From Paenibacillus sp. VTT E-133291 (lineage in GTDB: Bacteria; Bacillota; Bacilli; Paenibacillales; Paenibacillaceae): DNA of 64,000 nucleotides. Positions 1-64,000 of this stretch are shown here, in pieces. The notes beneath the pieces were generated by a model. The model was given only the letters and a program-made list of their open reading frames with translations, made no database searches and was not told the origin of the DNA. The translations under genes and the position numbers were made by a program. How positions within the stretch are numbered: the stretch's first letter is position 1; each line of letters opens with the position of its first letter. The stretch is taken from positions 62,001 to 126,000 of the forward strand of contig NZ_NFVA01000001.1 of NCBI RefSeq assembly GCF_002264395.1, in the 5' to 3' direction.

Positions 1-1
1 A

Positions 2-307
2 ATTGAAGGTGCCGGATCCTTACGCCAGTTTCGCAGTATTACACTGGTCTATCTAACCTCTTCGATGTTTTTTGTGGTCATCATGTCGATCATAAATTCA
101 TTTAAAGTGTTTCGTGAAACGTATTTGATCGCAGGTGATTATCCGCATGACAGCATTTACATACTGCAGCATTATATGAACAATATGTTCATGACACTCG
201 ATGTACAGAAGCTGACTGCCGCGGCAACTTTGATGTTTGGTTGTATTTTATTGATCGTGTTGGGATTGTTTGCATTTGAGCGGAGGCATCGACAATTCAT
301 GGAATAG
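2..307 (+). CDS. Sugar ABC transporter permease, MalF type (5' truncated by window start)
   Basis: This is the C-terminal ~101 residues of an inner-membrane permease of the CUT1 carbohydrate uptake family. The open frame enters from the window edge. Its first residues read like the end of the EAA loop that docks on the ATPase (start IEGAGSLRQF), followed by two hydrophobic segments and a basic tail ERRHRQFME. The neighbouring MalG-type permease begins 13 bp after the stop, as usual for permease pairs. No ATPase gene is nearby; CUT1 importers in this group usually share an MsmX-type ATPase. Substrate cannot be told from this fragment. Confidence 0.85.
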   Translation: MEGAGSLRQFRSITLVYLTSSMFFVVIMSIINSFKVFRETYLIAGDYPHDSIYILQHYMNNMFMTLDVQKLTAAATLMFGCILLIVLGLFAFERRHRQFME

Positions 308-320
308 GGGTGAAAAGGTT

Positions 321-1199
321 GTGCCAGTTGTCAAAGTGTTACGAAAAGGGGCATTAACACTCGTCATGGCTGTTATTGCTATCATATTATTATTCCCGAT
401 TGTGATCACATTCACAAATTCGCTTATGACAGAGAAAGAAATTGAGATCAATTATGGATCTATCGGGCAGATGAACGAAGTAATTGAAGGGAGAGAAGCT
501 ATCTTTGTGAATTTAAAATTACTGCCGGATCAAGTGTCCTTGGAGCAGTATGCTAAGGTTTTCCTAGACAACCCTAAATATCTGACGATGTTCTGGAACT
601 CAGTATTCTTGGTTGTACCCATCATTGCAGGACAAACATTGGTAGCAGCACTCGCTGCCTATGCTTTCTCTAAGCTGAAATTCCGGGGGCGAGATCCTTT
701 GTTTCTTATCTATGTCCTAACGATGCTTATGCCTTTCCAAGTAACGCTGGTACCGAACTATATTATGGCGGATAAGCTAGGCATATTAGATAGTTCATAT
801 GCGATTATATTACCAGGAATTTTCGCAGCGTTTGGTGTTTTTATGCTCAGACAATTCATGCTGGATATACCTTACGCGTATATCGAAGCGAGCAAAATGG
901 ATGGTGCAGGACATTTTTTGATTTTTTACAAGATTATTATTCCGATGATTAAGCCAGGTCTGGCAGCACTCGTTATATTATTGTTCGTTGATTATTGGAA
1001 TATGGTGGAGCAGCCGCTAATCTTTCTAGAAGATCCGTTTAAGCAGCCCTTGTCAGTGTTTTTATCGAGGATCAATGAAGAAGAGCGGGGCATTGCTTTT
1101 GCTGCATCCATACTATACATGGCTCCAATGGTGATGCTATTTTTGTATGCGGAATCGTATTTTATTGAAGGCATTCAATTGTCTGGTATCAAAGGTTGA
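321..1199 (+). CDS. Carbohydrate ABC transporter permease, MalG type
   Basis: A 292-residue polytopic membrane protein, the second permease of the pair. An N-terminal membrane segment is followed by an extracytoplasmic loop of ~75 residues, then the transmembrane core and the EAA motif (YIEASKMDGAGHFLIFYKII, residues ~190-210). The C-terminus GIQLSGIKG is the usual ending of this family. I chose GTG at 321 because AGGGGTG lies about 8 bp upstream; an upstream in-frame TTG at 270 lies inside the preceding gene. It sits in an operon with the partial permease, an HlyD-like protein and a solute-binding protein. Substrate unknown. Confidence 0.9.
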   Translation: MPVVKVLRKGALTLVMAVIAIILLFPIVITFTNSLMTEKEIEINYGSIGQMNEVIEGREAIFVNLKLLPDQVSLEQYAKVFLDNPKYLTMFWNSVFLVVPIIAGQTLVAALAAYAFSKLKFRGRDPLFLIYVLTMLMPFQVTLVPNYIMADKLGILDSSYAIILPGIFAAFGVFMLRQFMLDIPYAYIEASKMDGAGHFLIFYKIIIPMIKPGLAALVILLFVDYWNMVEQPLIFLEDPFKQPLSVFLSRINEEERGIAFAASILYMAPMVMLFLYAESYFIEGIQLSGIKG

Positions 1200-1219
1200 T
1201 TGGAGGAGAATGACGGGAT

Positions 1220-2380
1220 ATGGAGTTAGGTATAGAGCCGACTGATCGTAGACGTAAACGAAATATTCAAGTCGTCTTCATGGTTTTTATGGGTTTGTTA
1301 TTGTTTTTCACAGTATTCAGTAACACCATACAGTCTTTGACGTTGCCGAAAGTGAGAACTGAAAAACCATCAAAGGGTAATCTGTTACTTACGATTGAAG
1401 CTAGTGGGATATTGCATCCACTCGCTGAAGCTAAGCTTTCGAATACAACCGGACTGAAGGTGCAACAAATTCTTGTGAAAGAAGGTCAGCGTGTAGAAAA
1501 GGGACAAAAGCTTATTATCTATGAGAGCAAAACGGCTGAGCAAGAATTGAAAGATGAAATAACTAATTTGGAAAAGCTGAAAATTGATCAACAGAATAGG
1601 CAAGATCAGTATATTCAGTCCGCGCTGGAAGAGGATGAATTCAAAATTCGAAATGCAAGACGTGATATCGAAAAAGGTAAGTTAGATATCTTAGCCCAGG
1701 AAAATAAGATTAGCGGATTAAAAAATCGTCTAACAAGCGAAAAGCAACTATTTTCTCCGTTTGATGGATTAATTTCAAAACTGAATGCCGTTGAAGGATT
1801 AATTTCATTGGGAGAACCGGAAGTTATTGTATCGAACAGCAGTCAGGGTTACAGATTGGATATTATTATGGATTCTGCACATTTATCTAGTTTAGGGATT
1901 TCTACTGGAGAAAAGGTAGAGGTCGATGTCGATATGAGCCATGGACAAGAAGCCCAGACCATAAGTGGCTCCATCGAAGAAATTGTGAATTCAGAGTCAC
2001 GTATTGATAGCTCTTCTAGTAATGATTCGGGGAAGACACAAACCATTCCTCAAAAGGCTTTGAGAATCAAAGTCGTTGATCTAGAACTTAAAGGGGGTGA
2101 ACAGGCTCGGGTCAAATTCGAGAAACGATCACTCCAAGAGGGATTACTCCTATCCAAAGAAGCTATTCATGAGGATCGCGAAGGTTTGTTTGTCTATAAA
2201 GTTGACGAGCAGCGGGGGGCATTAGGCAATGTTTTTGTCGCTAAGAAAGTTCGTATTCATTCCAGTGAAAAGAACGAAAAAGAAACGATGATTCAATCAG
2301 ATGTCCTCTATGTGGAGGATTCAATTATTCTGGAAAGTAGTGAACCTCTTGAAGACGGGAACCGAGTTCGACTGCAATAA
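1220..2380 (+). CDS. HlyD/RND-type membrane fusion (periplasmic adaptor-like) protein
   Basis: A 386-residue protein with one N-terminal membrane anchor (residues ~16-38). It has a first half-lipoyl segment (~50-95, containing VKEGQRVEKGQKL), a charged alpha-helical hairpin (~100-175), the second half-lipoyl segment (SPFDGLISKLNAVEGL) and a beta-rich membrane-proximal part. This is the architecture of adaptor subunits of efflux pumps; in Gram-positive bacteria relatives usually partner MacB-like exporters. Here it lies 20 bp after a MalG-type permease and ahead of a solute-binding protein, an unexpected partner set. Its role is unknown: it could organise an extracytoplasmic complex or serve an exporter encoded elsewhere. 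Confidence 0.85.
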   Translation: MELGIEPTDRRRKRNIQVVFMVFMGLLLFFTVFSNTIQSLTLPKVRTEKPSKGNLLLTIEASGILHPLAEAKLSNTTGLKVQQILVKEGQRVEKGQKLIIYESKTAEQELKDEITNLEKLKIDQQNRQDQYIQSALEEDEFKIRNARRDIEKGKLDILAQENKISGLKNRLTSEKQLFSPFDGLISKLNAVEGLISLGEPEVIVSNSSQGYRLDIIMDSAHLSSLGISTGEKVEVDVDMSHGQEAQTISGSIEEIVNSESRIDSSSSNDSGKTQTIPQKALRIKVVDLELKGGEQARVKFEKRSLQEGLLLSKEAIHEDREGLFVYKVDEQRGALGNVFVAKKVRIHSSEKNEKETMIQSDVLYVEDSIILESSEPLEDGNRVRLQ

Positions 2381-2418
2381 GAAATCATATCAACGAGAAA
2401 ATAGGAGGAAAAAATCAA

Positions 2419-3768
2419 ATGATCAAAATGAAGAGTAACAAGCTGGGGATGTTGGCGATGGGGATGGCTATGCTTGCGACGGCCGCCTGTAGTAATTCGG
2501 GAAGCGAGTCCGGGACGAACGATCAGGGAAAACCCGTCTCGGCAGAAGGAAAAACCGTCGTGAATTTTTCGGTACGGGAGTCGAGTTCCTTCTTTGAAGC
2601 GGCGGAAAAAAGATTCGAAGAGAAGTACCCGGACATCGACCTGCAAATTCAAGCCGTGAAAAAAGCGGAAGAAGACTGGAAGCCCGGAGATTACGAGAAG
2701 TATACGAAAACGACGAATACGGAGCTGTTATCGGGCAAGGGAGCGGACATTCTCGAAGTGGCAGAGCTGCCGTTCGAATCATATGCAAGCAAAAAGCTTA
2801 TCGCAAATATGAACGAGTTGTTGAAACAAGACACGTCGCTGAGTGGTGTCGACCTGCAAGCGAAGCTCGAAGTATTCAAGACGGACGGTGACTTATACGC
2901 CATACCGTTCGGGTACTTCATGAGAGGGTTTATTGGCGACGGAAATCTACTGGCCGACGAGAGTATCGACGACAGCCGGTGGACGTGGGCCGAATTCGCC
3001 GAGGTCGCGAAGGGCTTGATGTGTAAAGAGAGCGAAAGCGGCATGGACCGGCGCTACGCTTTGGCTAACGAACCGCCGGATTTGATACTGTGGGAAATCG
3101 TCGTCGACGGCTATGCCAATTTTGTGGACGTCTCGGGGAAAAAAGCTTCCTTCGACTCCCCAAAATTCGTCGCTGCCATGCAGCAGGTCAAGAAGATGTA
3201 CGACGACAGCATCGCGACCGCCGAGCCGGCCGAAGTCGGCCGCCAGTTGTTTTACTCTACCGTGTTGAGTTCACCAGGCAATTTGATCGATGAAATTCAC
3301 TATTATTTCGCGAATCCGAAGCTGATCGGGAAGCCGCAAGCCGGAACGGTGGGTACGAGGCTCGCCCCTAGCGTTCAGCTTGCGATTAGGGACAATTCAC
3401 CGGTGAAGGATGAGGCTTGGAAATTCATCTCATTCCTGTTGTCTGAGGAAGTGCAATCGATGAAGGAAAGGGAAGATTACGGATTCTCGATGTTGGACTC
3501 GGTAAACGAGAAAGAACTGAGGGACGTTCAGAAGCAGGTGAACGCTGGTACCTATAAGCTTCCAAGCGGAAAAAAGCCGCAAGTTTCCGCTGAACAGTTC
3601 GCCCAGTACGAACAGTTCATGCGGTCTGCGGGGTACTTCACGCGGATTGACGGAAAAGTCGTGCGAATGATCGGAGATGAATCGCCCGCTTTCTTCAGCG
3701 GCCAGAAGTCAGCCGATGAGGTCGCCAAGCTGATTCAAAACCGGGCGACGACGTATTTGAACGAGTAA
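2419..3768 (+). CDS. Extracellular solute-binding lipoprotein (family 1)
   Basis: A 449-residue substrate-binding lipoprotein of a CUT1 importer. A basic n-region and hydrophobic stretch end in lipobox LATAAC, followed by a Ser/Gly/Asn-rich tether. The mature part has the usual pattern: FEEKYPDIDLQIQAV near the N-terminus, LLSGKGADILEV (~100), DGDLYAIPFGY (~155) and VKDEAWKFISFLLSEE (~335). It would be anchored outside the membrane to deliver sugar to the upstream permeases. AGGAGG lies ahead of the ATG. Base composition is clearly higher in GC than both neighbours (hand count of single 60-base lines: 31-36 GC here, 23 in the next gene), suggesting recent acquisition or replacement. Confidence 0.9.
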   Translation: MIKMKSNKLGMLAMGMAMLATAACSNSGSESGTNDQGKPVSAEGKTVVNFSVRESSSFFEAAEKRFEEKYPDIDLQIQAVKKAEEDWKPGDYEKYTKTTNTELLSGKGADILEVAELPFESYASKKLIANMNELLKQDTSLSGVDLQAKLEVFKTDGDLYAIPFGYFMRGFIGDGNLLADESIDDSRWTWAEFAEVAKGLMCKESESGMDRRYALANEPPDLILWEIVVDGYANFVDVSGKKASFDSPKFVAAMQQVKKMYDDSIATAEPAEVGRQLFYSTVLSSPGNLIDEIHYYFANPKLIGKPQAGTVGTRLAPSVQLAIRDNSPVKDEAWKFISFLLSEEVQSMKEREDYGFSMLDSVNEKELRDVQKQVNAGTYKLPSGKKPQVSAEQFAQYEQFMRSAGYFTRIDGKVVRMIGDESPAFFSGQKSADEVAKLIQNRATTYLNE

Positions 3769-3790
3769 CGGTTTAAGGGAGGGGGAACTC

Positions 3791-6307
3791 ATGTACAAAC
3801 GATTAAAGTCATATGCTGTAGTTCTGCTCAGTGCAATGATGTTTAGCCAATCTCTTGCAAACGGCACATACGCAGCATCGACAGGAGTTTCAGACGCAGC
3901 GGTATTCATTTTTGACAAACTTGGTTCAATAGCTTTGAAAAGTAATGTCAACGTGAAGCTGATAGATATGGATATTTTAGAGCAACCGAGCGGTAATATA
4001 CTTATATATACACTTAGTTATAGCAATGGTAGCAGCAATAGTGTAGCTCACGTTGATTATTTCTCTAGGGTTACTACAAATGGTGGATCAGTCATTCAAG
4101 GCAAACCTATCACGAGAGATGTCACCAAAAAAATCATGCCTCCTAATAGTAGCCAAATCGTCACGTATTACGTGAATATTGGAAAGTCCACACGATTAAA
4201 CGGTACTAAAGTAACCCTATTTACTTGGGATTTCAGTAGCCAGGATTATCAGAAAAAGCTAGGTGTATTTACCATTCCAGCTAGTTATTCAGCTGTCGTT
4301 CCTCAAGGTCAGAGCAAGGAAATCACTATGGATAATCTGCTAGTAAACATCAAAGCAGAAAGTCTGCAAAGGCTTAAGACGAATGGAAAAATCTATATGA
4401 GAGTAGGCGTTAGCTTTACGAATTTGGGTAAAAAAGTGCTCAGCGACACCGCTTATAAAGCATACCTGAAATCGGCCGGTGGTTCGGTGTTCGATCTTAA
4501 GCTGGAGAACGTCAGTGGCAGTTTCAATGTACAGTCTCAAGAGAAGAAGACGGTTTACTATTTAACGGAAGTTCCTTCTTATATGAAGACTGAACAAATG
4601 ATATTGCAATTCGCGCAAGAAGATGAAACTTTGAAAATAATGCTTCCAGTTAAATCTTTCAAGCTTCCTGCAGTAACAACTTCTGACTTGGCTGTGGCTA
4701 ATTATGCTGTTAAGAAGATTTCTATTAAGAATAACACCGTTGAAATGCAATTGAAGAGTGCTTCTGTATATTCGGAAAATGATTCCGCGAAATGGAATCT
4801 TGAGTTCCGTCTTAAGAATCTTGGAAATAAAGCTATCACGCTACCTGCATACGAGCTTACGGTTAAAGCTGCTGAAGGATTTAGTATTCCGGTAGATTCA
4901 AAAGCACTTGAAAATGTAACATTGAAACCGCTTGAAGAGAAAATTATCAATCTTAATGCGGACGTGCCATTAGAACTTAATCAAGGTAAGCTGCAGTTGC
5001 AATGGACGGAGCCCTCTGTTGATGACAAGGTTATTTTTCCAACTGCGCAGTTTAACATCCCTTATTCTCTGGAGAACAATAATCTGATGGGTCAAGAGTA
5101 TACGGTCCAGAACAGGTACGGAAAATTTATGGTGAAGCTGGTCTCCTATCAGCGGTTACCATGGGATGATACGGATCAAATCGTAACTAATATAAGCATC
5201 CGTAACACCGGCTTAACCTCAGTACAGTTACCTTCTCTCAAAGCTATAGTCAAAGCAGGAATGAGTGATCAGAGCAGCTCAGCCCAGATCGTGACCACAA
5301 ATACGCAAACGTCGCTTGCTCCTAATGAAGCAACAGAGATCTATGTGATAGCGAAAGTTCCATATACTTATAGTTTCAATCAGCTAAAGATTGTACTGCA
5401 GGCCACCTCAGGAGATGAAGTTACGAAGTTTCTCTCTATGAATACAAGTTCGCTAAATAATGTAATTCATACAATTTCTGTAGGTGAAACTCATCAAATG
5501 AACTCGTTAAGCAAAAAAGCAAAAGTTAGCGAGCGCCGGACAACCACTTATAATGAAAATAGTTCTAACTTGATCTATACGGAACTGGAAATGATTAACG
5601 AAGAGCCGCGCCAGTCGAAACAGGCACAGCTTGTGGCTTATTACAAGACACCTGATAACCAATTTTTCAAGGCGGTGGTTAGCCAATCGATAACTCCAAC
5701 AAGCCCAAATGGTAAAAATTTGGTTACGATCTGGAGTAAACTTCCGCAAGGAGTGAGTACATCCGATCTTATGCTTTATATTGGGGAAGGGATTGCTGAC
5801 GGCAAGCTTACAGATTTAGGGGGGACATCCACTGGATTTATTAATAGTGTTAAATTAGCACTTACTCCTAATACAGTAATCCCACACAATAATCTAACAA
5901 GTGTCGATCTATTCCCTTACAACTTATCGGTTGCCAATGCAGCGGGGACGATTACTGAAGAGAAAGGCACATTAGATGTAGTTGTAAACTATAGCTTATC
6001 CGAGAAAGAAGATTTTGAAGCAGGTCACTATGAACATAAGTTAGTCTTAGAACTCATTGACCCTTACGGACAATCCATGGAAAAGACTTTGGAACTGGGG
6101 GCAGATTTGCCAATGGGTAAGAATAAATCATACTTAGCCTCATTTAATAGTAACTTCCACAAAATATTAAGGGGAGGAAGCATTCGTATCAATCTATATG
6201 ATGAATTCCAGGGTCATAGGATGTTACTAGGGGGTCAGTCCTATCCGTTAACTTACATTTCAGCAGAACCGAAAAACTCTAATAGTAATGGTAGCTCAGG
6301 CAATTAA
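3791..6307 (+). CDS. Large secreted protein with repeated beta-sandwich-like domains, unknown function
   Basis: An 838-residue protein with a signal peptide (YKRLKSYAVVLLSAMMFSQS, probable cleavage after TYA|A). The mature chain is built from roughly 110-130-residue units, each with a phrase like VSFTNLGKKVL, FRLKNLGNKAI or ISIRNTGLTSVQL, followed by a Pro/Asn-containing turn and a strand. This resembles tandem immunoglobulin-like domains of the CARDB/DUF4352 kind. There are no SLH, LPXTG or lipobox signals, so it is probably released or held by partners. It follows the solute-binding gene by 22 bp and ends at a terminator, so it closes the operon. I do not recognise a named family; a scaffold or adhesin role in the same system is a guess. 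Confidence 0.75.
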   Translation: MYKRLKSYAVVLLSAMMFSQSLANGTYAASTGVSDAAVFIFDKLGSIALKSNVNVKLIDMDILEQPSGNILIYTLSYSNGSSNSVAHVDYFSRVTTNGGSVIQGKPITRDVTKKIMPPNSSQIVTYYVNIGKSTRLNGTKVTLFTWDFSSQDYQKKLGVFTIPASYSAVVPQGQSKEITMDNLLVNIKAESLQRLKTNGKIYMRVGVSFTNLGKKVLSDTAYKAYLKSAGGSVFDLKLENVSGSFNVQSQEKKTVYYLTEVPSYMKTEQMILQFAQEDETLKIMLPVKSFKLPAVTTSDLAVANYAVKKISIKNNTVEMQLKSASVYSENDSAKWNLEFRLKNLGNKAITLPAYELTVKAAEGFSIPVDSKALENVTLKPLEEKIINLNADVPLELNQGKLQLQWTEPSVDDKVIFPTAQFNIPYSLENNNLMGQEYTVQNRYGKFMVKLVSYQRLPWDDTDQIVTNISIRNTGLTSVQLPSLKAIVKAGMSDQSSSAQIVTTNTQTSLAPNEATEIYVIAKVPYTYSFNQLKIVLQATSGDEVTKFLSMNTSSLNNVIHTISVGETHQMNSLSKKAKVSERRTTTYNENSSNLIYTELEMINEEPRQSKQAQLVAYYKTPDNQFFKAVVSQSITPTSPNGKNLVTIWSKLPQGVSTSDLMLYIGEGIADGKLTDLGGTSTGFINSVKLALTPNTVIPHNNLTSVDLFPYNLSVANAAGTITEEKGTLDVVVNYSLSEKEDFEAGHYEHKLVLELIDPYGQSMEKTLELGADLPMGKNKSYLASFNSNFHKILRGGSIRINLYDEFQGHRMLLGGQSYPLTYISAEPKNSNSNGSSGN

Positions 6308-6338
6308 AATTGTAGGAAGCTGGGTTAAGAAAAAAGTC

Positions 6339-6370
6339 AAAAGTGTTGGCATAATAGCCAGCACTTTTTT
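6339..6370 (+). terminator. Rho-independent terminator of the permease/HlyD operon
   Basis: An 11-12 bp stem (AAAGTGTTGGC pairing with GCCAGCACTTT, one G-U pair), 6-base loop, then a T run. It lies 32 bp after the 838-codon gene and before nhaC. Confidence 0.85.
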
Positions 6371-6549
6371 ATATTTTTATGAACTTTTTATGGAAATTCC
6401 TTCAATGTATGTTATTTACATTGACTGTCCTCATTCTTTTCGTTAAGATTACCTCTGCGCTTCAATGCCAAAAAGCAAAAAAGCTTGAAAGTGAGGAAGC
6501 GATTAATCATTATTATTATCCCAATACAATGTTAAGGAGCATTATTGTC

Positions 6550-7938
6550 ATGGAACGTCAGCTTAGTTTCTCAAAAAGCATGATCATCATCATTTTTATT
6601 CTCGCACTTCTATTTGTATCCATCTTTCTATTGAAAGCGGAGCCGCATCTGCCGCTTCTCGTAACTACAATAGGCACGGCCGTCTTATTAGGGATGTTTG
6701 GGTTCTCTTGGAAAAAGATCGAATCTGCCATTATTCAAGGGATACAAACGGCCATCATGCCAATTCTAATCCTCATGCTGATCGGAATTCTGATTGCGGT
6801 ATGGATGATGAGCGGGACAGTGCCTTCGCTTTTATATTATGGTATGGATTATATTAATCCGAATTATTTTGCGGTGAGCGCATTATATGTCACGATCATC
6901 GTCTCGATGTTCACTGGAAGCTCATTTACGACAGTAAGCACGATCGGTGTTGCATTAATGGGTATTGCAGTAACTACGGGGATTTCCCCAACTTTGGCTG
7001 CTGGAGCGATTATCAGTGGGGCTTGTTTTGGTGATAAAATGTCGCCACTTTCCGATACCACGAATTTTGCTCCAGCAGTGGCCGGCATCCCCTTATTTAC
7101 ACATATTCGTAACATGGTCTACACAACGTTACCAGCGCTTGTTATAACCACAATCTTTTTCTTGTTCGCTCCAAAGAGCAGCTCAATCGACTTATCCTCG
7201 ATTACGGAAATTAAACTTGCTTTACTAAATGGGTTTCATATTCATTGGTTAACGCTGCTATCTCCTATAGCTGTCATTGCTTGTTCGATCAAGCGGGTGC
7301 CGATCCTGCCTACGTTAATTGTCGGAATAATAAGTGGTCTTCTTGTGACGGCTTTCGTTCAGCAGCAGACAGAAATCGATGTCTGGTTTAGTGTGATGCA
7401 GAACGGATATAACAGTAATATCGCGAATAAAATGGTTGCTTCCATTGTCAATCGCGGAGGGATGCAATCGATGATGTGGTCTGTATCCTTAATCTTAATT
7501 GCCTTATCTTTAGGTGGTTTGATTCAGCATTGCGGTGTGATCGAGGCTTTTTTCCGTAAACTCATTCAACCCCTTAAGCGTAAAAGCAGCATTGTTCTTA
7601 TGAGCGGAGCATCCTCCATTGCGGTAAACGGCATGACGGGTGAACAGTATCTTTCGATCCTATTGCCGGGGCAAATGTTCAAAGATGAATATAATCGCCG
7701 AGGCATTCCAGCGAGAACACTGTCCCGGACGCTAGAGGATTGTGGAACATTAGTTAATCCATTGATTCCATGGGGTGTTAGTGGCGCCTTCTTCGCAGTG
7801 ACTCTGGGTGTACCTGTTATAGAATATGCACCTTATGCAACCTTCTTATGGTTAAGTCCATTCATCACATTTGCTTATGCTTTGATCCCTAAATTGCAAA
7901 AGAACTCACTGGGTGTGGATAAAGAAATCTCAAGATAA
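6550..7938 (+). CDS. nhaC: Na+/H+ antiporter, NhaC family
   Basis: A 462-residue polytopic membrane protein that would exchange Na+ for H+ and support pH and sodium homeostasis. Family features visible are TGSSFTTVSTIGVALMGIA, the SGACFGDKMSPLSDTTNFAP segment typical of NhaC, a second half with VNGMTGEQYLSILLPGQMF, and LEDCGTLVNPLIPWGVSG near the C-terminus. The frame is open back to 6379, but that start lies in the preceding terminator and lacks a ribosome binding site. ATG 6550 has AAGGAG 10 bp upstream and gives the usual family length. Apparently monocistronic. Confidence 0.93.
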   Translation: MERQLSFSKSMIIIIFILALLFVSIFLLKAEPHLPLLVTTIGTAVLLGMFGFSWKKIESAIIQGIQTAIMPILILMLIGILIAVWMMSGTVPSLLYYGMDYINPNYFAVSALYVTIIVSMFTGSSFTTVSTIGVALMGIAVTTGISPTLAAGAIISGACFGDKMSPLSDTTNFAPAVAGIPLFTHIRNMVYTTLPALVITTIFFLFAPKSSSIDLSSITEIKLALLNGFHIHWLTLLSPIAVIACSIKRVPILPTLIVGIISGLLVTAFVQQQTEIDVWFSVMQNGYNSNIANKMVASIVNRGGMQSMMWSVSLILIALSLGGLIQHCGVIEAFFRKLIQPLKRKSSIVLMSGASSIAVNGMTGEQYLSILLPGQMFKDEYNRRGIPARTLSRTLEDCGTLVNPLIPWGVSGAFFAVTLGVPVIEYAPYATFLWLSPFITFAYALIPKLQKNSLGVDKEISR

Positions 7939-7951
7939 TGGACACCATATG

Positions 7952-7995
7952 CATTGATTCAACGTATATAAAGAATACTATGCGTTGAGTCAATG
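7952..7995. terminator. Inverted repeat after nhaC (weak terminator or structural element)
   Basis: Arms CATTGATTCAACG (7952-7964) and CGTTGAGTCAATG (7983-7995) pair over 13 positions with one G-U, separated by 18 bases. There is no following T run, so it may be an mRNA stabilising hairpin or an operator rather than a classical terminator. Confidence 0.5.
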
Positions 7996-8051
7996 TGATC
8001 AAGCTAGTGTTCTAAGCTGAAAAAGTGGACTATTTATCGGAGGTAATAACA

Positions 8052-9272
8052 GTGAGTCGCAGTAAGTTACAAGATCGAATCAGATTAGCCAATGTCGAAA
8101 CCAAGCACGCAGAGCAATTTAATAATCTACTACGTTATGTATTTCAGGTGACCAATCGCGATCTGCAAATCTTTGGCTGGGAGAACCGTGAAATCACTCA
8201 GGCAAAGTTGCCAGTTCTTAAGTATGCTGATGTTGTAGGTTGGTTTGATGGAGACAAGCTCATTTCTCAGTTAGCTGTATACCCATTTCAGGTGAATATT
8301 TTTGGGCATATCTATGAGATGGGTGGGCTAACGGGTGTTGGAACCTATCCCGAATATGCCAATTTGGGTCTAATGAATAAGCTAATGCTTCATGCTTTAA
8401 CTAAAATGCGGGATCGTAAACAATCGATATCTTATCTTTTTCCGTATTCAATCCCTTATTATAGAAGAAAAGGCTGGGAAATCATTACCGATAAAATCTC
8501 ATTTGAAGTACCGGATACCCAGTTGCCAAAAATGAGGAACGTCCCAGGAAATGTGGAACGCGTAACCATTGAGCATCCAGACATCAAAGTGATTTATGAT
8601 CAGTTTGCCGTACAGTATCATGGGGCGATGATTCGTAATGAGCTAGCATGGGAAGAATATCTGCGGTGGGATTTGGATGATATGACGGTTGGTATTTATT
8701 ACAATAACAACGATGAACCCATGGGGTACTTGTTATATTGGGTCGCCGAAGAAATATTTTATATCAAAGAGATGGTATACATTGTTGAAGAGGCTCGAAC
8801 GGGTTTGTGGAATTTTATTAGTGCGCATTTTTCGATGATTAAGCTGGTTAAAGGGGATATTTATAAAGGTGAACCGTTGTCATTCCTATTAGATGATGGG
8901 GATATCAAGGAGACGATTGCTCCCTATTTTATGGCGCGAATTGTGGATGTTCGTTTATTTATTGAACAGTATCCTTTTAAACGACAGGATAAGGACTGTG
9001 AGCTTGTTTTTAATCTGAGTGATCCGATGCTTGAATGGAATCGAGGGACATTTACGTTATCCGTAGATAGAGAAGGGAAGGGGAGCCTGCAAGAAGGAGG
9101 GTTAAATCCTTCGCTTACGCTTGATATTCCTACCTTAACAACCATGTTAATGGGCTATAAGCGGCCAACCTACCTGGCTCGAATCGGCCGTATTCAGACG
9201 GATGAAGTCACGATCCATTTACTTGAAGGACTGATTAGACCAGAGCATCCATATTTCTCTGATTATTTTTAA
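8052..9272 (+). CDS. GNAT-family N-acetyltransferase, Eis-like, with SCP2-type C-terminal domain
   Basis: A 406-residue cytoplasmic enzyme expected to transfer acetyl groups from acetyl-CoA to an amine. The first GNAT domain has the acetyl-CoA-binding stretch GVGTYPEYANLGLMNKLM (~residues 96-113), followed by SYLFPYSIPYYRRKGWE, typical of Eis relatives. A second degenerate GNAT domain (~160-285) and a C-terminal sterol-carrier-like domain (~290-406) follow. GTG 8052 is preferred to the upstream GTG 8025 because CGGAGG lies 8 bp before it. Eis homologues acetylate aminoglycosides or proteins; substrate here is unknown. Confidence 0.88.
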   Translation: MSRSKLQDRIRLANVETKHAEQFNNLLRYVFQVTNRDLQIFGWENREITQAKLPVLKYADVVGWFDGDKLISQLAVYPFQVNIFGHIYEMGGLTGVGTYPEYANLGLMNKLMLHALTKMRDRKQSISYLFPYSIPYYRRKGWEIITDKISFEVPDTQLPKMRNVPGNVERVTIEHPDIKVIYDQFAVQYHGAMIRNELAWEEYLRWDLDDMTVGIYYNNNDEPMGYLLYWVAEEIFYIKEMVYIVEEARTGLWNFISAHFSMIKLVKGDIYKGEPLSFLLDDGDIKETIAPYFMARIVDVRLFIEQYPFKRQDKDCELVFNLSDPMLEWNRGTFTLSVDREGKGSLQEGGLNPSLTLDIPTLTTMLMGYKRPTYLARIGRIQTDEVTIHLLEGLIRPEHPYFSDYF

Positions 9273-9289
9273 AAGGGCACGAACCTTTG

Positions 9290-9317
9290 AAGCATACTCT
9301 AAGGAGTGTGCTTTTTT
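9290..9317 (+). terminator. Rho-independent terminator after the Eis-like gene
   Basis: Stem AAGCATACTC / GAGTGTGCTT with a 4-base loop, followed by a T run. Confidence 0.9.
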
Positions 9318-9373
9318 GTTCTTTTTATAGTAGAATAATCTCTCAGCAACACAATATGATATGAGGTGTAAGA

Positions 9374-9697
9374 ATGGCAATTAATTTTAATAAACCAATG
9401 ATCACTAAATTACAGCAAGAAATTACGGAGCTTGAAAGCAAGATCAAAAACACGCAGAACAAAAAAGAAAAATCAAAATTCAAAATTAATCAATTAGAAC
9501 AGGATATGAAATTTAGTAAGTCTCACACGGATTTGAGCAGTAAAATGTCGCGAATCAAAAAGTTGAACGATGAGGTAAAGAACTTAAACCGTACACAATC
9601 TGATCTTTCAAAAGAGTTAACCGCTAAGAAAAACTCTCTAAAAAAGGTTCAAGCGAACGAAACCACATCTGTTGTGAATAATTCTATAGAAGAATAA
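9374..9697 (+). CDS. Small coiled-coil protein, unknown function
   Basis: A 107-residue hydrophilic protein, almost entirely predicted alpha-helical coiled coil from the heptad spacing of Leu/Ile/Met between Lys/Glu/Gln (ITELESKIKNTQNKKEKSKF, then IKKLNDEVKNLNRTQSDL). No signal peptide, membrane segment or cysteines. A GAGGTG-type ribosome binding site precedes the ATG. It is flanked by terminators on both sides and so is probably its own transcription unit. I do not recognise a family. Confidence 0.75.
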   Translation: MAINFNKPMITKLQQEITELESKIKNTQNKKEKSKFKINQLEQDMKFSKSHTDLSSKMSRIKKLNDEVKNLNRTQSDLSKELTAKKNSLKKVQANETTSVVNNSIEE

Positions 9698-9707
9698 ATA
9701 AGGATAT

Positions 9708-9737
9708 AAAAACTGCATTTTGTATGCGGTTTTTATT
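9708..9737. terminator. Bidirectional terminator between the coiled-coil gene and nfo
   Basis: AAAAACTGCAT pairs with ATGCGGTTTTT around a 5-base loop, with T runs in both directions. It overlaps the last base of nfo and serves the convergent genes. Confidence 0.88.
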
Positions 9738-10608
9738 TTTTTATCGGCTCATCAGTCTCCCCTCTTAACAATGAGATTTCATGCTTATAGGGTGCGTTGA
9801 CATACTTCTTTTCACCGATGGAGGGGGTCTCTAGAAGTTTGGGAATGGTCGATAGTTGAGGATGGTGGACTACATATCGTAATGCCCGAAGGCCAATATA
9901 TCCGTGTCCAATATTTTCGTGCCTGTCTTTTCGCGAGCCCATAATATTCTTAGAATCATTTACGTGAATGACCTTCAGGCGCTCTATTCCAATTACGCAA
10001 TCAAATTGATCTAAGATGCCATCAAAATCCTCCTTCACATTATAACCAGCGTCGTGGATATGGCAAGTATCCAAACAAATCGATAATCGCTCATTGTGAG
10101 TCACTCCATCAATAATAGCTGCAAGTTCCTCAAAAGTAACTCCGCACTCGCTGCCTTTTCCCGCCATCGTCTCTAATGAAACCTGAACATTTCGTTTATC
10201 GGCTAACACTTCATTCAAGCCTTCTATGATCCGCGAGATTCCAGCCTCTGAACCCGCACCAACATGGGAACCGGGATGTAGGACAATTTGCGTAGAGCCT
10301 AAAGCTTCCGTTCTTATAATTTCGGATTGAAGAAACTCTATACTGTGCTCGAAGACCTGAGACGATATCGTATTCCCTAAGTTCACAATAAACGGAGCAT
10401 GTACCACAATATTTGAAATGCCGTTAGCGCTCATGTGAGCTTGGCCAGCTTCAATATTCAAGGCTTCAATGGGTTTGCGACGTGTATTATGAGGTGCTCC
10501 GGTATATATCAGGAAGGTGGTCGCTCCATAAGATGATGCCTCTTCGCTAGCCCGAAGGAGCATCTTTGGTCCAGTCATGGATACATGTGACCCAAGGAGT
10601 AAAGACAT
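9733..10608 (-). CDS. nfo: Deoxyribonuclease IV (endonuclease IV, AP endonuclease)
   Basis: A 291-residue TIM-barrel base-excision-repair enzyme that cleaves DNA 5' to abasic sites using three zinc ions. Ligand motifs appear in order: [72 protein letters not shown] and LLETPS. The start at 10608 ([13 protein letters not shown]) is chosen because AAGGAAGG lies 10 bp upstream and it matches the family N-terminus; the frame is open 16 codons further. It stands alone on the minus strand. Confidence 0.96.
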
Positions 10609-10828
10609 CAGATTTAAACCTTCCTTTCTATAGAGAAGTAGATTGATTTTAGTCATTAATTGATGTCATTATATATCTATTAACATTTGTAAAATGCCCT
10701 AATGTTATGTATTGTAGCTAATTACGCAATTGCAACTGCAAGTGGCGCAAACGCAACCTCAATCATATAGCCTTTACTCCATTGTTTTTCTATAATAAAG
10801 GTAATATTTAGCAAAGGAGAGTAATCCA

Positions 10829-11617
10829 ATGTCTTTTAGCGAAAAATTGTTGCAACTTAGAAAAGAAAAAGGTTATTCCCAGGAAATGCTGGCTGAAAAG
10901 CTGTGCACGTCTAGACAGGCAGTCAGCAAGTGGGAAAACGGACAAGGGTTCCCTGAAACCGAAAAGCTGCTTAAGATTGGTAACTTATTCGATGTGTCCA
11001 TCGATTATTTGCTAAAGGAGGGCGAGGTGAAGGGCGGTGTTGAAGAGCGTGGGTATTATGTCAGTCAAGAGATGGCGGAAGGGTATTTGATTCATCAGCA
11101 AAAGTCATCCAATCGCATTGCGACAGGCGTGTGCCTATTAATTATGGCTTTTTTGCCGTATTTCATGCTTAGAAAGGAACCCGTCATTTATTCCTTTCTT
11201 ATTATCATTTTGTTGGCGGCAGGGGGTATTGTTATTCTTGTGTCCGCCATATTGAAGAACGACGAAAGGTACCATGTGCTGGATAAAGAGGCGCTGATGT
11301 TGGATCAAGGTTATGTGAAACAATTGACGGAACGTTTGAATAGATTAAAGAGTAGATATGTAACTATGAGCATTGTGGGTGCTGGTATGTTAGCGGTAGG
11401 CGGAATGGGCTTTTTGCTGGAGAAAAAGGGGATCTCTGAAGGCGTTTTAGTCCCTTATTATCCAATTTGCGTCATTTTGATCGCTATGGGCGCATATGTA
11501 ATTATTCGAACATCTACACTGTGGTCCTCTTATAGTCTGCTGATCTATAATGAGAAACATGTTAATCAGAGAAATGACGGCTTCTGGAGAAAAATCAAAA
11601 AGAAGTTGGCCGAATAA
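10829..11617 (+). CDS. XRE-family transcriptional regulator with membrane C-terminus
   Basis: A 262-residue protein with an N-terminal Cro/CI helix-turn-helix (residues ~5-62, LCTSRQAVSKWENGQGFPE). A hydrophobic part follows, with segments near 94-110, 115-137, 173-192 and 203-222. This layout is common in Firmicutes as membrane-tethered regulators, often sensing cell-envelope conditions. Ribosome binding site AAAGGAGAG precedes the ATG. No clear target operon is adjacent; it ends at its own terminator. Confidence 0.85.
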   Translation: MSFSEKLLQLRKEKGYSQEMLAEKLCTSRQAVSKWENGQGFPETEKLLKIGNLFDVSIDYLLKEGEVKGGVEERGYYVSQEMAEGYLIHQQKSSNRIATGVCLLIMAFLPYFMLRKEPVIYSFLIIILLAAGGIVILVSAILKNDERYHVLDKEALMLDQGYVKQLTERLNRLKSRYVTMSIVGAGMLAVGGMGFLLEKKGISEGVLVPYYPICVILIAMGAYVIIRTSTLWSSYSLLIYNEKHVNQRNDGFWRKIKKKLAE

Positions 11618-11637
11618 TAAGCTTGGTGATAAATATG

Positions 11638-11670
11638 CCTCGTCAGGGAAAATGCTGACGAGGTTTTATA
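11638..11670 (+). terminator. Terminator after the XRE regulator
   Basis: Perfect 9-bp stem CCTCGTCAG / CTGACGAGG around an 8-base loop, followed by TTTTATAATTT. Between here and 11788 I see no further gene, only the 3' flank of the convergent M23 gene. Confidence 0.88.
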
Positions 11671-11788
11671 ATTTAATGGCTCCGCAATGTTGTCTCTATT
11701 GGTTCATGCTAACCAAGTTATTGAGCTGCCTGAAAGCATGAGAACTGTGCAAGAAGCCGCAGAAGCGATTGGCTTATACGAAAGATCG

Positions 11789-12778
11789 CTATTCAGTAGC
11801 GGCAATCGTCTCACCTTGTATTGGTTTCAATCCGTTCTCCCACCTAACAGGGATAGAATGAGAGGTGAACAAATTCACTCCGTCAGAGATTTGAAAATGC
11901 AAATGGGGCTCACTAGTGTTGCCTGAGTTACCTGTTAGCCCAATGACATCACCTTTTTTGACTTTATCGCCTGGCTTTACTGTAATCGATCCTTTCTTAA
12001 GATGGGCTAAATGGCTGTATTCGCCACCGTGATCGATGACCACGTTATTTCCGGTTGCCTGATTAGGGTTCATGACACCGACGGGTTCATTATCTTTAAT
12101 ATCATTCACTACCGACACAACTGTACCATCCGCTGGTGCAACAATATTTTTTCCAAAGGCATAATAGCTTTTGTTTTTCAGCGGGTCCCCTTTATAAGAA
12201 TAGTGATCCTTGGCTTGGATGAAATCATAGGCGTAACGCTGGATCTCTACTTCATAATGATAATTTACGAGGACATTCTCTCCACCCCAAAATACATACC
12301 AGTCACCTTGGAAGGGCAATGCGTATTCATGCTTACTAAGCTTTGTATCGGTTTCAGGGGAGGATGTAAGCTCTTGAATCTGGATTAATGAAATGGTTCC
12401 ATCCGGATCAAACATTCCGATAAGTCCCTTATTGCCTGCATCGCTCACCCATGTGCGACGATCAAATCCATTAAGCTGCATGTCAGAAGCTTGATTCAGT
12501 GACTGGATATCCTTAGTAAATTCCTTAGCAGTCTCAGCTAATTCCGTTTCACTTATCTCATCTTTCAAAGACTGGCTAAATTGAGCGTACATTTCTTTAT
12601 AGTTCCCTTTAAGCAGTAACTTAGGAAGATCACCTGGCAGGAATACGGTTTCGTTTGATGTTACGGCTGAACTGGATGTTTGCTCCATTTTTGCATTATT
12701 AATATCCCCTTTTCCTCCTCCACATGCTGTTAATAGTAAGGTAAGTGATCCTATCGCCATGATTGTTTTTGCTGACAC
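11789..12778 (-). CDS. M23-family (LytM-like) metallopeptidase lipoprotein
   Basis: A 329-residue envelope protein with lipobox LLLTAC at the N-terminus. A DUF3887-like domain follows (~50-115, KLLLKGNYKEMYAQFSQSLK), then a C-terminal M23 domain. The M23 motifs are RYAYDF (first ligand region), GNNVVIDHGGEYSHLAHL and EPHLHFQI. Relatives cut peptide crossbridges in peptidoglycan or act as activators. The given start is a GTG with no evident ribosome binding site; a well-spaced GGGAGG lies 39 bp further upstream in front of an ATA codon (see findings), which would add 13 residues and a more basic n-region. Confidence 0.9.
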   Translation of the reverse strand: MSAKTIMAIGSLTLLLTACGGGKGDINNAKMEQTSSSAVTSNETVFLPGDLPKLLLKGNYKEMYAQFSQSLKDEISETELAETAKEFTKDIQSLNQASDMQLNGFDRRTWVSDAGNKGLIGMFDPDGTISLIQIQELTSSPETDTKLSKHEYALPFQGDWYVFWGGENVLVNYHYEVEIQRYAYDFIQAKDHYSYKGDPLKNKSYYAFGKNIVAPADGTVVSVVNDIKDNEPVGVMNPNQATGNNVVIDHGGEYSHLAHLKKGSITVKPGDKVKKGDVIGLTGNSGNTSEPHLHFQISDGVNLFTSHSIPVRWENGLKPIQGETIAATE

Positions 12779-12945
12779 CCCAGGTTTATTTGTAATTTTC
12801 TTAGCGCTTTTATCTATGTTTATCGCCTCCCATAGTGAAATTGTAGCAACCCAGTCTTAGCGCTTCTGAAACTTTGTATGAATTCGCTCTTAACTTTTTT
12901 GGAAATCTACGAACACGAATTAAGCTTCCGTTAAGGAAAGTGCGA

Positions 12946-12973
12946 TTGATCGCGAGAAAAATCATGCTATGAT
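12946..12973 (+). promoter_or_regulatory. Candidate sigma-A promoter for the OmpR-type operon
   Basis: TTGATC and TATGAT separated by 16 bp, about 40 bp before the response-regulator start codon. Confidence 0.5.
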
Positions 12974-13010
12974 GATAAAAACATCGGTTATTTGGAAAGG
13001 GAATTACACA

Positions 13011-13766
13011 ATGAATGAAGCTTCGATTTTACTTGTGGATGATGAGCAATCGCTTTTGGAGATTATGGAGACAGTGCTGCGCAAGGAAGGTTTTCTGAAT
13101 ATTGATACAGCGGTGACGGGTGAAGAGGCTTTGAGTGCCTGCGAAGCCCATAAATATGATTTGATTGTATTGGATGTGATGTTGCCAGGACGCAGCGGAA
13201 TCGAAATCTGTCCATTTATCCGGCAGACGACGGACGCACCCATCCTATTTCTTACAGCTCGAACCTCTGATTTTGATAAGCTGACTGGATTTGCTATAGG
13301 TGGCGATGATTATATCACCAAACCCTTTAATCCACTTGAAGTGGTAGCTCGCATTAGAGCACAACTGCGGAGATATTTAAGCTCGCCCGCCCATTTCAGT
13401 GCTGAAAAGAAAGCAGAGACCGTTCACAATAAATCTGCGACCGTTTACGATTATGGGAGGTTTAAACTCGATGAGACAGCAGGAGAGCTACTCGTTGAGG
13501 GGGAGTCGGTCTCTTGTCCGGCACTTGTATTTCAACTGCTTTTGTTCTTATGTAAACATCCCAATCAAATCTTCAGCAAAAGCGAATTATATGAAAGGGT
13601 TTGGGGGGAAGAAGCGTTAAGTGACGATAACACGGTCATGGTGCATATTCACCGCATTAGAGAACGTATAGAAGCAGACCCGTCTGACCCGAAATTTATC
13701 GTTAATGTTAGAGGCCTTGGCTACAAGCTGGTTAAAGCGGAACGCCAAGGGTTGTCTATGCCATGA
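13011..13766 (+). CDS. Response regulator, OmpR/PhoB family
   Basis: A 251-residue DNA-binding regulator. Its receiver domain has the acidic pair D9/D10, phospho-acceptor D55 in LIVLDVMLPG and K104 in DDYITKPFNP. The winged-helix domain covers ~145-245 (VWGEEALSDDNTVMVHIHRI, then NVRGLGYKL). ATG 13011 follows AAAGGGA and the 'MNEASILLVDDEQS' start fits the family; 14 upstream in-frame codons are unlikely to be translated. The stop overlaps the kinase start by 4 bp (ATGA), so the two are translationally coupled. Signal and targets unknown. Confidence 0.95.
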   Translation: MNEASILLVDDEQSLLEIMETVLRKEGFLNIDTAVTGEEALSACEAHKYDLIVLDVMLPGRSGIEICPFIRQTTDAPILFLTARTSDFDKLTGFAIGGDDYITKPFNPLEVVARIRAQLRRYLSSPAHFSAEKKAETVHNKSATVYDYGRFKLDETAGELLVEGESVSCPALVFQLLLFLCKHPNQIFSKSELYERVWGEEALSDDNTVMVHIHRIRERIEADPSDPKFIVNVRGLGYKLVKAERQGLSMP

Positions 13767-15514
13767 ATATCAAACGCCGACTAACGTTAAAATTTGTACT
13801 TCAGCTTGCAATTACTGGCGTGGTGGTTCTCGCTATATCTGCTGTGACGCTAACTTGGATCTTGCTGCGGTTTCTTGATATCAGTCTGACGCGTGATTTT
13901 GCTAATGTGGGTCTAGAGCAATTGGTTGAATCTTCTAAGATTGATGAGAACGGTATTCAATTTTCCCCAAGCTTACTGGAGCAAGTGAAGAAAAATAAAG
14001 GCTGGCTTCAAAGTCTTAATGAAGATGGACAGGTTGAGAGTGCCTATAATACACCCAAAGATGTACCTACACAATATGGTCCTGGTGAAATAGTTTCTTA
14101 CTGGATGGGGGCTCAGCCATTTCCTTATCAGCTCGCTTTATGGATTCAAGAAAAGAATGGTAAACAGTACACACTGGTATATGGTGCACCTAATGTATTA
14201 GATCCTTTATTAAAGAAAATAAAGGAAGATTCATCCGTCGATGCGAAAGAGTTGCCGGAAATTCCTGATGATCTAAAAAAAGAGATTAAATCTGCTCAAG
14301 CTTATGTCCAGCTTATAGATTCATCAGGCAAGGAATTACTTTCGTATAACAGACCTAATATGATTCCCACGGAGTATTCCGTTCAAGAGCTTGCGCTTAG
14401 AACCATGTACAGTGATCGATATGGCTACCATGTTCTATCTTCTTTTGATAAGGAGTCAGGTCGTACTTGGATCATCGGAGAGCCTAATATCAAGGGAGCA
14501 GATTCAGGAAAAACAATGCGGGTTCCAGAAGAGGTTAAGGTCGTGATCATCGGCTCGGTTGCTATGCTTATCGCTTTATTAATCGCGTTTATACTACTCT
14601 CGTTATGGCAAGCCCATCGTTTTGGTGCGCCAATGCTGCATATGCTCGTATGGCTCGATTCCATTGGAAATGCCATTTATACAGAACCAACGGATCGTAA
14701 AGGACTTCGTCGCAGTCGAACACCCATCGGTAAATGGAGGCGAAGATATCGTGTTTTTGCTGATGTGATGGATTCCATTGAGAAATTATCAGCAACCTTG
14801 AAGAGAGATCAAGTGTTGCGTGAGGAGACGGAAAGCTTACGAGAGGAATGGATCGCGGGTGTTACCCATGATTTGAAAACTCCATTATCCTCTATCACAG
14901 GATATGCTCATTTACTGGCCGAACCGTCATATGATTGGTCGAAAGAGGAAGTTCGTAAGTTTACAACAACGATGTTAGATAAATCGGCCCATATGGACAT
15001 GTTGATCAGTGATCTTGCGATGACCTATCGTTTAAAGACAGGAATTAAACCACCGGAGACCATGGAAGTTGAATTGAACACTTGGATGCAACAAGCTCTA
15101 GAACAAGCTGCTGCTAATCCTGCCTATGGGAAACAGCGAATTGTATTTCTGCCTGCACAAACCGAAGTTAAAGCTCAATTGTACACACCTTGGCTGGAAA
15201 GAGTTGTCAACAATTTAACTGCGAATGCGTTGCTCCATAACCCGCCGGATACGAAGTTAACCGTCTCGCTTATTCATCATCAGACGGACAGCGGATTTAT
15301 CATTCAATTTGCTGACGACGGCGATGGAATGGATGAAGAAACAATGATTCGGCTATTTGAGCGATATTATCGAGGAACAGATACAGCATCTACCTCCAAC
15401 GGCTCTGGACTCGGTATGGCAATCTCCAAAGGATTGATCGAATGCATGGGTGGTCAGATTGCTGTAGAGAGTCATGTAGGTAAAGGAACGGTTATTAAGT
15501 TAATATGGAGCTGA
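13763..15514 (+). CDS. Sensor histidine kinase (partner of the OmpR-type regulator)
   Basis: A 583-residue membrane kinase with transmembrane segments at ~15-35 and ~258-280 enclosing an extracytoplasmic sensor of ~220 residues. The phospho-acceptor is H369 in GVTHDLKTPLSSITGYAHLL. ATPase boxes follow: NNLTANALLHN (N box), FADDGDGMDEE (G1) and GSGLGMAISKGLIECMGG (G2). A charged linker between membrane and dimerisation domain replaces an obvious HAMP motif. Forms a two-gene operon with the regulator and ends at a terminator. Confidence 0.94.
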   Translation: MNIKRRLTLKFVLQLAITGVVVLAISAVTLTWILLRFLDISLTRDFANVGLEQLVESSKIDENGIQFSPSLLEQVKKNKGWLQSLNEDGQVESAYNTPKDVPTQYGPGEIVSYWMGAQPFPYQLALWIQEKNGKQYTLVYGAPNVLDPLLKKIKEDSSVDAKELPEIPDDLKKEIKSAQAYVQLIDSSGKELLSYNRPNMIPTEYSVQELALRTMYSDRYGYHVLSSFDKESGRTWIIGEPNIKGADSGKTMRVPEEVKVVIIGSVAMLIALLIAFILLSLWQAHRFGAPMLHMLVWLDSIGNAIYTEPTDRKGLRRSRTPIGKWRRRYRVFADVMDSIEKLSATLKRDQVLREETESLREEWIAGVTHDLKTPLSSITGYAHLLAEPSYDWSKEEVRKFTTTMLDKSAHMDMLISDLAMTYRLKTGIKPPETMEVELNTWMQQALEQAAANPAYGKQRIVFLPAQTEVKAQLYTPWLERVVNNLTANALLHNPPDTKLTVSLIHHQTDSGFIIQFADDGDGMDEETMIRLFERYYRGTDTASTSNGSGLGMAISKGLIECMGGQIAVESHVGKGTVIKLIWS

Positions 15515-15528
15515 TCTCTCCATTCAAG

Positions 15529-15568
15529 CCCTCGCTGTATTCCAACCGGAAACCGCGAGGGTTATTTG
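15529..15568 (+). terminator. Terminator after the histidine kinase gene
   Basis: CCCTCGC (15529-15535) pairs with GCGAGGG (15555-15561), followed by TTATTTGTATTTATT. Confidence 0.75.
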
Positions 15569-15607
15569 TATTTATTAGGTTGAGATAAGTTCAGGAATAT
15601 AAAGGAG

Positions 15608-15642
15608 TTGACATCCTTTTAAAATGTAACTACAATAGTTAC
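15608..15642 (+). promoter_or_regulatory. Sigma-A promoter with overlapping palindromic operator (HxlR/QorR-like)
   Basis: TTGACA (15608-15613), 17-bp spacer and TACAAT (15631-15636) form a near-consensus promoter. A perfect palindrome GTAACTA-CAA-TAGTTAC (15626-15642) covers the -10 element, where a repressor would block initiation. Sites of this kind control QorB-type reductases under HxlR-family redox regulators; the assignment to HxlR is inference since no such gene is adjacent. Confidence 0.7.
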
Positions 15643-15697
15643 AGGTTAGTGTTTATTAAGAGGAATCATATCATTCATATTTGAGGAGGAAATTTAA

Positions 15698-16564
15698 ATG
15701 AAAATAGCTATAACAGGAGCAACAGGTCAATTCGGATCCTTAGTAATAGAATCTCTACTTAAAACTGTACCCGCTGGAGAACTTGTAGTTAGTGTTCGGA
15801 ATCCAGATAAAGCAAGTGATCTTAAAACGCGTGGAGTGGAAGTCCGTCATGGTGACTTTGATCAGCCGGAGACGCTGGCTACAGCATTTGCCGGTGTGGA
15901 TCGATTGTTAATAGTTTCTGCAGATGGGGATAACGAGACTCGGATTCGCCAACATAAAGCAGCTGTTGATGCAGCTGTTAAAGCCGGGGTTGGGTTTATT
16001 GCCTACACAAGCGTAGGAGATGCAGAGAAGAGCGAGCTGTTCCTTGCTGAAGTACATCGTGTAACTGAAGAAACCATTCGAGCTACAGGAATTCCTTTCA
16101 GTTTCCTTCGTAACAACTGGTATATGGAAAATGAGGTTGGATCGATTCAAGGTGCAGTAGCAGGTGCTCCATGGGTAACTTCTGCTGGGAGTGGTAAGGT
16201 TGGCTGGGCTGCACGAGGCGATTATGCAGAAGCTGCCGCAAATGTTCTGACAGGGGAAGGACATGAGAATACGGTCTATGAATTGTCTGGCAAGCCTTTA
16301 ACACAAGATGAGTTGACAAAGATTATAGGTGACGTAATCGGTAAAGAAATCAAAGTGATGCAAGTTGATGACGAAGCTTATGTGAAAATTATGGCTGAGG
16401 TCGGTGTACCAGAAGCTGCACTGCCAATTGTTGTTGCGATTCAGCGTGGTATTCGTGAAGGATGGCTGGATATTGTAAGTGACGATCTGGAGAAAGTATT
16501 GAGTCGTCCTGTCACTCCGTTAGCGGATGTCATTCGTGATTTAGTAAATAGTCTGCAAGCTTAA
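15698..16564 (+). CDS. NmrA-like NAD(P)H-dependent reductase, QorB (quinone oxidoreductase 2) type
   Basis: A 288-residue Rossmann-fold protein with nucleotide-binding motif GATGQFGS at residues 7-14. The family pattern continues with VVSVRNPDKASDL, VRHGDFDQPETL, FIAYTSVGDA and FSFLRNNWYMEN. QorB/YtfG homologues reduce quinones with NADPH and protect against electrophile or quinone stress. Ribosome binding site GAGGAGG. The strong promoter and operator upstream suggest inducible expression; monocistronic with its own terminator. Confidence 0.9.
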   Translation: MKIAITGATGQFGSLVIESLLKTVPAGELVVSVRNPDKASDLKTRGVEVRHGDFDQPETLATAFAGVDRLLIVSADGDNETRIRQHKAAVDAAVKAGVGFIAYTSVGDAEKSELFLAEVHRVTEETIRATGIPFSFLRNNWYMENEVGSIQGAVAGAPWVTSAGSGKVGWAARGDYAEAAANVLTGEGHENTVYELSGKPLTQDELTKIIGDVIGKEIKVMQVDDEAYVKIMAEVGVPEAALPIVVAIQRGIREGWLDIVSDDLEKVLSRPVTPLADVIRDLVNSLQA

Positions 16565-16580
16565 ATAATATATCAAGATT

Positions 16581-16623
16581 AAAGGCCTCTTCTTGGTGAA
16601 TAACCAGAAGAGGCCTTTTTTGT
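16581..16623 (+). terminator. Strong terminator after the QorB-like gene
   Basis: AAAGGCCTCTTC and GAAGAGGCCTTT form a 12-bp stem (extended by TGGT/ACCA) followed by TTTTTT. Confidence 0.93.
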
Positions 16624-16782
16624 GCATCGTTAATATCAATGATAAAGGTTTCGTGAAAATTCACTATTATAACGTGGCTTCTGTCAGATCTCATGTTAAT
16701 GTAATAATGATATAATAGGAAACATATGTGAACTATTGGTGTTATGAGAATGATTGAATCGAAGAGAAGGGGTTGAATATTA

Positions 16783-17331
16783 ATGAGAACAAAAATCTGG
16801 ATGGCTTCTGGTGCAGTAGTTGTAGTTGTTTTAGGGGCAGTTTTATTTATGGGGGGAAACGATAATAAATCTCCTGCAGCAACCGATACAGCTAACGTTA
16901 AGCAATTGGTGCAGCAATATAGCTCAAGCAGCATGAAAGACCTCTCTGCTTCCATCACTTCAGAGCAGCTCATTGTGACCGACAGCAACAATAAATCAAC
17001 CAAATATGACTTGCCCAAAGATGAGTTTTTTGTTTCCATCGCACCATATGTTAAGAATACACACCCGTGTGCAACACATAGCTTGACTGGATGCCAAGGG
17101 GAATTAACAGAACAAGCGTTTAATGTATATGTCGAGGACACTGAGGGCAACGTGATTGTGGATCAAACTATACAGTCTCAATCTAACGGCTTCATTGATC
17201 TTTGGTTACCTCGCGATAAGAAATATAATGTAACGATTGAACAGGATGGTGTAAAAGCGAAAGCCGCACTTTCCACTTTTAAGAGTGATAATACATGTGT
17301 AACGACCATGCTATTAGTAGAGAGTATCTAA
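16783..17331 (+). CDS. CueP-family metal-binding protein
   Basis: A 182-residue extracytoplasmic protein with an N-terminal hydrophobic anchor (residues ~5-25) and no lipobox cysteine. Its body carries the CueP signature: YDLPKDEFFVSIAPYV, THPCATHSLTGCQGE, NGFIDLWLPRDKKYNVT and a terminal NTCVTTML. The three Cys residues sit in HPC, GCQ and TCV. CueP of Salmonella binds copper in the periplasm and supplies it to superoxide dismutase; here the protein would be tethered outside the Gram-positive membrane. It stands alone, with no copper ATPase or CsoR-like gene near it. Named from recalled family motifs. Confidence 0.85.
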   Translation: MRTKIWMASGAVVVVVLGAVLFMGGNDNKSPAATDTANVKQLVQQYSSSSMKDLSASITSEQLIVTDSNNKSTKYDLPKDEFFVSIAPYVKNTHPCATHSLTGCQGELTEQAFNVYVEDTEGNVIVDQTIQSQSNGFIDLWLPRDKKYNVTIEQDGVKAKAALSTFKSDNTCVTTMLLVESI

Positions 17332-17501
17332 ACACCAGAGACAGCGAAGTCGCTACTTTCTCTAAAAATTCCATATCAGGCCTGCCGTTTATAATCCTTC
17401 CATTTCATGAAACCTTGATCTAATAGGTTCAATTTATGGGAGTTTTTTTTATGCTTCTGCAAGAATATATAGGTTTTCAGGTATAGTTTATTTATAGTTA
17501 T

Positions 17502-17527
17502 TTTCCACGTCTTGGAAATGGTATAAT
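17502..17527 (+). promoter_or_regulatory. Candidate promoter -10 with adjacent inverted repeat, creatininase gene
   Basis: TTTCCA (17502-17507) and TGGAAA (17513-17518) form a palindrome with 5-bp centre just upstream of TATAAT (17522-17527). No good -35 is visible at 17 bp, which fits an activated promoter. The stretch 17332-17501 holds no gene. Confidence 0.35.
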
Positions 17528-17569
17528 CTGATGGATATCAAGATTCGAGCTTTTATAGGGAGTGCTATT

Positions 17570-18325
17570 ATGCTTAGTTTTAAGAATACAACATTGGAAT
17601 TATCTAATAGTGGGATTGATACAGTTGTTCTATCAGTAGGGGCAACGGAGCAATTTGGACCCAGTTTACCTATGCATTTGGATACGCTTATTGCAGAGTT
17701 ATATGCAGATGCTTACGGGAGAGAATTAAATGCTTACGTGTTACCTACTTTACCGTTCAATACCTCTGAAGAACATGCGAATTTCAAAGGAACGGTTACA
17801 GTAAGTCCAATTATTTTAACAACCATGTTAGAAGAAATTATTTGTAATTTAATAAGACAAGGCTTTAGAAAGTTCTTGGTATGTACAGGACATGGTGGAT
17901 CCTATTGGGAGGGAGCATTTGTTAAACAAATCAACTATAAGTACCCTCAGATTATTTTAATTACCGCAAATCATAATAATCATAATGCATGGGAAGAGGC
18001 CGTTGAAGCGGCAGGCTTAGAAAATTTAAATGAGATGCATGGAGGATTATTATCCGTTTGTACTGCTATGTGGCTCTGTCCTGAGTTGGTTAAGATCAAT
18101 TCAATGGGCTCAGATATCCCTTCAGAAAACCGGATGTATGCAGATTATTTAGGATGGGAAAAGTTAACACAGGATGGTTGTTGGGGAAAGTTTGAAGAAG
18201 GAAATTATACTAACGAAGAACTAGCTGAAAAAGGTAAAGTATTTTGGAATACATTCATTCAAAAAAGAACTCAAGGCTTACGAGAAATCCTTGAAGAAGG
18301 GTATCGTCGAAAAACTCAAGGGTGA
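17570..18325 (+). CDS. Creatininase-family amidohydrolase
   Basis: A 251-residue cytoplasmic protein of the creatinine amidohydrolase fold. Members hydrolyse cyclic or linear amides with a two-metal centre. Motifs: VGATEQFGPSLPMHLDTLIA (residues ~23-42), VCTGHGGS (~117-124) and NEMHGG (~163-168). In the founding enzyme the first motif has His after Glu-Gln (EQHGP); here it is Phe, so one metal ligand is absent while the Glu and Asp remain. ATG 17570 follows TAGGGAGTG; an earlier ATG at 17531 lacks a site. The DinB gene follows 51 bp later. Substrate unknown. Confidence 0.85.
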   Translation: MLSFKNTTLELSNSGIDTVVLSVGATEQFGPSLPMHLDTLIAELYADAYGRELNAYVLPTLPFNTSEEHANFKGTVTVSPIILTTMLEEIICNLIRQGFRKFLVCTGHGGSYWEGAFVKQINYKYPQIILITANHNNHNAWEEAVEAAGLENLNEMHGGLLSVCTAMWLCPELVKINSMGSDIPSENRMYADYLGWEKLTQDGCWGKFEEGNYTNEELAEKGKVFWNTFIQKRTQGLREILEEGYRRKTQG

Positions 18326-18376
18326 TGCTCTATGATAAACTTAGTGGGTACTTCATTTTTGAGAGGAGATAGAGGA

Positions 18377-18877
18377 ATGGATAAAGATCTGATCATTGGG
18401 GATGTCTTGCAGGAGTTAGCAGGTACGCGTCGTATGCTGGAGAAGCTGACGCAGGAGCATATGACATGGAAACCACACGAAAAGTCAATGAGTCTCGGTG
18501 GGCTATCCACACATCTCGTCAATCTGCTAAACTGGCAATCAGCCATTCTTCTTCACTCGGAGTTTGATTTAGCATCTGTATCATATCGTCGAGAAGCGCT
18601 GGAGAGCCCAGCCGCAGTTCTGCAAGAGTTCGACATGAGAGCTCACGAGATCGAAAAATTAATAGCTGATAGCAATGTAGAGACACTTGGTGAGGAGTGG
18701 ACACTGCGTAATGGCACAGCGGTTATCCGCCGTCAGACACGGGCAGTCGCGCTTCGTACCATCGGATTGAATCACATGATTCACCACCGGGCACAGCTTG
18801 GGGTATATTTCCGGCTTCTAAATATCCCAGTTCCGGGCCTTTACGGCCCCTCGGCAGATGAATTAGCGAACGCCTAA
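18377..18877 (+). CDS. DinB-family protein
   Basis: A 166-residue four-helix-bundle protein. The metal-binding histidines typical of DinB/YfiT proteins appear as STHLVNLLNW (~47-56) and NHMIHHRAQLGVYFRLLN near the C-terminus. Family members include bacillithiol-dependent transferases and uncharacterised damage-induced proteins. ATG 18377 is chosen because GAGGAGATAGAGG lies just before it; the frame is open 15 codons upstream. It probably shares a transcript with the creatininase gene. Confidence 0.88.
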   Translation: MDKDLIIGDVLQELAGTRRMLEKLTQEHMTWKPHEKSMSLGGLSTHLVNLLNWQSAILLHSEFDLASVSYRREALESPAAVLQEFDMRAHEIEKLIADSNVETLGEEWTLRNGTAVIRRQTRAVALRTIGLNHMIHHRAQLGVYFRLLNIPVPGLYGPSADELANA

Positions 18878-18912
18878 CGAATGAATTTCTTAATGCGTTA
18901 AGGATCGGAAAG

Positions 18913-18941
18913 TTGAAAAAAACAAATCGGCATGATAACAT
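18913..18941 (+). promoter_or_regulatory. Candidate promoter for the ABC-F leader transcript
   Basis: TTGAAA and TAACAT with a 17-bp spacer. A second weaker candidate (TTGAAA 18964, TATTCT 18986) lies downstream. Both are 110-140 bp ahead of the leader peptide, leaving a long 5' untranslated region. Confidence 0.4.
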
Positions 18942-19050
18942 GGATACAAATTAATGATCGGAGTTGAAAAGTATAGTGTAGTAATTATTCTTGCGACACA
19001 TGATGAATAAAACAACAAAAACGGTTTATTTCGTTTGTTTTATTTTTTGT

Positions 19051-19101
19051 ATGCAAGAAAGTTACTACTTCTTTTCACTCGAACAATATATCCTTATCTA
19101 A
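19051..19101 (+). CDS. Candidate leader peptide of the ABC-F gene
   Basis: A 16-codon reading frame (MQESYYFFSLEQYILI) in the leader of the Lsa-type gene. No clear Shine-Dalgarno precedes its ATG, which lowers confidence. Codons 2-6 contain CAAGAAAGTTACT, exactly complementary to bases 19148-19160 in the downstream terminator, so translation of this peptide could steer the RNA fold. Short leader peptides controlling antibiotic-resistance ABC-F genes by ribosome stalling are established for vmlR/vga-type genes. Confidence 0.5.
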   Translation: MQESYYFFSLEQYILI

Positions 19102-19177
19102 CTCCATTAGGGGCTAGATTTGCTGTATTTATTTGAGTCACAAGAAAGTAACTTTCTTGTGGCTTTTATTTTTTTAT
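19054..19177 (+). promoter_or_regulatory. Transcription attenuator upstream of the Lsa-type ABC-F gene
   Basis: The terminator hairpin is AGTCACAAGAAAGT (19136-19149) with ACTTTCTTGTGGCT (19151-19164), followed by TTTTATTTTTTT. The competing antiterminator is CAAGAAAGTTACT (19054-19066) with AGTAACTTTCTTG (19148-19160), a perfect 13-bp match. A small hairpin at 19096-19119 (ATCTA/TAGAT arms) covers the leader-peptide stop. The terminator ends right before the ribosome binding site AGGAGG, so the gene is read only when it is disrupted. Confidence 0.75.
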
Positions 19178-19193
19178 ACAGGAGGATACTTAT

Positions 19194-20672
19194 ATGTCAT
19201 TAATAAATGTTACCAATCTAACCTTTGCCTATGAAGGCAGCTACGATAACATCTTTGAGAATGTTAACTTTCAAATCGATACGGATTGGAAATTAGGATT
19301 TACCGGAAGAAACGGTAGAGGAAAGACCACCTTTTTGAGTTTATTACTAGGAAAATATGAATACAGCGGAAATATCTCTGCGCATGTCAGTTTTGAATAT
19401 TTCCCTTTCCAAGTGGATAACAAGGAGCTTAATACCCTGGATGTGATCAGTGAGATTTTTCCGGATTATGTTCATTGGAAATTACTGCGTGAGCTTTCAT
19501 TGTTAAAGGTGTCTGAAGATGTGTTATATCGGCCCTTTGACTCATTGTCTAACGGAGAGCAGACGAAAGTGCTGTTAGCCACTCTCTTCATTAAAGAAAA
19601 TAGCTTCCTGTTGATCGATGAACCTACCAATCATTTAGATATGACGGCTAGAAAACTGGTCAGTGATTATCTCAATACGAAAAGTGGATATATTCTGGTC
19701 TCTCACGACAGATCTTTTCTTGATAATTGTGTAGACCATATTTTATCCATAAATAAGACTAATATTGAGATCCAAAAAGGAAATTTTTCAAGCTGGTGGG
19801 ATAATAAAGTCAGACAAGATAACTTTGAGCTAGCAGAGGACGAGAAACTCAGAAGAGATATTAAACGCTTGTCTGCTTCTTCTAAACGGACAGGCAACTG
19901 GTCACATGAAGTGGAAAAAACAAAAAACGGAACGAGAAATTCCGGCTCAAAGGTAGATAAAGGCTACATTGGACACAAGGCCGCTAAAATGATGAAACGC
20001 TCTAAAGCCATTGAGCAAAGACAAAATTCTGCGATCAATGAAAAGTCTAAGCTTCTTAAAAATATCGAAAATTATGAGAATTTAGAGATTACACAGCTTG
20101 CCTATCATAAACGTCAACTTGCTGAGCTAGACCATATTTCGATTTTTTATGGTGGAAAAAGGGTATGTTCAGATGTAAGCTTCACTATCGAGCAGGGTGA
20201 GCGGATTGCGCTTTCGGGTAAAAACGGCTCAGGAAAATCAAGTATCATCAAATTGATGTGTGACGAGGATATAGATTTCACAGGCACTCTCATAAAGGAT
20301 AATCAGCTTACCATTTCTTACGTATCCCAAGACACTTCTAATCTTCAGGGGAATTTAACGGATTATGCCAGAGAGAATGGAATCGATGAAAGTCTGTTTA
20401 AATCTATTCTACGAAAGCTTGATTTTTCTAGAATCCAATTTGATAAAGACATATCCACTTACAGCGGTGGTCAAAAGAAAAAAGTACTGATTGCCAAAAG
20501 TCTTAGTGAGAAAGCTCATTTGTACATTTGGGATGAACCGCTTAATTTTATTGATGTCATTTCACGGATGCAAATTGAAGAACTGTTGCTTGAATACACG
20601 CCGACTCTTGTTTTTGTGGAGCATGATCGGGAATTTTGCAACAATGTTGCTACGAAGATCGTTGAACTTTAA
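19194..20672 (+). CDS. ABC-F ribosomal protection protein, Lsa family
   Basis: A 492-residue soluble protein with two ABC domains and no membrane segments. Domain 1: Walker A GRNGRGKTT, signature SNGEQTK, Walker B LLIDEPTNHLD, switch VSHDRSF. Domain 2: GKNGSGKSS, YSGGQKKK, LYIWDEPLNFID, VEHDREF. The lysine-rich interdomain linker (~205-300) would reach the peptidyl-transferase centre. The N-terminus (MSLINVTNLTFAYEGSYDNI) is characteristic of Lsa proteins, which displace lincosamides, streptogramin A and pleuromutilins from ribosomes. Expression is probably controlled by the leader attenuator. Exact drug spectrum cannot be read from sequence. Confidence 0.92.
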   Translation: MSLINVTNLTFAYEGSYDNIFENVNFQIDTDWKLGFTGRNGRGKTTFLSLLLGKYEYSGNISAHVSFEYFPFQVDNKELNTLDVISEIFPDYVHWKLLRELSLLKVSEDVLYRPFDSLSNGEQTKVLLATLFIKENSFLLIDEPTNHLDMTARKLVSDYLNTKSGYILVSHDRSFLDNCVDHILSINKTNIEIQKGNFSSWWDNKVRQDNFELAEDEKLRRDIKRLSASSKRTGNWSHEVEKTKNGTRNSGSKVDKGYIGHKAAKMMKRSKAIEQRQNSAINEKSKLLKNIENYENLEITQLAYHKRQLAELDHISIFYGGKRVCSDVSFTIEQGERIALSGKNGSGKSSIIKLMCDEDIDFTGTLIKDNQLTISYVSQDTSNLQGNLTDYARENGIDESLFKSILRKLDFSRIQFDKDISTYSGGQKKKVLIAKSLSEKAHLYIWDEPLNFIDVISRMQIEELLLEYTPTLVFVEHDREFCNNVATKIVEL

Positions 20673-20694
20673 TACAAATGAAGAAATGAAGGGG

Positions 20695-20726
20695 AAGTCG
20701 ACAGAGTTTATCTGTCGGCTTTTTTG
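20695..20726 (+). terminator. Terminator after the ABC-F gene
   Basis: AGTCGACAGA / TCTGTCGGCT stem with a 5-base loop and T run. Confidence 0.9.
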
Positions 20727-20893
20727 TATTATTTTACAAACGCTGCGCATTTAAAAAAGCAAGTTAATATCCCCCTATAAAAGTTATGGATTACCTCCGT
20801 GCAATCCTAACTCGTGTCGAGTACTATGAAACTAAAGACTATAATTTCCAAAAGAAATTGTTGTACATCCAAGTGAGTCAGGAGGGAGATCAG

Positions 20894-22522
20894 ATGCTTA
20901 GTGTACTTATAGTGGATGATGAATATGAGATTCGTGAAGGATTACGGAATCGCTTTCATTGGGAGAATTACAATATTACAGAGGTTCTTGTTGCGGATGA
21001 TGGTGATGTGGCTTTACGTACGGCACTTGAGATCAGGCCCGCTCTGATTATTACAGATATCAAGATGAACCGCATGTCTGGTCTGGAATTCCTTAGCGCC
21101 TTATCTGCCGAAGAGGAGTATAAGCCTGAGAAGATTATTGTAAGTGGTTATGATGATTTTGAACTGGTCAAGCAGGCCATGAAAATAGGGGTATGCGATT
21201 ATATTTTGAAACCAATTAATTTGGATGAACTAGGTAAAATGGTAGATAAATCGATAGAGAACATCAATAAAAAGGAGATGGATCATCGGAACCGGCAAAT
21301 GCTTAAGAATCAGGCGGTCTTCGCCATCTCTACAATGCGCGAGGAATTATTAAAGGAAATGATTGAGCAGGTTTATGACCCTAATCTTGAAATGCGTAGA
21401 TACCACCGTCTTCAAACATTGGAGCTTGAATGGATGCTAAAGGAGCCCACGATGTTGATTGTCGTTGAGGCTGATAATTTAAAAGCGATAGAGAATAAAA
21501 ATCCGCATGAGAAGGAACTGATTCTATTCGGGATTAGTAATGTGTTACATCAGACGCTTGAAGAGGAATACGCCCATCCTTCTGCTCTCTATAAGGACCG
21601 TTATAACCGCTGGATTATTGTGCTGGGGACCCTTTCGCAGGAGCATTCGGATATCGCACAGGGCATGGCACAGCTCTTCATTCAAAGAATCAATGATTTT
21701 GTCAAAATCACTGCTAGTGCAGGAATGCTGACTAAACCGGGCAATACAAGAAACTTGCACCATATGTATATTGAGGCTGTAAGTGTAATGGAGCAAAAGG
21801 CGGTTTATGGGGGTAACAGATTATTCACTGAGCAAGGACTATTTTACGACGGTGAGAGTGATAACTTGTCACTTCAGAACCCGGAAGAAATGCTTGATTT
21901 GGTTCGATATGGTTCGGATGATGATATAACAAAAGCGATGGATAACTTCATAGAGATGATACAGTCTTGGCATCTTACACAACTAAGGGATATCCAGCAG
22001 AAAATTTTTGAATGGCTGTTCGAAGTGTTCCGGCGGGGAGCGGAGGGAACCGTTCTTAAGAGTTGGAAAAATAATCCTATCGCAGTTTGGGAGCTGTTGG
22101 AGCAATACGATACTCTGCAGGCGCTTCGTGAACAAACAGAGATCTTTCTGCATGAGATTGCTGCCGACTTTCGAAAGCTTTCGCATACACCCAGCCAAAT
22201 TGTTAGCGAAGCTGAGAAGATTTTACACCGTGATTATGCTGAAAGCCTAACGCTGCAAATTGTAGCTTCTGCGGTTCACGTAACTCCGGTTTGGCTTAGT
22301 AAGTTATTTAAGAAAGAACTGCATATGACCTTTCTCGAATACTTAACAGATATTCGTATTAAAAAGGCAAAAGAAATGCTATACGATGTGCAGTTTAAAA
22401 TTTATCAAATTTCCTATCAGGTCGGCTACAAAGACCCGGTGCATTTCTCAAAGCTTTTCAAGAAACAGGTAGGCTGCACACCTAAGGATTTCAGAAGACA
22501 GCTTGGAATTGCTGAAGAATAA
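20894..22522 (+). CDS. YesN-type response regulator with AraC DNA-binding domain
   Basis: A 542-residue regulator. The receiver domain (1-~125) has phospho-acceptor D55 in LIITDIKMNRMSG and K in YILKPINL. A long middle region (~130-430) is followed by an AraC helix-turn-helix pair at the C-terminus (ESLTLQIVASAVHVTPVWLS ... YQISYQVGYKDPVHFSKLFK). These regulators switch on sugar-uptake operons together with YesM-type kinases. ATG 20894 has GGAGGGAG upstream; 36 earlier in-frame codons lack a site. Its probable kinase lies beyond the antisense mannosidase gene at 25444. Confidence 0.93.
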   Translation: MLSVLIVDDEYEIREGLRNRFHWENYNITEVLVADDGDVALRTALEIRPALIITDIKMNRMSGLEFLSALSAEEEYKPEKIIVSGYDDFELVKQAMKIGVCDYILKPINLDELGKMVDKSIENINKKEMDHRNRQMLKNQAVFAISTMREELLKEMIEQVYDPNLEMRRYHRLQTLELEWMLKEPTMLIVVEADNLKAIENKNPHEKELILFGISNVLHQTLEEEYAHPSALYKDRYNRWIIVLGTLSQEHSDIAQGMAQLFIQRINDFVKITASAGMLTKPGNTRNLHHMYIEAVSVMEQKAVYGGNRLFTEQGLFYDGESDNLSLQNPEEMLDLVRYGSDDDITKAMDNFIEMIQSWHLTQLRDIQQKIFEWLFEVFRRGAEGTVLKSWKNNPIAVWELLEQYDTLQALREQTEIFLHEIAADFRKLSHTPSQIVSEAEKILHRDYAESLTLQIVASAVHVTPVWLSKLFKKELHMTFLEYLTDIRIKKAKEMLYDVQFKIYQISYQVGYKDPVHFSKLFKKQVGCTPKDFRRQLGIAEE

Positions 22523-22525
22523 AGA

Positions 22526-22572
22526 ATCCAGGCGACTCGGTTCAGTAGAATCGGGTTGCCTGGATATTTACG
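22526..22572. terminator. Hairpin between convergent yesN-like and alpha-mannosidase genes
   Basis: ATCCAGGC-GACTCGGTTC pairs with GAATCGGGTTGCCTGGAT; only a short T stretch follows. Probably terminates both convergent genes. Confidence 0.7.
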
Positions 22573-22583
22573 AGTGTTAAGAC

Positions 22584-25313
22584 TTAAGAATTCGTGATCC
22601 CTATGGTTACAATCCCTGCCTTACTTACCGGAAGTGGTTGTGACTGAACGACGGATGTTTTCTCCTCCAGAATGTTGCTGAGGTACAGATTGGCATTCAC
22701 ATGGGAATGAATACTTAGATCGGAGGGTGTGTCAGCGAGATTGTACCAGCGTGCCATTAGATCTCCATTATCTTCATTGATTTTTAAGCTGGAAAAAGCT
22801 ATTTCTTTACCTTCCCATGCAAGAAAACTGTGCACAGGAGGAAGTGTTCCTTCATGAATCCCTGTCTGAGCAGTAGCGACGGGAACAGCAAAACGGTAGG
22901 CTTCACGGTAGGCCGCGAAGCGGTTGTCACCTCCGCTATGCGGGATAAGGCTCCACTCTGCTACATTAACGCCAAGGCACTGAGCGTCAGGAGTATGGAA
23001 GACGCCCCAGTCGCCAAGCTCTCCTATCGAACGAAGGAGTGTTAGGGCAATAGTACCTTCTTCATCCTGCAACACTTCATACTCGTTCAGACCTTTACCA
23101 GATGCAGTCAAGCCGCGTTCATTAGCATGTACATCCACAAACGACTGCATATGCTGGCAGTTGCTTGGGTTCTCCCATTCAGGTGCAGGTACAGTCTTGC
23201 GCTCGGCGACTTCAAAGACAGAATCGGCATAATGGTGCGCTGCCTTAACCCCAGATGGTAGCAGAACACGGAGACGATGATCCTTTGCAGTATTGTCGAT
23301 ACGAGTATGCACTTGCAAGGAATGACCTTCACGCTCCAGACTGATGCAGGTCACAATATTCAGAGTGACAAGCTGCTGTGACCGGACTGACTTCCGCTGC
23401 CGGAACTCAACCATGGTTTCTACTTCCTGCTGAAGCTGTTCATCGGCTGAGACCGGAACTTCTAGGGTATGTCTGATTTCAAAAGCAGCTCTGTAAGGGG
23501 TATTCTCCGATAGGTGAATCTCCGCAGGGATGTCGCGTGTAGTTATGGCCACATCACCTTCGGGTTGTTTGAAAATGTATTCATTACCTATGTCACCGAC
23601 ATCCTCGTATACACCCAGACCGCTGTATAGCTGTTCACTGGTTTTATCGAACATAGAGAAGCTTCCATCTTCTGCCACGCGGATTCGAAGATATTCATTC
23701 TCTATAGTGAAGTCTTCGGTGATCATAGTACCTGATAAAGTCTTTGGTATCGCTGAATTCTTTGTGGGAATCCAAGAAAAAGTTGCCAGTCCAAGGGCAG
23801 GAAGCGATTTTGTCTCAAAGGTTAGCCGTAATGCACGGGCCATATAAGGCTGTCTGAATTTATCTTTTGGCAGCTCGTAACCGAAGCGTACTCCCAGATC
23901 TTCAACAGTGCAGTCTAATCGATCACCTTGGGAGTTGACCAGGTAGCCCTCGCCATGCGTTCTGTCCCTGACTTGCTTGAATATGGCACTTGGGTCTTCA
24001 CTTTGATTGAAGAAACGGTGAGACCACTCAATTTCCAAGGTCACTACACTGCTGCTAGAATAGCCGCTAGTATTATAAACTACGAACGGAATGGCGTCTT
24101 CTCCAAATGATGCGAAGATAGAGGTGTCGACCTTAGCACTAATGAATCTGGTGCTGTCAGTTATGAGAGCTGAACCGACCTCCATGCTTTTTGCAAACCG
24201 AGTCTTCATCTCATGGTAGACCTCATCTACGCTGCAGCCGCAAATGCTGTCATGCGGATGGTTCTGCATGAGAGTCTTCCAGGCATATTGCAGTAGACCA
24301 TGGGGATAAGGTTTGCCTAATCCGTGTGCGAGTGCGGCTAGTGGCTCAGCTATTTTTTCAAGCAACGTCTGGTTCTGTTGGTTAAGCTGCTTGATGTATA
24401 TCCTCGCTGAAGCAGTATTCACTAGGGAGTACCAGCCATCTGTATGTTGCCCGCGAAGCTCTCCTGTAGTTAGGGTTAAGTCATCGGGAAGTTCCTCTTT
24501 AATGGCTTTTACATAATCATCATAATTAGAATGAATGAATTCGCAGTCTGGATATAAATCACGCGCAACCCGTAAAGCTTCAGAAAGATCGGTTTGGATG
24601 GGCTGGTGATCACAGCCGTTCATGAGCAGTAAGTGCCGGGTGGAGGCGTATTGTCTGGCACGTGCAAGACGATGATTCCAGTAGCTTTTAGCTGTGTCAG
24701 GATCTACAGGAATTTCCATGCCGTTGTTGTACCAATTCGCAAAGAGAATACCAAGCACTTTGGAGCCATCAGGGGATTGCCAGATCAGTTCAGAGTAAGG
24801 AGATTCTTGGTCAGAGGTTTCTTCCACACGATTGTTGAAACCCGTGGCTTTTACCCCTCTGCCGAAGACGGCCGTATCGATACCAGCTTGCTGAAGAATC
24901 TGCGCAGCTTGACCCATATTGCCAAAAGAATCGGGGAAGTAGCCGATCTTAGAGATGGGACCGAATGTCCTTGCATCACGATGTCCGATTTGCAGGTTGC
25001 GAACATTCGCTTCACCGCTCGTTAGGAATTCGTCTTGAAGAATGTACCATGGCCCGAGGGAGAGCTTGCCATCATCGCACAGTTTTTGGATCATTTCACG
25101 CTTCTCCGGATAAACCTGCAAATAATCCTCCACTACAATGGTTTGTCCATCTAAATAGAAGCTTTTAAAATCCGGGTCGGATTCAAATGTGTCGATCAAG
25201 GAATCTATAGTTTCAATAAGCTTAACGTGATGGGCTTCATAGGGCATATACCATTCCCTATCCCAGTGAGTGTGAGAAATGACATGTACAACGGTTTTGC
25301 TAGCTCCAGTCAA
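22584..25313 (-). CDS. Alpha-mannosidase, glycoside hydrolase family 38
   Basis: A 909-residue cytoplasmic enzyme (no signal peptide) that would release mannose from alpha-mannosides. The GH38 metal-binding start HTHWDREWY lies at ~14-22 and the catalytic nucleophile D128 in YFPDSFGNMGQ. The mid-domain motif NHPHDSICGCSVDEVYHEM follows at ~355, then the C-terminal beta-sandwich. Length and motifs match MngB-type bacterial enzymes. The start is TTG with AAGAGGA just upstream; no ATG nearby fits. It is transcribed against its neighbours and sits between a response regulator and a kinase that probably work together. Confidence 0.94.
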   Translation of the reverse strand: MTGASKTVVHVISHTHWDREWYMPYEAHHVKLIETIDSLIDTFESDPDFKSFYLDGQTIVVEDYLQVYPEKREMIQKLCDDGKLSLGPWYILQDEFLTSGEANVRNLQIGHRDARTFGPISKIGYFPDSFGNMGQAAQILQQAGIDTAVFGRGVKATGFNNRVEETSDQESPYSELIWQSPDGSKVLGILFANWYNNGMEIPVDPDTAKSYWNHRLARARQYASTRHLLLMNGCDHQPIQTDLSEALRVARDLYPDCEFIHSNYDDYVKAIKEELPDDLTLTTGELRGQHTDGWYSLVNTASARIYIKQLNQQNQTLLEKIAEPLAALAHGLGKPYPHGLLQYAWKTLMQNHPHDSICGCSVDEVYHEMKTRFAKSMEVGSALITDSTRFISAKVDTSIFASFGEDAIPFVVYNTSGYSSSSVVTLEIEWSHRFFNQSEDPSAIFKQVRDRTHGEGYLVNSQGDRLDCTVEDLGVRFGYELPKDKFRQPYMARALRLTFETKSLPALGLATFSWIPTKNSAIPKTLSGTMITEDFTIENEYLRIRVAEDGSFSMFDKTSEQLYSGLGVYEDVGDIGNEYIFKQPEGDVAITTRDIPAEIHLSENTPYRAAFEIRHTLEVPVSADEQLQQEVETMVEFRQRKSVRSQQLVTLNIVTCISLEREGHSLQVHTRIDNTAKDHRLRVLLPSGVKAAHHYADSVFEVAERKTVPAPEWENPSNCQHMQSFVDVHANERGLTASGKGLNEYEVLQDEEGTIALTLLRSIGELGDWGVFHTPDAQCLGVNVAEWSLIPHSGGDNRFAAYREAYRFAVPVATAQTGIHEGTLPPVHSFLAWEGKEIAFSSLKINEDNGDLMARWYNLADTPSDLSIHSHVNANLYLSNILEEKTSVVQSQPLPVSKAGIVTIGITNS

Positions 25314-25443
25314 TACGTTTCCTCTTTTCCATTAGATGATGAACGCTACAGCCTAATTATAGTAAATGCATTTTTTACCACAATGAGTGAATTGCAAATT
25401 TTCGCGGGGATTATTGTCGATATGCCTGGAAGGAGGAAATGTT

Positions 25444-27249
25444 ATGAATCGGTTCACTCTGCGTTTGGGCGCATCGTTAAGGAACCGTATAATATTGGTA
25501 TTTTTAATGATCATTATTGTGCCGTTTCTTATTTTCGCTTACTTTGCACATATCAAGTCTATTGAGGGTATCACAAACACGAATACGAAGATTTCACTGA
25601 GCTATCTCCAGCAAGCAACCAAAAATTTTGAGATTTATCTGAATACACTTAATGACCAGGTCAATACTCTAATCGGCAACAAACGAGTACAAGATCTACT
25701 GATTGCTCCACCAGCTAATCCTGCTGAAGAAGAGGACTTCACTGTTAATCTGCTTACTGTACTCTATCAGGCTACTCCACAAATCGATGCCTTCCGAGTG
25801 CGGGTCTATCCGATAAATCCTTCGCTTTATCCTTCTTATATGAATACATTGGGAGAAGCGGCGAATATTACGTCAGAGGAATGGTTTAAACGGTCACAAG
25901 GAACTGTAGGTCCAATGTGGGAATTATTTATGCCACAGCAAGGCAAATATGGTCGTCCTTTATTAGGGTATATCAAGCGCTTTACAGGTCTCTTTGATCG
26001 GAAGCCCAGAGGTATGGTCGTGACAGAAATTTCAGAGGATCATTTGAAGCGTTATTTCTCACCCACCGAGCAATTGAAAAATCAGAAGCTGCTGCTGATG
26101 AATCGGGATGGCACCATTTATTATGACTCCTCCTCCAATGAATGGGCAGGCAACCAATTCCCTTCGAATTCATTCGTCTCCCATCTTCAACAGAACTCGC
26201 AGGGCTCACAGACGCTTAAGATTGACGGGCACAAGTATCTTACTACTTATGTCAGCTTGGACAGTGAGCCTTGGGCGATTGTCAGTCTGACGTTATTGAA
26301 AGAACTGTCTGGATCAAGTGACGAAATGACTCGTTTGCTGATCATCTTCTTGATTATTTATCTCATCTGCTGTTTTGCCGTTGTCTTCTACATTACAGTG
26401 TATTTCACTCAACCTATCGCACGTCTGGTAAGGCTGATGCGGAGAATGGAGGAGGGGAATTTCCAAACAGAAGCGTTAACTTCGCCAAGAAGAGATGAAG
26501 TAGGCTGGTTATATCGAGGGGTTGGCAGCCTTGTTCAACGAATTGATGTATTGATCCAAGAAGCTTGGCGTTCCGAGCGAAAGAAAAAGGCACTGGAGTT
26601 TCAGGTTCTGAGCCATCAGATCAACCCACATTTTCTCTATAATACACTTGAATCAATTCGCTGGAAGGCAGAGAACCACGGGCGCAGCGATATTAGTGAA
26701 ATGGTATCTGCACTTGGGAATCTCCTGCGGTTGAGTTTGAATCAAGGGAAGGAGATCACTACACTGCGGCGTGAGATAGAGCAAGTGAAAGCTTATGTGC
26801 TCATCGAGCAGGGCCGTATGGGCAAAACGATCCGTATATTATATTCCTTAGATGAAGATTTGCTAGATTTTCCATTCCTTCGCTTGCTGCTACAACCACT
26901 TGTAGAGAATGCGATCCAACATAGTGTGCGGAGTGACTTTGAGAAGGGGAAGATCATTGTGTCTGCTAGGCGTGAAGAGGAAGATATGATCATCGAGATT
27001 GCAGATAACGGAAAGGGCATTCCACAGAGTATCATTGATGAATTGGATCATGATGATGCGGAGGAGGAAATGTATACAACAACTCGTCGAGGTGTAGGGT
27101 TAAGAAATGTGAATGACCGTTTGAAGCTGTATTTTGGGTCTGAGTATAAGCTCCAGATTCAGATCGGTACAGAAGGGGGAACCCGTATTTTGTTGCGCCA
27201 TCCCATGAAGGTAGGCGAAGAACTGTCCAAAACAGATGATACCCATTAA
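25444..27249 (+). CDS. YesM-type sensor histidine kinase
   Basis: A 601-residue membrane kinase. Transmembrane segments at ~15-37 and ~300-325 flank an extracytoplasmic Cache-like sensor. A HAMP segment follows, then the family phospho-acceptor motif HQINPHFLYNTLESI (~391-405) and an HATPase domain (PLVENAIQHSV, IADNGKGIP, GVGLRNVNDRL). It would sense an oligosaccharide or its binding protein and phosphorylate a YesN-type regulator. ATG 25444 follows GGAGGAAA. The permease operon begins 210 bp downstream, after a terminator. Confidence 0.94.
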   Translation: MNRFTLRLGASLRNRIILVFLMIIIVPFLIFAYFAHIKSIEGITNTNTKISLSYLQQATKNFEIYLNTLNDQVNTLIGNKRVQDLLIAPPANPAEEEDFTVNLLTVLYQATPQIDAFRVRVYPINPSLYPSYMNTLGEAANITSEEWFKRSQGTVGPMWELFMPQQGKYGRPLLGYIKRFTGLFDRKPRGMVVTEISEDHLKRYFSPTEQLKNQKLLLMNRDGTIYYDSSSNEWAGNQFPSNSFVSHLQQNSQGSQTLKIDGHKYLTTYVSLDSEPWAIVSLTLLKELSGSSDEMTRLLIIFLIIYLICCFAVVFYITVYFTQPIARLVRLMRRMEEGNFQTEALTSPRRDEVGWLYRGVGSLVQRIDVLIQEAWRSERKKKALEFQVLSHQINPHFLYNTLESIRWKAENHGRSDISEMVSALGNLLRLSLNQGKEITTLRREIEQVKAYVLIEQGRMGKTIRILYSLDEDLLDFPFLRLLLQPLVENAIQHSVRSDFEKGKIIVSARREEEDMIIEIADNGKGIPQSIIDELDHDDAEEEMYTTTRRGVGLRNVNDRLKLYFGSEYKLQIQIGTEGGTRILLRHPMKVGEELSKTDDTH

Positions 27250-27286
27250 TCGAGTAGCTAGACCTATTAAATCGTTAAAATCTTAT

Positions 27287-27331
27287 AAAGTAGCGATTCT
27301 CCCTTCTCGGAGAATCGCTACTTTTATTTTT
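27287..27331 (+). terminator. Terminator after the YesM-type kinase gene
   Basis: AAAGTAGCGATTCTCC and GGAGAATCGCTACTTT form a 16-bp perfect stem with a 6-base loop, followed by TATTTTT. Confidence 0.95.
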
Positions 27332-27338
27332 AGACTGT

Positions 27339-27360
27339 TGATCACGTATCTCGGTGATCA
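27339..27360. promoter_or_regulatory. Inverted repeat upstream of the importer operon
   Basis: TGATCAC (27339-27345) and GTGATCA (27354-27360) with 8 bp between, in the intergenic space before the permease genes. A plausible regulator site, but I see no good promoter aligned with it. Confidence 0.35.
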
Positions 27361-27458
27361 GGATAAAAATGAATCAACAAAGTGCAAGATTGACTCATAG
27401 TAAGTGCATATCCACTCTTTTACAATTAAATTATCCAAACAGCGAAAGGGAAATCGAT

Positions 27459-28385
27459 ATGAAACTAAACGGAGTGTTCAAGGAACTGTACAAAAATCGC
27501 ACCTTGCTGCTCATGTTCTTACCCGTCGGGGTACTGTTCTTGCTCTTTAACTATCTACCGCTGGCTGGTCTTGTAATCGCCTTCAAAAATTTTGATTTCT
27601 CCAAAGGAATTTTCGGAAGTGAATGGATGGACCCGCTATTCAGCAACTTTGACTATGTATTCTCTTCTCCGGTGGCTTTTCGAGCCATTCGAAACACGAT
27701 TCTCCTGAATGCTCTTTTCATAGTAGTAGGGCTCGTATTTGAAGTAGGGTTTGCACTACTGCTGAATGAAATGCGCAATAAGTATTTCAAAAGAATTACG
27801 CAATCCTTAACCTTTTTACCTTTCTTTATCTCATGGATTGTCGTAGGTGTATTCGCTTATAATCTGATGAATTATGAGACTGGAGCAATTAATCGCTTCC
27901 TGGAGTACCTACATCTACAACCGATTGACTTCTATAGTCGGGATGAATTATGGCCGGCGATCTTAACCATTGCTGCCCGCTGGAAAATCACTGGTTATGG
28001 CACAATTATCTATTTGGCCGCGCTAACCTCTATTGACAGTTCCTATTATGAAGCTGCTTCCATTGATGGAGCGTCGAGATGGCAGCAAATTAGATACATT
28101 AGTATTCCGATGCTGCGACCAACAATTATTATCCTGACATTACTGGCGGTTGGAAGAATTATGAATGCAGATTTCGGGATGTTCTATGCCATGGTAGGAG
28201 ACGCTTCGCTGCTCTTCCCAACCACAGATGTTATTGACACCTTCGTCTATCGGAGCTTACGGAAATCGGGTGATATTGGAATGGCTTCCGCTGCGGGCTT
28301 CCTACAGTCCTTTGTTGCTTTCTTCTTAGTACTTAGCAGTAACTATGCCGCACGGAAGATCGACAAAGACTCAGCGATATTCTAA
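27459..28385 (+). CDS. Sugar ABC transporter permease, LplB family
   Basis: A 308-residue six-segment membrane permease. It has the short cytoplasmic N-terminus of LplB/YtcP-type importers (ELYKNRTLLLMFLPVGVLFL) and the EAA loop YYEAASIDGASRWQQIRYIS (~200-220). ATG 27459 fits the family; earlier in-frame codons to 27354 lie over a probable untranslated leader. The ATPase is absent, as is usual for this class. First gene of a three-gene importer operon with 28442 and 29380. Confidence 0.93.
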   Translation: MKLNGVFKELYKNRTLLLMFLPVGVLFLLFNYLPLAGLVIAFKNFDFSKGIFGSEWMDPLFSNFDYVFSSPVAFRAIRNTILLNALFIVVGLVFEVGFALLLNEMRNKYFKRITQSLTFLPFFISWIVVGVFAYNLMNYETGAINRFLEYLHLQPIDFYSRDELWPAILTIAARWKITGYGTIIYLAALTSIDSSYYEAASIDGASRWQQIRYISIPMLRPTIIILTLLAVGRIMNADFGMFYAMVGDASLLFPTTDVIDTFVYRSLRKSGDIGMASAAGFLQSFVAFFLVLSSNYAARKIDKDSAIF

Positions 28386-28441
28386 AGGTCAGTTGTCCCG
28401 AAGTATAGACAGATTCAATTCTAAGGAGGTCATCCGACACA

Positions 28442-29326
28442 ATGTTAGCAAGAAAATTTTCTCTCAGCCAGTTTTTAATTGCTCTGGTAATCGGTCTATT
28501 CAGTCTGGCCTGCCTGTTTCCGTTCCTCATGGTCATCGCAGGCTCACTGAGCACAGAAAAAGATATTATGCAGTACGGCTATTCTATTTGGCCCAAGACG
28601 ATAACGTTTGATTCCTATCGTATTTTGCTTCTTGGCTCCAATCGGATTTTTGAGGCGTACGGAGTCAGCACATTCGTCACTGTTGTCGGAACTGCTTTGT
28701 CACTCTTCTTGACTAGCATGGGTGCTTACGTAATGGCAAGACGTTCTTTTAAATATAGGAATATTCTATCCATCTTTGTCATCATCACCATGCTCTTCAG
28801 TGGGGGGTTAGTGCCTTGGTATATCGTCATTGTCAGATATCTGCATTTGAAAGATACGATATGGGCACTTATTCTTCCTTCGCTGGGCAATGCCTTCAAC
28901 ATGTTTCTTATTCGAAACTTTATGCTCTCCATTCCTGAGGATTTGCATGAATCGGCAAAAATGGACGGTGCGGGTGAATTCAGAATCTATTCTAGACTGA
29001 TCATGCCACTTGCTCTACCGGTTCTAGCGACCGTTGGGCTGTTCGTAGCTCTCGGATATTGGAACGACTGGTTCCTCGGGTTAATGTTCGTAGATAAACA
29101 GGAACTTCAGCCACTACAATTGCTGCTACGCACACTGATCTCCAATGTCGATTTCTTGAAGAACTCCGGAAATGCGGCTGCGATGCAGCGAATTTCTGCT
29201 CAGATTCCTTCCGAGTCTATCAAAATGGCGCTGACGGTCATAACTATCGGACCTATCATTTTCTTGTATCCATTTCTGCAGCGTTATTTTGTTAAAGGAC
29301 TTATGGTTGGAGCAGTTAAAGGTTAA
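28442..29326 (+). CDS. Carbohydrate ABC transporter permease, LplC/YtcP family
   Basis: A 294-residue polytopic permease, partner of the upstream LplB-type protein. It shows FPFLMVIAGSLSTEKDIMQY near the N-terminus, EAA loop LHESAKMDGAGEFRIYSRL (~175-195) and the family C-terminus QRYFVKGLMVGAVKG. TAAGGAGGTC lies 11 bp before the ATG. Substrate is probably an oligosaccharide produced by the surface enzymes encoded nearby. Confidence 0.94.
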   Translation: MLARKFSLSQFLIALVIGLFSLACLFPFLMVIAGSLSTEKDIMQYGYSIWPKTITFDSYRILLLGSNRIFEAYGVSTFVTVVGTALSLFLTSMGAYVMARRSFKYRNILSIFVIITMLFSGGLVPWYIVIVRYLHLKDTIWALILPSLGNAFNMFLIRNFMLSIPEDLHESAKMDGAGEFRIYSRLIMPLALPVLATVGLFVALGYWNDWFLGLMFVDKQELQPLQLLLRTLISNVDFLKNSGNAAAMQRISAQIPSESIKMALTVITIGPIIFLYPFLQRYFVKGLMVGAVKG

Positions 29327-29379
29327 CTATGTCGACGAATGTCGTATAGTATAAATTAAAGGTATAAGGGGAGATTAGG

Positions 29380-30942
29380 ATGCGCAAACGCATGGGTAGA
29401 TTTCAGATCGTCCTGATAGCAACGCTATTGCTAGGACTGATTATGTCCGCATGTAGCTCAAGTGGTGGAAATACGTCGTCCAATGATGGAAATCAAAGTA
29501 AAGACAACAACACTAGCACTAACACAGAAACCGCGAAAGGTGAAGATGAGGTTACACTCAAATTCTATTTTGGTGGGGATAAAAAAGCTGCCACAGACGA
29601 GGTTTGGTCCAAGATCAGCGATTATGTGAAATCCAAAGGTCTAAACGTAAAGTTCTCTGTGAATTTCATTCCGTTTGGAGACTTTAAGGAAAAAATGCTA
29701 GTCATGGCCGCATCCGGGGACAACTGGGATATGAACTTTGATGGAGATTGGCTCTCCTATAAGCAAATGGCGGCGAAAGGCTCTTACATGGCCTTGAATG
29801 ATCTGCTTCCAAAGTACGCACCTAACCTTGAGAAGAAGTACCTCGAACAAGGAACATTAGGAGCTGCAACGGTTAACGGACAAATCGTAGGACTTCCATG
29901 GACAATGAAAATGAATGAACGTAAATTTGCCGGCTGGCGTTCAGATCTGGCTGAAAAAGCTGGCATTAACATCGCTCCGGATTCGATTCAAACGATTGAA
30001 GATGTCGACAATCTGCTTCGTGAGCTGAAAAAGGCTTACCCGAACGAGAAACTTTCCCGTACTACACCACTATCTTTGTATTATATCCGCGATGAATGGG
30101 TTGATCTCAACTTCCATGGGTTAGGCTTCTATCTGAGTGATCCGAAAATTACTATTCAATCTGTTGAACAACAGCCGTTCTTCCTCGAAGCTTCACTTTT
30201 GGCGAAAAAATGGTATGACGACAAACTGATCAACAGAGACGCTATGATCGATAAAGAAGGTGCAGAGGACCAATGGAGAAATGGTAAACTGCTCTTTACG
30301 GTAACCTCTCATGAATGGGCTTACGCAGATCCAGGCTTTTCCGATGCCAACTATAAACAAGGAATGTCACTTATGTATCCAGACAAGAAATATGTTAACC
30401 GAACAGCGCTCGCTAATGTTGTTGCCATCAATGTAAACTCCAAACACCCAGACCGGGTTCTGCGTTTCCTCGATATGGTGGAGACCGATCAGACGCTGTA
30501 TGATTTGTTGCAATATGGTATCGAAGGCAAAACCTATGAGCTGAACGGTGAAGCAGCGGATTATCCAGAAGGCATGCAGTCTTCTACGAGCAATTACATG
30601 GAGTGGGGTGGACAATGGGCATTCTGGAAACCACAATTCATGCGCCCAACTACAACCTATGCTAAAGATTTCTGGGTAAAGGAAGCCGATTTTGCTAATC
30701 AGCCTAACAATGTCAATTCGCCTATCGATGGATTGTTTATTGCCGAAGACGCTATGAAGAATGAAATAGCTAAACGTGATCAAGCCACCGATGAGCTCAG
30801 CAGACCGATTGAATACGGGATGGTGAAAGACGTTAATAAAGCTGTAGCCGATTATGTGGAGACTCAAAAGAAAAACGGACTAGATAAAATTATTACCGAA
30901 ACTCAGAAACAAATAGACGCTTATCTTGCTGCCAAAAAATAA
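29380..30942 (+). CDS. Extracellular solute-binding lipoprotein, LipO/LplA type
   Basis: A 520-residue lipoprotein with lipobox IMSAC, then an Asn/Ser/Thr-rich tether (~25-55). The large binding domain has features of the 500-residue LipO group: LKFYFGGDKKAATDEVW (~65), NWDMNFDGDWLSYKQMAAKG (~115) and a DUF3502-like C-terminal part (~380-520). It captures oligosaccharide outside the membrane for the two permeases encoded just before it. Ribosome binding site AAGGGGAG. Ends at a terminator. Confidence 0.93.
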   Translation: MRKRMGRFQIVLIATLLLGLIMSACSSSGGNTSSNDGNQSKDNNTSTNTETAKGEDEVTLKFYFGGDKKAATDEVWSKISDYVKSKGLNVKFSVNFIPFGDFKEKMLVMAASGDNWDMNFDGDWLSYKQMAAKGSYMALNDLLPKYAPNLEKKYLEQGTLGAATVNGQIVGLPWTMKMNERKFAGWRSDLAEKAGINIAPDSIQTIEDVDNLLRELKKAYPNEKLSRTTPLSLYYIRDEWVDLNFHGLGFYLSDPKITIQSVEQQPFFLEASLLAKKWYDDKLINRDAMIDKEGAEDQWRNGKLLFTVTSHEWAYADPGFSDANYKQGMSLMYPDKKYVNRTALANVVAINVNSKHPDRVLRFLDMVETDQTLYDLLQYGIEGKTYELNGEAADYPEGMQSSTSNYMEWGGQWAFWKPQFMRPTTTYAKDFWVKEADFANQPNNVNSPIDGLFIAEDAMKNEIAKRDQATDELSRPIEYGMVKDVNKAVADYVETQKKNGLDKIITETQKQIDAYLAAKK

Positions 30943-30954
30943 GGTTTAGGGCAA

Positions 30955-30993
30955 AGGGGAAGCCGCCTTCATCGGCGGGCTTCCTCTTTTTTT
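30955..30993 (+). terminator. Terminator of the LplB/LplC/LipO-like operon
   Basis: GGAAGCCGCC pairs with GGCGGGCTTCC (one bulged G), followed by CTCTTTTTTT. Confidence 0.88.
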
Positions 30994-31029
30994 GAAATGA
31001 ACAACTAATAATCCTTGGAGGTGCGTTAC

Positions 31030-34000
31030 TTGCGTATACATCAATCCCGGTCAAAGCTCAGCGTACAGCTATCCCGAATATTAGCGATTCTGCTCTTTGT
31101 GTCCTGTATTCAATTTCCACTAAACTCAGCGAAGGCCGCGTCAGAATCCGTGCATATTAGTCTTGGAGAAATACCTACGGAGAATGGGATTACTGCTAGA
31201 GCTGGAGATTCGCCAGCTGGTCTGAAGACCGGAACAGTTTCAGGGGTCACTTATTGGGAGACAGGAAAAGATCTGGCAACTAGCTACATCTATCTAGATG
31301 TAGCTGATGAATTCTTGTACAACAGTGATGATTATGATGTAGATGTTACCGTTGATTATTATGATGAAGGCAATGGAAAGTTCCTACTGCAGTACGATGC
31401 GCATTCCGCGGCGTTCAAGGATGGAGAAGTATTTCAGTATGGCGACTCCAAGACCTGGAAGAGCAAAACGTTTACCTTAAAAGATATCCGGTTCGCAAAT
31501 GGAACTAACGGTACGGATATGCGGCTTAGTGTTGAAGGTGGAGGGATAGATGCAGCCTCAAACCGAGATTTAAAGGTTGCTGCGGTCACGGTTACAAAGA
31601 AGCTGAAAGCGGATTCACGAAATGGCGTTAGCATCAAGCTGGGAAATCAAGTGGTATCCGACGGAATTGCGGCATTACCCGGTGATGGACCTGCTTCGGG
31701 ATTACAAACGGGAATTCTGGATGGTAAAGACTATTGGCAGACCAACCAGTCCGTGAGTGCCAGTGATCCGGGGCAAAATATTCTCTATTTCTATTTCAAT
31801 GTAAATGATGACTATTTATTTCAGAATAAAACGCAAGATGTATTCGTTACCGTAGATTATTATGATCGCGGCAATGGAAGCATAGTGCTGCAGTATGACG
31901 CGGAATCAGCCCCATTCAAAGATGCTCCATTGTACACTTACAAGAATACGAATAGCTGGAAAAGCTATACGTTTAAGTTAAGCGATGCATACTTTGCGAA
32001 TGGCACGAATGGTGCAGACTTTCGAATTGGTGTAAGTGGAGCAGGGGCTCCAACCAATAATCCTGAGCTCTATCTCTCCTCAGTGACAGTCAACAAAACA
32101 TTGAGAACAGCAATAGATGCGCAGACTAAAGTATATTCTACTAATTACACAACACAGGATGTCGTTATTGCTGATAGTAATGTGAAGGATTTTGGCGCTA
32201 AAGGGGATGGGATAAAAGATGATACGCAGGCCTTTCAAGATGCACTGAATGCAGCAGGCAATCGTGGAGGTGGCGTTGTTTTTGCACCGGAAGGACATTA
32301 CAGGATGAATGGGAGTCTAATCATTCCTACTGGAGTTACGCTCCGCGGGGATTGGATAAGCCCCGATGATGTTAACAAGGAAGTGAAGGGGACCATTCTT
32401 GACGCTTATGGCGGCAAGGGAGAAGAGGAAGCACCTAGCTTCATTCAGCTTTCTCCTTCCAGTGGAGTAACTAATCTATCGGTTTGGTATCCGGAACAAT
32501 CAGCTATACATCCGTCAGGATATCCGTGGACGTTTGAACAGCTTTCGGGCGATAGTGCAACGATTCAGAACGTGACCTTAGTTAACGCTTATAAGGGTAT
32601 CAAGATCGGACCGATCTGGAATGAACTTCATTATATTAAAAATGTATATGGCACTGTTTTAAATACAGGGGTTTTCCTTGATTTCACAACGGATATCGGA
32701 CGCATAGAACATCTTCGTCTAGCTCCAGATTATTGGTCTGGTTCAGGACTGGCGGGATCGCCTCAAAAGAATACGTTAACAGAATATCTTGTTGCTCATG
32801 CCGAAGGGATTGTTATGGGACGCTCTGACTGGGAATACATGTCAGATGTATTCTTGTCCGGCTTCAAGACAGGTCTGCGCATGACAAATCGAACCGACAG
32901 TCTAGAAACTGCAAATGCGCAGCTCTACAAAATCAATATTGAGAACAGTGAGACCGCACTCAAAATTGAAGGTGTCAATGATTATGGTTTGTTGATCTCT
33001 GATAGCAGCTTCAAGGCGGATGCGGGAGAGAACCCGGTAGCAATTCACGCTACAACCGGCTTTCGATCTATCGTTCAATTCAATAAAGTAACCGTAGGTG
33101 GTAATCCCCATCAAGCAGTTCTTAATGAAGGAACAGGTGTACTTTCTTTCGAGAACAGCAGTTTTGAGAATTGGGATGACCAATCTGGAGGATATGCGAT
33201 TACAGCAAAAGCCGGTTCACTTATCCTTGGCCAATCTACTTTTGCCAAACCAACACATCATGTTTTGTTACAAGGAACTGCAGCAGAACTGAATGCAATC
33301 AATTCTGGGTATCAAGGTAAGCTGCAGGTGCAAAATGAGAGCGACGCCGCGCAATTGAATATTCATTGGGATGAGAAATACAATCTGGAGAAGTTGCCTG
33401 AAGTAGCCTCTCTCGATTTGGCTCAACAACCGAAACCTACAACTGTGGAAATGTACAATATAACAGATCAGCCTTATGGAGCAGATAAAAGCGGACAAAG
33501 CGATGTCTCGCCGATTCTACAGCAAGCTTTAAATGATGCGAAACTAGCTGGAGGAGGTACAGTTTACTTACCGGCTGGGATCTACCGCGTGAATTCGGCA
33601 ATTACGATACCAAGTGGAGTGGAGCTGCGGGGTTCTTGGGATGTGCCTCACCACACGATTGGTGGCGGAACGGTACTATTCACCAATTATGGGGAGAATG
33701 ATCCGCAAGGAACACCACTGATCACATTGGAAGCTTCCTCCGGGGTCAGAGGCTTGTCAGTATATTATGACCAGCAGGATTGGAACACTGTAAAGCCTTA
33801 TTCTTGGACGATCCAAGGGAAAGGTCATGGCGTGTACGCCATCAATACTACCTTGATCAACTCCTATCAAGGCGTCGACTTTGGCAGCTATGATACGAGT
33901 GGACATTATATTGATTATGTTGCCGGTTCTCCTCTAAAAGAAGGGATATTCATCGGTGGTGGAGCAGAGGGAGGCATGGTTCGCAATGTCCAATTCAACC

Positions 34001-37000
34001 CGCATTATTACGGAAGAAACAATTACCCGAATCACCCGGCCAATGATGCTGACTTCAACAAAGTCTGGAACTATCAGAAGGATAATTTGGATGCATTTCG
34101 CGTCGGACATGTGAAGCAGGAAACCATCTTTAACACATTTGTGTATGGCTCTATGTATGGTATTCATTTCGAGGAGCAGAATGGCTTTGGTCCTGAAGCA
34201 ATTGTTATCGGTCACGGAACGGATGGAAGTAAAAAAGGGGCGGTGATTGACAGTGCTGGGCCTGCGGGACTGTCTCTAATCAATACCGAGCTCGTATCCA
34301 TGAGCACCTCTGATAAAGTTTATGTGGTAATCGGCGAAGATTTCGATTCCAAAGTGACGTTATTCAACACCTCTATGTGGGGAGACACCACTCGTTCGAT
34401 CGATGTTCATGCTGGAAAGGTTCGAATTCAACAAGCGAACTTCACGACTGTCGGAGAGCGGGGGATTAATGCTCTAGGTGGTGATACTACGCTGTATAAT
34501 TCTTACTTCCAGCAGCCACGTACTACGCATGTTTATGCTGGACCTGATATTGATAAACTTGTAATTACGAACAATATTTTTAAGGGTGGCATGCAATTTG
34601 TTAACGAAGCCGTAAATAAAGTGTTTGGCACCAATCTGGTTCCGGTTGCACTAAGTCTTAAGAGAACTCCATTTCATGCTGACGAACCGGAAAAAGCAAA
34701 CAGCGTGCTAACTGTGACTAATGTGACCAGTGAACAGACGCTGAGTGGGCGCATTGAGTTGCTACAGCCTTCCGTTTATGCCGGCAGGTTCAAACCTGTC
34801 CGCTTCAAAGAAATTGCTTTAGGGCAGTCTTTGGAAATGGATCTCCCTTACTTGTCGAGTGATACGCTGAAATACCGCGTTACACTGGATGATGGCTATA
34901 CTTACACAACCTCTGTCCGATTGGCGCAATCATTTGCCGAGCGACATGGAGTGGAATCAGCGGTTGCTCCAACCATCACATTGTCGAGTATCGACCATTA
35001 TTCCAGTGTCGGCGGGCAATGGAAGGGTACAGACGATCTCAGCGCACAAGCCAATGTAAATTGGGATGCACAGAATTTGTACACAACTATTGTAGTTCAG
35101 GATGATGTGCATGCACAGACCTGGAATGGCGGAGATATTTGGCAAGGTGATAGTTTACAGCTTGGTATAGACCTGTCCAAGAAGGACGGTTCATCCAGTA
35201 AAAATGTGAGTGAATTAGGCTTTGCCTTGAACAACCAAGGTAATGTCAGCAAATGGAGATGGAGAGCACCAGAGGGCGTACAGACTGGAGCGCTGAATAA
35301 CGTTCAGGCGGATATCACTCGTGACGAGGCGAATCATCAGACGACTTATAAACTGACGCTTCCGTTTAGTGAACTACACAAAGCTGGTTATACGTTCTCA
35401 CCCTCAGATGTAATTGGTTTTACGGTATTGATCAATGAAAATGATGGAGCAGGGCGTTCAGGGTTTATGGAGTTCAATCAGGGGATTGGCTCCAGTAAGG
35501 ATGCTACGCTGTATGGAGAACTGATCCTGCTGAATCGTGATTATTCAGAGATCCTTGCACAATCTGCTACGGCACAGGTTGCTCAAGCGGAGATTCATAA
35601 GGATGCCTCACGACAAGATACTGCCGCTAATTTTGTAAGCCTATTACCTGATGGAAGGGTGAAGACTGCATTGGTTGCGAGATTGGCTTCTATCGGAGTG
35701 CCGGGTAAACCAAATCCAGATCCAGATCCAGATCCCGTGAAGCCAACACCAGGACCTGGCACAGAAACACCAGCACCAGTTCCATCCGCTACCCCTAAGC
35801 CTAGTAATAACGTATCAATCACTCTACGAGCCGATGGTATTGTTGAAGTGAAGATCTTACCAGTTCTTGATCCCCTATCGAAAAGTGCTAACGCTGTAGT
35901 CACAGCGGAAGAGCTTGCCAGAGCATTCGCACAAGCAAGAACTGATAAAAATGGAGTAAAGCAGGTAGCGGTTCAGATAACAGCAGTTAATGGGGCTGTA
36001 GGATATGGTATTGAATTGCCTTCAACATTCGTAGCGAGTGGTACTGCAGAGCAAACACTCGAGCTTGTACTGCCAACAGGTACTCTTTACCTGCCGGGCA
36101 ACTTACTGGCATCTATCCGAAAAGATCTCGATACGACGGTTACTTTCTATCTGCGAAATGCAGACCGTATGAAATGGAGTAAAGACATTCTGGATAAGCT
36201 GGGTAAACTTCCAGCAGTAGAACTTACAATTGTTTCAGGTGGCAAAATCGTTTCTTGGAGTGATAAGAATTCTTTGCTTACATTGGCGATTCCCTATAAC
36301 CTCCCAGCGAGCGAGGTCAATAAATCTTCCAGTCTAGGCGTCTTACAAATTCTTCAGGACATGAAGACAAAGGTTGTACCCGGTGCAAAATATAAAGAGG
36401 GTGCTGTAGTCTTTAAGGTGCAGGATCTGGGGCAATATGTGGTATCGTTCAATGCTCTATCCTTCACAGATTTAGAGAATGTACCGTGGGCACAGGATGC
36501 TATAGAGCAATTAGCAGCTAAAGGGATTATACAAGGTGTTTCAAACACAGCCTTTCAACCGGCAGCACCTATAAAACGGGCCGACTTTGTGAAGCTGCTT
36601 GTGGATACATTGGGTCTAAGCGTCTCAGAAGCAACACCGTTCAGTGATGTGAACCCAAGTGCTTACTATGCTGAGGCAGTTGAAACGGCTAAAGCGCTGG
36701 GTATTGCAACCGGAGTCGGTACCGGAAGATTTATGCCAGATGCGATCATTAGTCGGGAAGATGCAGCCGTCTTCATTGTTCGAGCTTTGAAACTCAAAGA
36801 GTTACTCCTGACACCACTAGGGGAAGTCAAACTGAGCAGCTTTAAAGATGAGAGTCACATTTCCGGTTACGCGCATACCAGTATGAACATGTTAGTAGAG
36901 GCAGGTTTGTTACAAGGAAGTGGTAGTCATCTGAATCCTTCAGGTAAGCTAACCCGTGCGGAAACCGCAGTCCTTCTGTATCGGATTTATAACTTAAAGT

Positions 37001-37002
37001 GA
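31030..37002 (+). CDS. Giant cell-surface pectate-lyase-fold protein with CBM9-like and SLH domains
   Basis: A 1,990-residue secreted surface protein. In order it has a signal peptide ending ...SAKA|AS, and two copies of a ~160-residue beta module (~35-195 and ~196-360; DVTVDYYDEGNGK versus FVTVDYYDRGNGS). A right-handed beta-helix of the Pectate_lyase_3/GH28-like type follows (from ~384, DFGAKGDGIKDDTQAF). A second beta-helix starts at ~815 (PYGADKSGQSDVS). Then come a CBM9/DUF1083-like domain (~1310-1500), a Pro/Asp-rich linker (~1557-1590) and three SLH repeats (~1810-1990) that anchor it to the wall polymer. TTG 31030 is chosen: GGAGGTG lies 6 bp upstream. Probably degrades or binds plant or exopolysaccharide. 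Catalytic residues were not assigned. Confidence 0.88.
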   Translation: MRIHQSRSKLSVQLSRILAILLFVSCIQFPLNSAKAASESVHISLGEIPTENGITARAGDSPAGLKTGTVSGVTYWETGKDLATSYIYLDVADEFLYNSDDYDVDVTVDYYDEGNGKFLLQYDAHSAAFKDGEVFQYGDSKTWKSKTFTLKDIRFANGTNGTDMRLSVEGGGIDAASNRDLKVAAVTVTKKLKADSRNGVSIKLGNQVVSDGIAALPGDGPASGLQTGILDGKDYWQTNQSVSASDPGQNILYFYFNVNDDYLFQNKTQDVFVTVDYYDRGNGSIVLQYDAESAPFKDAPLYTYKNTNSWKSYTFKLSDAYFANGTNGADFRIGVSGAGAPTNNPELYLSSVTVNKTLRTAIDAQTKVYSTNYTTQDVVIADSNVKDFGAKGDGIKDDTQAFQDALNAAGNRGGGVVFAPEGHYRMNGSLIIPTGVTLRGDWISPDDVNKEVKGTILDAYGGKGEEEAPSFIQLSPSSGVTNLSVWYPEQSAIHPSGYPWTFEQLSGDSATIQNVTLVNAYKGIKIGPIWNELHYIKNVYGTVLNTGVFLDFTTDIGRIEHLRLAPDYWSGSGLAGSPQKNTLTEYLVAHAEGIVMGRSDWEYMSDVFLSGFKTGLRMTNRTDSLETANAQLYKINIENSETALKIEGVNDYGLLISDSSFKADAGENPVAIHATTGFRSIVQFNKVTVGGNPHQAVLNEGTGVLSFENSSFENWDDQSGGYAITAKAGSLILGQSTFAKPTHHVLLQGTAAELNAINSGYQGKLQVQNESDAAQLNIHWDEKYNLEKLPEVASLDLAQQPKPTTVEMYNITDQPYGADKSGQSDVSPILQQALNDAKLAGGGTVYLPAGIYRVNSAITIPSGVELRGSWDVPHHTIGGGTVLFTNYGENDPQGTPLITLEASSGVRGLSVYYDQQDWNTVKPYSWTIQGKGHGVYAINTTLINSYQGVDFGSYDTSGHYIDYVAGSPLKEGIFIGGGAEGGMVRNVQFNPHYYGRNNYPNHPANDADFNKVWNYQKDNLDAFRVGHVKQETIFNTFVYGSMYGIHFEEQNGFGPEAIVIGHGTDGSKKGAVIDSAGPAGLSLINTELVSMSTSDKVYVVIGEDFDSKVTLFNTSMWGDTTRSIDVHAGKVRIQQANFTTVGERGINALGGDTTLYNSYFQQPRTTHVYAGPDIDKLVITNNIFKGGMQFVNEAVNKVFGTNLVPVALSLKRTPFHADEPEKANSVLTVTNVTSEQTLSGRIELLQPSVYAGRFKPVRFKEIALGQSLEMDLPYLSSDTLKYRVTLDDGYTYTTSVRLAQSFAERHGVESAVAPTITLSSIDHYSSVGGQWKGTDDLSAQANVNWDAQNLYTTIVVQDDVHAQTWNGGDIWQGDSLQLGIDLSKKDGSSSKNVSELGFALNNQGNVSKWRWRAPEGVQTGALNNVQADITRDEANHQTTYKLTLPFSELHKAGYTFSPSDVIGFTVLINENDGAGRSGFMEFNQGIGSSKDATLYGELILLNRDYSEILAQSATAQVAQAEIHKDASRQDTAANFVSLLPDGRVKTALVARLASIGVPGKPNPDPDPDPVKPTPGPGTETPAPVPSATPKPSNNVSITLRADGIVEVKILPVLDPLSKSANAVVTAEELARAFAQARTDKNGVKQVAVQITAVNGAVGYGIELPSTFVASGTAEQTLELVLPTGTLYLPGNLLASIRKDLDTTVTFYLRNADRMKWSKDILDKLGKLPAVELTIVSGGKIVSWSDKNSLLTLAIPYNLPASEVNKSSSLGVLQILQDMKTKVVPGAKYKEGAVVFKVQDLGQYVVSFNALSFTDLENVPWAQDAIEQLAAKGIIQGVSNTAFQPAAPIKRADFVKLLVDTLGLSVSEATPFSDVNPSAYYAEAVETAKALGIATGVGTGRFMPDAIISREDAAVFIVRALKLKELLLTPLGEVKLSSFKDESHISGYAHTSMNMLVEAGLLQGSGSHLNPSGKLTRAETAVLLYRIYNLK

Positions 37003-37057
37003 AGTCAGTATTTGCCATAGCAAAGGAAGCCGAGTAATTATAAAGCTTCTGATAATT

Positions 37058-37107
37058 AAAAAGGCGTCCTGAGCTGTTGTTTAACGACAGTCTGGGACGC
37101 TTTTTGC
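37058..37107 (+). terminator. Terminator after the SLH protein gene
   Basis: AAAAAGGCGTCC pairs with GGGACGCTTTTT, with an inner CTGT/ACAG stem, followed by T-rich sequence. Confidence 0.88.
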
Positions 37108-37171
37108 TTTCTGCCATTCTACAATTAAATAAGAGGATAGAAATGGGATGGAAAGTTTAATAACGCCCCGT

Positions 37172-37199
37172 TTGGAAGTGTCGATGATTGCATTAAAAT
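37172..37199 (+). promoter_or_regulatory. Candidate promoter for the RspA-SDR-GH43 genes
   Basis: TTGGAA and TAAAAT with a 16-bp spacer, about 30 bp ahead of the RspA-like start codon. Confidence 0.45.
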
Positions 37200-37229
37200 A
37201 GAAGCGACACATAAGGGGATGGTGAAATC

Positions 37230-38453
37230 ATGGCAAAAATAACAGGAATAAAATGCATCCGCACCAGACACGATGGAAGCTGGACTATTGTGAAAGTAAC
37301 GACGGATCAGGACGGTTTGTACGGAGTTGGTTCCGCATCAGATTTGTACAATCCCGAGGCTGTAGTTCAAGTGGTTGAACAACTGCTTGCACCACTACTT
37401 GTGGGTCGTGACCCGGCAAATATTGAAGATCTTTGGCATCTCATGCATATGAGCGGCTATTGGAGAAATGGTGCGATTATGAACACGGCTATCGGTGGCA
37501 TTGATATGGCCTTGTGGGATATCAAAGGCAAGGAAGCGAAGCTGCCAGTCTATCAGTTACTGGGCGGTGCCTGTCGTTCGGCGGTGCCTTGTTATGGCCA
37601 TGCGGGTGGTGCCGATATCACAGAGCTTAAGGAAGAGGTTCATAAATTTATAGAAGAAGGATACACCGTGATCCGCGTCCAGATGGGAGGATACGGAGGC
37701 GGTGGTTTTGTTAGCGGAAAGGAAGCGAACCTCCCAGTCTTTCCTTGGAGCAGTGGTCCTGTATTTGACGAGCATGCTTATCTGACTACCATTCCTGACA
37801 TGTTCGAGAAGCTCCGTGTGGAATTTGGTTTAGGGGTTCAGTTTACGCATGATGTTCATGAGCATCTTTCACCTATCCATGCGATCCAACTTTCAAAACG
37901 TTTAGAGCCATACAGCCTTTTCTATTTAGAGGATGCACTTGCACCCGAGCAGATGGGCTGGTACCGTCAGCTTCGACAACAGAGCGCCACACCGCAGGCG
38001 GTAGGGGAGTTATTCGTGAATCCGCAGGAATGGACAGGACTTATGCAAGAGAAGCTGATTGATTTTATTCGGGTACGAGTCTCCAAGGCAGGTGGCATCA
38101 GCGCATGTCGTAAAATAGCTGCACTGGGTGAAATCTACGGCGTCCGTACAGCCTGGCAAGAAGGTGGCGAGAATGATCCGGTGAACCAGGCCGCTGCAGT
38201 GCATCTGGATATGGCAGTCTGGAATTTCGGCATTCAGGAAATCAATCATTTCAAGGAGAAGGAGTTAGAGGCTTTTCCAGGTCATATCATCAGACATCGT
38301 GGGTATCTGTACCCCTCTGACAAACCGGGACTCGGTATTGATATCGATGAAGTGATGGCTAAATCTCTTCTCAGAGAACAATGGAATTCTAGTTCATATC
38401 ATCGGCCTTATCCTCTGGACCGCAAAGCGGACGGAACGTTGGTTCGCCCTTAG
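37230..38453 (+). CDS. RspA/ManD-like enolase-superfamily dehydratase
   Basis: A 407-residue protein with an N-terminal capping domain and enolase barrel. ManD-group motifs are YWRNGAIMNTAIGGIDMALW (~85-105), GYTVIRVQMGGYG (~145), metal ligand region FTHDVHEHL (~208-216), YLEDALAPEQ (~235) and AVGELFVN (~262). In ManD enzymes an active-site His follows TAW in the next barrel strand; here the sequence is TAWQEGGENDPVNQAAAVH with Gln instead. Mannonate dehydratase activity is therefore uncertain and it may use another acid sugar. AGGGGATGG serves as ribosome binding site; 38 bp before the SDR gene. Confidence 0.88.
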   Translation: MAKITGIKCIRTRHDGSWTIVKVTTDQDGLYGVGSASDLYNPEAVVQVVEQLLAPLLVGRDPANIEDLWHLMHMSGYWRNGAIMNTAIGGIDMALWDIKGKEAKLPVYQLLGGACRSAVPCYGHAGGADITELKEEVHKFIEEGYTVIRVQMGGYGGGGFVSGKEANLPVFPWSSGPVFDEHAYLTTIPDMFEKLRVEFGLGVQFTHDVHEHLSPIHAIQLSKRLEPYSLFYLEDALAPEQMGWYRQLRQQSATPQAVGELFVNPQEWTGLMQEKLIDFIRVRVSKAGGISACRKIAALGEIYGVRTAWQEGGENDPVNQAAAVHLDMAVWNFGIQEINHFKEKELEAFPGHIIRHRGYLYPSDKPGLGIDIDEVMAKSLLREQWNSSSYHRPYPLDRKADGTLVRP

Positions 38454-38491
38454 ATTCAGAGAAAAAAAGCTGATAAAGGAGGTATATTGAA

Positions 38492-39334
38492 ATGAACACT
38501 ATTGCAGTTACGGGTGGAGGGGGCAAACTCGGCTCTCAAGTGATCGGGATGCTCCAAGAGCAGCATTATAATGTCGTGTCATTAGATAATCATCTGTCAG
38601 ATCGAATCCGTTGTAAGCAGGTTAAAGTCGATCTAAATGATTTCGGGCAAGTGGTGGGATCGCTAGAAGGCGTAGACGCTATCGTTCATTTGGCAGCTAT
38701 ACCTGCTCCGATTCATTATCCACACGCTTATATTTATGCGAATAATACGGTGGCTGGGTATCATGTGCTGGAAGCGGCTTCGCTCTTGGGTATTCAAAAA
38801 GTAGTCATGGGCTCAAGTGAGTCCTCTTACGGGTTTGCCTGGGCTCCACAACCATTCTCTCCGCACTATTTTCCGGTAGATGAAGAGCATCCCCAGCTGC
38901 CGCAGGAATGTTATGGTCTCTCCAAGGTTGTCAACGAACTGACCTCCGAAATGTTTCACCGGAGAAATGGTATGCAGGTGACCTCACTCCGATTCTCAAT
39001 GATCACTGGCCCAGGAGATTATCGACATTTAGCGTTAGCCAAACCGGAGACATTCAAACATATTTTATGGAGTTATATTGATATTCGCGATGCAGTTAGC
39101 GCTTGTATGGCCGCTTTAGATGCGAAGCTTAATGGAGCCATTCACCTGAATATCACTGGAGATGATACATTAAGTGACCGGACAACGGAAGAGCTGCTGA
39201 AGAGCTTTTACCCTGAAGTCGTAGATTTGCGTAAGCCATTCCTAGATAGAGAGGCTATCGTTAGTAATGCTTTAGCTAAACAGCTCCTGTCTTGGCAACC
39301 AAAATACTCATGGTCTAATACAGAGTTAGAGTAG
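38492..39334 (+). CDS. Extended short-chain dehydrogenase / NAD-dependent epimerase-like (uronate dehydrogenase-like)
   Basis: A 280-residue Rossmann enzyme with GGGGKLGSQV (residues 8-17) for NAD binding. It has VDAIVHLAAIPAP (~60-72), a serine in MGSSESSYGFAW (~106-117) and the catalytic YGLSK pair (~145-149). The pattern resembles uronate dehydrogenases and sugar epimerases. Placed between an acid-sugar dehydratase and a GH43, it probably oxidises or epimerises the sugar released from the imported oligosaccharide. AAAGGAGG precedes the ATG. Confidence 0.88.
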   Translation: MNTIAVTGGGGKLGSQVIGMLQEQHYNVVSLDNHLSDRIRCKQVKVDLNDFGQVVGSLEGVDAIVHLAAIPAPIHYPHAYIYANNTVAGYHVLEAASLLGIQKVVMGSSESSYGFAWAPQPFSPHYFPVDEEHPQLPQECYGLSKVVNELTSEMFHRRNGMQVTSLRFSMITGPGDYRHLALAKPETFKHILWSYIDIRDAVSACMAALDAKLNGAIHLNITGDDTLSDRTTEELLKSFYPEVVDLRKPFLDREAIVSNALAKQLLSWQPKYSWSNTELE

Positions 39335-39371
39335 CATCCAATCAAAAAACAAATTTCAGGAGGTATTTAGC

Positions 39372-40700
39372 GTGACTTACAACAAGCAAGAACTATATGT
39401 CGAAACGAATCAGAAAACATCCTTGAACCCTGTAATTACGTCTATCTATACAGCAGATCCATCAGCCCATGTCTGGAAGGATGGCAAGATTTATATTTAC
39501 GCATCTCATGATATGGACCCGGCCAGAGGTTGTGATCTTATGGACAGATATCATGTTTTCTCCTCTCAGGACATGGTTAATTGGTTGGATGAAGGCGAAA
39601 TTCTTAGTTCGGATGATGTCTCTTGGGGCAGACCTGAAGGCGGTTTCATGTGGGCTCCAGACTGTGCGTACAAGAACGGAACCTACTATTTCTATTATCC
39701 CCATCCAAGTGGTTCAAATTGGAATGATTCGTGGAAAATTGGGGTAGCGACCAGCAAGAAGCCAGCCAGTGATTTTAAGGATCAGGGATATATTCCGGGG
39801 CTTGGCGGGTTCGCCTTGATTGATCCATGTGTATTAGTGGACGAAGAGGATAGTGCCTATATGTATTACGGCGGGGGCAGTGTATGTCTAGGTGGGGAAT
39901 TGAGTGAGGATATGTTGTCTCTGAAGAATGGAATGACCGAAATGGAAGGACTAGAAGATTTTCATGAAGCAGCCTGGGTATTTAAAAGAAAGAATCTGTA
40001 CTACCTCACCTATGCCGATAACTTAGAAGACAATAATAGAATGAGATACGCAACCAGTGAGAATCCGTTAGGTCCGTGGACGTACAGAGGAATCTTTCTG
40101 GAGCCGACCGGTTGTTCAACAACGCATGGATCTGTGGTGGAGTTCAAGGGGAAATGGTATTTGTTCTATCATAATCAAGCCATTTCTGGAGAAGGCAATC
40201 TGCGCAGTGTGTGTATCGATTACCTAGAATTTAACGAAGACGGTACGATCAAGACGGTTATCCAGACCAAAGAGGGCGTCTCTTCGCTTGGAGCTGCACC
40301 GGAAGCGAATCCTTATCTTAAGACGTATCCTGCAGCCGAGGGAATCGTTTTTGGAGGAGCAGAAATACAGACACTGGCATCGGGTCAGCAGGTGGTGAGC
40401 CACTTACAAACAGAAGGTTCTTACGTTCTCATCAATAATGTAGATGGAGGTGAAGGGGGAAGAGCGTCTATAGAACTTCAATATGCTACGCGTGAACGCC
40501 TGGCAAAAGTGAGATTATACGTCAATGATAAGGATTATTCCCTCCTGAATGCCCTATCCACAGGTGGTTCTCAGGAATTTAGTAGAAATACGAATATTAC
40601 AGTGAATTTATTGCCGGGTGCTATCAATACGCTCAAAATTAGTGGTGGCCATGGCGAAATTAGTCTTAATCAAATTTCAGTTAGCCCACTCTTAGGATAA
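39372..40700 (+). CDS. Glycoside hydrolase family 43 enzyme with C-terminal CBM6-like domain
   Basis: A 442-residue enzyme without a signal peptide, so cytoplasmic. Five-bladed propeller residues are visible: base Asp in TADPSAHVWKDG (~28-39), pKa-modulating Asp in FALIDPCVLVDEE (~150-162) and acid Glu in EDFHEAAWVFK (~195-205). The last ~120 residues form a beta-sandwich of the CBM6 kind. GH43 enzymes remove arabinose, xylose or galactose from pectin and xylan fragments. GTG start with AGGAGG 8 bp upstream. Last gene of the RspA-SDR-GH43 group. Confidence 0.92.
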   Translation: MTYNKQELYVETNQKTSLNPVITSIYTADPSAHVWKDGKIYIYASHDMDPARGCDLMDRYHVFSSQDMVNWLDEGEILSSDDVSWGRPEGGFMWAPDCAYKNGTYYFYYPHPSGSNWNDSWKIGVATSKKPASDFKDQGYIPGLGGFALIDPCVLVDEEDSAYMYYGGGSVCLGGELSEDMLSLKNGMTEMEGLEDFHEAAWVFKRKNLYYLTYADNLEDNNRMRYATSENPLGPWTYRGIFLEPTGCSTTHGSVVEFKGKWYLFYHNQAISGEGNLRSVCIDYLEFNEDGTIKTVIQTKEGVSSLGAAPEANPYLKTYPAAEGIVFGGAEIQTLASGQQVVSHLQTEGSYVLINNVDGGEGGRASIELQYATRERLAKVRLYVNDKDYSLLNALSTGGSQEFSRNTNITVNLLPGAINTLKISGGHGEISLNQISVSPLLG

Positions 40701-40731
40701 AACGAATGCTATTCTAAAAACAGGACCGCTA

Positions 40732-40787
40732 AATAACAAAGGATAATCTCATAGCGTGCTTGAGATCACCCTTTGTTATTATTTTAA
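40732..40787. terminator. Bidirectional terminator between GH43 and the convergent rhodanese remnant
   Basis: AATAACAAAGG (40732-40742) pairs with CCTTTGTTATT (40770-40780), extended inward by ATCTCA/TGAGAT; A/T-rich tails on both sides. Confidence 0.8.
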
Positions 40788-40976
40788 ATTTCGGGATGAC
40801 AGAACGACCGGAATCAGGAATAAAGCAAGGAGGCCACCACCAGTCATTGTCATAATTGCGATCATAATAATTTGTGTTAAGACCATTACAGTGGCTCTAA
40901 TAATAACGCTCTTTTTATTGATAGAAGCTGTATGAATTCGTTCTAATCTTGGACCTTTGTTCCAAGCGAAAAGCAT
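40779..40976 (-). CDS. Small membrane protein or chance frame, unknown
   Basis: A 65-codon frame with a basic N-terminal half and a hydrophobic C-terminal half (TVMVLTQIIMIAIMTMTGGG, then LLALFLIPVVLSS), enough for two short membrane passes. Its ATG overlaps the stop of the rhodanese-like frame, inside what looks like decayed coding sequence. A G-run lies 3 bp before the ATG, too close for a good ribosome binding site. No family recognised; it may not be a real gene. Confidence 0.3.
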   Translation of the reverse strand: MLFAWNKGPRLERIHTASINKKSVIIRATVMVLTQIIMIAIMTMTGGGLLALFLIPVVLSSRNLK

Positions 40977-41504
40977 TAACCCCCTTTTGTTGTTAATAAT
41001 TCGATTGCCTCCACGGATATTAAACAGTAAGGTCCTCTACAATAAGCGACTGCATCACAATTTGAAGGTAAGGATACAAGCTTCTCTTTTAATTCTTCAA
41101 TAGGAATAGATATAGCCCCTGGAATATGTTCCTCATCATATTCTTCCTTCGGTCTTACATCCAGCAGCAAAACTTCACCATTATCCATACGGTTTTTCAA
41201 TTCGATCAAAGACAATCCATCCATCTGAAAATGCTTGTTTTGAAATTCTTTTTGAATTAGTTGTACTTGAACTAATTGTTTCTCAGATAAACTATGCAAC
41301 GTGCGTATGAAATCAGTTATCGAAGAGTCAGCTAATTCATAAAAAATCAAAATTTCCTTGCTTCTTGAAACTTACTAGCTTTGCGTTGTGTAGTGTCTGT
41401 AAATGCTGCGAAACATTAGCAACCGTCATTTGCGTATTTTTAGCTAAACCTTTTACGGATTTTGGACTTTGAGATATATAGTCAACTAATTTTTGCTTTG
41501 TGAA
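40957..41504 (-). pseudogene. Broken ArsR-type regulator/rhodanese fusion gene
   Basis: Reading 5' to 3' on the minus strand, bases from 41504 encode an ArsR-type winged helix (KQKLVDYISQSPKSVKGLAK ... MTVANVSQHLQTLHNAKLVS). The frame then stops just after a T6 run (41341-41346). One base fewer there would join it to the next frame, which continues FYELADSS and a rhodanese domain with catalytic-loop Cys in VAYCRGPYCLIS. That frame ends at 40976 after a G5 run (40980-40984); the shifted frame continues NAFRLEQ. An in-frame stop (41505-41507) also cuts off the usual N-terminus. Intact relatives (~220 residues) are single ArsR-rhodanese polypeptides linked to sulfide or metalloid stress. Confidence 0.8.
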
Positions 41505-41685
41505 TTACTCGTTATTAAATTAGTGAATGGTCTAAACTAAAATTATTATATTAATAAAGTTAATTATTATATATATTCCAGTTTTCCAATGTACTATAAT
41601 GATATAGATGCATTGTTAGCATGTTATTAAAGGAATGAAGATTTCAAGAAACAACCTATAGAATTGAACAACAGGAGGAAATAAG

Positions 41686-44475
41686 TTGAGCACACAGAAT
41701 GTGGGAATTCCATTAGAAGGTTTTGCAGAATTTAGCCGGACAGTAGCCGCAGAAGGTGCAGTGCTGCTGAAGAATGACAATCAGGTATTACCGCTTGGCG
41801 CAGGCGATAATGTTGCGATTTTTGGCAGATCCCAAGTGAATTATTATCGAAGTGGTACAGGTTCCGGCGGTAGTGTCCATGTTACTTATACGACCAATTT
41901 ATTGGATGGTCTTCGCACTAAGAAGAACTTTACAGTTAACGAAGAACTGGCAGCGGTTTATGAAAAGTGGATTGAGCAGAATCCATTTGACAACGGTGGA
42001 GGCGCATGGGCTGCAGAACCTTGGCATCAGAAGGAAATGTCTTTGAACGATGTATTGGTATCCGAGGCTAGAAACAAATCCAACAAGGCTGTCATTGTAA
42101 TCGGACGTACAGCAGGAGAAGATCAGGATAATGCCGACGCTCCGGGTAGTTATCAACTAACGAATGATGAAAAGGCAATGCTGAAGCAAGTAACTACATA
42201 TTTTGAGCAAACGATCGTTGTTCTGAATGTTTCCAACATTATTGATATGAACTGGATGAACGATGAAAGCTATAAATATCCGATTTCAACTGTGATTTAT
42301 TCATGGCAGGGTGGTATGGAAGGCGGAAATGCGATTGCAGATGTGCTGTCTGGAGAGGTAACTCCTAGTGGTAAACTGACGGATACAATCGCATATTCCA
42401 TCAATGATTACCCGTCAACACAGAATTACGGAAACGAATTTATGAACTTGTATCAGGAAGATATCTATGTAGGATATCGTTACTTCGAGACATTTTGCCC
42501 AGATAAGGTTCAATTTGAATTTGGTTATGGTTTATCTTATACAACTTTTAGTATCGAGCCAGAAGAAGCTAAATTGATGACCAAAGAAGGCGAGTCTTAC
42601 ATTGAAATCGGCGTAACCGTTACCAATACAGGAACTACCTTTGCTGGTAAAGAGGTTGTTCAGGTCTATTATGAAGCTCCGCAAGGTAAGCTCGGTAAAC
42701 CAGTTAAAGCTCTGGTGTCATTCGGTAAGACAAAAGTCCTTGAACCAGGTGAAGCTCAGCGCCTTACCGTGAGTTTCTCAGCTCAGTCGATGGCTTCTTA
42801 TGATGACGCAGGCGTGACAGGGCATGCTTCTGCCTATGTTCTCGAAGAAGGTACATACCGCTTGTATGTGGGAACTAGTGTTAAACAAGTGGTAGCAGTC
42901 GGCGTTGAGGGTAAAGATGGCTACGTTGTAGAAACTCTTCAAGTTGTGGAGCAACTGCAAGAAGCTCTTGCGCCTACAGAAAGCTTCACGAGAATGATGC
43001 CAGGCACTCAGAAGTCGGACGGTTCGTACGAGATTGTTTATGTTGAAGTTCCTAAACGTAAGATTTCGTTAGCTGAGCGAATTGAAACTAATCTTCCAGA
43101 GACGATCTCACAAACAGGTAATAAAGGATATAAATTAAGAGACGTATATGAACAGAAGGTTAGTATGGAAGCTTTTATTGCCCAGCTCAGCGATGAGGAT
43201 TTGGCTGCAATTGTACGGGGCGAAGGCATGAGCAGTCCTTTAGTTACACCGGGAACGGCCTCTGCATTTGGAGGCGTAAGTGACAGTTTATTTAATCTCG
43301 GAATTCCGGTTGCAGCTACAGCTGATGGTCCTTCAGGGATTCGTATGGATAGCGGTGCTAAGGCGACTCAAGTTGCCATCGGAACACTTCTTGCAGCTAC
43401 ATGGAATGCGGATTTGGTCGAAGAGCTTTATGTTCTGGAAGGACAAGAATTGTTAAGAAATAACGTTGATTCCTTGCTTGGACCTGGCCTTAATATCCGA
43501 CGCAGTCCGCTTAATGGGCGTAACTTTGAGTATTTTTCAGAAGATCCGTTGATCTCTGGAGTGTTTGCTGCTGCATGTACTCGCGGTATTCTGAAAGGCG
43601 GCTCTACCGCTACGATGAAGCATTTCGCTTGTAATAATCAGGAGAAGCACCGCAGTAAGGTAAACGCCGTAGTGTCTGAACGTGCGCTTCGTGAGATTTA
43701 TTTAAAAGGTTTTGAAATCGCGGTGAAGCAGGGCGGTTCGAATTCTATCATGACTTCCTATAATCCAGTTAACGGACATTGGGCGGCTTCTAATTATGAT
43801 TTGAACACCACAATCCTTCGCGGGGAGTGGGGCTTTAAAGGGATTGTAATGACAGACTGGTGGGCGATCATGAATGATGTCGTTAATGGCGGACCAGCAG
43901 ATCGTAAATTTACAAACTGGATGATTCGTGCACAAAACGACCTCTATATGGTTGTCCCTAACTATGGTGCGGAAATTAACGGATGGAATGATAACACCAT
44001 TGAGTCCTTGGAAAATGGTACGTTAACCCGTGGAGAGCTGCAACGTTCTGCTAAAAACATTTGTGAGTTTATCATGAATGCACCTGTATTCTCTAGGAAA
44101 CAGGAAATCGTAGAAACAGTGGAGTCCTTCAAAGCTAATCCTTCACTTTCTGGACAACAAGCTCAATCGTTATCTCAAAATCCACAGGTTAAACCTGTCG
44201 TAGAAGGATCGACTAGCTTTAAAGTAGAACATGCTGGTCAATACCGTATCCTGGTGCATATCATGTCAACCGAACCTGAACTGGCTCAAAGTGCATGCAA
44301 TGTGTCTGTGAATGATCAATTGATGACAACCATTCAAACGAATGGTACTGAAGGTCAATGGATTAGACAAAAGCTTGTGAAAGTTGAGCTTGAAGCAGGT
44401 CTTTATGATATGAAATTAGAGTTCATCAAACCAGGTTTGCAGATCGATTGGATTGAATTCAATAAAGTCGACTAG
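41686..44475 (+). CDS. Glycoside hydrolase family 3 beta-glycosidase, domain-inverted form
   Basis: A 929-residue cytoplasmic enzyme (no signal peptide). Domain order is reversed compared with most GH3 enzymes. The (alpha/beta)6 sandwich domain comes first (FSRTVAAEGAVLLKNDNQVL ... IYSWQGGMEGGNAIADVL), then an Fn3-like domain (~305-400). The TIM-barrel domain (~500-850) is last, with TMKHFACNNQEKHR and nucleophile D724 in VMTDWW. The C-terminal ~100 residues are a beta-domain. Rumen and clostridial enzymes with the same inverted order are known. TTG start preceded by AGGAGG. Probably hydrolyses imported beta-glucosides or xylosides. Confidence 0.93.
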   Translation: MSTQNVGIPLEGFAEFSRTVAAEGAVLLKNDNQVLPLGAGDNVAIFGRSQVNYYRSGTGSGGSVHVTYTTNLLDGLRTKKNFTVNEELAAVYEKWIEQNPFDNGGGAWAAEPWHQKEMSLNDVLVSEARNKSNKAVIVIGRTAGEDQDNADAPGSYQLTNDEKAMLKQVTTYFEQTIVVLNVSNIIDMNWMNDESYKYPISTVIYSWQGGMEGGNAIADVLSGEVTPSGKLTDTIAYSINDYPSTQNYGNEFMNLYQEDIYVGYRYFETFCPDKVQFEFGYGLSYTTFSIEPEEAKLMTKEGESYIEIGVTVTNTGTTFAGKEVVQVYYEAPQGKLGKPVKALVSFGKTKVLEPGEAQRLTVSFSAQSMASYDDAGVTGHASAYVLEEGTYRLYVGTSVKQVVAVGVEGKDGYVVETLQVVEQLQEALAPTESFTRMMPGTQKSDGSYEIVYVEVPKRKISLAERIETNLPETISQTGNKGYKLRDVYEQKVSMEAFIAQLSDEDLAAIVRGEGMSSPLVTPGTASAFGGVSDSLFNLGIPVAATADGPSGIRMDSGAKATQVAIGTLLAATWNADLVEELYVLEGQELLRNNVDSLLGPGLNIRRSPLNGRNFEYFSEDPLISGVFAAACTRGILKGGSTATMKHFACNNQEKHRSKVNAVVSERALREIYLKGFEIAVKQGGSNSIMTSYNPVNGHWAASNYDLNTTILRGEWGFKGIVMTDWWAIMNDVVNGGPADRKFTNWMIRAQNDLYMVVPNYGAEINGWNDNTIESLENGTLTRGELQRSAKNICEFIMNAPVFSRKQEIVETVESFKANPSLSGQQAQSLSQNPQVKPVVEGSTSFKVEHAGQYRILVHIMSTEPELAQSACNVSVNDQLMTTIQTNGTEGQWIRQKLVKVELEAGLYDMKLEFIKPGLQIDWIEFNKVD

Positions 44476-44523
44476 GTATCACGTGTTTTATTATTAGATA
44501 GATCGTTAATACCGTTTATTTCT

Positions 44524-44555
44524 AAAAACCGCGATATTTTTCGCGGTTTTTTTGT
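44524..44555 (+). terminator. Terminator after the domain-inverted GH3 gene
   Basis: AAAAACCGCGA / TCGCGGTTTTT stem with a 6-base loop and T run. Confidence 0.93.
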
Positions 44556-44614
44556 TGTACCTATTGTTGCATGGAACCGCTAGTAACCACTTCTGATGGG
44601 AGTAGGTCACGTCA

Positions 44615-44780
44615 TTAATGCTGTGAATGATTTCCGTAAAGACCTTTGTATTCTGTTGGCGTGCATTTTTTGTGATTTTTGAACACGCGGTTAAAGGTGG
44701 GAAGACTCTCAAATCCGTTAAGAGGAAAGAATTTCTCGGTACATCATCAATGATGTGCGGGCTTCTTGTAGTTTAAATTA
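44615..44780 (-). pseudogene. Remnant of an AraC-family regulator (C-terminal helix-turn-helix)
   Basis: On the minus strand two frames together spell the end of an AraC DNA-binding domain: FKLQEARTSLMMYREIL in one, then GFESLPTFNRVFKNHKKCTP and TEYK in another, ending at TAA 44615-44617. The frames are broken between IL and GFES, where ~6 residues and the phase are lost, and no upstream part of the gene remains. It lies next to a glycosidase, where AraC regulators of sugar genes are common. The rest of 44781-44869 holds no other gene. Confidence 0.75.
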
Positions 44781-44869
44781 CTTTACAAATACTTGTCTGC
44801 ATGTCCTAGCCTTTGTTCGAATAAGTTAGAAAGTAGGACAGGACAAACCATAGGTGGAGATGCGTAGAA

Positions 44870-46426
44870 ATGGCGATGCGTAAACAAAGCTTTATTCGTG
44901 GAACGTTCATTTTAACCGTGTCGGCATTTTTTACAAAAGGGCTCGGATTTTTAAATGGCGTCTTGCTGGCACGTTTCTTGGGAGCCGAGGGGGTAGGGCT
45001 GCTTATGATTGCTCATCCACTGCTTCCCTTGTTTATTACGCTGACAGAGCTGGGGCTTCCTGTTGCGATTTCAAAGCTTGTCTCAGAAGCTGAGGTTAAG
45101 CAGGATGAAGCGCGAGTGAAGCGTATTCTCACAGTATCCTTAAGCATTACGGGTACATTGAGTATTATTCTAACTTTAGTGGCTCTATTGGGTTCCAAAT
45201 GGATCGCGTCGGTTTTTCTAGCCGATCAGCGGGCGTATTATGCTATGGTCGCTATAACGCCGATCATTCCAATTATTGCGATGTCAGCTGTACTGAAAGG
45301 TTATTTTCGTGGGAAACAGAACATGAACCCGCTGGCCTTTTCGGATATTATTGAGAATTTGGCGCAAATCATTGTCATTATCGGTGTTGTCAACGTTTTG
45401 CTGCCTTATGGGATTGTCTATGCAGCTGCGGGCGCTATGGCGGCTTCCGTGATCGGCGAAGGTTTTGGTTTGCTCTATTTATTTTCTGTCTTCAAATGGG
45501 CAAATCGAGGGAAGATCAAAACCTCCCCACCGCCTCCATCAAGTCTTTCACCCAAAGGAGACAGTACGTTGAGAGATCTGCTGCGCATCGGCTTACCGAT
45601 GACAGGCAGCGGTTTTATTCATTCCCTCTATCATGCGTTTCTCCCACTGCTGATTACGAAAAGTCTAGTCCTGTTTGGTGTAGGTGTTGAGATGGCGACC
45701 AAGCAATTCGGACTTCTGGCGGGATATGCTCTCCCGATGTTGTTTCTTCCCAGCTTCTTCACACAATCGTTGTCCACTGCATTAATACCGGCAATAAGCG
45801 AAGCGAGTGTGAGCAATAATAGTAAGCTTATGCATAGTCGGATGGATATGGCTATGCGATCGGCGCTTATTGTAGGTCTCCCATGTACAATCATCCTGTA
45901 CTTATGGGCTGTACCATTAACTACTATGATCTATCATTCGCCAGAAGCGGGTGAGCTGCTAAGGCTGATTGCACCCTTGTTTTTACTTTATTATTTTGGA
46001 GCGCCATTGCAAGCGATTCTGCTTGGTTTGGGGAAAGCCTCAACCGTCATGTGGAACCATATTCTTACGAATGTTTTTGAAGTGATTACGATCTTTGTTC
46101 TCGGTTCTAATATTGGAATCCAAGGGGTTGCTATAGGGTTCGGACTGGGACTCATGCTGCTGACACTGTTGAATTTTTTGTCTGTGGCAGGAACGATCGG
46201 ATTTTATTTTGATTTTCGCATTGTATTCAAGGTGGGTGCAGGAGGGATTGTCATGACGATCTGCGGGTTGACGGCTCACGGTATTCTGGAACGAATGGCT
46301 CTGGGGCAGTTCCTTGAACTATCCGGAGCGCTATTCGTTTCGTTGATCACCTACGCAGCAACATTGCAAGTCACCCATGCTTGGGAAAGAGCAGCGAAGC
46401 CTCCAACGATTACACCTGTTTCTTGA
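44870..46426 (+). CDS. spoVB: Stage V sporulation protein B-like flippase (MVF/MATE fold)
   Basis: A 518-residue protein with about 14 membrane segments. The N-terminus (FIRGTFILTVSAFFTKGLGF, then GAEGVGLLMIAHPLLPLFIT) and YFRGKQNMNPLAFSDIIENL are typical of SpoVB and its paralogues in the oligosaccharide-lipid flippase superfamily. SpoVB is needed for spore-cortex synthesis and relates to MurJ-like lipid II flippases; some paralogues act in polysaccharide export. A Pro/Ser-rich insert lies near residues 218-230 (TSPPPPSSLSPKG). Two in-frame ATGs (44870, 44876) are near GGTGGAG; either may be used. Monocistronic with its own terminator. Confidence 0.88.
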   Translation: MAMRKQSFIRGTFILTVSAFFTKGLGFLNGVLLARFLGAEGVGLLMIAHPLLPLFITLTELGLPVAISKLVSEAEVKQDEARVKRILTVSLSITGTLSIILTLVALLGSKWIASVFLADQRAYYAMVAITPIIPIIAMSAVLKGYFRGKQNMNPLAFSDIIENLAQIIVIIGVVNVLLPYGIVYAAAGAMAASVIGEGFGLLYLFSVFKWANRGKIKTSPPPPSSLSPKGDSTLRDLLRIGLPMTGSGFIHSLYHAFLPLLITKSLVLFGVGVEMATKQFGLLAGYALPMLFLPSFFTQSLSTALIPAISEASVSNNSKLMHSRMDMAMRSALIVGLPCTIILYLWAVPLTTMIYHSPEAGELLRLIAPLFLLYYFGAPLQAILLGLGKASTVMWNHILTNVFEVITIFVLGSNIGIQGVAIGFGLGLMLLTLLNFLSVAGTIGFYFDFRIVFKVGAGGIVMTICGLTAHGILERMALGQFLELSGALFVSLITYAATLQVTHAWERAAKPPTITPVS

Positions 46427-46462
46427 ATGAGATATAATTAGGGAATAACGTTATTTATAGAG

Positions 46463-46497
46463 AGTCACATTAGATTAAATCTGATGTGGCTTTTTTT
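46463..46497 (+). terminator. Terminator after spoVB
   Basis: AGTCACATTAGATT / AATCTGATGTGGCT stem followed by TTTTTTT. Confidence 0.93.
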
Positions 46498-46626
46498 GTG
46501 ATGAATCATTAAACCTCTACATTCACCCAAACCTTTTGTAGTAGGAACCGAATCATCTTGCTCTATTTAGAACATACCTTTATGATGTGTTAGATAAAAG
46601 CAGATTTTATGAGAGGGGGAGCCACC

Positions 46627-47217
46627 TTGCAGGAGTCGTTATCTGATGAGATATTGCTGCAGAAGATTGCCAATCGCGACACGGATGCACTGGAGCAATT
46701 ATATGATAGATACGAGAGGCCTATTTATTCGTTTGCACTACGTATTGTAAAAGATGCGATGGAAGCGGAAGAAATTGTGCAAGAGTTATTCGTGCGGATT
46801 TGGAATGCGGCCAGTCGAATCGAAATAGAGAGCAATAAAGGAAAAATAAGTACATGGATGTTTGCAATTACTCGCAACTTGGCAATTGACCGGCTTCGCA
46901 AGCAAGGGAGGCAACCAGAAGATTCCGTGGAAGACGTTGTATGGGAGCGGCTCCGGAGTAATGAGGATTCAACCGAACTCACAGTTGAACATAATCTGCT
47001 AGGACAGCAGCTGAAGAAAGAAATAGAGGGTTTACAATCGGACCAAAAACAAGTGCTGGAATGGATTTATTATATGGGATACACACAGCAGGAGGTTGCC
47101 GATCAGCATAAAATTCCGTTAGGAACCGTAAAGAGCAGAGTAAGATTAGCGCTTAAAGCGTTGCGAGGGCGATTCGAGTTGTGGAAGGAGGAGGTACAGT
47201 ATGAGCGCAGATCGTAA
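46627..47217 (+). CDS. ECF-type RNA polymerase sigma factor (SigK/RskA-linked group)
   Basis: A 196-residue sigma factor. Region 2 covers ~20-85 (ALEQLYDRYERPIYSFALRI, EEIVQELFVRIW, ISTWMFAITRNLAIDRLRKQ). Region 4 covers ~125-180 (LEWIYYMGYTQQEVADQHKI, GTVKSRVRLALKALRG). It would direct RNA polymerase to a small regulon when its anti-sigma partner releases it. TTG 46627 is preferred: AGAGGGGGAG lies 6 bp upstream, whereas ATG 46609 would overlap that site. The anti-sigma gene overlaps its 3' end by 17 bp. Confidence 0.92.
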   Translation: MQESLSDEILLQKIANRDTDALEQLYDRYERPIYSFALRIVKDAMEAEEIVQELFVRIWNAASRIEIESNKGKISTWMFAITRNLAIDRLRKQGRQPEDSVEDVVWERLRSNEDSTELTVEHNLLGQQLKKEIEGLQSDQKQVLEWIYYMGYTQQEVADQHKIPLGTVKSRVRLALKALRGRFELWKEEVQYERRS

Positions 47218-48013
47218 GGAGCTGTGTGAGGAATTGAGCATGTATGTGCTAGGGGGATTGGACAAAAAGGAACGCGAAGCCTTTGAAGAGCATTTGAAGC
47301 TTTGTCCTGAATGCCAACAGGAGGCTGCTGAAATGACGGAACTTGTGAACTATTTTCCTCTTACCACAGAAGAGGTTGAGCCTCCCACGGGAATGAAATC
47401 CCGGATCCTTACTCATGTTATCCAATCCTCTATAGAGCCGAAACAGGAAGCGAATGAAACAGAAGTCTCTGGCCTTGTGGTAAATCATGAACCTGAGAGA
47501 AGCGTTCGTCAACGTAAAGGGAGAATATACACCATATTAAGCGTGGCTTCTATCGTTCTTTTAATCACAACAAGTGTACTAGCTGTAAGGTTAAATGTGC
47601 TAAATGAGGATAAAAGCAATCTGCTTGCTGAGGTAGAGAAGCTGCGAGGTCAACTTGCGTTAAGTAATGAACCCGCGACCGGTCTTCAAGTCCATAATGT
47701 GGTGTCATTAAAACCAACGGTCAAGGATTTGGTTGCCCAAGGGACAGCGATGATTGTGATCGACAGCAAAGGAACGCATCTGATTGTGCAGGCGGAGAAG
47801 CTGCCTGAGCTGAAGGATGATGAAGCTTTTCAGGTATGGCTGCTCAAAGGTGGAAAACCGGTTAATGCGGGCACATTTCACACTCGGGATGGAACAGGAG
47901 CACTTTATTATACGTTCTCACCTGATGATTATGATACCATTGCGATCACGCAAGAGCCGGACGCGAACGGTAAGGAACCTCGTGGAAACATAGTGCTAGC
48001 TGCGGAAATCTAA
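47201..48013 (+). CDS. RskA-family anti-sigma factor
   Basis: A 270-residue single-pass membrane protein. The N-terminal zinc-binding anti-sigma domain has the HxxxCxxC motif as HLKLCPEC (~31-38). A membrane segment lies at ~110-128 (IYTILSVASIVLLITTSVLA) and the outside domain is RskA-like, with DDEAFQVWLLKGGKPVNAGT and a final GNIVLAAEI. It holds the co-encoded sigma factor inactive until released by proteolysis or redox change. Translationally coupled to the sigma gene; ends at a terminator. Confidence 0.93.
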   Translation: MSADRKELCEELSMYVLGGLDKKEREAFEEHLKLCPECQQEAAEMTELVNYFPLTTEEVEPPTGMKSRILTHVIQSSIEPKQEANETEVSGLVVNHEPERSVRQRKGRIYTILSVASIVLLITTSVLAVRLNVLNEDKSNLLAEVEKLRGQLALSNEPATGLQVHNVVSLKPTVKDLVAQGTAMIVIDSKGTHLIVQAEKLPELKDDEAFQVWLLKGGKPVNAGTFHTRDGTGALYYTFSPDDYDTIAITQEPDANGKEPRGNIVLAAEI

Positions 48014-48040
48014 AGGTTAAAATGTCAGAAAACGATTCAC

Positions 48041-48086
48041 AACGAATGTCCTGAGATTTCTATCCGGGGCATTCGTTTTTTTTATT
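48041..48086 (+). terminator. Terminator after the anti-sigma gene
   Basis: AACGAATGTCCT / GGGGCATTCGTT stem (G-U pairs included) followed by TTTTTTT. Confidence 0.85.
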
Positions 48087-48196
48087 TTTAAAATATTTTT
48101 CTAAAATAGTGATCCAGATCCTACTGACCGGCGTGTAACTGTATGAAAGCAATAATACTTTGGTCATACCATAACAAATAAGGGAGATGGAAAAGA

Positions 48197-49813
48197 ATGA
48201 AGTTGAAGAAAATTGTTGCAACAGCAATAGTCACAGTACTACTGGTTCCGTCCATGGCGATGGCAGCGAATAATGGGGCAGTAAATCCAAATGTTAGAAC
48301 GCCAGCTTCAGATCTGAGAGCGACTCTTAGTCAGCTGCTCTCGACTCATTTTGAATACCAGGCGCTGACCACGTTAAAAGAATATCAAGGTGTAATGGAT
48401 GCAGAAACAGCAAAGAATATGCTGGAAAAAAATGCGGATGAAATGAAGGCAGCTGTGAAATCGATCTACGGTCAAGCGGGTGCCGATCAATTCGCAGAAA
48501 TATTTTCTTCTCAGTATAATGACACTGCCGATTTGGGATCAGCTGTGAAGAATGGCAATGCCACACAAGAAGCAGAAGTGAAAAAGGATTTGTTACAGGA
48601 GTTTCCGACTGAGCTAGGTAATTTTCTAGGTACAGCAACTGCTGGTAATCTGCCAGCGGCTACGGCAACACAAGTGTTGAGCGCTCATGAGAAGGACGTA
48701 CAAGATTTCTTCTACAGCTACATTAAAGGGGATTATGATGCTGCATACGAACATTTCACTGTTGGATTCAAGAGGATGTCCGATATTGGCACGGCACTTG
48801 CCGGAGCCATCGTGAAGCAATTCCCAGAAAAGTTCGACAATACAGTTGTAGTAACGCCCGCAAATGATTTAAGAGCGGTGCTCGATCAACTGTTAGCTAT
48901 TCATTTCTTCTATCAATCTATGACCACACTTGAGCAGTATAATGGTGCGCCAGACGCGGAAACCGTTAGAGAACAGCTCGAAAAAAATGCGAATGAAATG
49001 AGCGCTGCTGTTAAATCATTATACGGTCAAGCGGGTGCCGATCAATTCACACAAATCTTCTCATCGCAATACAGCAACAGCGCTGACTTGGGCATAGCCG
49101 TGAAAAACAACGACATGACCCAAGAAGGAAAAGTGAAAATGGAGCTTCTGCAAAACTTCCCAACTGTGCTTGGTAATTTCCTTGGTACGGCTACGGGTGA
49201 TAATCTACCTGCTGCGACTGCAACACAAGTACTGAAAGCACATGAACAAGATGTGCAGGACTATTTCTACAATTACATTAAAGGCGACTATGAGAAAGCC
49301 TATAATGTTTTCGCTGCTGGCGATAAAAGAATGTATGTTATTGGCACAGCACTGGCTGATGCCATCGTTCAACAAATGCCAGAAAAGTTCACTTCCCAGG
49401 TAACTCCGTCACAACCAGCTTCCTCTAACAACATGACAACAATCTGGATGAAGATTGGAAGTAAGCAGCTGATCATCAATGATAAGACCACACAAATGGA
49501 TACAACTCCATTCCTGTGGAACAACTGGACGTTTATCCCTCTTCGGTATCTGAGTGAAGGAATTGGAGCGCAAGTAGGCTGGGATGCAAGTAATGATACG
49601 ATAACGGTCAAAGCAGGGGATGATACGTTAACTTTCTGGATCGGCAAAGATTATATGATGGTTAACAATGTGAAAAAAGAAATTGGTACACCAGTGATTA
49701 TAAAAGATGGCCGGACCGCCGTCCCACTACGTTTTATTACTGAACTGCTTGGCTGGCATGTTGATTTCCAAAAAGCAGATGGGTCGATTACGCTGACTAA
49801 AGCAATGAAGTAA
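48197..49813 (+). CDS. Secreted protein with two tandem repeats and a copper-amine-oxidase-N-like domain
   Basis: A 538-residue secreted protein. The signal peptide cleaves near MAMA|AN. Two ~185-residue helical repeats follow (~34-215 and ~220-400); both contain KSxYGQAGADQFxxIFSSQY and NFLGTATxxNLPAATATQVL. The C-terminal ~130 residues (~410-538) form a copper amine oxidase N-terminal-like domain (WMKIGSKQLIINDKTTQMDT, GIGAQVGWDASNDTITVKAG, AVPLRFITELLGWHV), a wall- or surface-associated module common in Paenibacillus. It lies 183 bp after the sigma/anti-sigma operon and could be one of its targets. Function of the repeat unknown. Confidence 0.85.
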   Translation: MKLKKIVATAIVTVLLVPSMAMAANNGAVNPNVRTPASDLRATLSQLLSTHFEYQALTTLKEYQGVMDAETAKNMLEKNADEMKAAVKSIYGQAGADQFAEIFSSQYNDTADLGSAVKNGNATQEAEVKKDLLQEFPTELGNFLGTATAGNLPAATATQVLSAHEKDVQDFFYSYIKGDYDAAYEHFTVGFKRMSDIGTALAGAIVKQFPEKFDNTVVVTPANDLRAVLDQLLAIHFFYQSMTTLEQYNGAPDAETVREQLEKNANEMSAAVKSLYGQAGADQFTQIFSSQYSNSADLGIAVKNNDMTQEGKVKMELLQNFPTVLGNFLGTATGDNLPAATATQVLKAHEQDVQDYFYNYIKGDYEKAYNVFAAGDKRMYVIGTALADAIVQQMPEKFTSQVTPSQPASSNNMTTIWMKIGSKQLIINDKTTQMDTTPFLWNNWTFIPLRYLSEGIGAQVGWDASNDTITVKAGDDTLTFWIGKDYMMVNNVKKEIGTPVIIKDGRTAVPLRFITELLGWHVDFQKADGSITLTKAMK

Positions 49814-49899
49814 GAGAAGATCAAAGATTCTATGTAACGAGGTTTTCAAAAAAACACTTGTTCGTAATATCCTGCGGTAAGCCGCCGCAAATTCAAAGT

Positions 49900-49952
49900 A
49901 ACAGGCAGTGATTCTCCATAACCGGAGTGTCGCTGCCTGTTCATCTATTATT
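49900..49952 (+). terminator. Hairpin after the duplicated-repeat gene
   Basis: ACAGGCAG pairs with CTGCCTGT and inner CTCC with GGAG; only a weak T-rich tail follows. The remaining intergenic sequence to 50112 shows a second small GC hairpin near 49872-49888 and no gene. Confidence 0.6.
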
Positions 49953-50112
49953 TAAATTACGCTATTCCGTTAATTTTCAAAGAAAACATAATCCCCGATA
50001 ACCGAGGATCATTGCTCTGCTGTTTTTTACGAATCGTATTAATTCCTACCTAGAAGGAATTTCTGGATTTTCATCTAATTCTTTTATAAAAAGAAAAAGG
50101 AGGCCGACCTAT

Positions 50113-50591
50113 TTGAAAAGAAGACATGAAGTTTTATTTGAACAGTTGAATACTTACCGGATTGAGTTACTAGAAATGGTGGCTGAGCTAGCTGAGGGAG
50201 AGGCTGATGTTATCCCTCAAGGTTTTAATAATAACATCCGGTGGAATTAGGTCATATCTATGTAGATCAATATTTAAGGATACAAACACTGACCAAAGAA
50301 GATATCCCAGTTTCAATGGGATTCAATGAATGGTTTGGTTACGGTACAAGTCCTTCTCTGTTCACGAATGAGACACCGTCATTCTCTGAGCTCATTCGGA
50401 TTTTACAGCAACAGCCACATGTCATTCAGGAGCTGTATCAAGATCGATTGGAGAAAGAGTTCGCTCCGATTGAAATGGGGATGTATACTATTGAGCAGGT
50501 GTTGATTAGAACGATTTTTCATGAAGGGTTACATATGGGTATGATTCAAGCAATAATAAGGCAGTTAAGAAGTGGAGCAGATCAACACTAG
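50113..50591 (+). pseudogene. Frameshifted DinB-family gene
   Basis: A TTG start at 50113 with AAAAGGAGG upstream opens a frame that reads KRRHEVLFEQLNTYRIELLE ... FNNNIRWN and stops at TAG 50248-50250. The other frame continues directly as LGHIYVDQYLRIQ and runs to 50591 through the DinB-like EGLHMGMIQAIIRQL. One extra T in the AATT run at 50245-50247 would restore a single ~159-residue DinB protein with the usual WNLGHI motif. This is either an inactivating deletion or a base-calling error. Confidence 0.8.
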
Positions 50592-50606
50592 TTATAGAAC
50601 TCTGTG

Positions 50607-52499
50607 TTATTCTTGACCGTATTTCGTTCTGTAGTGACTCAGTGTGAGTAAAGGCCAGATATAACGGTAACTGTGATAATTGGAATAAAAATTACCGGGA
50701 AGACCGGCTCCTGTCGGATAAGAGCTTTTCCAATCGTCTTCGCGTATAGATGCGATAAGCTTTTCAATGCCTCGATTTACTGCAGGTGTTGGTTCTGGCT
50801 GAACAGCGATGAGTGCGTCAAGCGCCCAGGAGGTTTGGGAAGGCGTACTTTCGCCTAATGGCACATACTTCAAAAGTCGATCACTATGACAAGATTCCCC
50901 CCAACCCCCATCCGAGTTTTGAATGCTAAGGAGCCAATTCGCTCCTTTTTGCAATGCTTCATGTTCTGGAGGCAGACCAACGGCCCGCATTCCTGTTAAA
51001 GCAGCCCAAGTCCCATAAATATAACAAACACCCCATCTTCCGTACCATGAGCCATCGCGCTCCTGATGCTGAATCAACCATTTCACACCTCGTTCGATGA
51101 ATTCATTCCGCGTATCAAGTCCGGCAAAGTTTCCGAGATACTCCAAAGTTCGCCCGGTAAGATCTGCCTCCGAGGGATCAATAGCAGCAGATTTAGCGCC
51201 ATCGATTGCGAGCCATGTAAGCATTTCTTTATTAGTGTTTTTTTCAAAGGCTGGCCAGCCACCGTCTTTATTCTGCATCGATATGACCCAGTTCAGTCCT
51301 CGATTCCATGATTCTAGATATGATGGCTGAGTTATTGATAAACTTCGAATGGCTCGTAAAGCAGCGGTCGTATCATCCACATCCGGATTTATTGTATTAG
51401 ATTCTGAGAATCCCCATCCCCCGGAAGCCGTATTCGGATTATGAATGCTCCAATCTGCAGTTTTTTCATGTTGTCTGGTCAGCAGATATGAAGTAGCACG
51501 TTTCATCGTAAGATGATGATCGGGAAGTTGTGCCTCCTGCAAAGCATAGGCAATTAGAGCCGTATCCCATATCGTAGACGGAGAGTTTTGAATTGTTGTT
51601 TGGTCTTCAGAGCGGCATTGCATGGCGGTAAGCCCATCTATAGCATTCTTAATTAGTGGATGCTGCTGATCATAATCGAGGGCTAGCAGTGCAAATACCA
51701 TAAGAATTGTACTAGTTGCGTAACTGTATAGAGTCCCGTCGGATTCAATCCGCCGGAGCATGAACTGCTCTGCTTTGGCTCGCGAGACTTCGTGAATATG
51801 ACGAGGACTTCCAAGAAGTCTTTTTAGGCCAGATTGCAAACCGTCCTGCAGCTCTTGAAATCCACGGGAAGCGGGTTCATCTTCTTCAATGCGTGTGTCT
51901 ATGAGATCAGACAGATCAGGAGCATTAGCGTCTGAGATCGAGAAACGCCGATCGGCCATAATGAGCATTGGAGTGAGGTGTACCCTAGAGTAGCCGGAGA
52001 ACTCAAAATAGTTAATAGGAAAGTAGGATGGGAATAATAGCACCTCTAATGGGATCGAGGAAATAGCCAAAGGCCATTTGCTCTGTCCTGTAGCTGCAAG
52101 AATGACTCTAGTTAAGATGCTAGTAACTTTTCCAACCCCACCTTTGGATTGAATATAATGCTTAGCGCGCAATATCGGCCCATCTGTTACCTTGCTGTAC
52201 CCAGAGTAGAGAAGGGCATAGTAGGCTTCAACCGAGGTGGATAAGTTTCCATCTTCTTCATCGCTATACAATTGCCAGAATCCAGCCGACTGTTGCTCAG
52301 CAAGAATTCGATCATGTAGCTTACGGATCAGATCTTCATTCTGCACATTCAATATCCGAAAGAGGATGATGATATACGCATCGATAACGATCCCATTCTC
52401 AAAACAAAAATGCCAAGATCCATCTTGCATCTGTTGATCAATCAGGAATGTCGTTAAACGCTCGATCTCATTATCTACTGTGCTCAGTATAGGATTCAT
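50607..52499 (-). CDS. shc: Squalene-hopene/sporulenol-type terpene cyclase
   Basis: A 630-residue (alpha/alpha)6-barrel cyclase. Repeated QW motifs are visible (QQMQDGSWHF near the N-terminus, MQNKDGGWPAF, QERDGSWYGRW, IQNSDGGWGESC). The protonating acid motif appears as NPDVDDTTAAL (~370-380), matching DxDD. Family members cyclise squalene to hopene or, in Bacillus (SqhC), tetraprenyl-beta-curcumene to sporulenol in spores. Length matches the Bacillus enzyme, and no squalene-synthesis genes are nearby, so the exact substrate is open. ATG 52499 lies 10 bp after GGAGG. Confidence 0.92.
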   Translation of the reverse strand: MNPILSTVDNEIERLTTFLIDQQMQDGSWHFCFENGIVIDAYIIILFRILNVQNEDLIRKLHDRILAEQQSAGFWQLYSDEEDGNLSTSVEAYYALLYSGYSKVTDGPILRAKHYIQSKGGVGKVTSILTRVILAATGQSKWPLAISSIPLEVLLFPSYFPINYFEFSGYSRVHLTPMLIMADRRFSISDANAPDLSDLIDTRIEEDEPASRGFQELQDGLQSGLKRLLGSPRHIHEVSRAKAEQFMLRRIESDGTLYSYATSTILMVFALLALDYDQQHPLIKNAIDGLTAMQCRSEDQTTIQNSPSTIWDTALIAYALQEAQLPDHHLTMKRATSYLLTRQHEKTADWSIHNPNTASGGWGFSESNTINPDVDDTTAALRAIRSLSITQPSYLESWNRGLNWVISMQNKDGGWPAFEKNTNKEMLTWLAIDGAKSAAIDPSEADLTGRTLEYLGNFAGLDTRNEFIERGVKWLIQHQERDGSWYGRWGVCYIYGTWAALTGMRAVGLPPEHEALQKGANWLLSIQNSDGGWGESCHSDRLLKYVPLGESTPSQTSWALDALIAVQPEPTPAVNRGIEKLIASIREDDWKSSYPTGAGLPGNFYSNYHSYRYIWPLLTLSHYRTKYGQE

Positions 52500-52559
52500 T
52501 CCTTAGGTACCTCCGCAGTCCTTCATTTTTAGTATTATATGATGGAAGCGAGGGTGAAA

Positions 52560-52603
52560 TGAAAAAGGACTGTAAAGTTGCTTATGCAACCTCACAGCCC
52601 TAT
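52560..52603 (-). terminator. Terminator of the osmC-like gene (minus strand)
   Basis: On the minus strand a CTGTGAGGTTGC / GCAACTTTACAG stem with a 4-base ATAA loop is followed by TCCTTTTT. Confidence 0.75.
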
Positions 52604-52631
52604 AAATTATGTTAGCTAATCAATAGTTTGA

Positions 52632-53078
52632 TTAATTTTCAATCACGATACGATTCAGCTTGAGATTCACCTGAGCGGCAATTGTGTCACCCACAGGGCA
52701 TTTGCTCTCTAGAAATTGTACGAATGCTTTCACCTTCTCGGCAGGCGATGGGGTCTTTATGTAGAATGTATAGCGAATATCGGAGTAGCCAGGCCGTACT
52801 TCAGATCGGTTAAAAAATCCATCAAGATCCAAATCGCCTTCAACATCTACTCTGAAGTCTTCAAGCTCTACCTCAAATTTAGAGGCATAAACTCGAGCCA
52901 CAATAGATTGGCAGGCCCCTAAAGAAGCAAGTAAAGCTTCAACAGGATTCATTCCTGTATCGGTACCCCCAAGATTTTGTGGTTCGTCGATGACAAGCTC
53001 GAATTGTCTTGCTTTAGTAATAACCTTAACTCCATCTTGTAAATGGGCGGTTGCTTTGAAAGTTTGAACATTTGGCAT
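52632..53078 (-). CDS. OsmC/Ohr-family peroxiredoxin-like protein
   Basis: A 148-residue cytoplasmic protein with the two conserved redox cysteines of the family, in LASLGACQSIVARVYA (~55-70) and LESKCPVGDTIA (~122-133). Relatives reduce organic hydroperoxides using a dihydrolipoyl or thiol donor. ATG 53078 (MPNVQTFKATAHL) follows AAGGAGTG; an upstream in-frame start at 53108 has no site. Monocistronic, with a terminator downstream. Confidence 0.9.
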   Translation of the reverse strand: MPNVQTFKATAHLQDGVKVITKARQFELVIDEPQNLGGTDTGMNPVEALLASLGACQSIVARVYASKFEVELEDFRVDVEGDLDLDGFFNRSEVRPGYSDIRYTFYIKTPSPAEKVKAFVQFLESKCPVGDTIAAQVNLKLNRIVIEN

Positions 53079-53235
53079 TTGTCTACACTCCTTCTTCTGG
53101 GAAACCAATTATGAGTAGATACTTGGAATACTATTTAATTCATAGTATTTTTCTAGGAATTGTTTAGATTATAGTTCGTTTCTTTATACCCTGTCAATAC
53201 TTGATTAGTTTTATTGGATTCGTACATCATAATGA

Positions 53236-53696
53236 GTTGAAGATGCTATTTCCTTTTGTAATCTACTTTCCCAGAAGGCTGGATTGAAAGAAGCTTATGT
53301 TATAAGCAATGATGGTGAACATATTACTTGGGAAAGGGAATCGGGTGGCTATCGACTTCCAACGGAAGCAGAGTGGCAATATGCTTGTAAAGCAGGAACT
53401 ACTTGCTATCAATACGGAGAGCTAAATAAAATTGCTTGGTATAATGAAAATTCAGATGGTCAACTCCATACCGTAGGGACGAAAGACCAAATGCATGGGG
53501 GCTTTATGATATGTTAGGGAATGATTGGCAATGGTGCTGGGATTTATATGATGAACAAGTATATGGTTCCTATCGTATTTTTCGAGGAGGTAGCTGGGCT
53601 GAAGAAGTTAGGGGATGTGGAGCTACCTGTCGTCGTCGCAGCCATCCTACATTTAGCGTGGATGATCTTGGATTTCGTCTTGCTCGATTTTTATAG
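53236..53696 (+). pseudogene. Decayed formylglycine-generating-enzyme (FGE/SUMF1)-like gene
   Basis: Bases from 53236 read VEDAISFCNLLSQKAGL, then GYRLPTEAEWQYACKAGTT and VGTK. A phase change follows, after which the other frame reads PNAWGLYDMLGNDWQWCWD, FRGGSW and ends GFRLARFL. These are the hallmark motifs of the FGE-sulfatase fold. One extra A in the AAA at 53479-53481 would join the two. The N-terminal half of a normal ~250-residue protein is missing upstream, so this is a true remnant rather than only a base-calling error. Confidence 0.85.
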
Positions 53697-53742
53697 CCAT
53701 AGCTGTCCCAAAATTTATCCTTACTAAGGAGGCATTTCTGGA

Positions 53743-53914
53743 ATGAGAAAGTTTATGGCTATCTCCACAATATTTATTACTCTGCTCGTTCTAGGTATAT
53801 GTTAGATTTGCTGATGATCCAGAAACTGATTATATTTTCACAGACAGGGATGCTTCAGACTGGACGCAACTAGATCCAAAGGAACCGCAATTATTAAAGA
53901 AGGTTGATCATTAG
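53743..53914 (+). pseudogene. Small secreted protein gene, frame broken after the signal peptide
   Basis: AAGGAGG precedes an ATG at 53743 that starts a signal-like sequence (MRKFMAISTIFITLLVLGIC) and stops at 53805. The next frame continues VRFADDPETDYIFTDRDAS and KEPQLLKKVDH to 53914. A one-base change near 53800 would give a ~57-residue secreted peptide. It follows the FGE remnant by 46 bp. No family recognised. Confidence 0.5.
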
Positions 53915-53967
53915 TTGCTACATAGCAAAGAATCCTTGGTCTGAAAAAAATAGTTTCTCGCCAGCTA

Positions 53968-53994
53968 ACCGCACTTTGTGCGGTCTTTTCTTTG
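53968..53994 (+). terminator. Terminator before the GTATAC-controlled operon
   Basis: ACCGCAC / GTGCGGT stem with a 3-base loop followed by TCTTTTCTTT. Confidence 0.85.
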
Positions 53995-54020
53995 AGGATC
54001 AATCCAATAAAAATGATAAC

Positions 54021-54083
54021 TTGACAGATTTCATTTGTGCGTATACATTTGTATACATAGGCAATTCGTATACATATGTATAC
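54021..54083 (+). promoter_or_regulatory. Promoter with four GTATAC boxes
   Basis: TTGACA (54021-54026), 17-bp spacer and TACATT (54044-54049) form the promoter. GTATAC occurs at 54041, 54051, 54068 and 54078, as two pairs with 10-bp internal spacing. The second pair, GTATACATATGTATAC (54068-54083), is a perfect 16-bp palindrome; the first overlaps the -10 box. This looks like two dimer sites for a repressor. Confidence 0.75.
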
Positions 54084-54101
54084 AACAAAGGAGGGGTTAA
54101 T

Positions 54102-54485
54102 ATGCGTGATGGACATTTCGGAAAACGCGGCCATCGAGAACATGGGGAACACAAAGACCGTGGAGAGCATAGAGATCGTGAACATATGGGCAGACATGGG
54201 ATGGATTCCATGGATGGTCCCCCAAAAAGTGCTCAAACTTTTCGTCGCGGCAGAGCTCTAGCATTTTTGGAAAAGCTTAATGTGAATCGAGCCACTTTAC
54301 AGCGGCAGCTGCAAACACCGGAGCTGGATTCGATCAAGCAAGTGATTAGCGGTGAACTGAAGGCAACAGAAGCGATCATTGAAGAGTTTATTCATATTTT
54401 TCAGATTCACGAAGTAACAACTGAAGAGAAGACGGTTTGCGATACTAAAAAAGAGGAGATTGATCCTGAAAATGAAAACCATTGA
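54102..54485 (+). CDS. His-rich small protein, first gene of the efflux operon, unknown function
   Basis: A 127-residue soluble protein. The first ~35 residues are extremely rich in His, Arg, Gly and Glu (GHFGKRGHREHGEHKDRGEH) and could bind metal. The rest is helical (RRGRALAFLEKLNVNRATLQ, then ISGELKATEAIIEEFIHIFQ). There is no signal peptide and I see no clear helix-turn-helix, though His-rich tails precede the DNA-binding domain in some PadR-type metal sensors. AAAGGAGGGG lies before ATG 54102. The stop overlaps the nitroreductase start by 14 bp, so the genes are coupled. It may regulate or assist the operon; this is inference. Confidence 0.8.
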   Translation: MRDGHFGKRGHREHGEHKDRGEHRDREHMGRHGMDSMDGPPKSAQTFRRGRALAFLEKLNVNRATLQRQLQTPELDSIKQVISGELKATEAIIEEFIHIFQIHEVTTEEKTVCDTKKEEIDPENENH

Positions 54486-54957
54486 TCTTATTAAAACGCG
54501 TAGAAGTATTAAGCAATTTAAGGCAGATTCCATTCATGAGGATGATTTATTGAAATGGCTGGAAGCAGCTAGTTATGCTCCAAACCATCGTATGAATGAA
54601 CCTTGGGAACTCCTATTTATCGGGCCTGATACGAGAGCTAAATTAAAGCATAAGACGAATTTTGGAAGCGCTCCTGTCGTTCTTGCTATCTTATCTAAAC
54701 CTGGTGCAACAGCGTTTGAACGTGACGAGAATGTTATGGCTGCCGCTTGTTTCGCACAGAACTTTTTATTAGCAGCACATGAAGTGGGGGTTGGTGCCTA
54801 TTGGGCTTCTTTAGGTGCTTTGCCTCATAATCGTGAAATTCTAGGTGTTCCGCAAGATTACGATGTGATTGGACTATTTGGTATTGGATATCCAGAGGAA
54901 GTTCCAAATGCTAAGCCAAGAACACCGATGAAATCAAAAATCACATATTTATCTTAA
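54472..54957 (+). CDS. Nitroreductase-family FMN oxidoreductase
   Basis: A 161-residue short nitroreductase. FMN-binding signs are the N-terminal IKTRRSIKQF (~7-16), ASYAPNHRMNEPWELLFI (~34-52) and a C-terminal part with GVGAYWASLGALP and IGLFGIGYP. Such enzymes reduce nitro compounds, quinones or flavins with NAD(P)H. ATG 54472 is 13 bp after AGAGGAG; an in-frame TTG at 54460 is an alternative. Overlaps the His-rich gene and precedes the ABC exporter by 11 bp, suggesting a detoxification operon. Confidence 0.88.
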   Translation: MKTIDLIKTRRSIKQFKADSIHEDDLLKWLEAASYAPNHRMNEPWELLFIGPDTRAKLKHKTNFGSAPVVLAILSKPGATAFERDENVMAAACFAQNFLLAAHEVGVGAYWASLGALPHNREILGVPQDYDVIGLFGIGYPEEVPNAKPRTPMKSKITYLS

Positions 54958-54968
54958 AAGGTGATGGA

Positions 54969-56708
54969 ATGTGGAAACTTAAGAGTTACTTAAGGCCATA
55001 TTGGGTGTGGTCTGTGTTAGCACCACTTATGATGATGATCGAAGTGTCTATGGATTTGCTTCAACCTACATTAATGGCGAGCATTGTGGATCATGGGATT
55101 ATGACGAAGGATGTATCACATATATATTCGACTGGATTGATCATGCTTGGAGTGGCATTGATCGGTCTATTGGGTGGGGTGGGCTGTACCGTTTTTTCAA
55201 GTATCGCCTCTCAAAATTTCGGTAATGATTTACGGATCAATCTGTTTGAACATATTCAGAAATTCTCAAATAAGAATCTGGATCAATTGAAGACAGGTTC
55301 GTTAATTACTCGTTTAACAAATGATGTGGTGCAGCTACAAACCTTTGTACAGATGATTTTGCGGAATATCCGATCTCCATTGCTATTGATTGGTAGTTTG
55401 GTGATGGCCATCCGGATTAGTCCTACGTTGACGCTCATTCTTGTCGTTGCCGTGCCATTGCTGGTTGCCATATTGTATGGGTTAATTCGACTTTCTTTTC
55501 CTTTGTTCGAGAAAATGCAAACTAAATTAGACGGAGTCAATACCGTATTGCAGGAGAATTTATCGGGCATCCGTGTAGTCAAAGCATTTGTTCGTGGCAA
55601 ACATGAAGAGAAACGGTTTAATACAGCCAACAAGGATTACACAGAGACTGCGATAAAAGCGGTACGCCTGATGTCATTAAATATGCCACTCATGATGCTA
55701 GTGCTCAATGCAAGTATTGTAGCTGTCCTTTGGTTTGGAGGGGCGCAGAGCTGGAATGGCACGCTTCCGGTAGGTCAGTTGATCGCCTTTATTAACTACA
55801 TCACCCAACTATTGATGTCCATGTTAATGCTGAGTAATATGCTCATATTCTTCTCGCGTGCAAAAGTCTCCGCAGATCGGGAGAATGAAGTGTTGTCCAC
55901 AATCAGCGAGATTACAGAAGTAACCGATGCTATGAAAGATGCTATATCTAACGGTCGAATTGTATTTGACAACGTTTCCTTTGCCTATGACCCTGCGGAT
56001 GAGAACCTTGTGTTAGATGGCATCAATTTCACTGCTGAGCCAGGTGAAACCGTAGCCATCCTTGGAGCCACTGGTGCTGGTAAATCAACCTTGGTTAGCC
56101 TCATTCCTCGTCTTTATGATGTATCCTCTGGATCTATTACGATTGATGGTTCCGACACTCGGCAAATTTCTTTGAAACAATTGCGTCGCAGGATCGGTTA
56201 TGTTATGCAGCAGGCTATTCTGTTCAGTGGAACAGTCCGGGATAATATCCGCTATGGCAGACCGGAGGCTACAGATGAAGAAGTGGAACAAGCAGCAATT
56301 GCCGCTGAAGCGCATCTTTTTATTATAGAACTTCCAGAAGGCTATGATACAGTGCTTGGTCAAAGAGGGATTAACTTGTCTGGTGGGCAGAAGCAGCGGC
56401 TTTCGATTGCAAGGGCGTTGTTAATACAGCCAACAATCCTAATCATGGACGACAGTACTAGCGCCCTCGATGCGGCAACAGAGTCGCGAATTCGACAAAT
56501 GTTAAAAACACGGCTACATAGAAGTACAAATATTTTAATAGCTCAACGTGTCACCTCTGTGATTGATGCGGACCGTATTTTAATTCTAGAAAACGGTCGA
56601 ATCGCTGTACAAGGTACACATGATGGACTTATGAGTAGCAGTGAAATATACAGAGATATCTGGAAGTCGCAGATAAAGGGGGAGGAGATGCCTTATGTCA
56701 AAGTCTAA
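54969..56708 (+). CDS. Heterodimeric ABC multidrug exporter subunit, degenerate-site half (BmrC/TM287-like)
   Basis: A 579-residue half-transporter with six membrane segments (~15-315) and one ATPase domain. Walker A is GATGAGKST and the signature is intact LSGGQKQR. The residue after Walker B is Asp rather than Glu (LIMDDSTSALD) and the switch His is Gln (IAQRVTS). This is the hallmark of the non-catalytic half of BmrCD/LmrCD/TM287-288 exporters. Its stop overlaps the partner gene by 14 bp. Exports drugs or lipids; substrate unknown. Confidence 0.94.
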   Translation: MWKLKSYLRPYWVWSVLAPLMMMIEVSMDLLQPTLMASIVDHGIMTKDVSHIYSTGLIMLGVALIGLLGGVGCTVFSSIASQNFGNDLRINLFEHIQKFSNKNLDQLKTGSLITRLTNDVVQLQTFVQMILRNIRSPLLLIGSLVMAIRISPTLTLILVVAVPLLVAILYGLIRLSFPLFEKMQTKLDGVNTVLQENLSGIRVVKAFVRGKHEEKRFNTANKDYTETAIKAVRLMSLNMPLMMLVLNASIVAVLWFGGAQSWNGTLPVGQLIAFINYITQLLMSMLMLSNMLIFFSRAKVSADRENEVLSTISEITEVTDAMKDAISNGRIVFDNVSFAYDPADENLVLDGINFTAEPGETVAILGATGAGKSTLVSLIPRLYDVSSGSITIDGSDTRQISLKQLRRRIGYVMQQAILFSGTVRDNIRYGRPEATDEEVEQAAIAAEAHLFIIELPEGYDTVLGQRGINLSGGQKQRLSIARALLIQPTILIMDDSTSALDAATESRIRQMLKTRLHRSTNILIAQRVTSVIDADRILILENGRIAVQGTHDGLMSSSEIYRDIWKSQIKGEEMPYVKV

Positions 56709-58542
56709 TAACGGCATGAACACCACTCCTTTCAATCGACCAGGCGGATTCGGCCCAGGACCGGGATCAGGCCCCGGACGCGGCGGCGCTGTACCAATCG
56801 TCCGCGCCAAGAATCAAGCAAGTACGCTTAAACGCATCTGGACTTACTTGAATCGCCAACGGTTCGGGTTAATTATTGTGTATGTATTTACGGTGTTGAA
56901 TGCACTTCTTTCATTGATCGGACCGTATCTCATCGGTAAAGCGATTGATACTGCGGTTATGCCGCATGATTATCATGGTCTTGTGCAGTTTTGTATTCTC
57001 CTTATTGGCATTTATGGGTTAGGTAGTGTAGTTGCTTGGGTGCAAGCATACGTCATGACATCTGTTTCACAGAATACCGTATTTGAGCTGCGTCGTGATC
57101 TGTTCAGCAAGTATCAGCAGCTACCTATTAAGTTTTTTGACACACGAGCTAATGGAGAGCTGATGAGCCGGGCAACGAACGATATAGAGAGCGTATCCAG
57201 CACACTCAATCAGAGTGTAACCCAGTTGTTAAATAGTTTGATTACGCTAAGCGGTTCACTCGTTATAATGTTCATGCTGAACGTTCCTTTGACCGTAGTT
57301 TCACTAATCACAATTCCGCTCGTACTACTGGCTAGTCGTAAAATTATAGGTTTAAGCCGAACTTATTTTCGAAATCAGCAGCGGCATTTAGGTGAACTGG
57401 GCGCGTTTATCGAAGAAACCATCAGCGGACAAAAAGTGGTCAAACAATACAATAGAGAAGAAGCGGAAGTTAAGCGATTCCGAAAAATCAGCGGAGAGCT
57501 GAACAAGGTTATCATTAAGGCACAAATCGTATCTGGACTAGTGGGACCCGTGATGAACATGATTAATAATCTTGGATTTGCGATCATAGCCGGGGTTGGG
57601 GGCTGGATGGCCTTCCATAACATGGCTACAGTAGGTATAATCGTTAGCTTCCTTACCTATTCCAAACAGTTCGGTAGACCCATTTCTGATCTTGCTAACC
57701 AGTACAATTTAATCCAATCTGCAATTGCCGGAGCGGAGCGTGTGTTTGAAGTTTTGGAGATGCCGTCCGAATATGGGGATGAAGAAAGTGAGAATCTGCC
57801 AAGGCTAAAAGGGGAGGTTGTTTTCCAGGACGTTTCCTTTGCTTACAAATTGGATACACCGATTCTGTCTGGAGTTACGTTTGAAGCCAAACCTGGGGAG
57901 AAAATTGCGCTTGTTGGTCCAACAGGAGCAGGTAAAACAACTATTGTTAACCTGCTGAGTCGTTTCTATGATTTGAACGGAGGTGCCATACGGATTGATG
58001 GCCGTGACATCCAAGAGGTAGATAAAAATTCACTTCGTAGTCAGCTAGGGATGGTGCTGCAAGATGCGCATGTATTCTCGGGAACCATTCGTGAGAATAT
58101 TCGGTTTGGCCGACTTGATGCGACCGATCAAGAGATTGAGCAAGCTGCGCGGCTAGCCAATGCGGATGCTTTTATCAAAAGATTGCCGCATGATTACGAG
58201 ACCCTTCTTAATGCAGAAGGTAGTAATCTTAGTCATGGACAGCGCCAACTGTTAACAATCGCTCGCGCAATTTTAGCTGATCCTGCCATATTAATTCTTG
58301 ATGAAGCAACCAGTAGCGTAGACACACGTACGGAAATGCACATTCAACAGGCAATGAAGAATTTGATGAAGGGTCGAACAAGCTTTGTAATTGCCCACAG
58401 GCTTAGTACGATTCAGGACGCAGATCGTATACTCGTGATCCAGGGTGGAGGAATTGCTGAGCAAGGAAATCATGAGGAGCTTCTTGCAATGCAAGGCGCC
58501 TATTACGAGTTATACAATACCCAGTTCAAACGAGCGATTTAA
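56695..58542 (+). CDS. Heterodimeric ABC multidrug exporter subunit, catalytic half (BmrD/TM288-like)
   Basis: A 615-residue half-transporter. A Gly/Pro-rich cytoplasmic tail (FNRPGGFGPGPGSGPGRGGA) precedes six membrane segments and an ATPase domain. Walker A is GPTGAGKTT, the catalytic Glu is present in LILDEATSSVD and the switch His in IAHRLST. The signature is the altered NLSHGQRQ. Together with the upstream subunit it forms one competent site (this Walker A/B with the partner's LSGGQ) and one degenerate site. Last gene of the GTATAC-controlled operon. Confidence 0.94.
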   Translation: MSKSNNGMNTTPFNRPGGFGPGPGSGPGRGGAVPIVRAKNQASTLKRIWTYLNRQRFGLIIVYVFTVLNALLSLIGPYLIGKAIDTAVMPHDYHGLVQFCILLIGIYGLGSVVAWVQAYVMTSVSQNTVFELRRDLFSKYQQLPIKFFDTRANGELMSRATNDIESVSSTLNQSVTQLLNSLITLSGSLVIMFMLNVPLTVVSLITIPLVLLASRKIIGLSRTYFRNQQRHLGELGAFIEETISGQKVVKQYNREEAEVKRFRKISGELNKVIIKAQIVSGLVGPVMNMINNLGFAIIAGVGGWMAFHNMATVGIIVSFLTYSKQFGRPISDLANQYNLIQSAIAGAERVFEVLEMPSEYGDEESENLPRLKGEVVFQDVSFAYKLDTPILSGVTFEAKPGEKIALVGPTGAGKTTIVNLLSRFYDLNGGAIRIDGRDIQEVDKNSLRSQLGMVLQDAHVFSGTIRENIRFGRLDATDQEIEQAARLANADAFIKRLPHDYETLLNAEGSNLSHGQRQLLTIARAILADPAILILDEATSSVDTRTEMHIQQAMKNLMKGRTSFVIAHRLSTIQDADRILVIQGGGIAEQGNHEELLAMQGAYYELYNTQFKRAI

Positions 58543-58566
58543 AGAAATATTTATATGGCTGTTGAA

Positions 58567-58597
58567 AAAACACTGACTTGGATCAGTGTTTTTTTGT
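58567..58597 (+). terminator. Terminator of the ABC exporter operon
   Basis: AAAACACTGA / TCAGTGTTTT stem, 6-base loop, T run. Confidence 0.93.
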
Positions 58598-58685
58598 TAG
58601 AGAGGTGACCAGAGACCATCGAATTGACCGCCGAAACGCGACATTGTATGCTACAACAAGATAATGTAAACAAGGAAGTGATTAT

Positions 58686-61217
58686 GTGAGCCATTCCAGC
58701 TATGAGCAGCTTGAGACAGAAGGCAAACTACCGTTTGATGTTTCTTTACATAGCGTCAGCTTTGTGCCGAATCATTGGCATACGAGTGTGGAGCTGATTT
58801 TTGTGCTGTCTGGTAATCTAGAGGTTTCTACCGGAAACCGTCAATATAGGCTTAAAGAAGGGGATATGCTACTCATTAACCAGTGTTACGTGCATGAGGT
58901 TATCGGATTAGATGAGAATATCATCGCTACCTTTCAAATCCCTACAACCTATCTTAAGCAGCACATCCACAATGTGGAGAAGATCAGCTTTGAATGTTAT
59001 TCTGCAGAAGCCGGTCCTGAGAAGCAAAATGGCTTAGATAACATGCGTCAGCTCATGGCTGAAATGGTACAGCTGAAATACAAAGGTGGGGAAGCCTATG
59101 AACTGGAGATGGAAGCACGTATGCTTGGGTTATTCTCTGTTTTGGTCAAACAGTTCAAGCTGCCAAATTCCGGCGAAGCGATGAATATAAAATATATGGA
59201 ACGAATGATGAGCATCATCACTTATATAGATGAACATTATAAAGACCCGGTGTCGCTGCAGATAATCGCGGAACGAGAGTATTTGTCGGTGCCGTATTTA
59301 TCCAAATTTTTTAGCGAGAATATTGGGGTCAACTTCCAGACGTACTTAACCAGCATTCGTTTAAAAAATACCGTAGAAGCCCTTTTAAGAGATCAAGAGC
59401 ATTCCCTTGCTGAACTGGCACTTGAGCAGGGCTTTCCAAACGCGAAATCTTTTTACGCTGCATTCAAAAGCCGATATCATATCACACCACATGAATATCG
59501 CAAAAAATATCGGCCGCAAACTCACTCGAAACAGGAAGGTTCTACTTCCGGATACTTAGCGTTTAATCAATCCAGCGCACTGGGCATTATTCGGCAATTC
59601 CTCCGGCGTAGTCAGTCGCACCAGCTTGAACCCGTGCATCCGGTTGTTCAGCTGTCTGCGAGCATTTCGTTAGACAGGATTCAGCGGCAAATTCAGCATA
59701 GCTGGAAAAATATTATTACAATCAGTAAAGCAAATGAAGGACTTCAAAGTGATGTACAAGCTCATTTGAAATATGTACAAGAGCGGTGTCCGTTTCGCTA
59801 TTTACGTTTTCATGGAATTTTTGATGATTCAATGATGGTGTACCGGGAGGATCACGAAGGGCAGGCACATTATAATTTTCGCTTTGTAGATCAGTTGTTT
59901 GATTTTTTGTTATCGATCGGCTTGAAACCTTTTATAGAACTGGGCTTTATGCCTTTTGATCTCGCAGTAGACAGCAGTAAACATGTATTTTATGAAAAGA
60001 GTTACGTGAGTCCACCTAAATCCATGGACCGTTGGTGTGAATTGGTTGATCGCTTTATTCGCCATTGTCTCAGTCGGTACGGTCTAGAAGAGGTGGAAAG
60101 CTGGAGGTTTGAATTCTGGAATGAACCGGAATATGGATTGTTCTGGCCTGCGACGGAAGAAGCGTACAACGAATTGTATGCCCGAACGTTCGACACCCTC
60201 AAAGTCATCTCTCTGAACCTACAGATTGGCGCTCCTGGTAGAATTATTACGCTGAACTCCAATGCGTTTTGTGAACAGTTTTTCGCATTCTGCAAAGAAC
60301 GGGGTTGTCTTCCTGATTTTATCCCGTTACATTTTTATCCGCATGAGGACATGGATGATCTGCTTAGTAACAATTGGGGGCAAAAAGAACTATCAAGTGA
60401 AAAAGAAATGTCTCCCCTGACAGTAGAGGGGTTCAACAAAGTGTCCCCAAACCCTGACTATTTGAAGGAATCACTGGAGCGTGAAATCGGGCTGCTCGCT
60501 GAGTTAGGACTTAGCGGACTAGAGCTATATTTAACCGAATGGAATTCAACAGCATTTCATCGTGAATTGACCAATGACACATTATATAAAGCTGCATATA
60601 TCGTAAAGAATATCATCGAAAATCTCGACAGCATCAGTGGGTTCGGATATTGGGTACTGAGTGACAATATTGAAGAAACAGCGGCTTCATCCCGGATGTT
60701 TCATGGTGGGCTTGGACTTATGACTCAGTATGGAATTCCAAAAGCAGCTATGCATGCCTATGAAATGCTCGCTAAGCTGGGGAATCGGCTAGTCGCACAC
60801 GAAGAGGGTTATATCGTGACGGCTGGTAGAGGCGGTTATCAGATTCTGGCTTATAATTACTGTCACTTTGATGATTTGTACGCGCTTGGTGATACTTCAT
60901 TCATTACACCTACTAGCCGTTATAGTGGCTTCAAAAACGAGAGGCTTCTTAAAGTTGAGCTCACATTAACTGGATTACCATCTGGCAGATATAAGCAAGT
61001 AAACCATACGATCAGCAGGGCACATGGCAGCAGCTTTGACAAGTGGGTAGAGATGGGGGCTCCAACCGTTCTGACTGCAGAGGACACTGCTTATCTAAAA
61101 GCTGCCTCTATTCCAGGCAGACAGATTCAGCTTCTTGAAGTAGGTGAAGAGCTTTCTGTTGTCATTAGAATGGAACCTCATAGCGTAGAACTCATTGAGC
61201 TGACTCCATTGTTTTGA
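58686..61217 (+). CDS. AraC-type regulator fused to a GH39 xylosidase-like domain
   Basis: An 843-residue cytoplasmic protein. The N-terminal cupin sensor covers ~15-100 (NHWHTSVELIFVLSGNLEVS). An AraC helix-turn-helix pair follows at ~180-275 (LSVPYLSKFFSENIGVNFQ, LALEQGFPNAKSFYAAFKSR). The rest (~310-810) is a GH39 beta-xylosidase-like barrel with acid/base E480 in FWNEPEYG and nucleophile E618 in LTEWNST, both present, plus the C-terminal beta-domain. It may sense xylosides by binding, or truly hydrolyse them, and probably controls the MFS and GH3 genes downstream. GTG start with AAGGAAGTG upstream. Confidence 0.92.
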   Translation: MSHSSYEQLETEGKLPFDVSLHSVSFVPNHWHTSVELIFVLSGNLEVSTGNRQYRLKEGDMLLINQCYVHEVIGLDENIIATFQIPTTYLKQHIHNVEKISFECYSAEAGPEKQNGLDNMRQLMAEMVQLKYKGGEAYELEMEARMLGLFSVLVKQFKLPNSGEAMNIKYMERMMSIITYIDEHYKDPVSLQIIAEREYLSVPYLSKFFSENIGVNFQTYLTSIRLKNTVEALLRDQEHSLAELALEQGFPNAKSFYAAFKSRYHITPHEYRKKYRPQTHSKQEGSTSGYLAFNQSSALGIIRQFLRRSQSHQLEPVHPVVQLSASISLDRIQRQIQHSWKNIITISKANEGLQSDVQAHLKYVQERCPFRYLRFHGIFDDSMMVYREDHEGQAHYNFRFVDQLFDFLLSIGLKPFIELGFMPFDLAVDSSKHVFYEKSYVSPPKSMDRWCELVDRFIRHCLSRYGLEEVESWRFEFWNEPEYGLFWPATEEAYNELYARTFDTLKVISLNLQIGAPGRIITLNSNAFCEQFFAFCKERGCLPDFIPLHFYPHEDMDDLLSNNWGQKELSSEKEMSPLTVEGFNKVSPNPDYLKESLEREIGLLAELGLSGLELYLTEWNSTAFHRELTNDTLYKAAYIVKNIIENLDSISGFGYWVLSDNIEETAASSRMFHGGLGLMTQYGIPKAAMHAYEMLAKLGNRLVAHEEGYIVTAGRGGYQILAYNYCHFDDLYALGDTSFITPTSRYSGFKNERLLKVELTLTGLPSGRYKQVNHTISRAHGSSFDKWVEMGAPTVLTAEDTAYLKAASIPGRQIQLLEVGEELSVVIRMEPHSVELIELTPLF

Positions 61218-61310
61218 GAAAATGAGTCAATTTTTAAGCTTCATTTTGATAAAGATTTTTGAAACGCTTTCATTTAGATTAAAAATAAACCTAAAAGTGT
61301 GTAATTGACT

Positions 61311-61340
61311 ACCTCTCCTGTAAGAGGTGGTTTATTTTAT
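61311..61340 (+). promoter_or_regulatory. Perfect inverted repeat before the MFS gene (operator or weak terminator)
   Basis: ACCTCT (61311-61316) and AGAGGT (61323-61328) around CCTGTA, followed by GGTTTATTTT. It could end the AraC-GH39 transcript or, since it lies where the -35 of the next promoter would be, act as a regulator site. Confidence 0.5.
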
Positions 61341-61362
61341 AATCTAATTGTAAACGTTTTCT
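61338..61362 (+). promoter_or_regulatory. Promoter -10 and candidate cre site of the MFS-GH3 operon
   Basis: TATAAT (61338-61343) is followed by TTGTAAACGTTTTCT (61348-61362), which fits the CcpA site pattern WTGNAANCGNWNNCW at every fixed position. Located around the start of transcription, it would mediate catabolite repression. Confidence 0.65.
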
Positions 61363-61384
61363 AAAAGGATGAGGAGGAATTACA

Positions 61385-62698
61385 ATGACTGGAGCATCGA
61401 TTAAAGGGCAGGTTCTCACCCCTTTTCGTAGATTGACCTTTGGTATTCTGCTTGGTTACGGCATGATGATGCTGGCACTGATGACACCTGCCACCTTGCT
61501 GCTGACCTTTAAAATGATTGAAGTGGATCCGAATGGTTACACCTCTTCCTATGGACTGGTTGCAGGAATTGGCGCAATCTTTGCACTTATCGGAAATCCG
61601 ATTGGCGGTGCACTCAGTGACCGAACCCATCTTTCGTTCGGACGGCGGCGCACGTGGATTATCCTTGGTCCACTAGTTGGCTGTACAGCGCTGGTATGTA
61701 CTGGTTTCGCCAACGAGCCTTGGCAGATCATGATTAGCTGGGCAGTCGCACAATTTTTCTTCAATGTAGGGATGGCAGCCTATACAGCGCTTATTCCAGA
61801 CCAAGTATCTCAGGAAAAACAAGGGACAATCTCCGGATTAATCGGTCTCACTATTCCAATCGCTATGACGGTAGGGATGATCATGATGACAGTGATGACC
61901 TCAGTTTCTTCAGAAATTAAGTGGCTTTTGCTCGGAGTAATCGGCATCATAGGTCCACTCCTCAGTACGTTGATTATTAAAGAAGGTAAAGTAGAACTTG
62001 TTCCCAAGACAAATAATCAAATATCGCTGGGTAAGAAGCTGAGTACGATTTTTCCTAGTCCACGCAAATTCCCGGAATTCTCTTGGGCTTTCGTATCCAA
62101 GTTCCTGATCATGATGGGATATTGTAGCACTTTATACCTCACAGTCATGCTGGTAAACCGGATGGGACTTACGGAAGAGCTGGCTACCGCAAAGGTTGCT
62201 ACGATTAATATCGTTATGCTAGTGGGTGTTGCAATTACAAGTATCTTCGGTGGGGTGTTGTCAGATAAATTTGGTAAGCAAAAACCATTCCTGATCGTTT
62301 CAGGGTTCATCATTGCTATTGGGGTTCTGTTGTTTGCCTTTGTGCCAAGTTATGCGGCCTACATTGCCGGAGCTGCAGTGATCGGATTGGGCTTTGGCTG
62401 CTTCTCAGCCGTAGATATGGCACTCGTTGCACGGATTCTTCCAAGTAAAGAGGATTCAGCCAAAGACTTTGGGATTATGAACGTAGCTAATGCGTTGCCT
62501 CAGTCCATTGTTCCAGCAATTGCTCCCGTGCTGTTAGGCATTGGCAGCTGGACCTTCTTTTATATCTTCCTTGCCGTCTGCACCATATTCGGTATGCTGG
62601 CAGTGAAGCCACTTCCAGAAGTGGGAACAGAGAAAAGAGCTCAAACTGCTGAACTGACGGCTGTCGAAACACAATCACAAAAAGCCAATTTGGTCTAA
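61385..62698 (+). CDS. MFS sugar transporter
   Basis: A 437-residue, 12-segment major facilitator. The loop between helices 2 and 3 has the MFS pattern [18 protein letters not shown] (~78-95), repeated in the second half as [16 protein letters not shown] (~288-303). It shows similarity in style to sugar and glycoside-H+ symporters ([20 protein letters not shown]). GAGGAGG lies just before the ATG. It is followed by a GH3 gene and preceded by a xylosidase-domain regulator, so it probably imports a glycoside. Confidence 0.9.
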
Positions 62699-62734
62699 GA
62701 AAAAACAAACAAGAAAACAGTGGAGGGAAACCAA

Positions 62735-64000
62735 ATGAATCAGAGAGAGACTATTAAAACTAAAAGCCATCATACCATTTCTTACGTAAGCAATAAGGGC
62801 GGTCCAACCTTGGGTTATTCCCCTGAATCTGGAGTGCAGATTCTCCAGCAGGACGGACTGTTCTTCAAAGATTTAAATCGTAATGGCAAGCTGGATAAAT
62901 ATGAGGACTGGCGATTGACGCCACAAGAGCGGGCTGAAGATTTGGCTTCACAGATGAGTATTGAACAAATTGCTGGACTCATGTTGTATAGTCGTCATCA
63001 ATCCATCCCAGCAGTTAGCAGCAGCTGGTTCTCAGGAACGTATAACGGTAAATCCTATGAGGAGAGCGGAGCCAAGCCATGGGAGCTTACCGATGAACAG
63101 CTGGCATTTCTGGCACAGGACCATCTAAGACATATTCTGGTGACCACCGTGGAAACTCCGGAAATTGCCGCCCTGTGGAACAACCAGGTACAAGCATTTG
63201 CAGAAGGAAGCGGTCTAGGGATTCCAGCCAACAACAGCTCCGATCCTCGCCATGGCTCAGATTCTAGTTCGGAGTTTAATGCTGGAGCTGGTGGACAAAT
63301 CTCCATGTGGCCGGAGACGCTGGGTCTTGCGGCTACCTTCGATCCGAAGATCACTTATCAGTTCGGGCAAGTTGCCTCGCGTGAGTATCGCGCACTGGGT
63401 CTAGGTACGGCGCTATCGCCGCAAATAGATATAGCTACAGATCCGCGATGGTTTCGCTTTAACGGCACATTTGGTGAGGATTCTAAGTTGTCTGCTGACA
63501 TGGCAAGAGCCTATGTCGACGGCTTCCAGAGCTCGGAAGATGAGCGGGAGATTCACGAAGGCTGGGGATATGATAGTGTGAACGCTATGGTAAAACATTG
63601 GCCTGGCGGTGGTTCCGGGGAAGGCGGAAGGGATGCGCATTATGCTTGCGGCAAGTATGCCGTCTATCCGGGCGGTAACTTTGAAGAACATCTTATTCCT
63701 TTTACAGAAGGAGCTTTTAAGCTGGATGGCCCAACCAAGCAGTCTTCAGCTGTCATGCCATATTACACAATTTCTACAGATCAAGATCAGTTGAACGGGG
63801 AGAATGTCGGAAATTCTTATAATTCCTATCTTATTACCGATCTGCTTCGGGAAAAATACGGTTACGATGGTGTTGTGTGCACAGATTGGCTCATTACAGC
63901 AGACGAATCAGATAGTAAGGATTCCTTTCTCAGTGGTAAACCTTGGGGAGTGGAGGGTATGTCCGTCGCAGAACGGCATTACAAGCTCTTGATGGCAGGC
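62735..64000 (+). CDS. Glycoside hydrolase family 3 enzyme (3' truncated by window end)
   Basis: The frame opens at ATG 62735 after GGAGGG and runs off the window (422 codons seen). N-terminal residues contain a calcium-loop-like segment FKDLNRNGKLDKYEDW (~49-64). The GH3 barrel follows, with ISMWPETLGLAATFDP (~188-203), KHWPGGGSGEGGRD (~287-300) and nucleophile D384 in VVCTDW. No signal peptide, so probably intracellular. Unlike the GH3 at 41686 the catalytic barrel comes first. Cotranscribed with the MFS transporter (36 bp gap), it would hydrolyse the imported glycoside. Confidence 0.92.
   Translation, partial: MNQRETIKTKSHHTISYVSNKGGPTLGYSPESGVQILQQDGLFFKDLNRNGKLDKYEDWRLTPQERAEDLASQMSIEQIAGLMLYSRHQSIPAVSSSWFSGTYNGKSYEESGAKPWELTDEQLAFLAQDHLRHILVTTVETPEIAALWNNQVQAFAEGSGLGIPANNSSDPRHGSDSSSEFNAGAGGQISMWPETLGLAATFDPKITYQFGQVASREYRALGLGTALSPQIDIATDPRWFRFNGTFGEDSKLSADMARAYVDGFQSSEDEREIHEGWGYDSVNAMVKHWPGGGSGEGGRDAHYACGKYAVYPGGNFEEHLIPFTEGAFKLDGPTKQSSAVMPYYTISTDQDQLNGENVGNSYNSYLITDLLREKYGYDGVVCTDWLITADESDSKDSFLSGKPWGVEGMSVAERHYKLLMAG

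Follow-up and report, generated by a model that had tools for sequence, protein, structure and literature searches.

A start-stop upstream frame as the likely sensor of a predicted attenuator ahead of lsa-type ABC-F genes in Paenibacillus and ahead of Cfr-type genes

The lsa-type gene in the window (the whole 64,000-nucleotide stretch of Paenibacillus DNA that was analyzed) is preceded by a leader that is probably a ribosome-mediated attenuator of transcription and translation, with a minimal start-stop upstream open reading frame (uORF), GTG-TAG in the window, as its sensor. Comparison of related leaders and predicted folds point to conservation and covariation of the terminator, the antiterminator, the central hairpin, and a structure that locks the Shine-Dalgarno (SD) sequence of the gene. 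They further point to a conserved SD and start codon of the uORF, conserved spacing of these from a short segment Z, and a fold switch. From these patterns we infer that the uORF is translated, that drugs stall ribosomes on it, where transcription terminates, and that the gene is inducible. The earlier note had placed the element at 19051-19193, which captured its 3' half and missed the 5' half, with the promoter, the uORF, and the anti-antiterminator; the whole switch exceeds the extent given there by about 100 nt. Its parts are as follows.

About 18948-19196, + strand: the whole switch.
18913..18941, + strand: promoter-like TTGAAA-17-TAACAT, found by a scan; transcript start inferred at about 18948.
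18960..18963, + strand: SD sequence GGAG of the upstream frame, from GGRG conservation.
18961..19080, + strand: P1, predicted anti-antiterminator hairpin, 18961-18995 with 19052-19080, with an apical stem at 18998-19050.
18976..18981, + strand: start-stop uORF GTG TAG, the likely sensing site, from start and stop conservation.
18988..18994, + strand: segment Z, TTCTTGC, competitor strand to segment A (pairs 18994-19053 to 18988-19059), from folds.
19053..19066, + strand: segment A, predicted 5' strand of the antiterminator (the segment reported earlier plus one base), from folds, covariation, and matches.
19069..19146, + strand: B:B', predicted extension of the antiterminator, 19069-19090 with 19124-19146, from the fold of lowest energy when a ribosome occupies the uORF.
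19089..19128, + strand: anti-SD strands 19089-19095 and 19123-19128, predicted to pair with 19176-19188, from the full-length fold.
19093..19122, + strand: P2, the central hairpin, from covariation.
19135..19175, + strand: intrinsic terminator, stem 19135-19165 and T-rich tract 19164-19175, from a scan and covariation.
19180..19185, + strand: lsa SD sequence AGGAGG, with all six bases paired in the full-leader free fold (predicted OFF state).
19194..20672, + strand: lsa-type ABC-F gene, 492 amino acids.

The identification of this gene as an Lsa-type resistance gene was borne out: its product scores 763.5 bits with the Lsa family model NF000167 (cutoff, 750), and its best solved relative is Lsa(A) (7nhk). 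A terminator-like hairpin of 15 pairs is seen in a scan 3' of the gene, at 20691-20725. The drug spectrum of the protein is presumably that of a PLSA-type ABC-F protein.

The genus set comprises 100 genomes, among them that of the window, and 81 of these have an Lsa match at an E value of 1e-150 or better; a further 80 loci, the best 80 of a capped list, were taken from named genomes, mostly of Paenibacillus and also of Cohnella, Brevibacillus, Desulfosporosinus, and others. From these, 172 upstream regions were cut, 165 of them distinct. The pattern GGRG, TCTTGC, and segment A, in this order, was found in 130 leaders, which thinning by similarity reduced to 67, and 35 regions were unmatched. 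When leaders were chosen independently, with TCTTGC followed by segment A as the only requirement, 131 of the 165 regions qualified. One of these, L068, passed by accident and is the only one of the 131 that lacks GGRG and a start codon. The leaders are related, and the counts given here do not represent independent events. The unmatched regions include those of five paralogues that are not close to Lsa (L003, L004, L005, L007, and L008) and, among the 25 of 35 inspected, leaders of other kinds. L035, also one of the 35, is by eye a true leader; it reads TTCTTGT and was left out of the counts. Leaders L163 to L171, located 5' of lsa genes of 61 to 63% identity, belong to a different class, whose conserved frame (for example, MSNSDTIVTHVMLRISR) is of the conventional kind. 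Alignment A1 comprises 64 leaders, the thinned set of 67 minus L157, L032, and L037, which have long inserts; alignment A2 comprises 48. Because part of the A1 rows had Z misplaced by MAFFT, Z:A pairs were counted by anchors rather than by columns.

Conservation in the alignment begins about 90 nt 5' of the 16-codon frame to which sensing had been assigned earlier. The leaders share the order of promoter, GGAG, start codon, TTTCTTGC, a hairpin that varies and in many leaders is closed by AATAAAACA and TGTTTTATT, then segment A, the central hairpin, the terminator, and the lsa SD sequence. Promoter-like sites near 18913..18941 show no excess in the scan of the window (5 found versus 5.2 expected from shuffles). 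Among the 67 nonredundant leaders, the -10 element of the best promoter-like pair begins 23 to 26 nt 5' of GGRG in 56, and the pair scores at least 9 of 12 in 50 (12% of shuffles). The region 19030-19197 folds at -43 kcal/mol (z score, -5.2), and none of 200 shuffles is equally stable. Rfam has no match in the window at the gathering score; within 18900-19250, just two matches appear up to an E value of 1 (0.48 and 0.59), and neither comes close to its gathering score. When the genome that contains the window was scanned with a covariance model of the 3' part of the leader, there was a single match.

In appearance, the leader is a conserved transcription attenuator whose terminator and antiterminator exclude each other, a reading supported by covariation and folding. 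The segment described in the earlier note, CAAGAAAGTTACT, is located at 19054-19066, and its exact reverse complement, at 19147-19159, makes up the loop and 3' arm of the terminator. The 5' arm does carry a near copy of it, with one mismatch, at 19141-19153; the count of such 13-mers alone (3 seen versus 2.03 expected with up to 2 mismatches) is at chance level. The terminator claimed ahead of the gene was recovered as a terminator-like hairpin at 19135-19165 with a T-rich tail. In the 64 aligned leaders, it has 37 doubly changed cells versus 14.2 in shuffles, with three pairs showing a double change, which is no more than in shuffles. Segment A and the terminator arm are paired in 97.1% of cells in the main helix and 94.4% over 14 pairs, with 16 doubly changed cells versus 4.3 in shuffles. 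Thus, the proposed covariation check of the two stems in homologous leaders favors both, and the complementary segments are conserved. The hairpin said to cover the leader stop codon is also predicted, at 19096-19119 over TAA 19099-19101, within the span of P2. P2 has changes on both sides in 9 of 10 pairs and 36 doubly changed cells versus 16.5 in shuffles (22 to 32 in slid versions). The SD lock has 24 doubly changed cells versus a shuffled mean of 9.9; with the partner slid by 2 or 3 columns there are 30 and 26, but only about half of the cells are then paired. A TTCTTT sequence, which fits the NusG pause motif TTNTTT, lies at 19069; the motif is present at that place in 24 of 67 leaders (8% of shuffles), but two other T-rich stretches of the leader contain it in 51 and 48 of 67.

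The likely sensing site, GTG-TAG, is located 75 nt 5' of the frame reported earlier. GGRG is found within 45 nt 5' of Z in 130 of the 131 leaders that had been chosen without it (24% of shuffles), and ATG or GTG is found within 22 nt 5' of Z, again in 130 of 131 (55% of shuffles). A stop codon directly follows the start codon in 106 of the 131 leaders, versus 3.9% of shuffles, and in 54 of the 67 leaders of the thinned set. These 106 frames start with ATG (94) or GTG (12) and end with TAG (57), TAA (40), or TGA (9); L089 is counted by its GTG-TAA and also has ATG GAT TTT TCT TGC TAA. The gap between GGAG and the start codon is long, 12 nt in most leaders, and the SD region of the uORF is partly paired (18961-18971) in the free fold. 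In 107 of 130 leaders, Z ends at position +15 to +17, counted from the start codon's first base, close to the edge of a ribosome positioned on that codon, as judged by the +16 toeprint reported for vmlR (PMC9226507). For a tree, 99 leaders with a full-length Lsa protein were thinned to 87; on it, the start-stop label changes 13 times, with at least 7 changes forced by well-supported branches. Closest to the midpoint root, which serves for drawing only, are L201, L202, L210, and two from Desulfosporosinus (L201 and L202 are on long branches); they have frames of 6 to 7 codons, such as MDNFSC and MRNFSC. Hence it is the place of the start codon, and not the peptide, that is conserved.

Folding of the leader RNA predicts a switch that depends on this frame. 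Up to the T tract, the minimum-energy fold of the free window RNA combines the terminator with P1, in which the uORF region and Z are paired with A and B. When a ribosome footprint on GTG-TAG is closed to pairing, it becomes the antiterminator, and in this predicted ON fold the anti-SD strand 19123-19128 is absorbed by B:B'. Over 130 leaders, mean terminator pairing falls from 0.82 free to 0.12 masked, mean antiterminator pairing rises from 0.00 to 0.83, and Z:A pairing in the free state averages 0.91. Masking the uORF switches 113 of the 130 leaders; the 17 without a predicted switch include L031 and L172, in which the segments are probably misassigned. In a footprint scan of the window from 18960 to 19140 in 4-nt steps, P-site positions that give more antiterminator than terminator are confined to 18968-18992, an interval that includes the uORF start at 18976. 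The computed folds are equilibrium structures rather than cotranscriptional ones and ignore transcription speed. When the uORF is masked in the full-length leader of the window, the fold of minimum energy still retains the terminator and the SD lock, so that the switch would have to act during RNA synthesis, with release depending on the order of folding.

Two longer frames compete with GTG-TAG for the role of sensor. The earlier note had proposed that stalling in a 16-codon leader frame frees the antiterminator strand. This frame does exist at 19051..19101 on the + strand (MQESYYFFSLEQYILI), its first codons are the conserved segment, and ATG precedes that segment in 75 of 130 leaders (ATG, GTG, or TTG in 84). 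Still, 46 of the 130 lack a start codon there, an SD-like 4-mer is found 5' of the frame in none of the 84 start-bearing leaders, and the frames at this place vary from 5 to 53 codons. A ribosome on its start codon would hide the antiterminator strand itself: a footprint on its start or stop site gives an excess of antiterminator over terminator in 0 of 130 leaders, and window footprints from 18996 to 19140 do so at no tested position. Thus, the outline of a ribosome-mediated attenuator with a terminator and an antiterminator holds, whereas this reading frame was rejected as the sensor and as a functional uORF on the leader counts and the footprint folds, and stalling in it is highly improbable. 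Hardly more credible is sensing by a longer leader peptide, M-x-GVEK.. (MIGVEKYSVVIILATHDE in the window, start at 18954), that runs through the SD region. Its frame stays open beyond Z in 49 of 130 leaders, the window included, but a start codon is present in just 80, none of these 80 has an SD-like motif, and in 31 of them the frame ends 5' of Z. Moreover, no more than a few bases would separate the start at 18954 from the inferred 5' end. This candidate was rejected on the start, SD, and length counts of the 130 leaders.

An unlikely but less remote alternative is that the region 5' of Z is conserved merely as a strand of P1, with the start-stop arrangement as a by-product of GUAA, GUAG, or GUGA pairing with UUAC; the switch would then respond to another signal or act as a fixed partial terminator. 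TTAC occupies the relevant place of segment A in 98 of 130 leaders, and of the four GURR words that go with it, three yield stops; the stop codon can pair with this UUAC, so its conservation may be structural. Z:A hardly varies among leaders, and its core (96.6% paired, 0 doubly changed cells, versus 96.8% and 0.4 in shuffles) is uninformative as to covariation because it is nearly invariant and TCTTGC was part of the leader selection. Beside the core, single cases judged by eye favor pairing, namely GGATAAC/GTTATCC (L207), GCGGA/TCTGC (L142), and GTAA/TTAC (many leaders), and covariation of the apical part of P1 is weak (23 doubly changed cells versus 18.5 in shuffles). The start codon speaks against this alternative. 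Its first two bases are unpaired in the free fold of the window, and yet its U is retained in at least 90% of 64 leaders; the near-universal ATG or GTG is accompanied by an equally retained GGRG. All 24 leaders that lack the immediate stop still have a short frame of 2 to 8 codons from the start, and just one of the 130 has three codons. The same uORF is also found ahead of Cfr-type genes.

If the start-stop frame is the sensor, the leader would work as follows. Without drug, the ribosome would depart from the uORF and Z would pair with segment A to form P1, keeping A from the 3' arm of the terminator, so that transcription would end near 19175; in any read-through RNA, the lsa SD sequence would be hidden. 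A pleuromutilin, lincosamide, or streptogramin A would retain the initiating ribosome on the uORF start codon, with its leading edge (at about +16) covering Z. Segment A, released in this way, would pair with the 3' arm of the terminator, and B:B' would lengthen the antiterminator helix and absorb the anti-SD strand, allowing transcription and translation of lsa. The resistance protein would be made only in the presence of certain ribosome-blocking drugs. The uORF region is a mimic of the 3' arm of the terminator, so that a single ribosome footprint could decide the fold. A start-stop frame involves no peptide bond and no second tRNA and so, on this reading, would respond neither to amino acid shortage nor to tunnel-binding macrolides. 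Its response would be limited to drugs that stop the first reaction at the peptidyl transferase center, here probably the release-factor-catalyzed freeing of formyl-methionine. This would explain how the leader could discriminate center-binding drugs from other translation stress.

The element is widespread and is not confined to lsa. A covariance model of 145 positions, from segment A to the start codon, has matches in 69 of the 100 genus genomes (E value of 0.01) and in 51 of 398 class genomes (E value of 0.001). From the matched places, 33 were fetched, chosen mainly as having no tie to an lsa match, along with distant ones. Ten are located ahead of a full-length lsa frame (one of them, L204, with the leader 3' half only), 2 ahead of a broken lsa, 14 ahead of a Cfr-type gene, and 6 ahead of something else; in the one remaining place, lsa is about 1.9 kb away from the leader. 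A 430-residue frame lies within the approximately 1.9 kb between leader and full-length lsa frame in L188 (G074), presumably as an insertion. In L197, L198, L199, and L200, the 3' half of the leader model alone matches, ahead of genes that are neither lsa nor cfr. A leader relative is also found 125 nt 5' of the plasmid lsa(E) gene of an enterococcus (50.5 bits; E value, 1.5e-8), with a six-codon frame, MYNFSC; L202, which scores like the lsa(E) leader, switches in folding when masked, a result from its refolding, segment A having been misassigned in L202 and L203.

Cfr acts against drugs that overlap those of Lsa. Of the 14 Cfr-type methyltransferases, 13 are 68 to 97% identical to the remaining one, from L187; the four that were scanned (L187, L214, L191, and L186) pass the Cfr model TIGR04432. 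All 14 loci have an AUG-stop frame, and the switch is predicted in 8 and absent in 6. Leader and gene are not adjacent in these loci: where the reading frame opens with the gene, it begins about 190 to 430 nt past the leader match, and several loci have another short frame in between. In L213, 22 residues with 82% identity to the start of Lsa lie between the start-stop leader and the cfr-type gene, which fits the capture of an lsa leader by cfr. It is about an even bet that one RNA module serves as a peptide-free antibiotic sensor for the two unrelated resistance genes, lsa and cfr. In L189, L190, L191, L195, L208, and L211, a second short frame (EVV...VN....VH.....P..Y.SID.CT) lies between the attenuator and cfr. 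It resembles, by eye, MTELEVVDVYVNLS... ahead of lsa in the leader class of L036, L096, L123, L131, and L138, and it is perhaps a second sensor, based on a peptide. A gene for ribosomal protein L4 (TIGR03953) is found 3' of cfr in L186 (18-644, - strand; 221 bits) and 3' of a start-stop leader in L212 (1232-1855, + strand; 226 bits).

Bare start-stop frames are known from other settings. Escherichia coli start-stop sites, such as narQ GUGUGA, are described in PMC9841429 as a start codon with an overlapping stop that affects expression; they act by termination-reinitiation at the gene's own start and involve neither drug sensing nor a terminator. In Arabidopsis, AUGUAA of NIP5;1 (PMC11915504) controls its gene by ribosome stalling on a bare start-stop, but this unrelated plant system responds to boron through mRNA decay. 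A start-stop antibiotic attenuator was not found among the matches listed in the open-access literature on start-stop attenuation, Paenibacillus lsa leaders, cfr leaders, and lsa attenuation, which does not prove its absence from print. Published uORFs ahead of ABC-F genes for which those sources note a length have at least three codons. Thus, the uORFs of cplR, vmlR2, and lsaA found with uORF4u (PMC10201436, whose main text does not contain the word "Paenibacillus") are likewise very short and precede PLSA ABC-F genes, but they encode MR[I/M], MK[L/Q], and MAGN, at least three codons each, unlike the start-stop leaders. The default minimum in uORF4u is nine nucleotides (PMC10219788), so that a six-nucleotide frame would go undetected, and smORFer, as its description has it, deliberately excludes start-stop frames; such frames would escape tools that require three codons.

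The closest known system is the vmlR leader of Bacillus subtilis (Takada 2022; PMC9226507), and the earlier statement that the arrangement was not a recognized one does not stand, since the layout is the same. The likeness is one of layout and mode of working. Both leaders precede a PLSA-type ABC-F gene and have a tiny uORF, with its own SD sequence (predicted and conserved here), within an anti-antiterminator hairpin. Both have an intervening hairpin, an alternative antiterminator that excludes the intrinsic terminator (here from prediction and covariation), and an SD-sequestering structure, which the predicted folds and covariation suggest is undone in the ON state. In vmlR, the paper reports a 30S toeprint at +16 on the tripeptide uORF, NusG-dependent pausing, and virtual elimination of expression upon mutation of the uORF start codon or SD sequence; the corresponding start-codon stall is inferred for the present leaders. 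The vmlR uORF encodes the tripeptide MIN (MDN, MDK, and MRK in relatives), whereas three codons are not found in the window, which has GTG-TAG in keeping with most of the present leaders. What would be new relative to vmlR is this start-stop frame, without any peptide bond. If it is the sensor, drug-sensing uORFs would reach their lower limit here, and the leader lends itself to asking whether termination at a start-stop codon is blocked by pleuromutilins, lincosamides, and streptogramin A.
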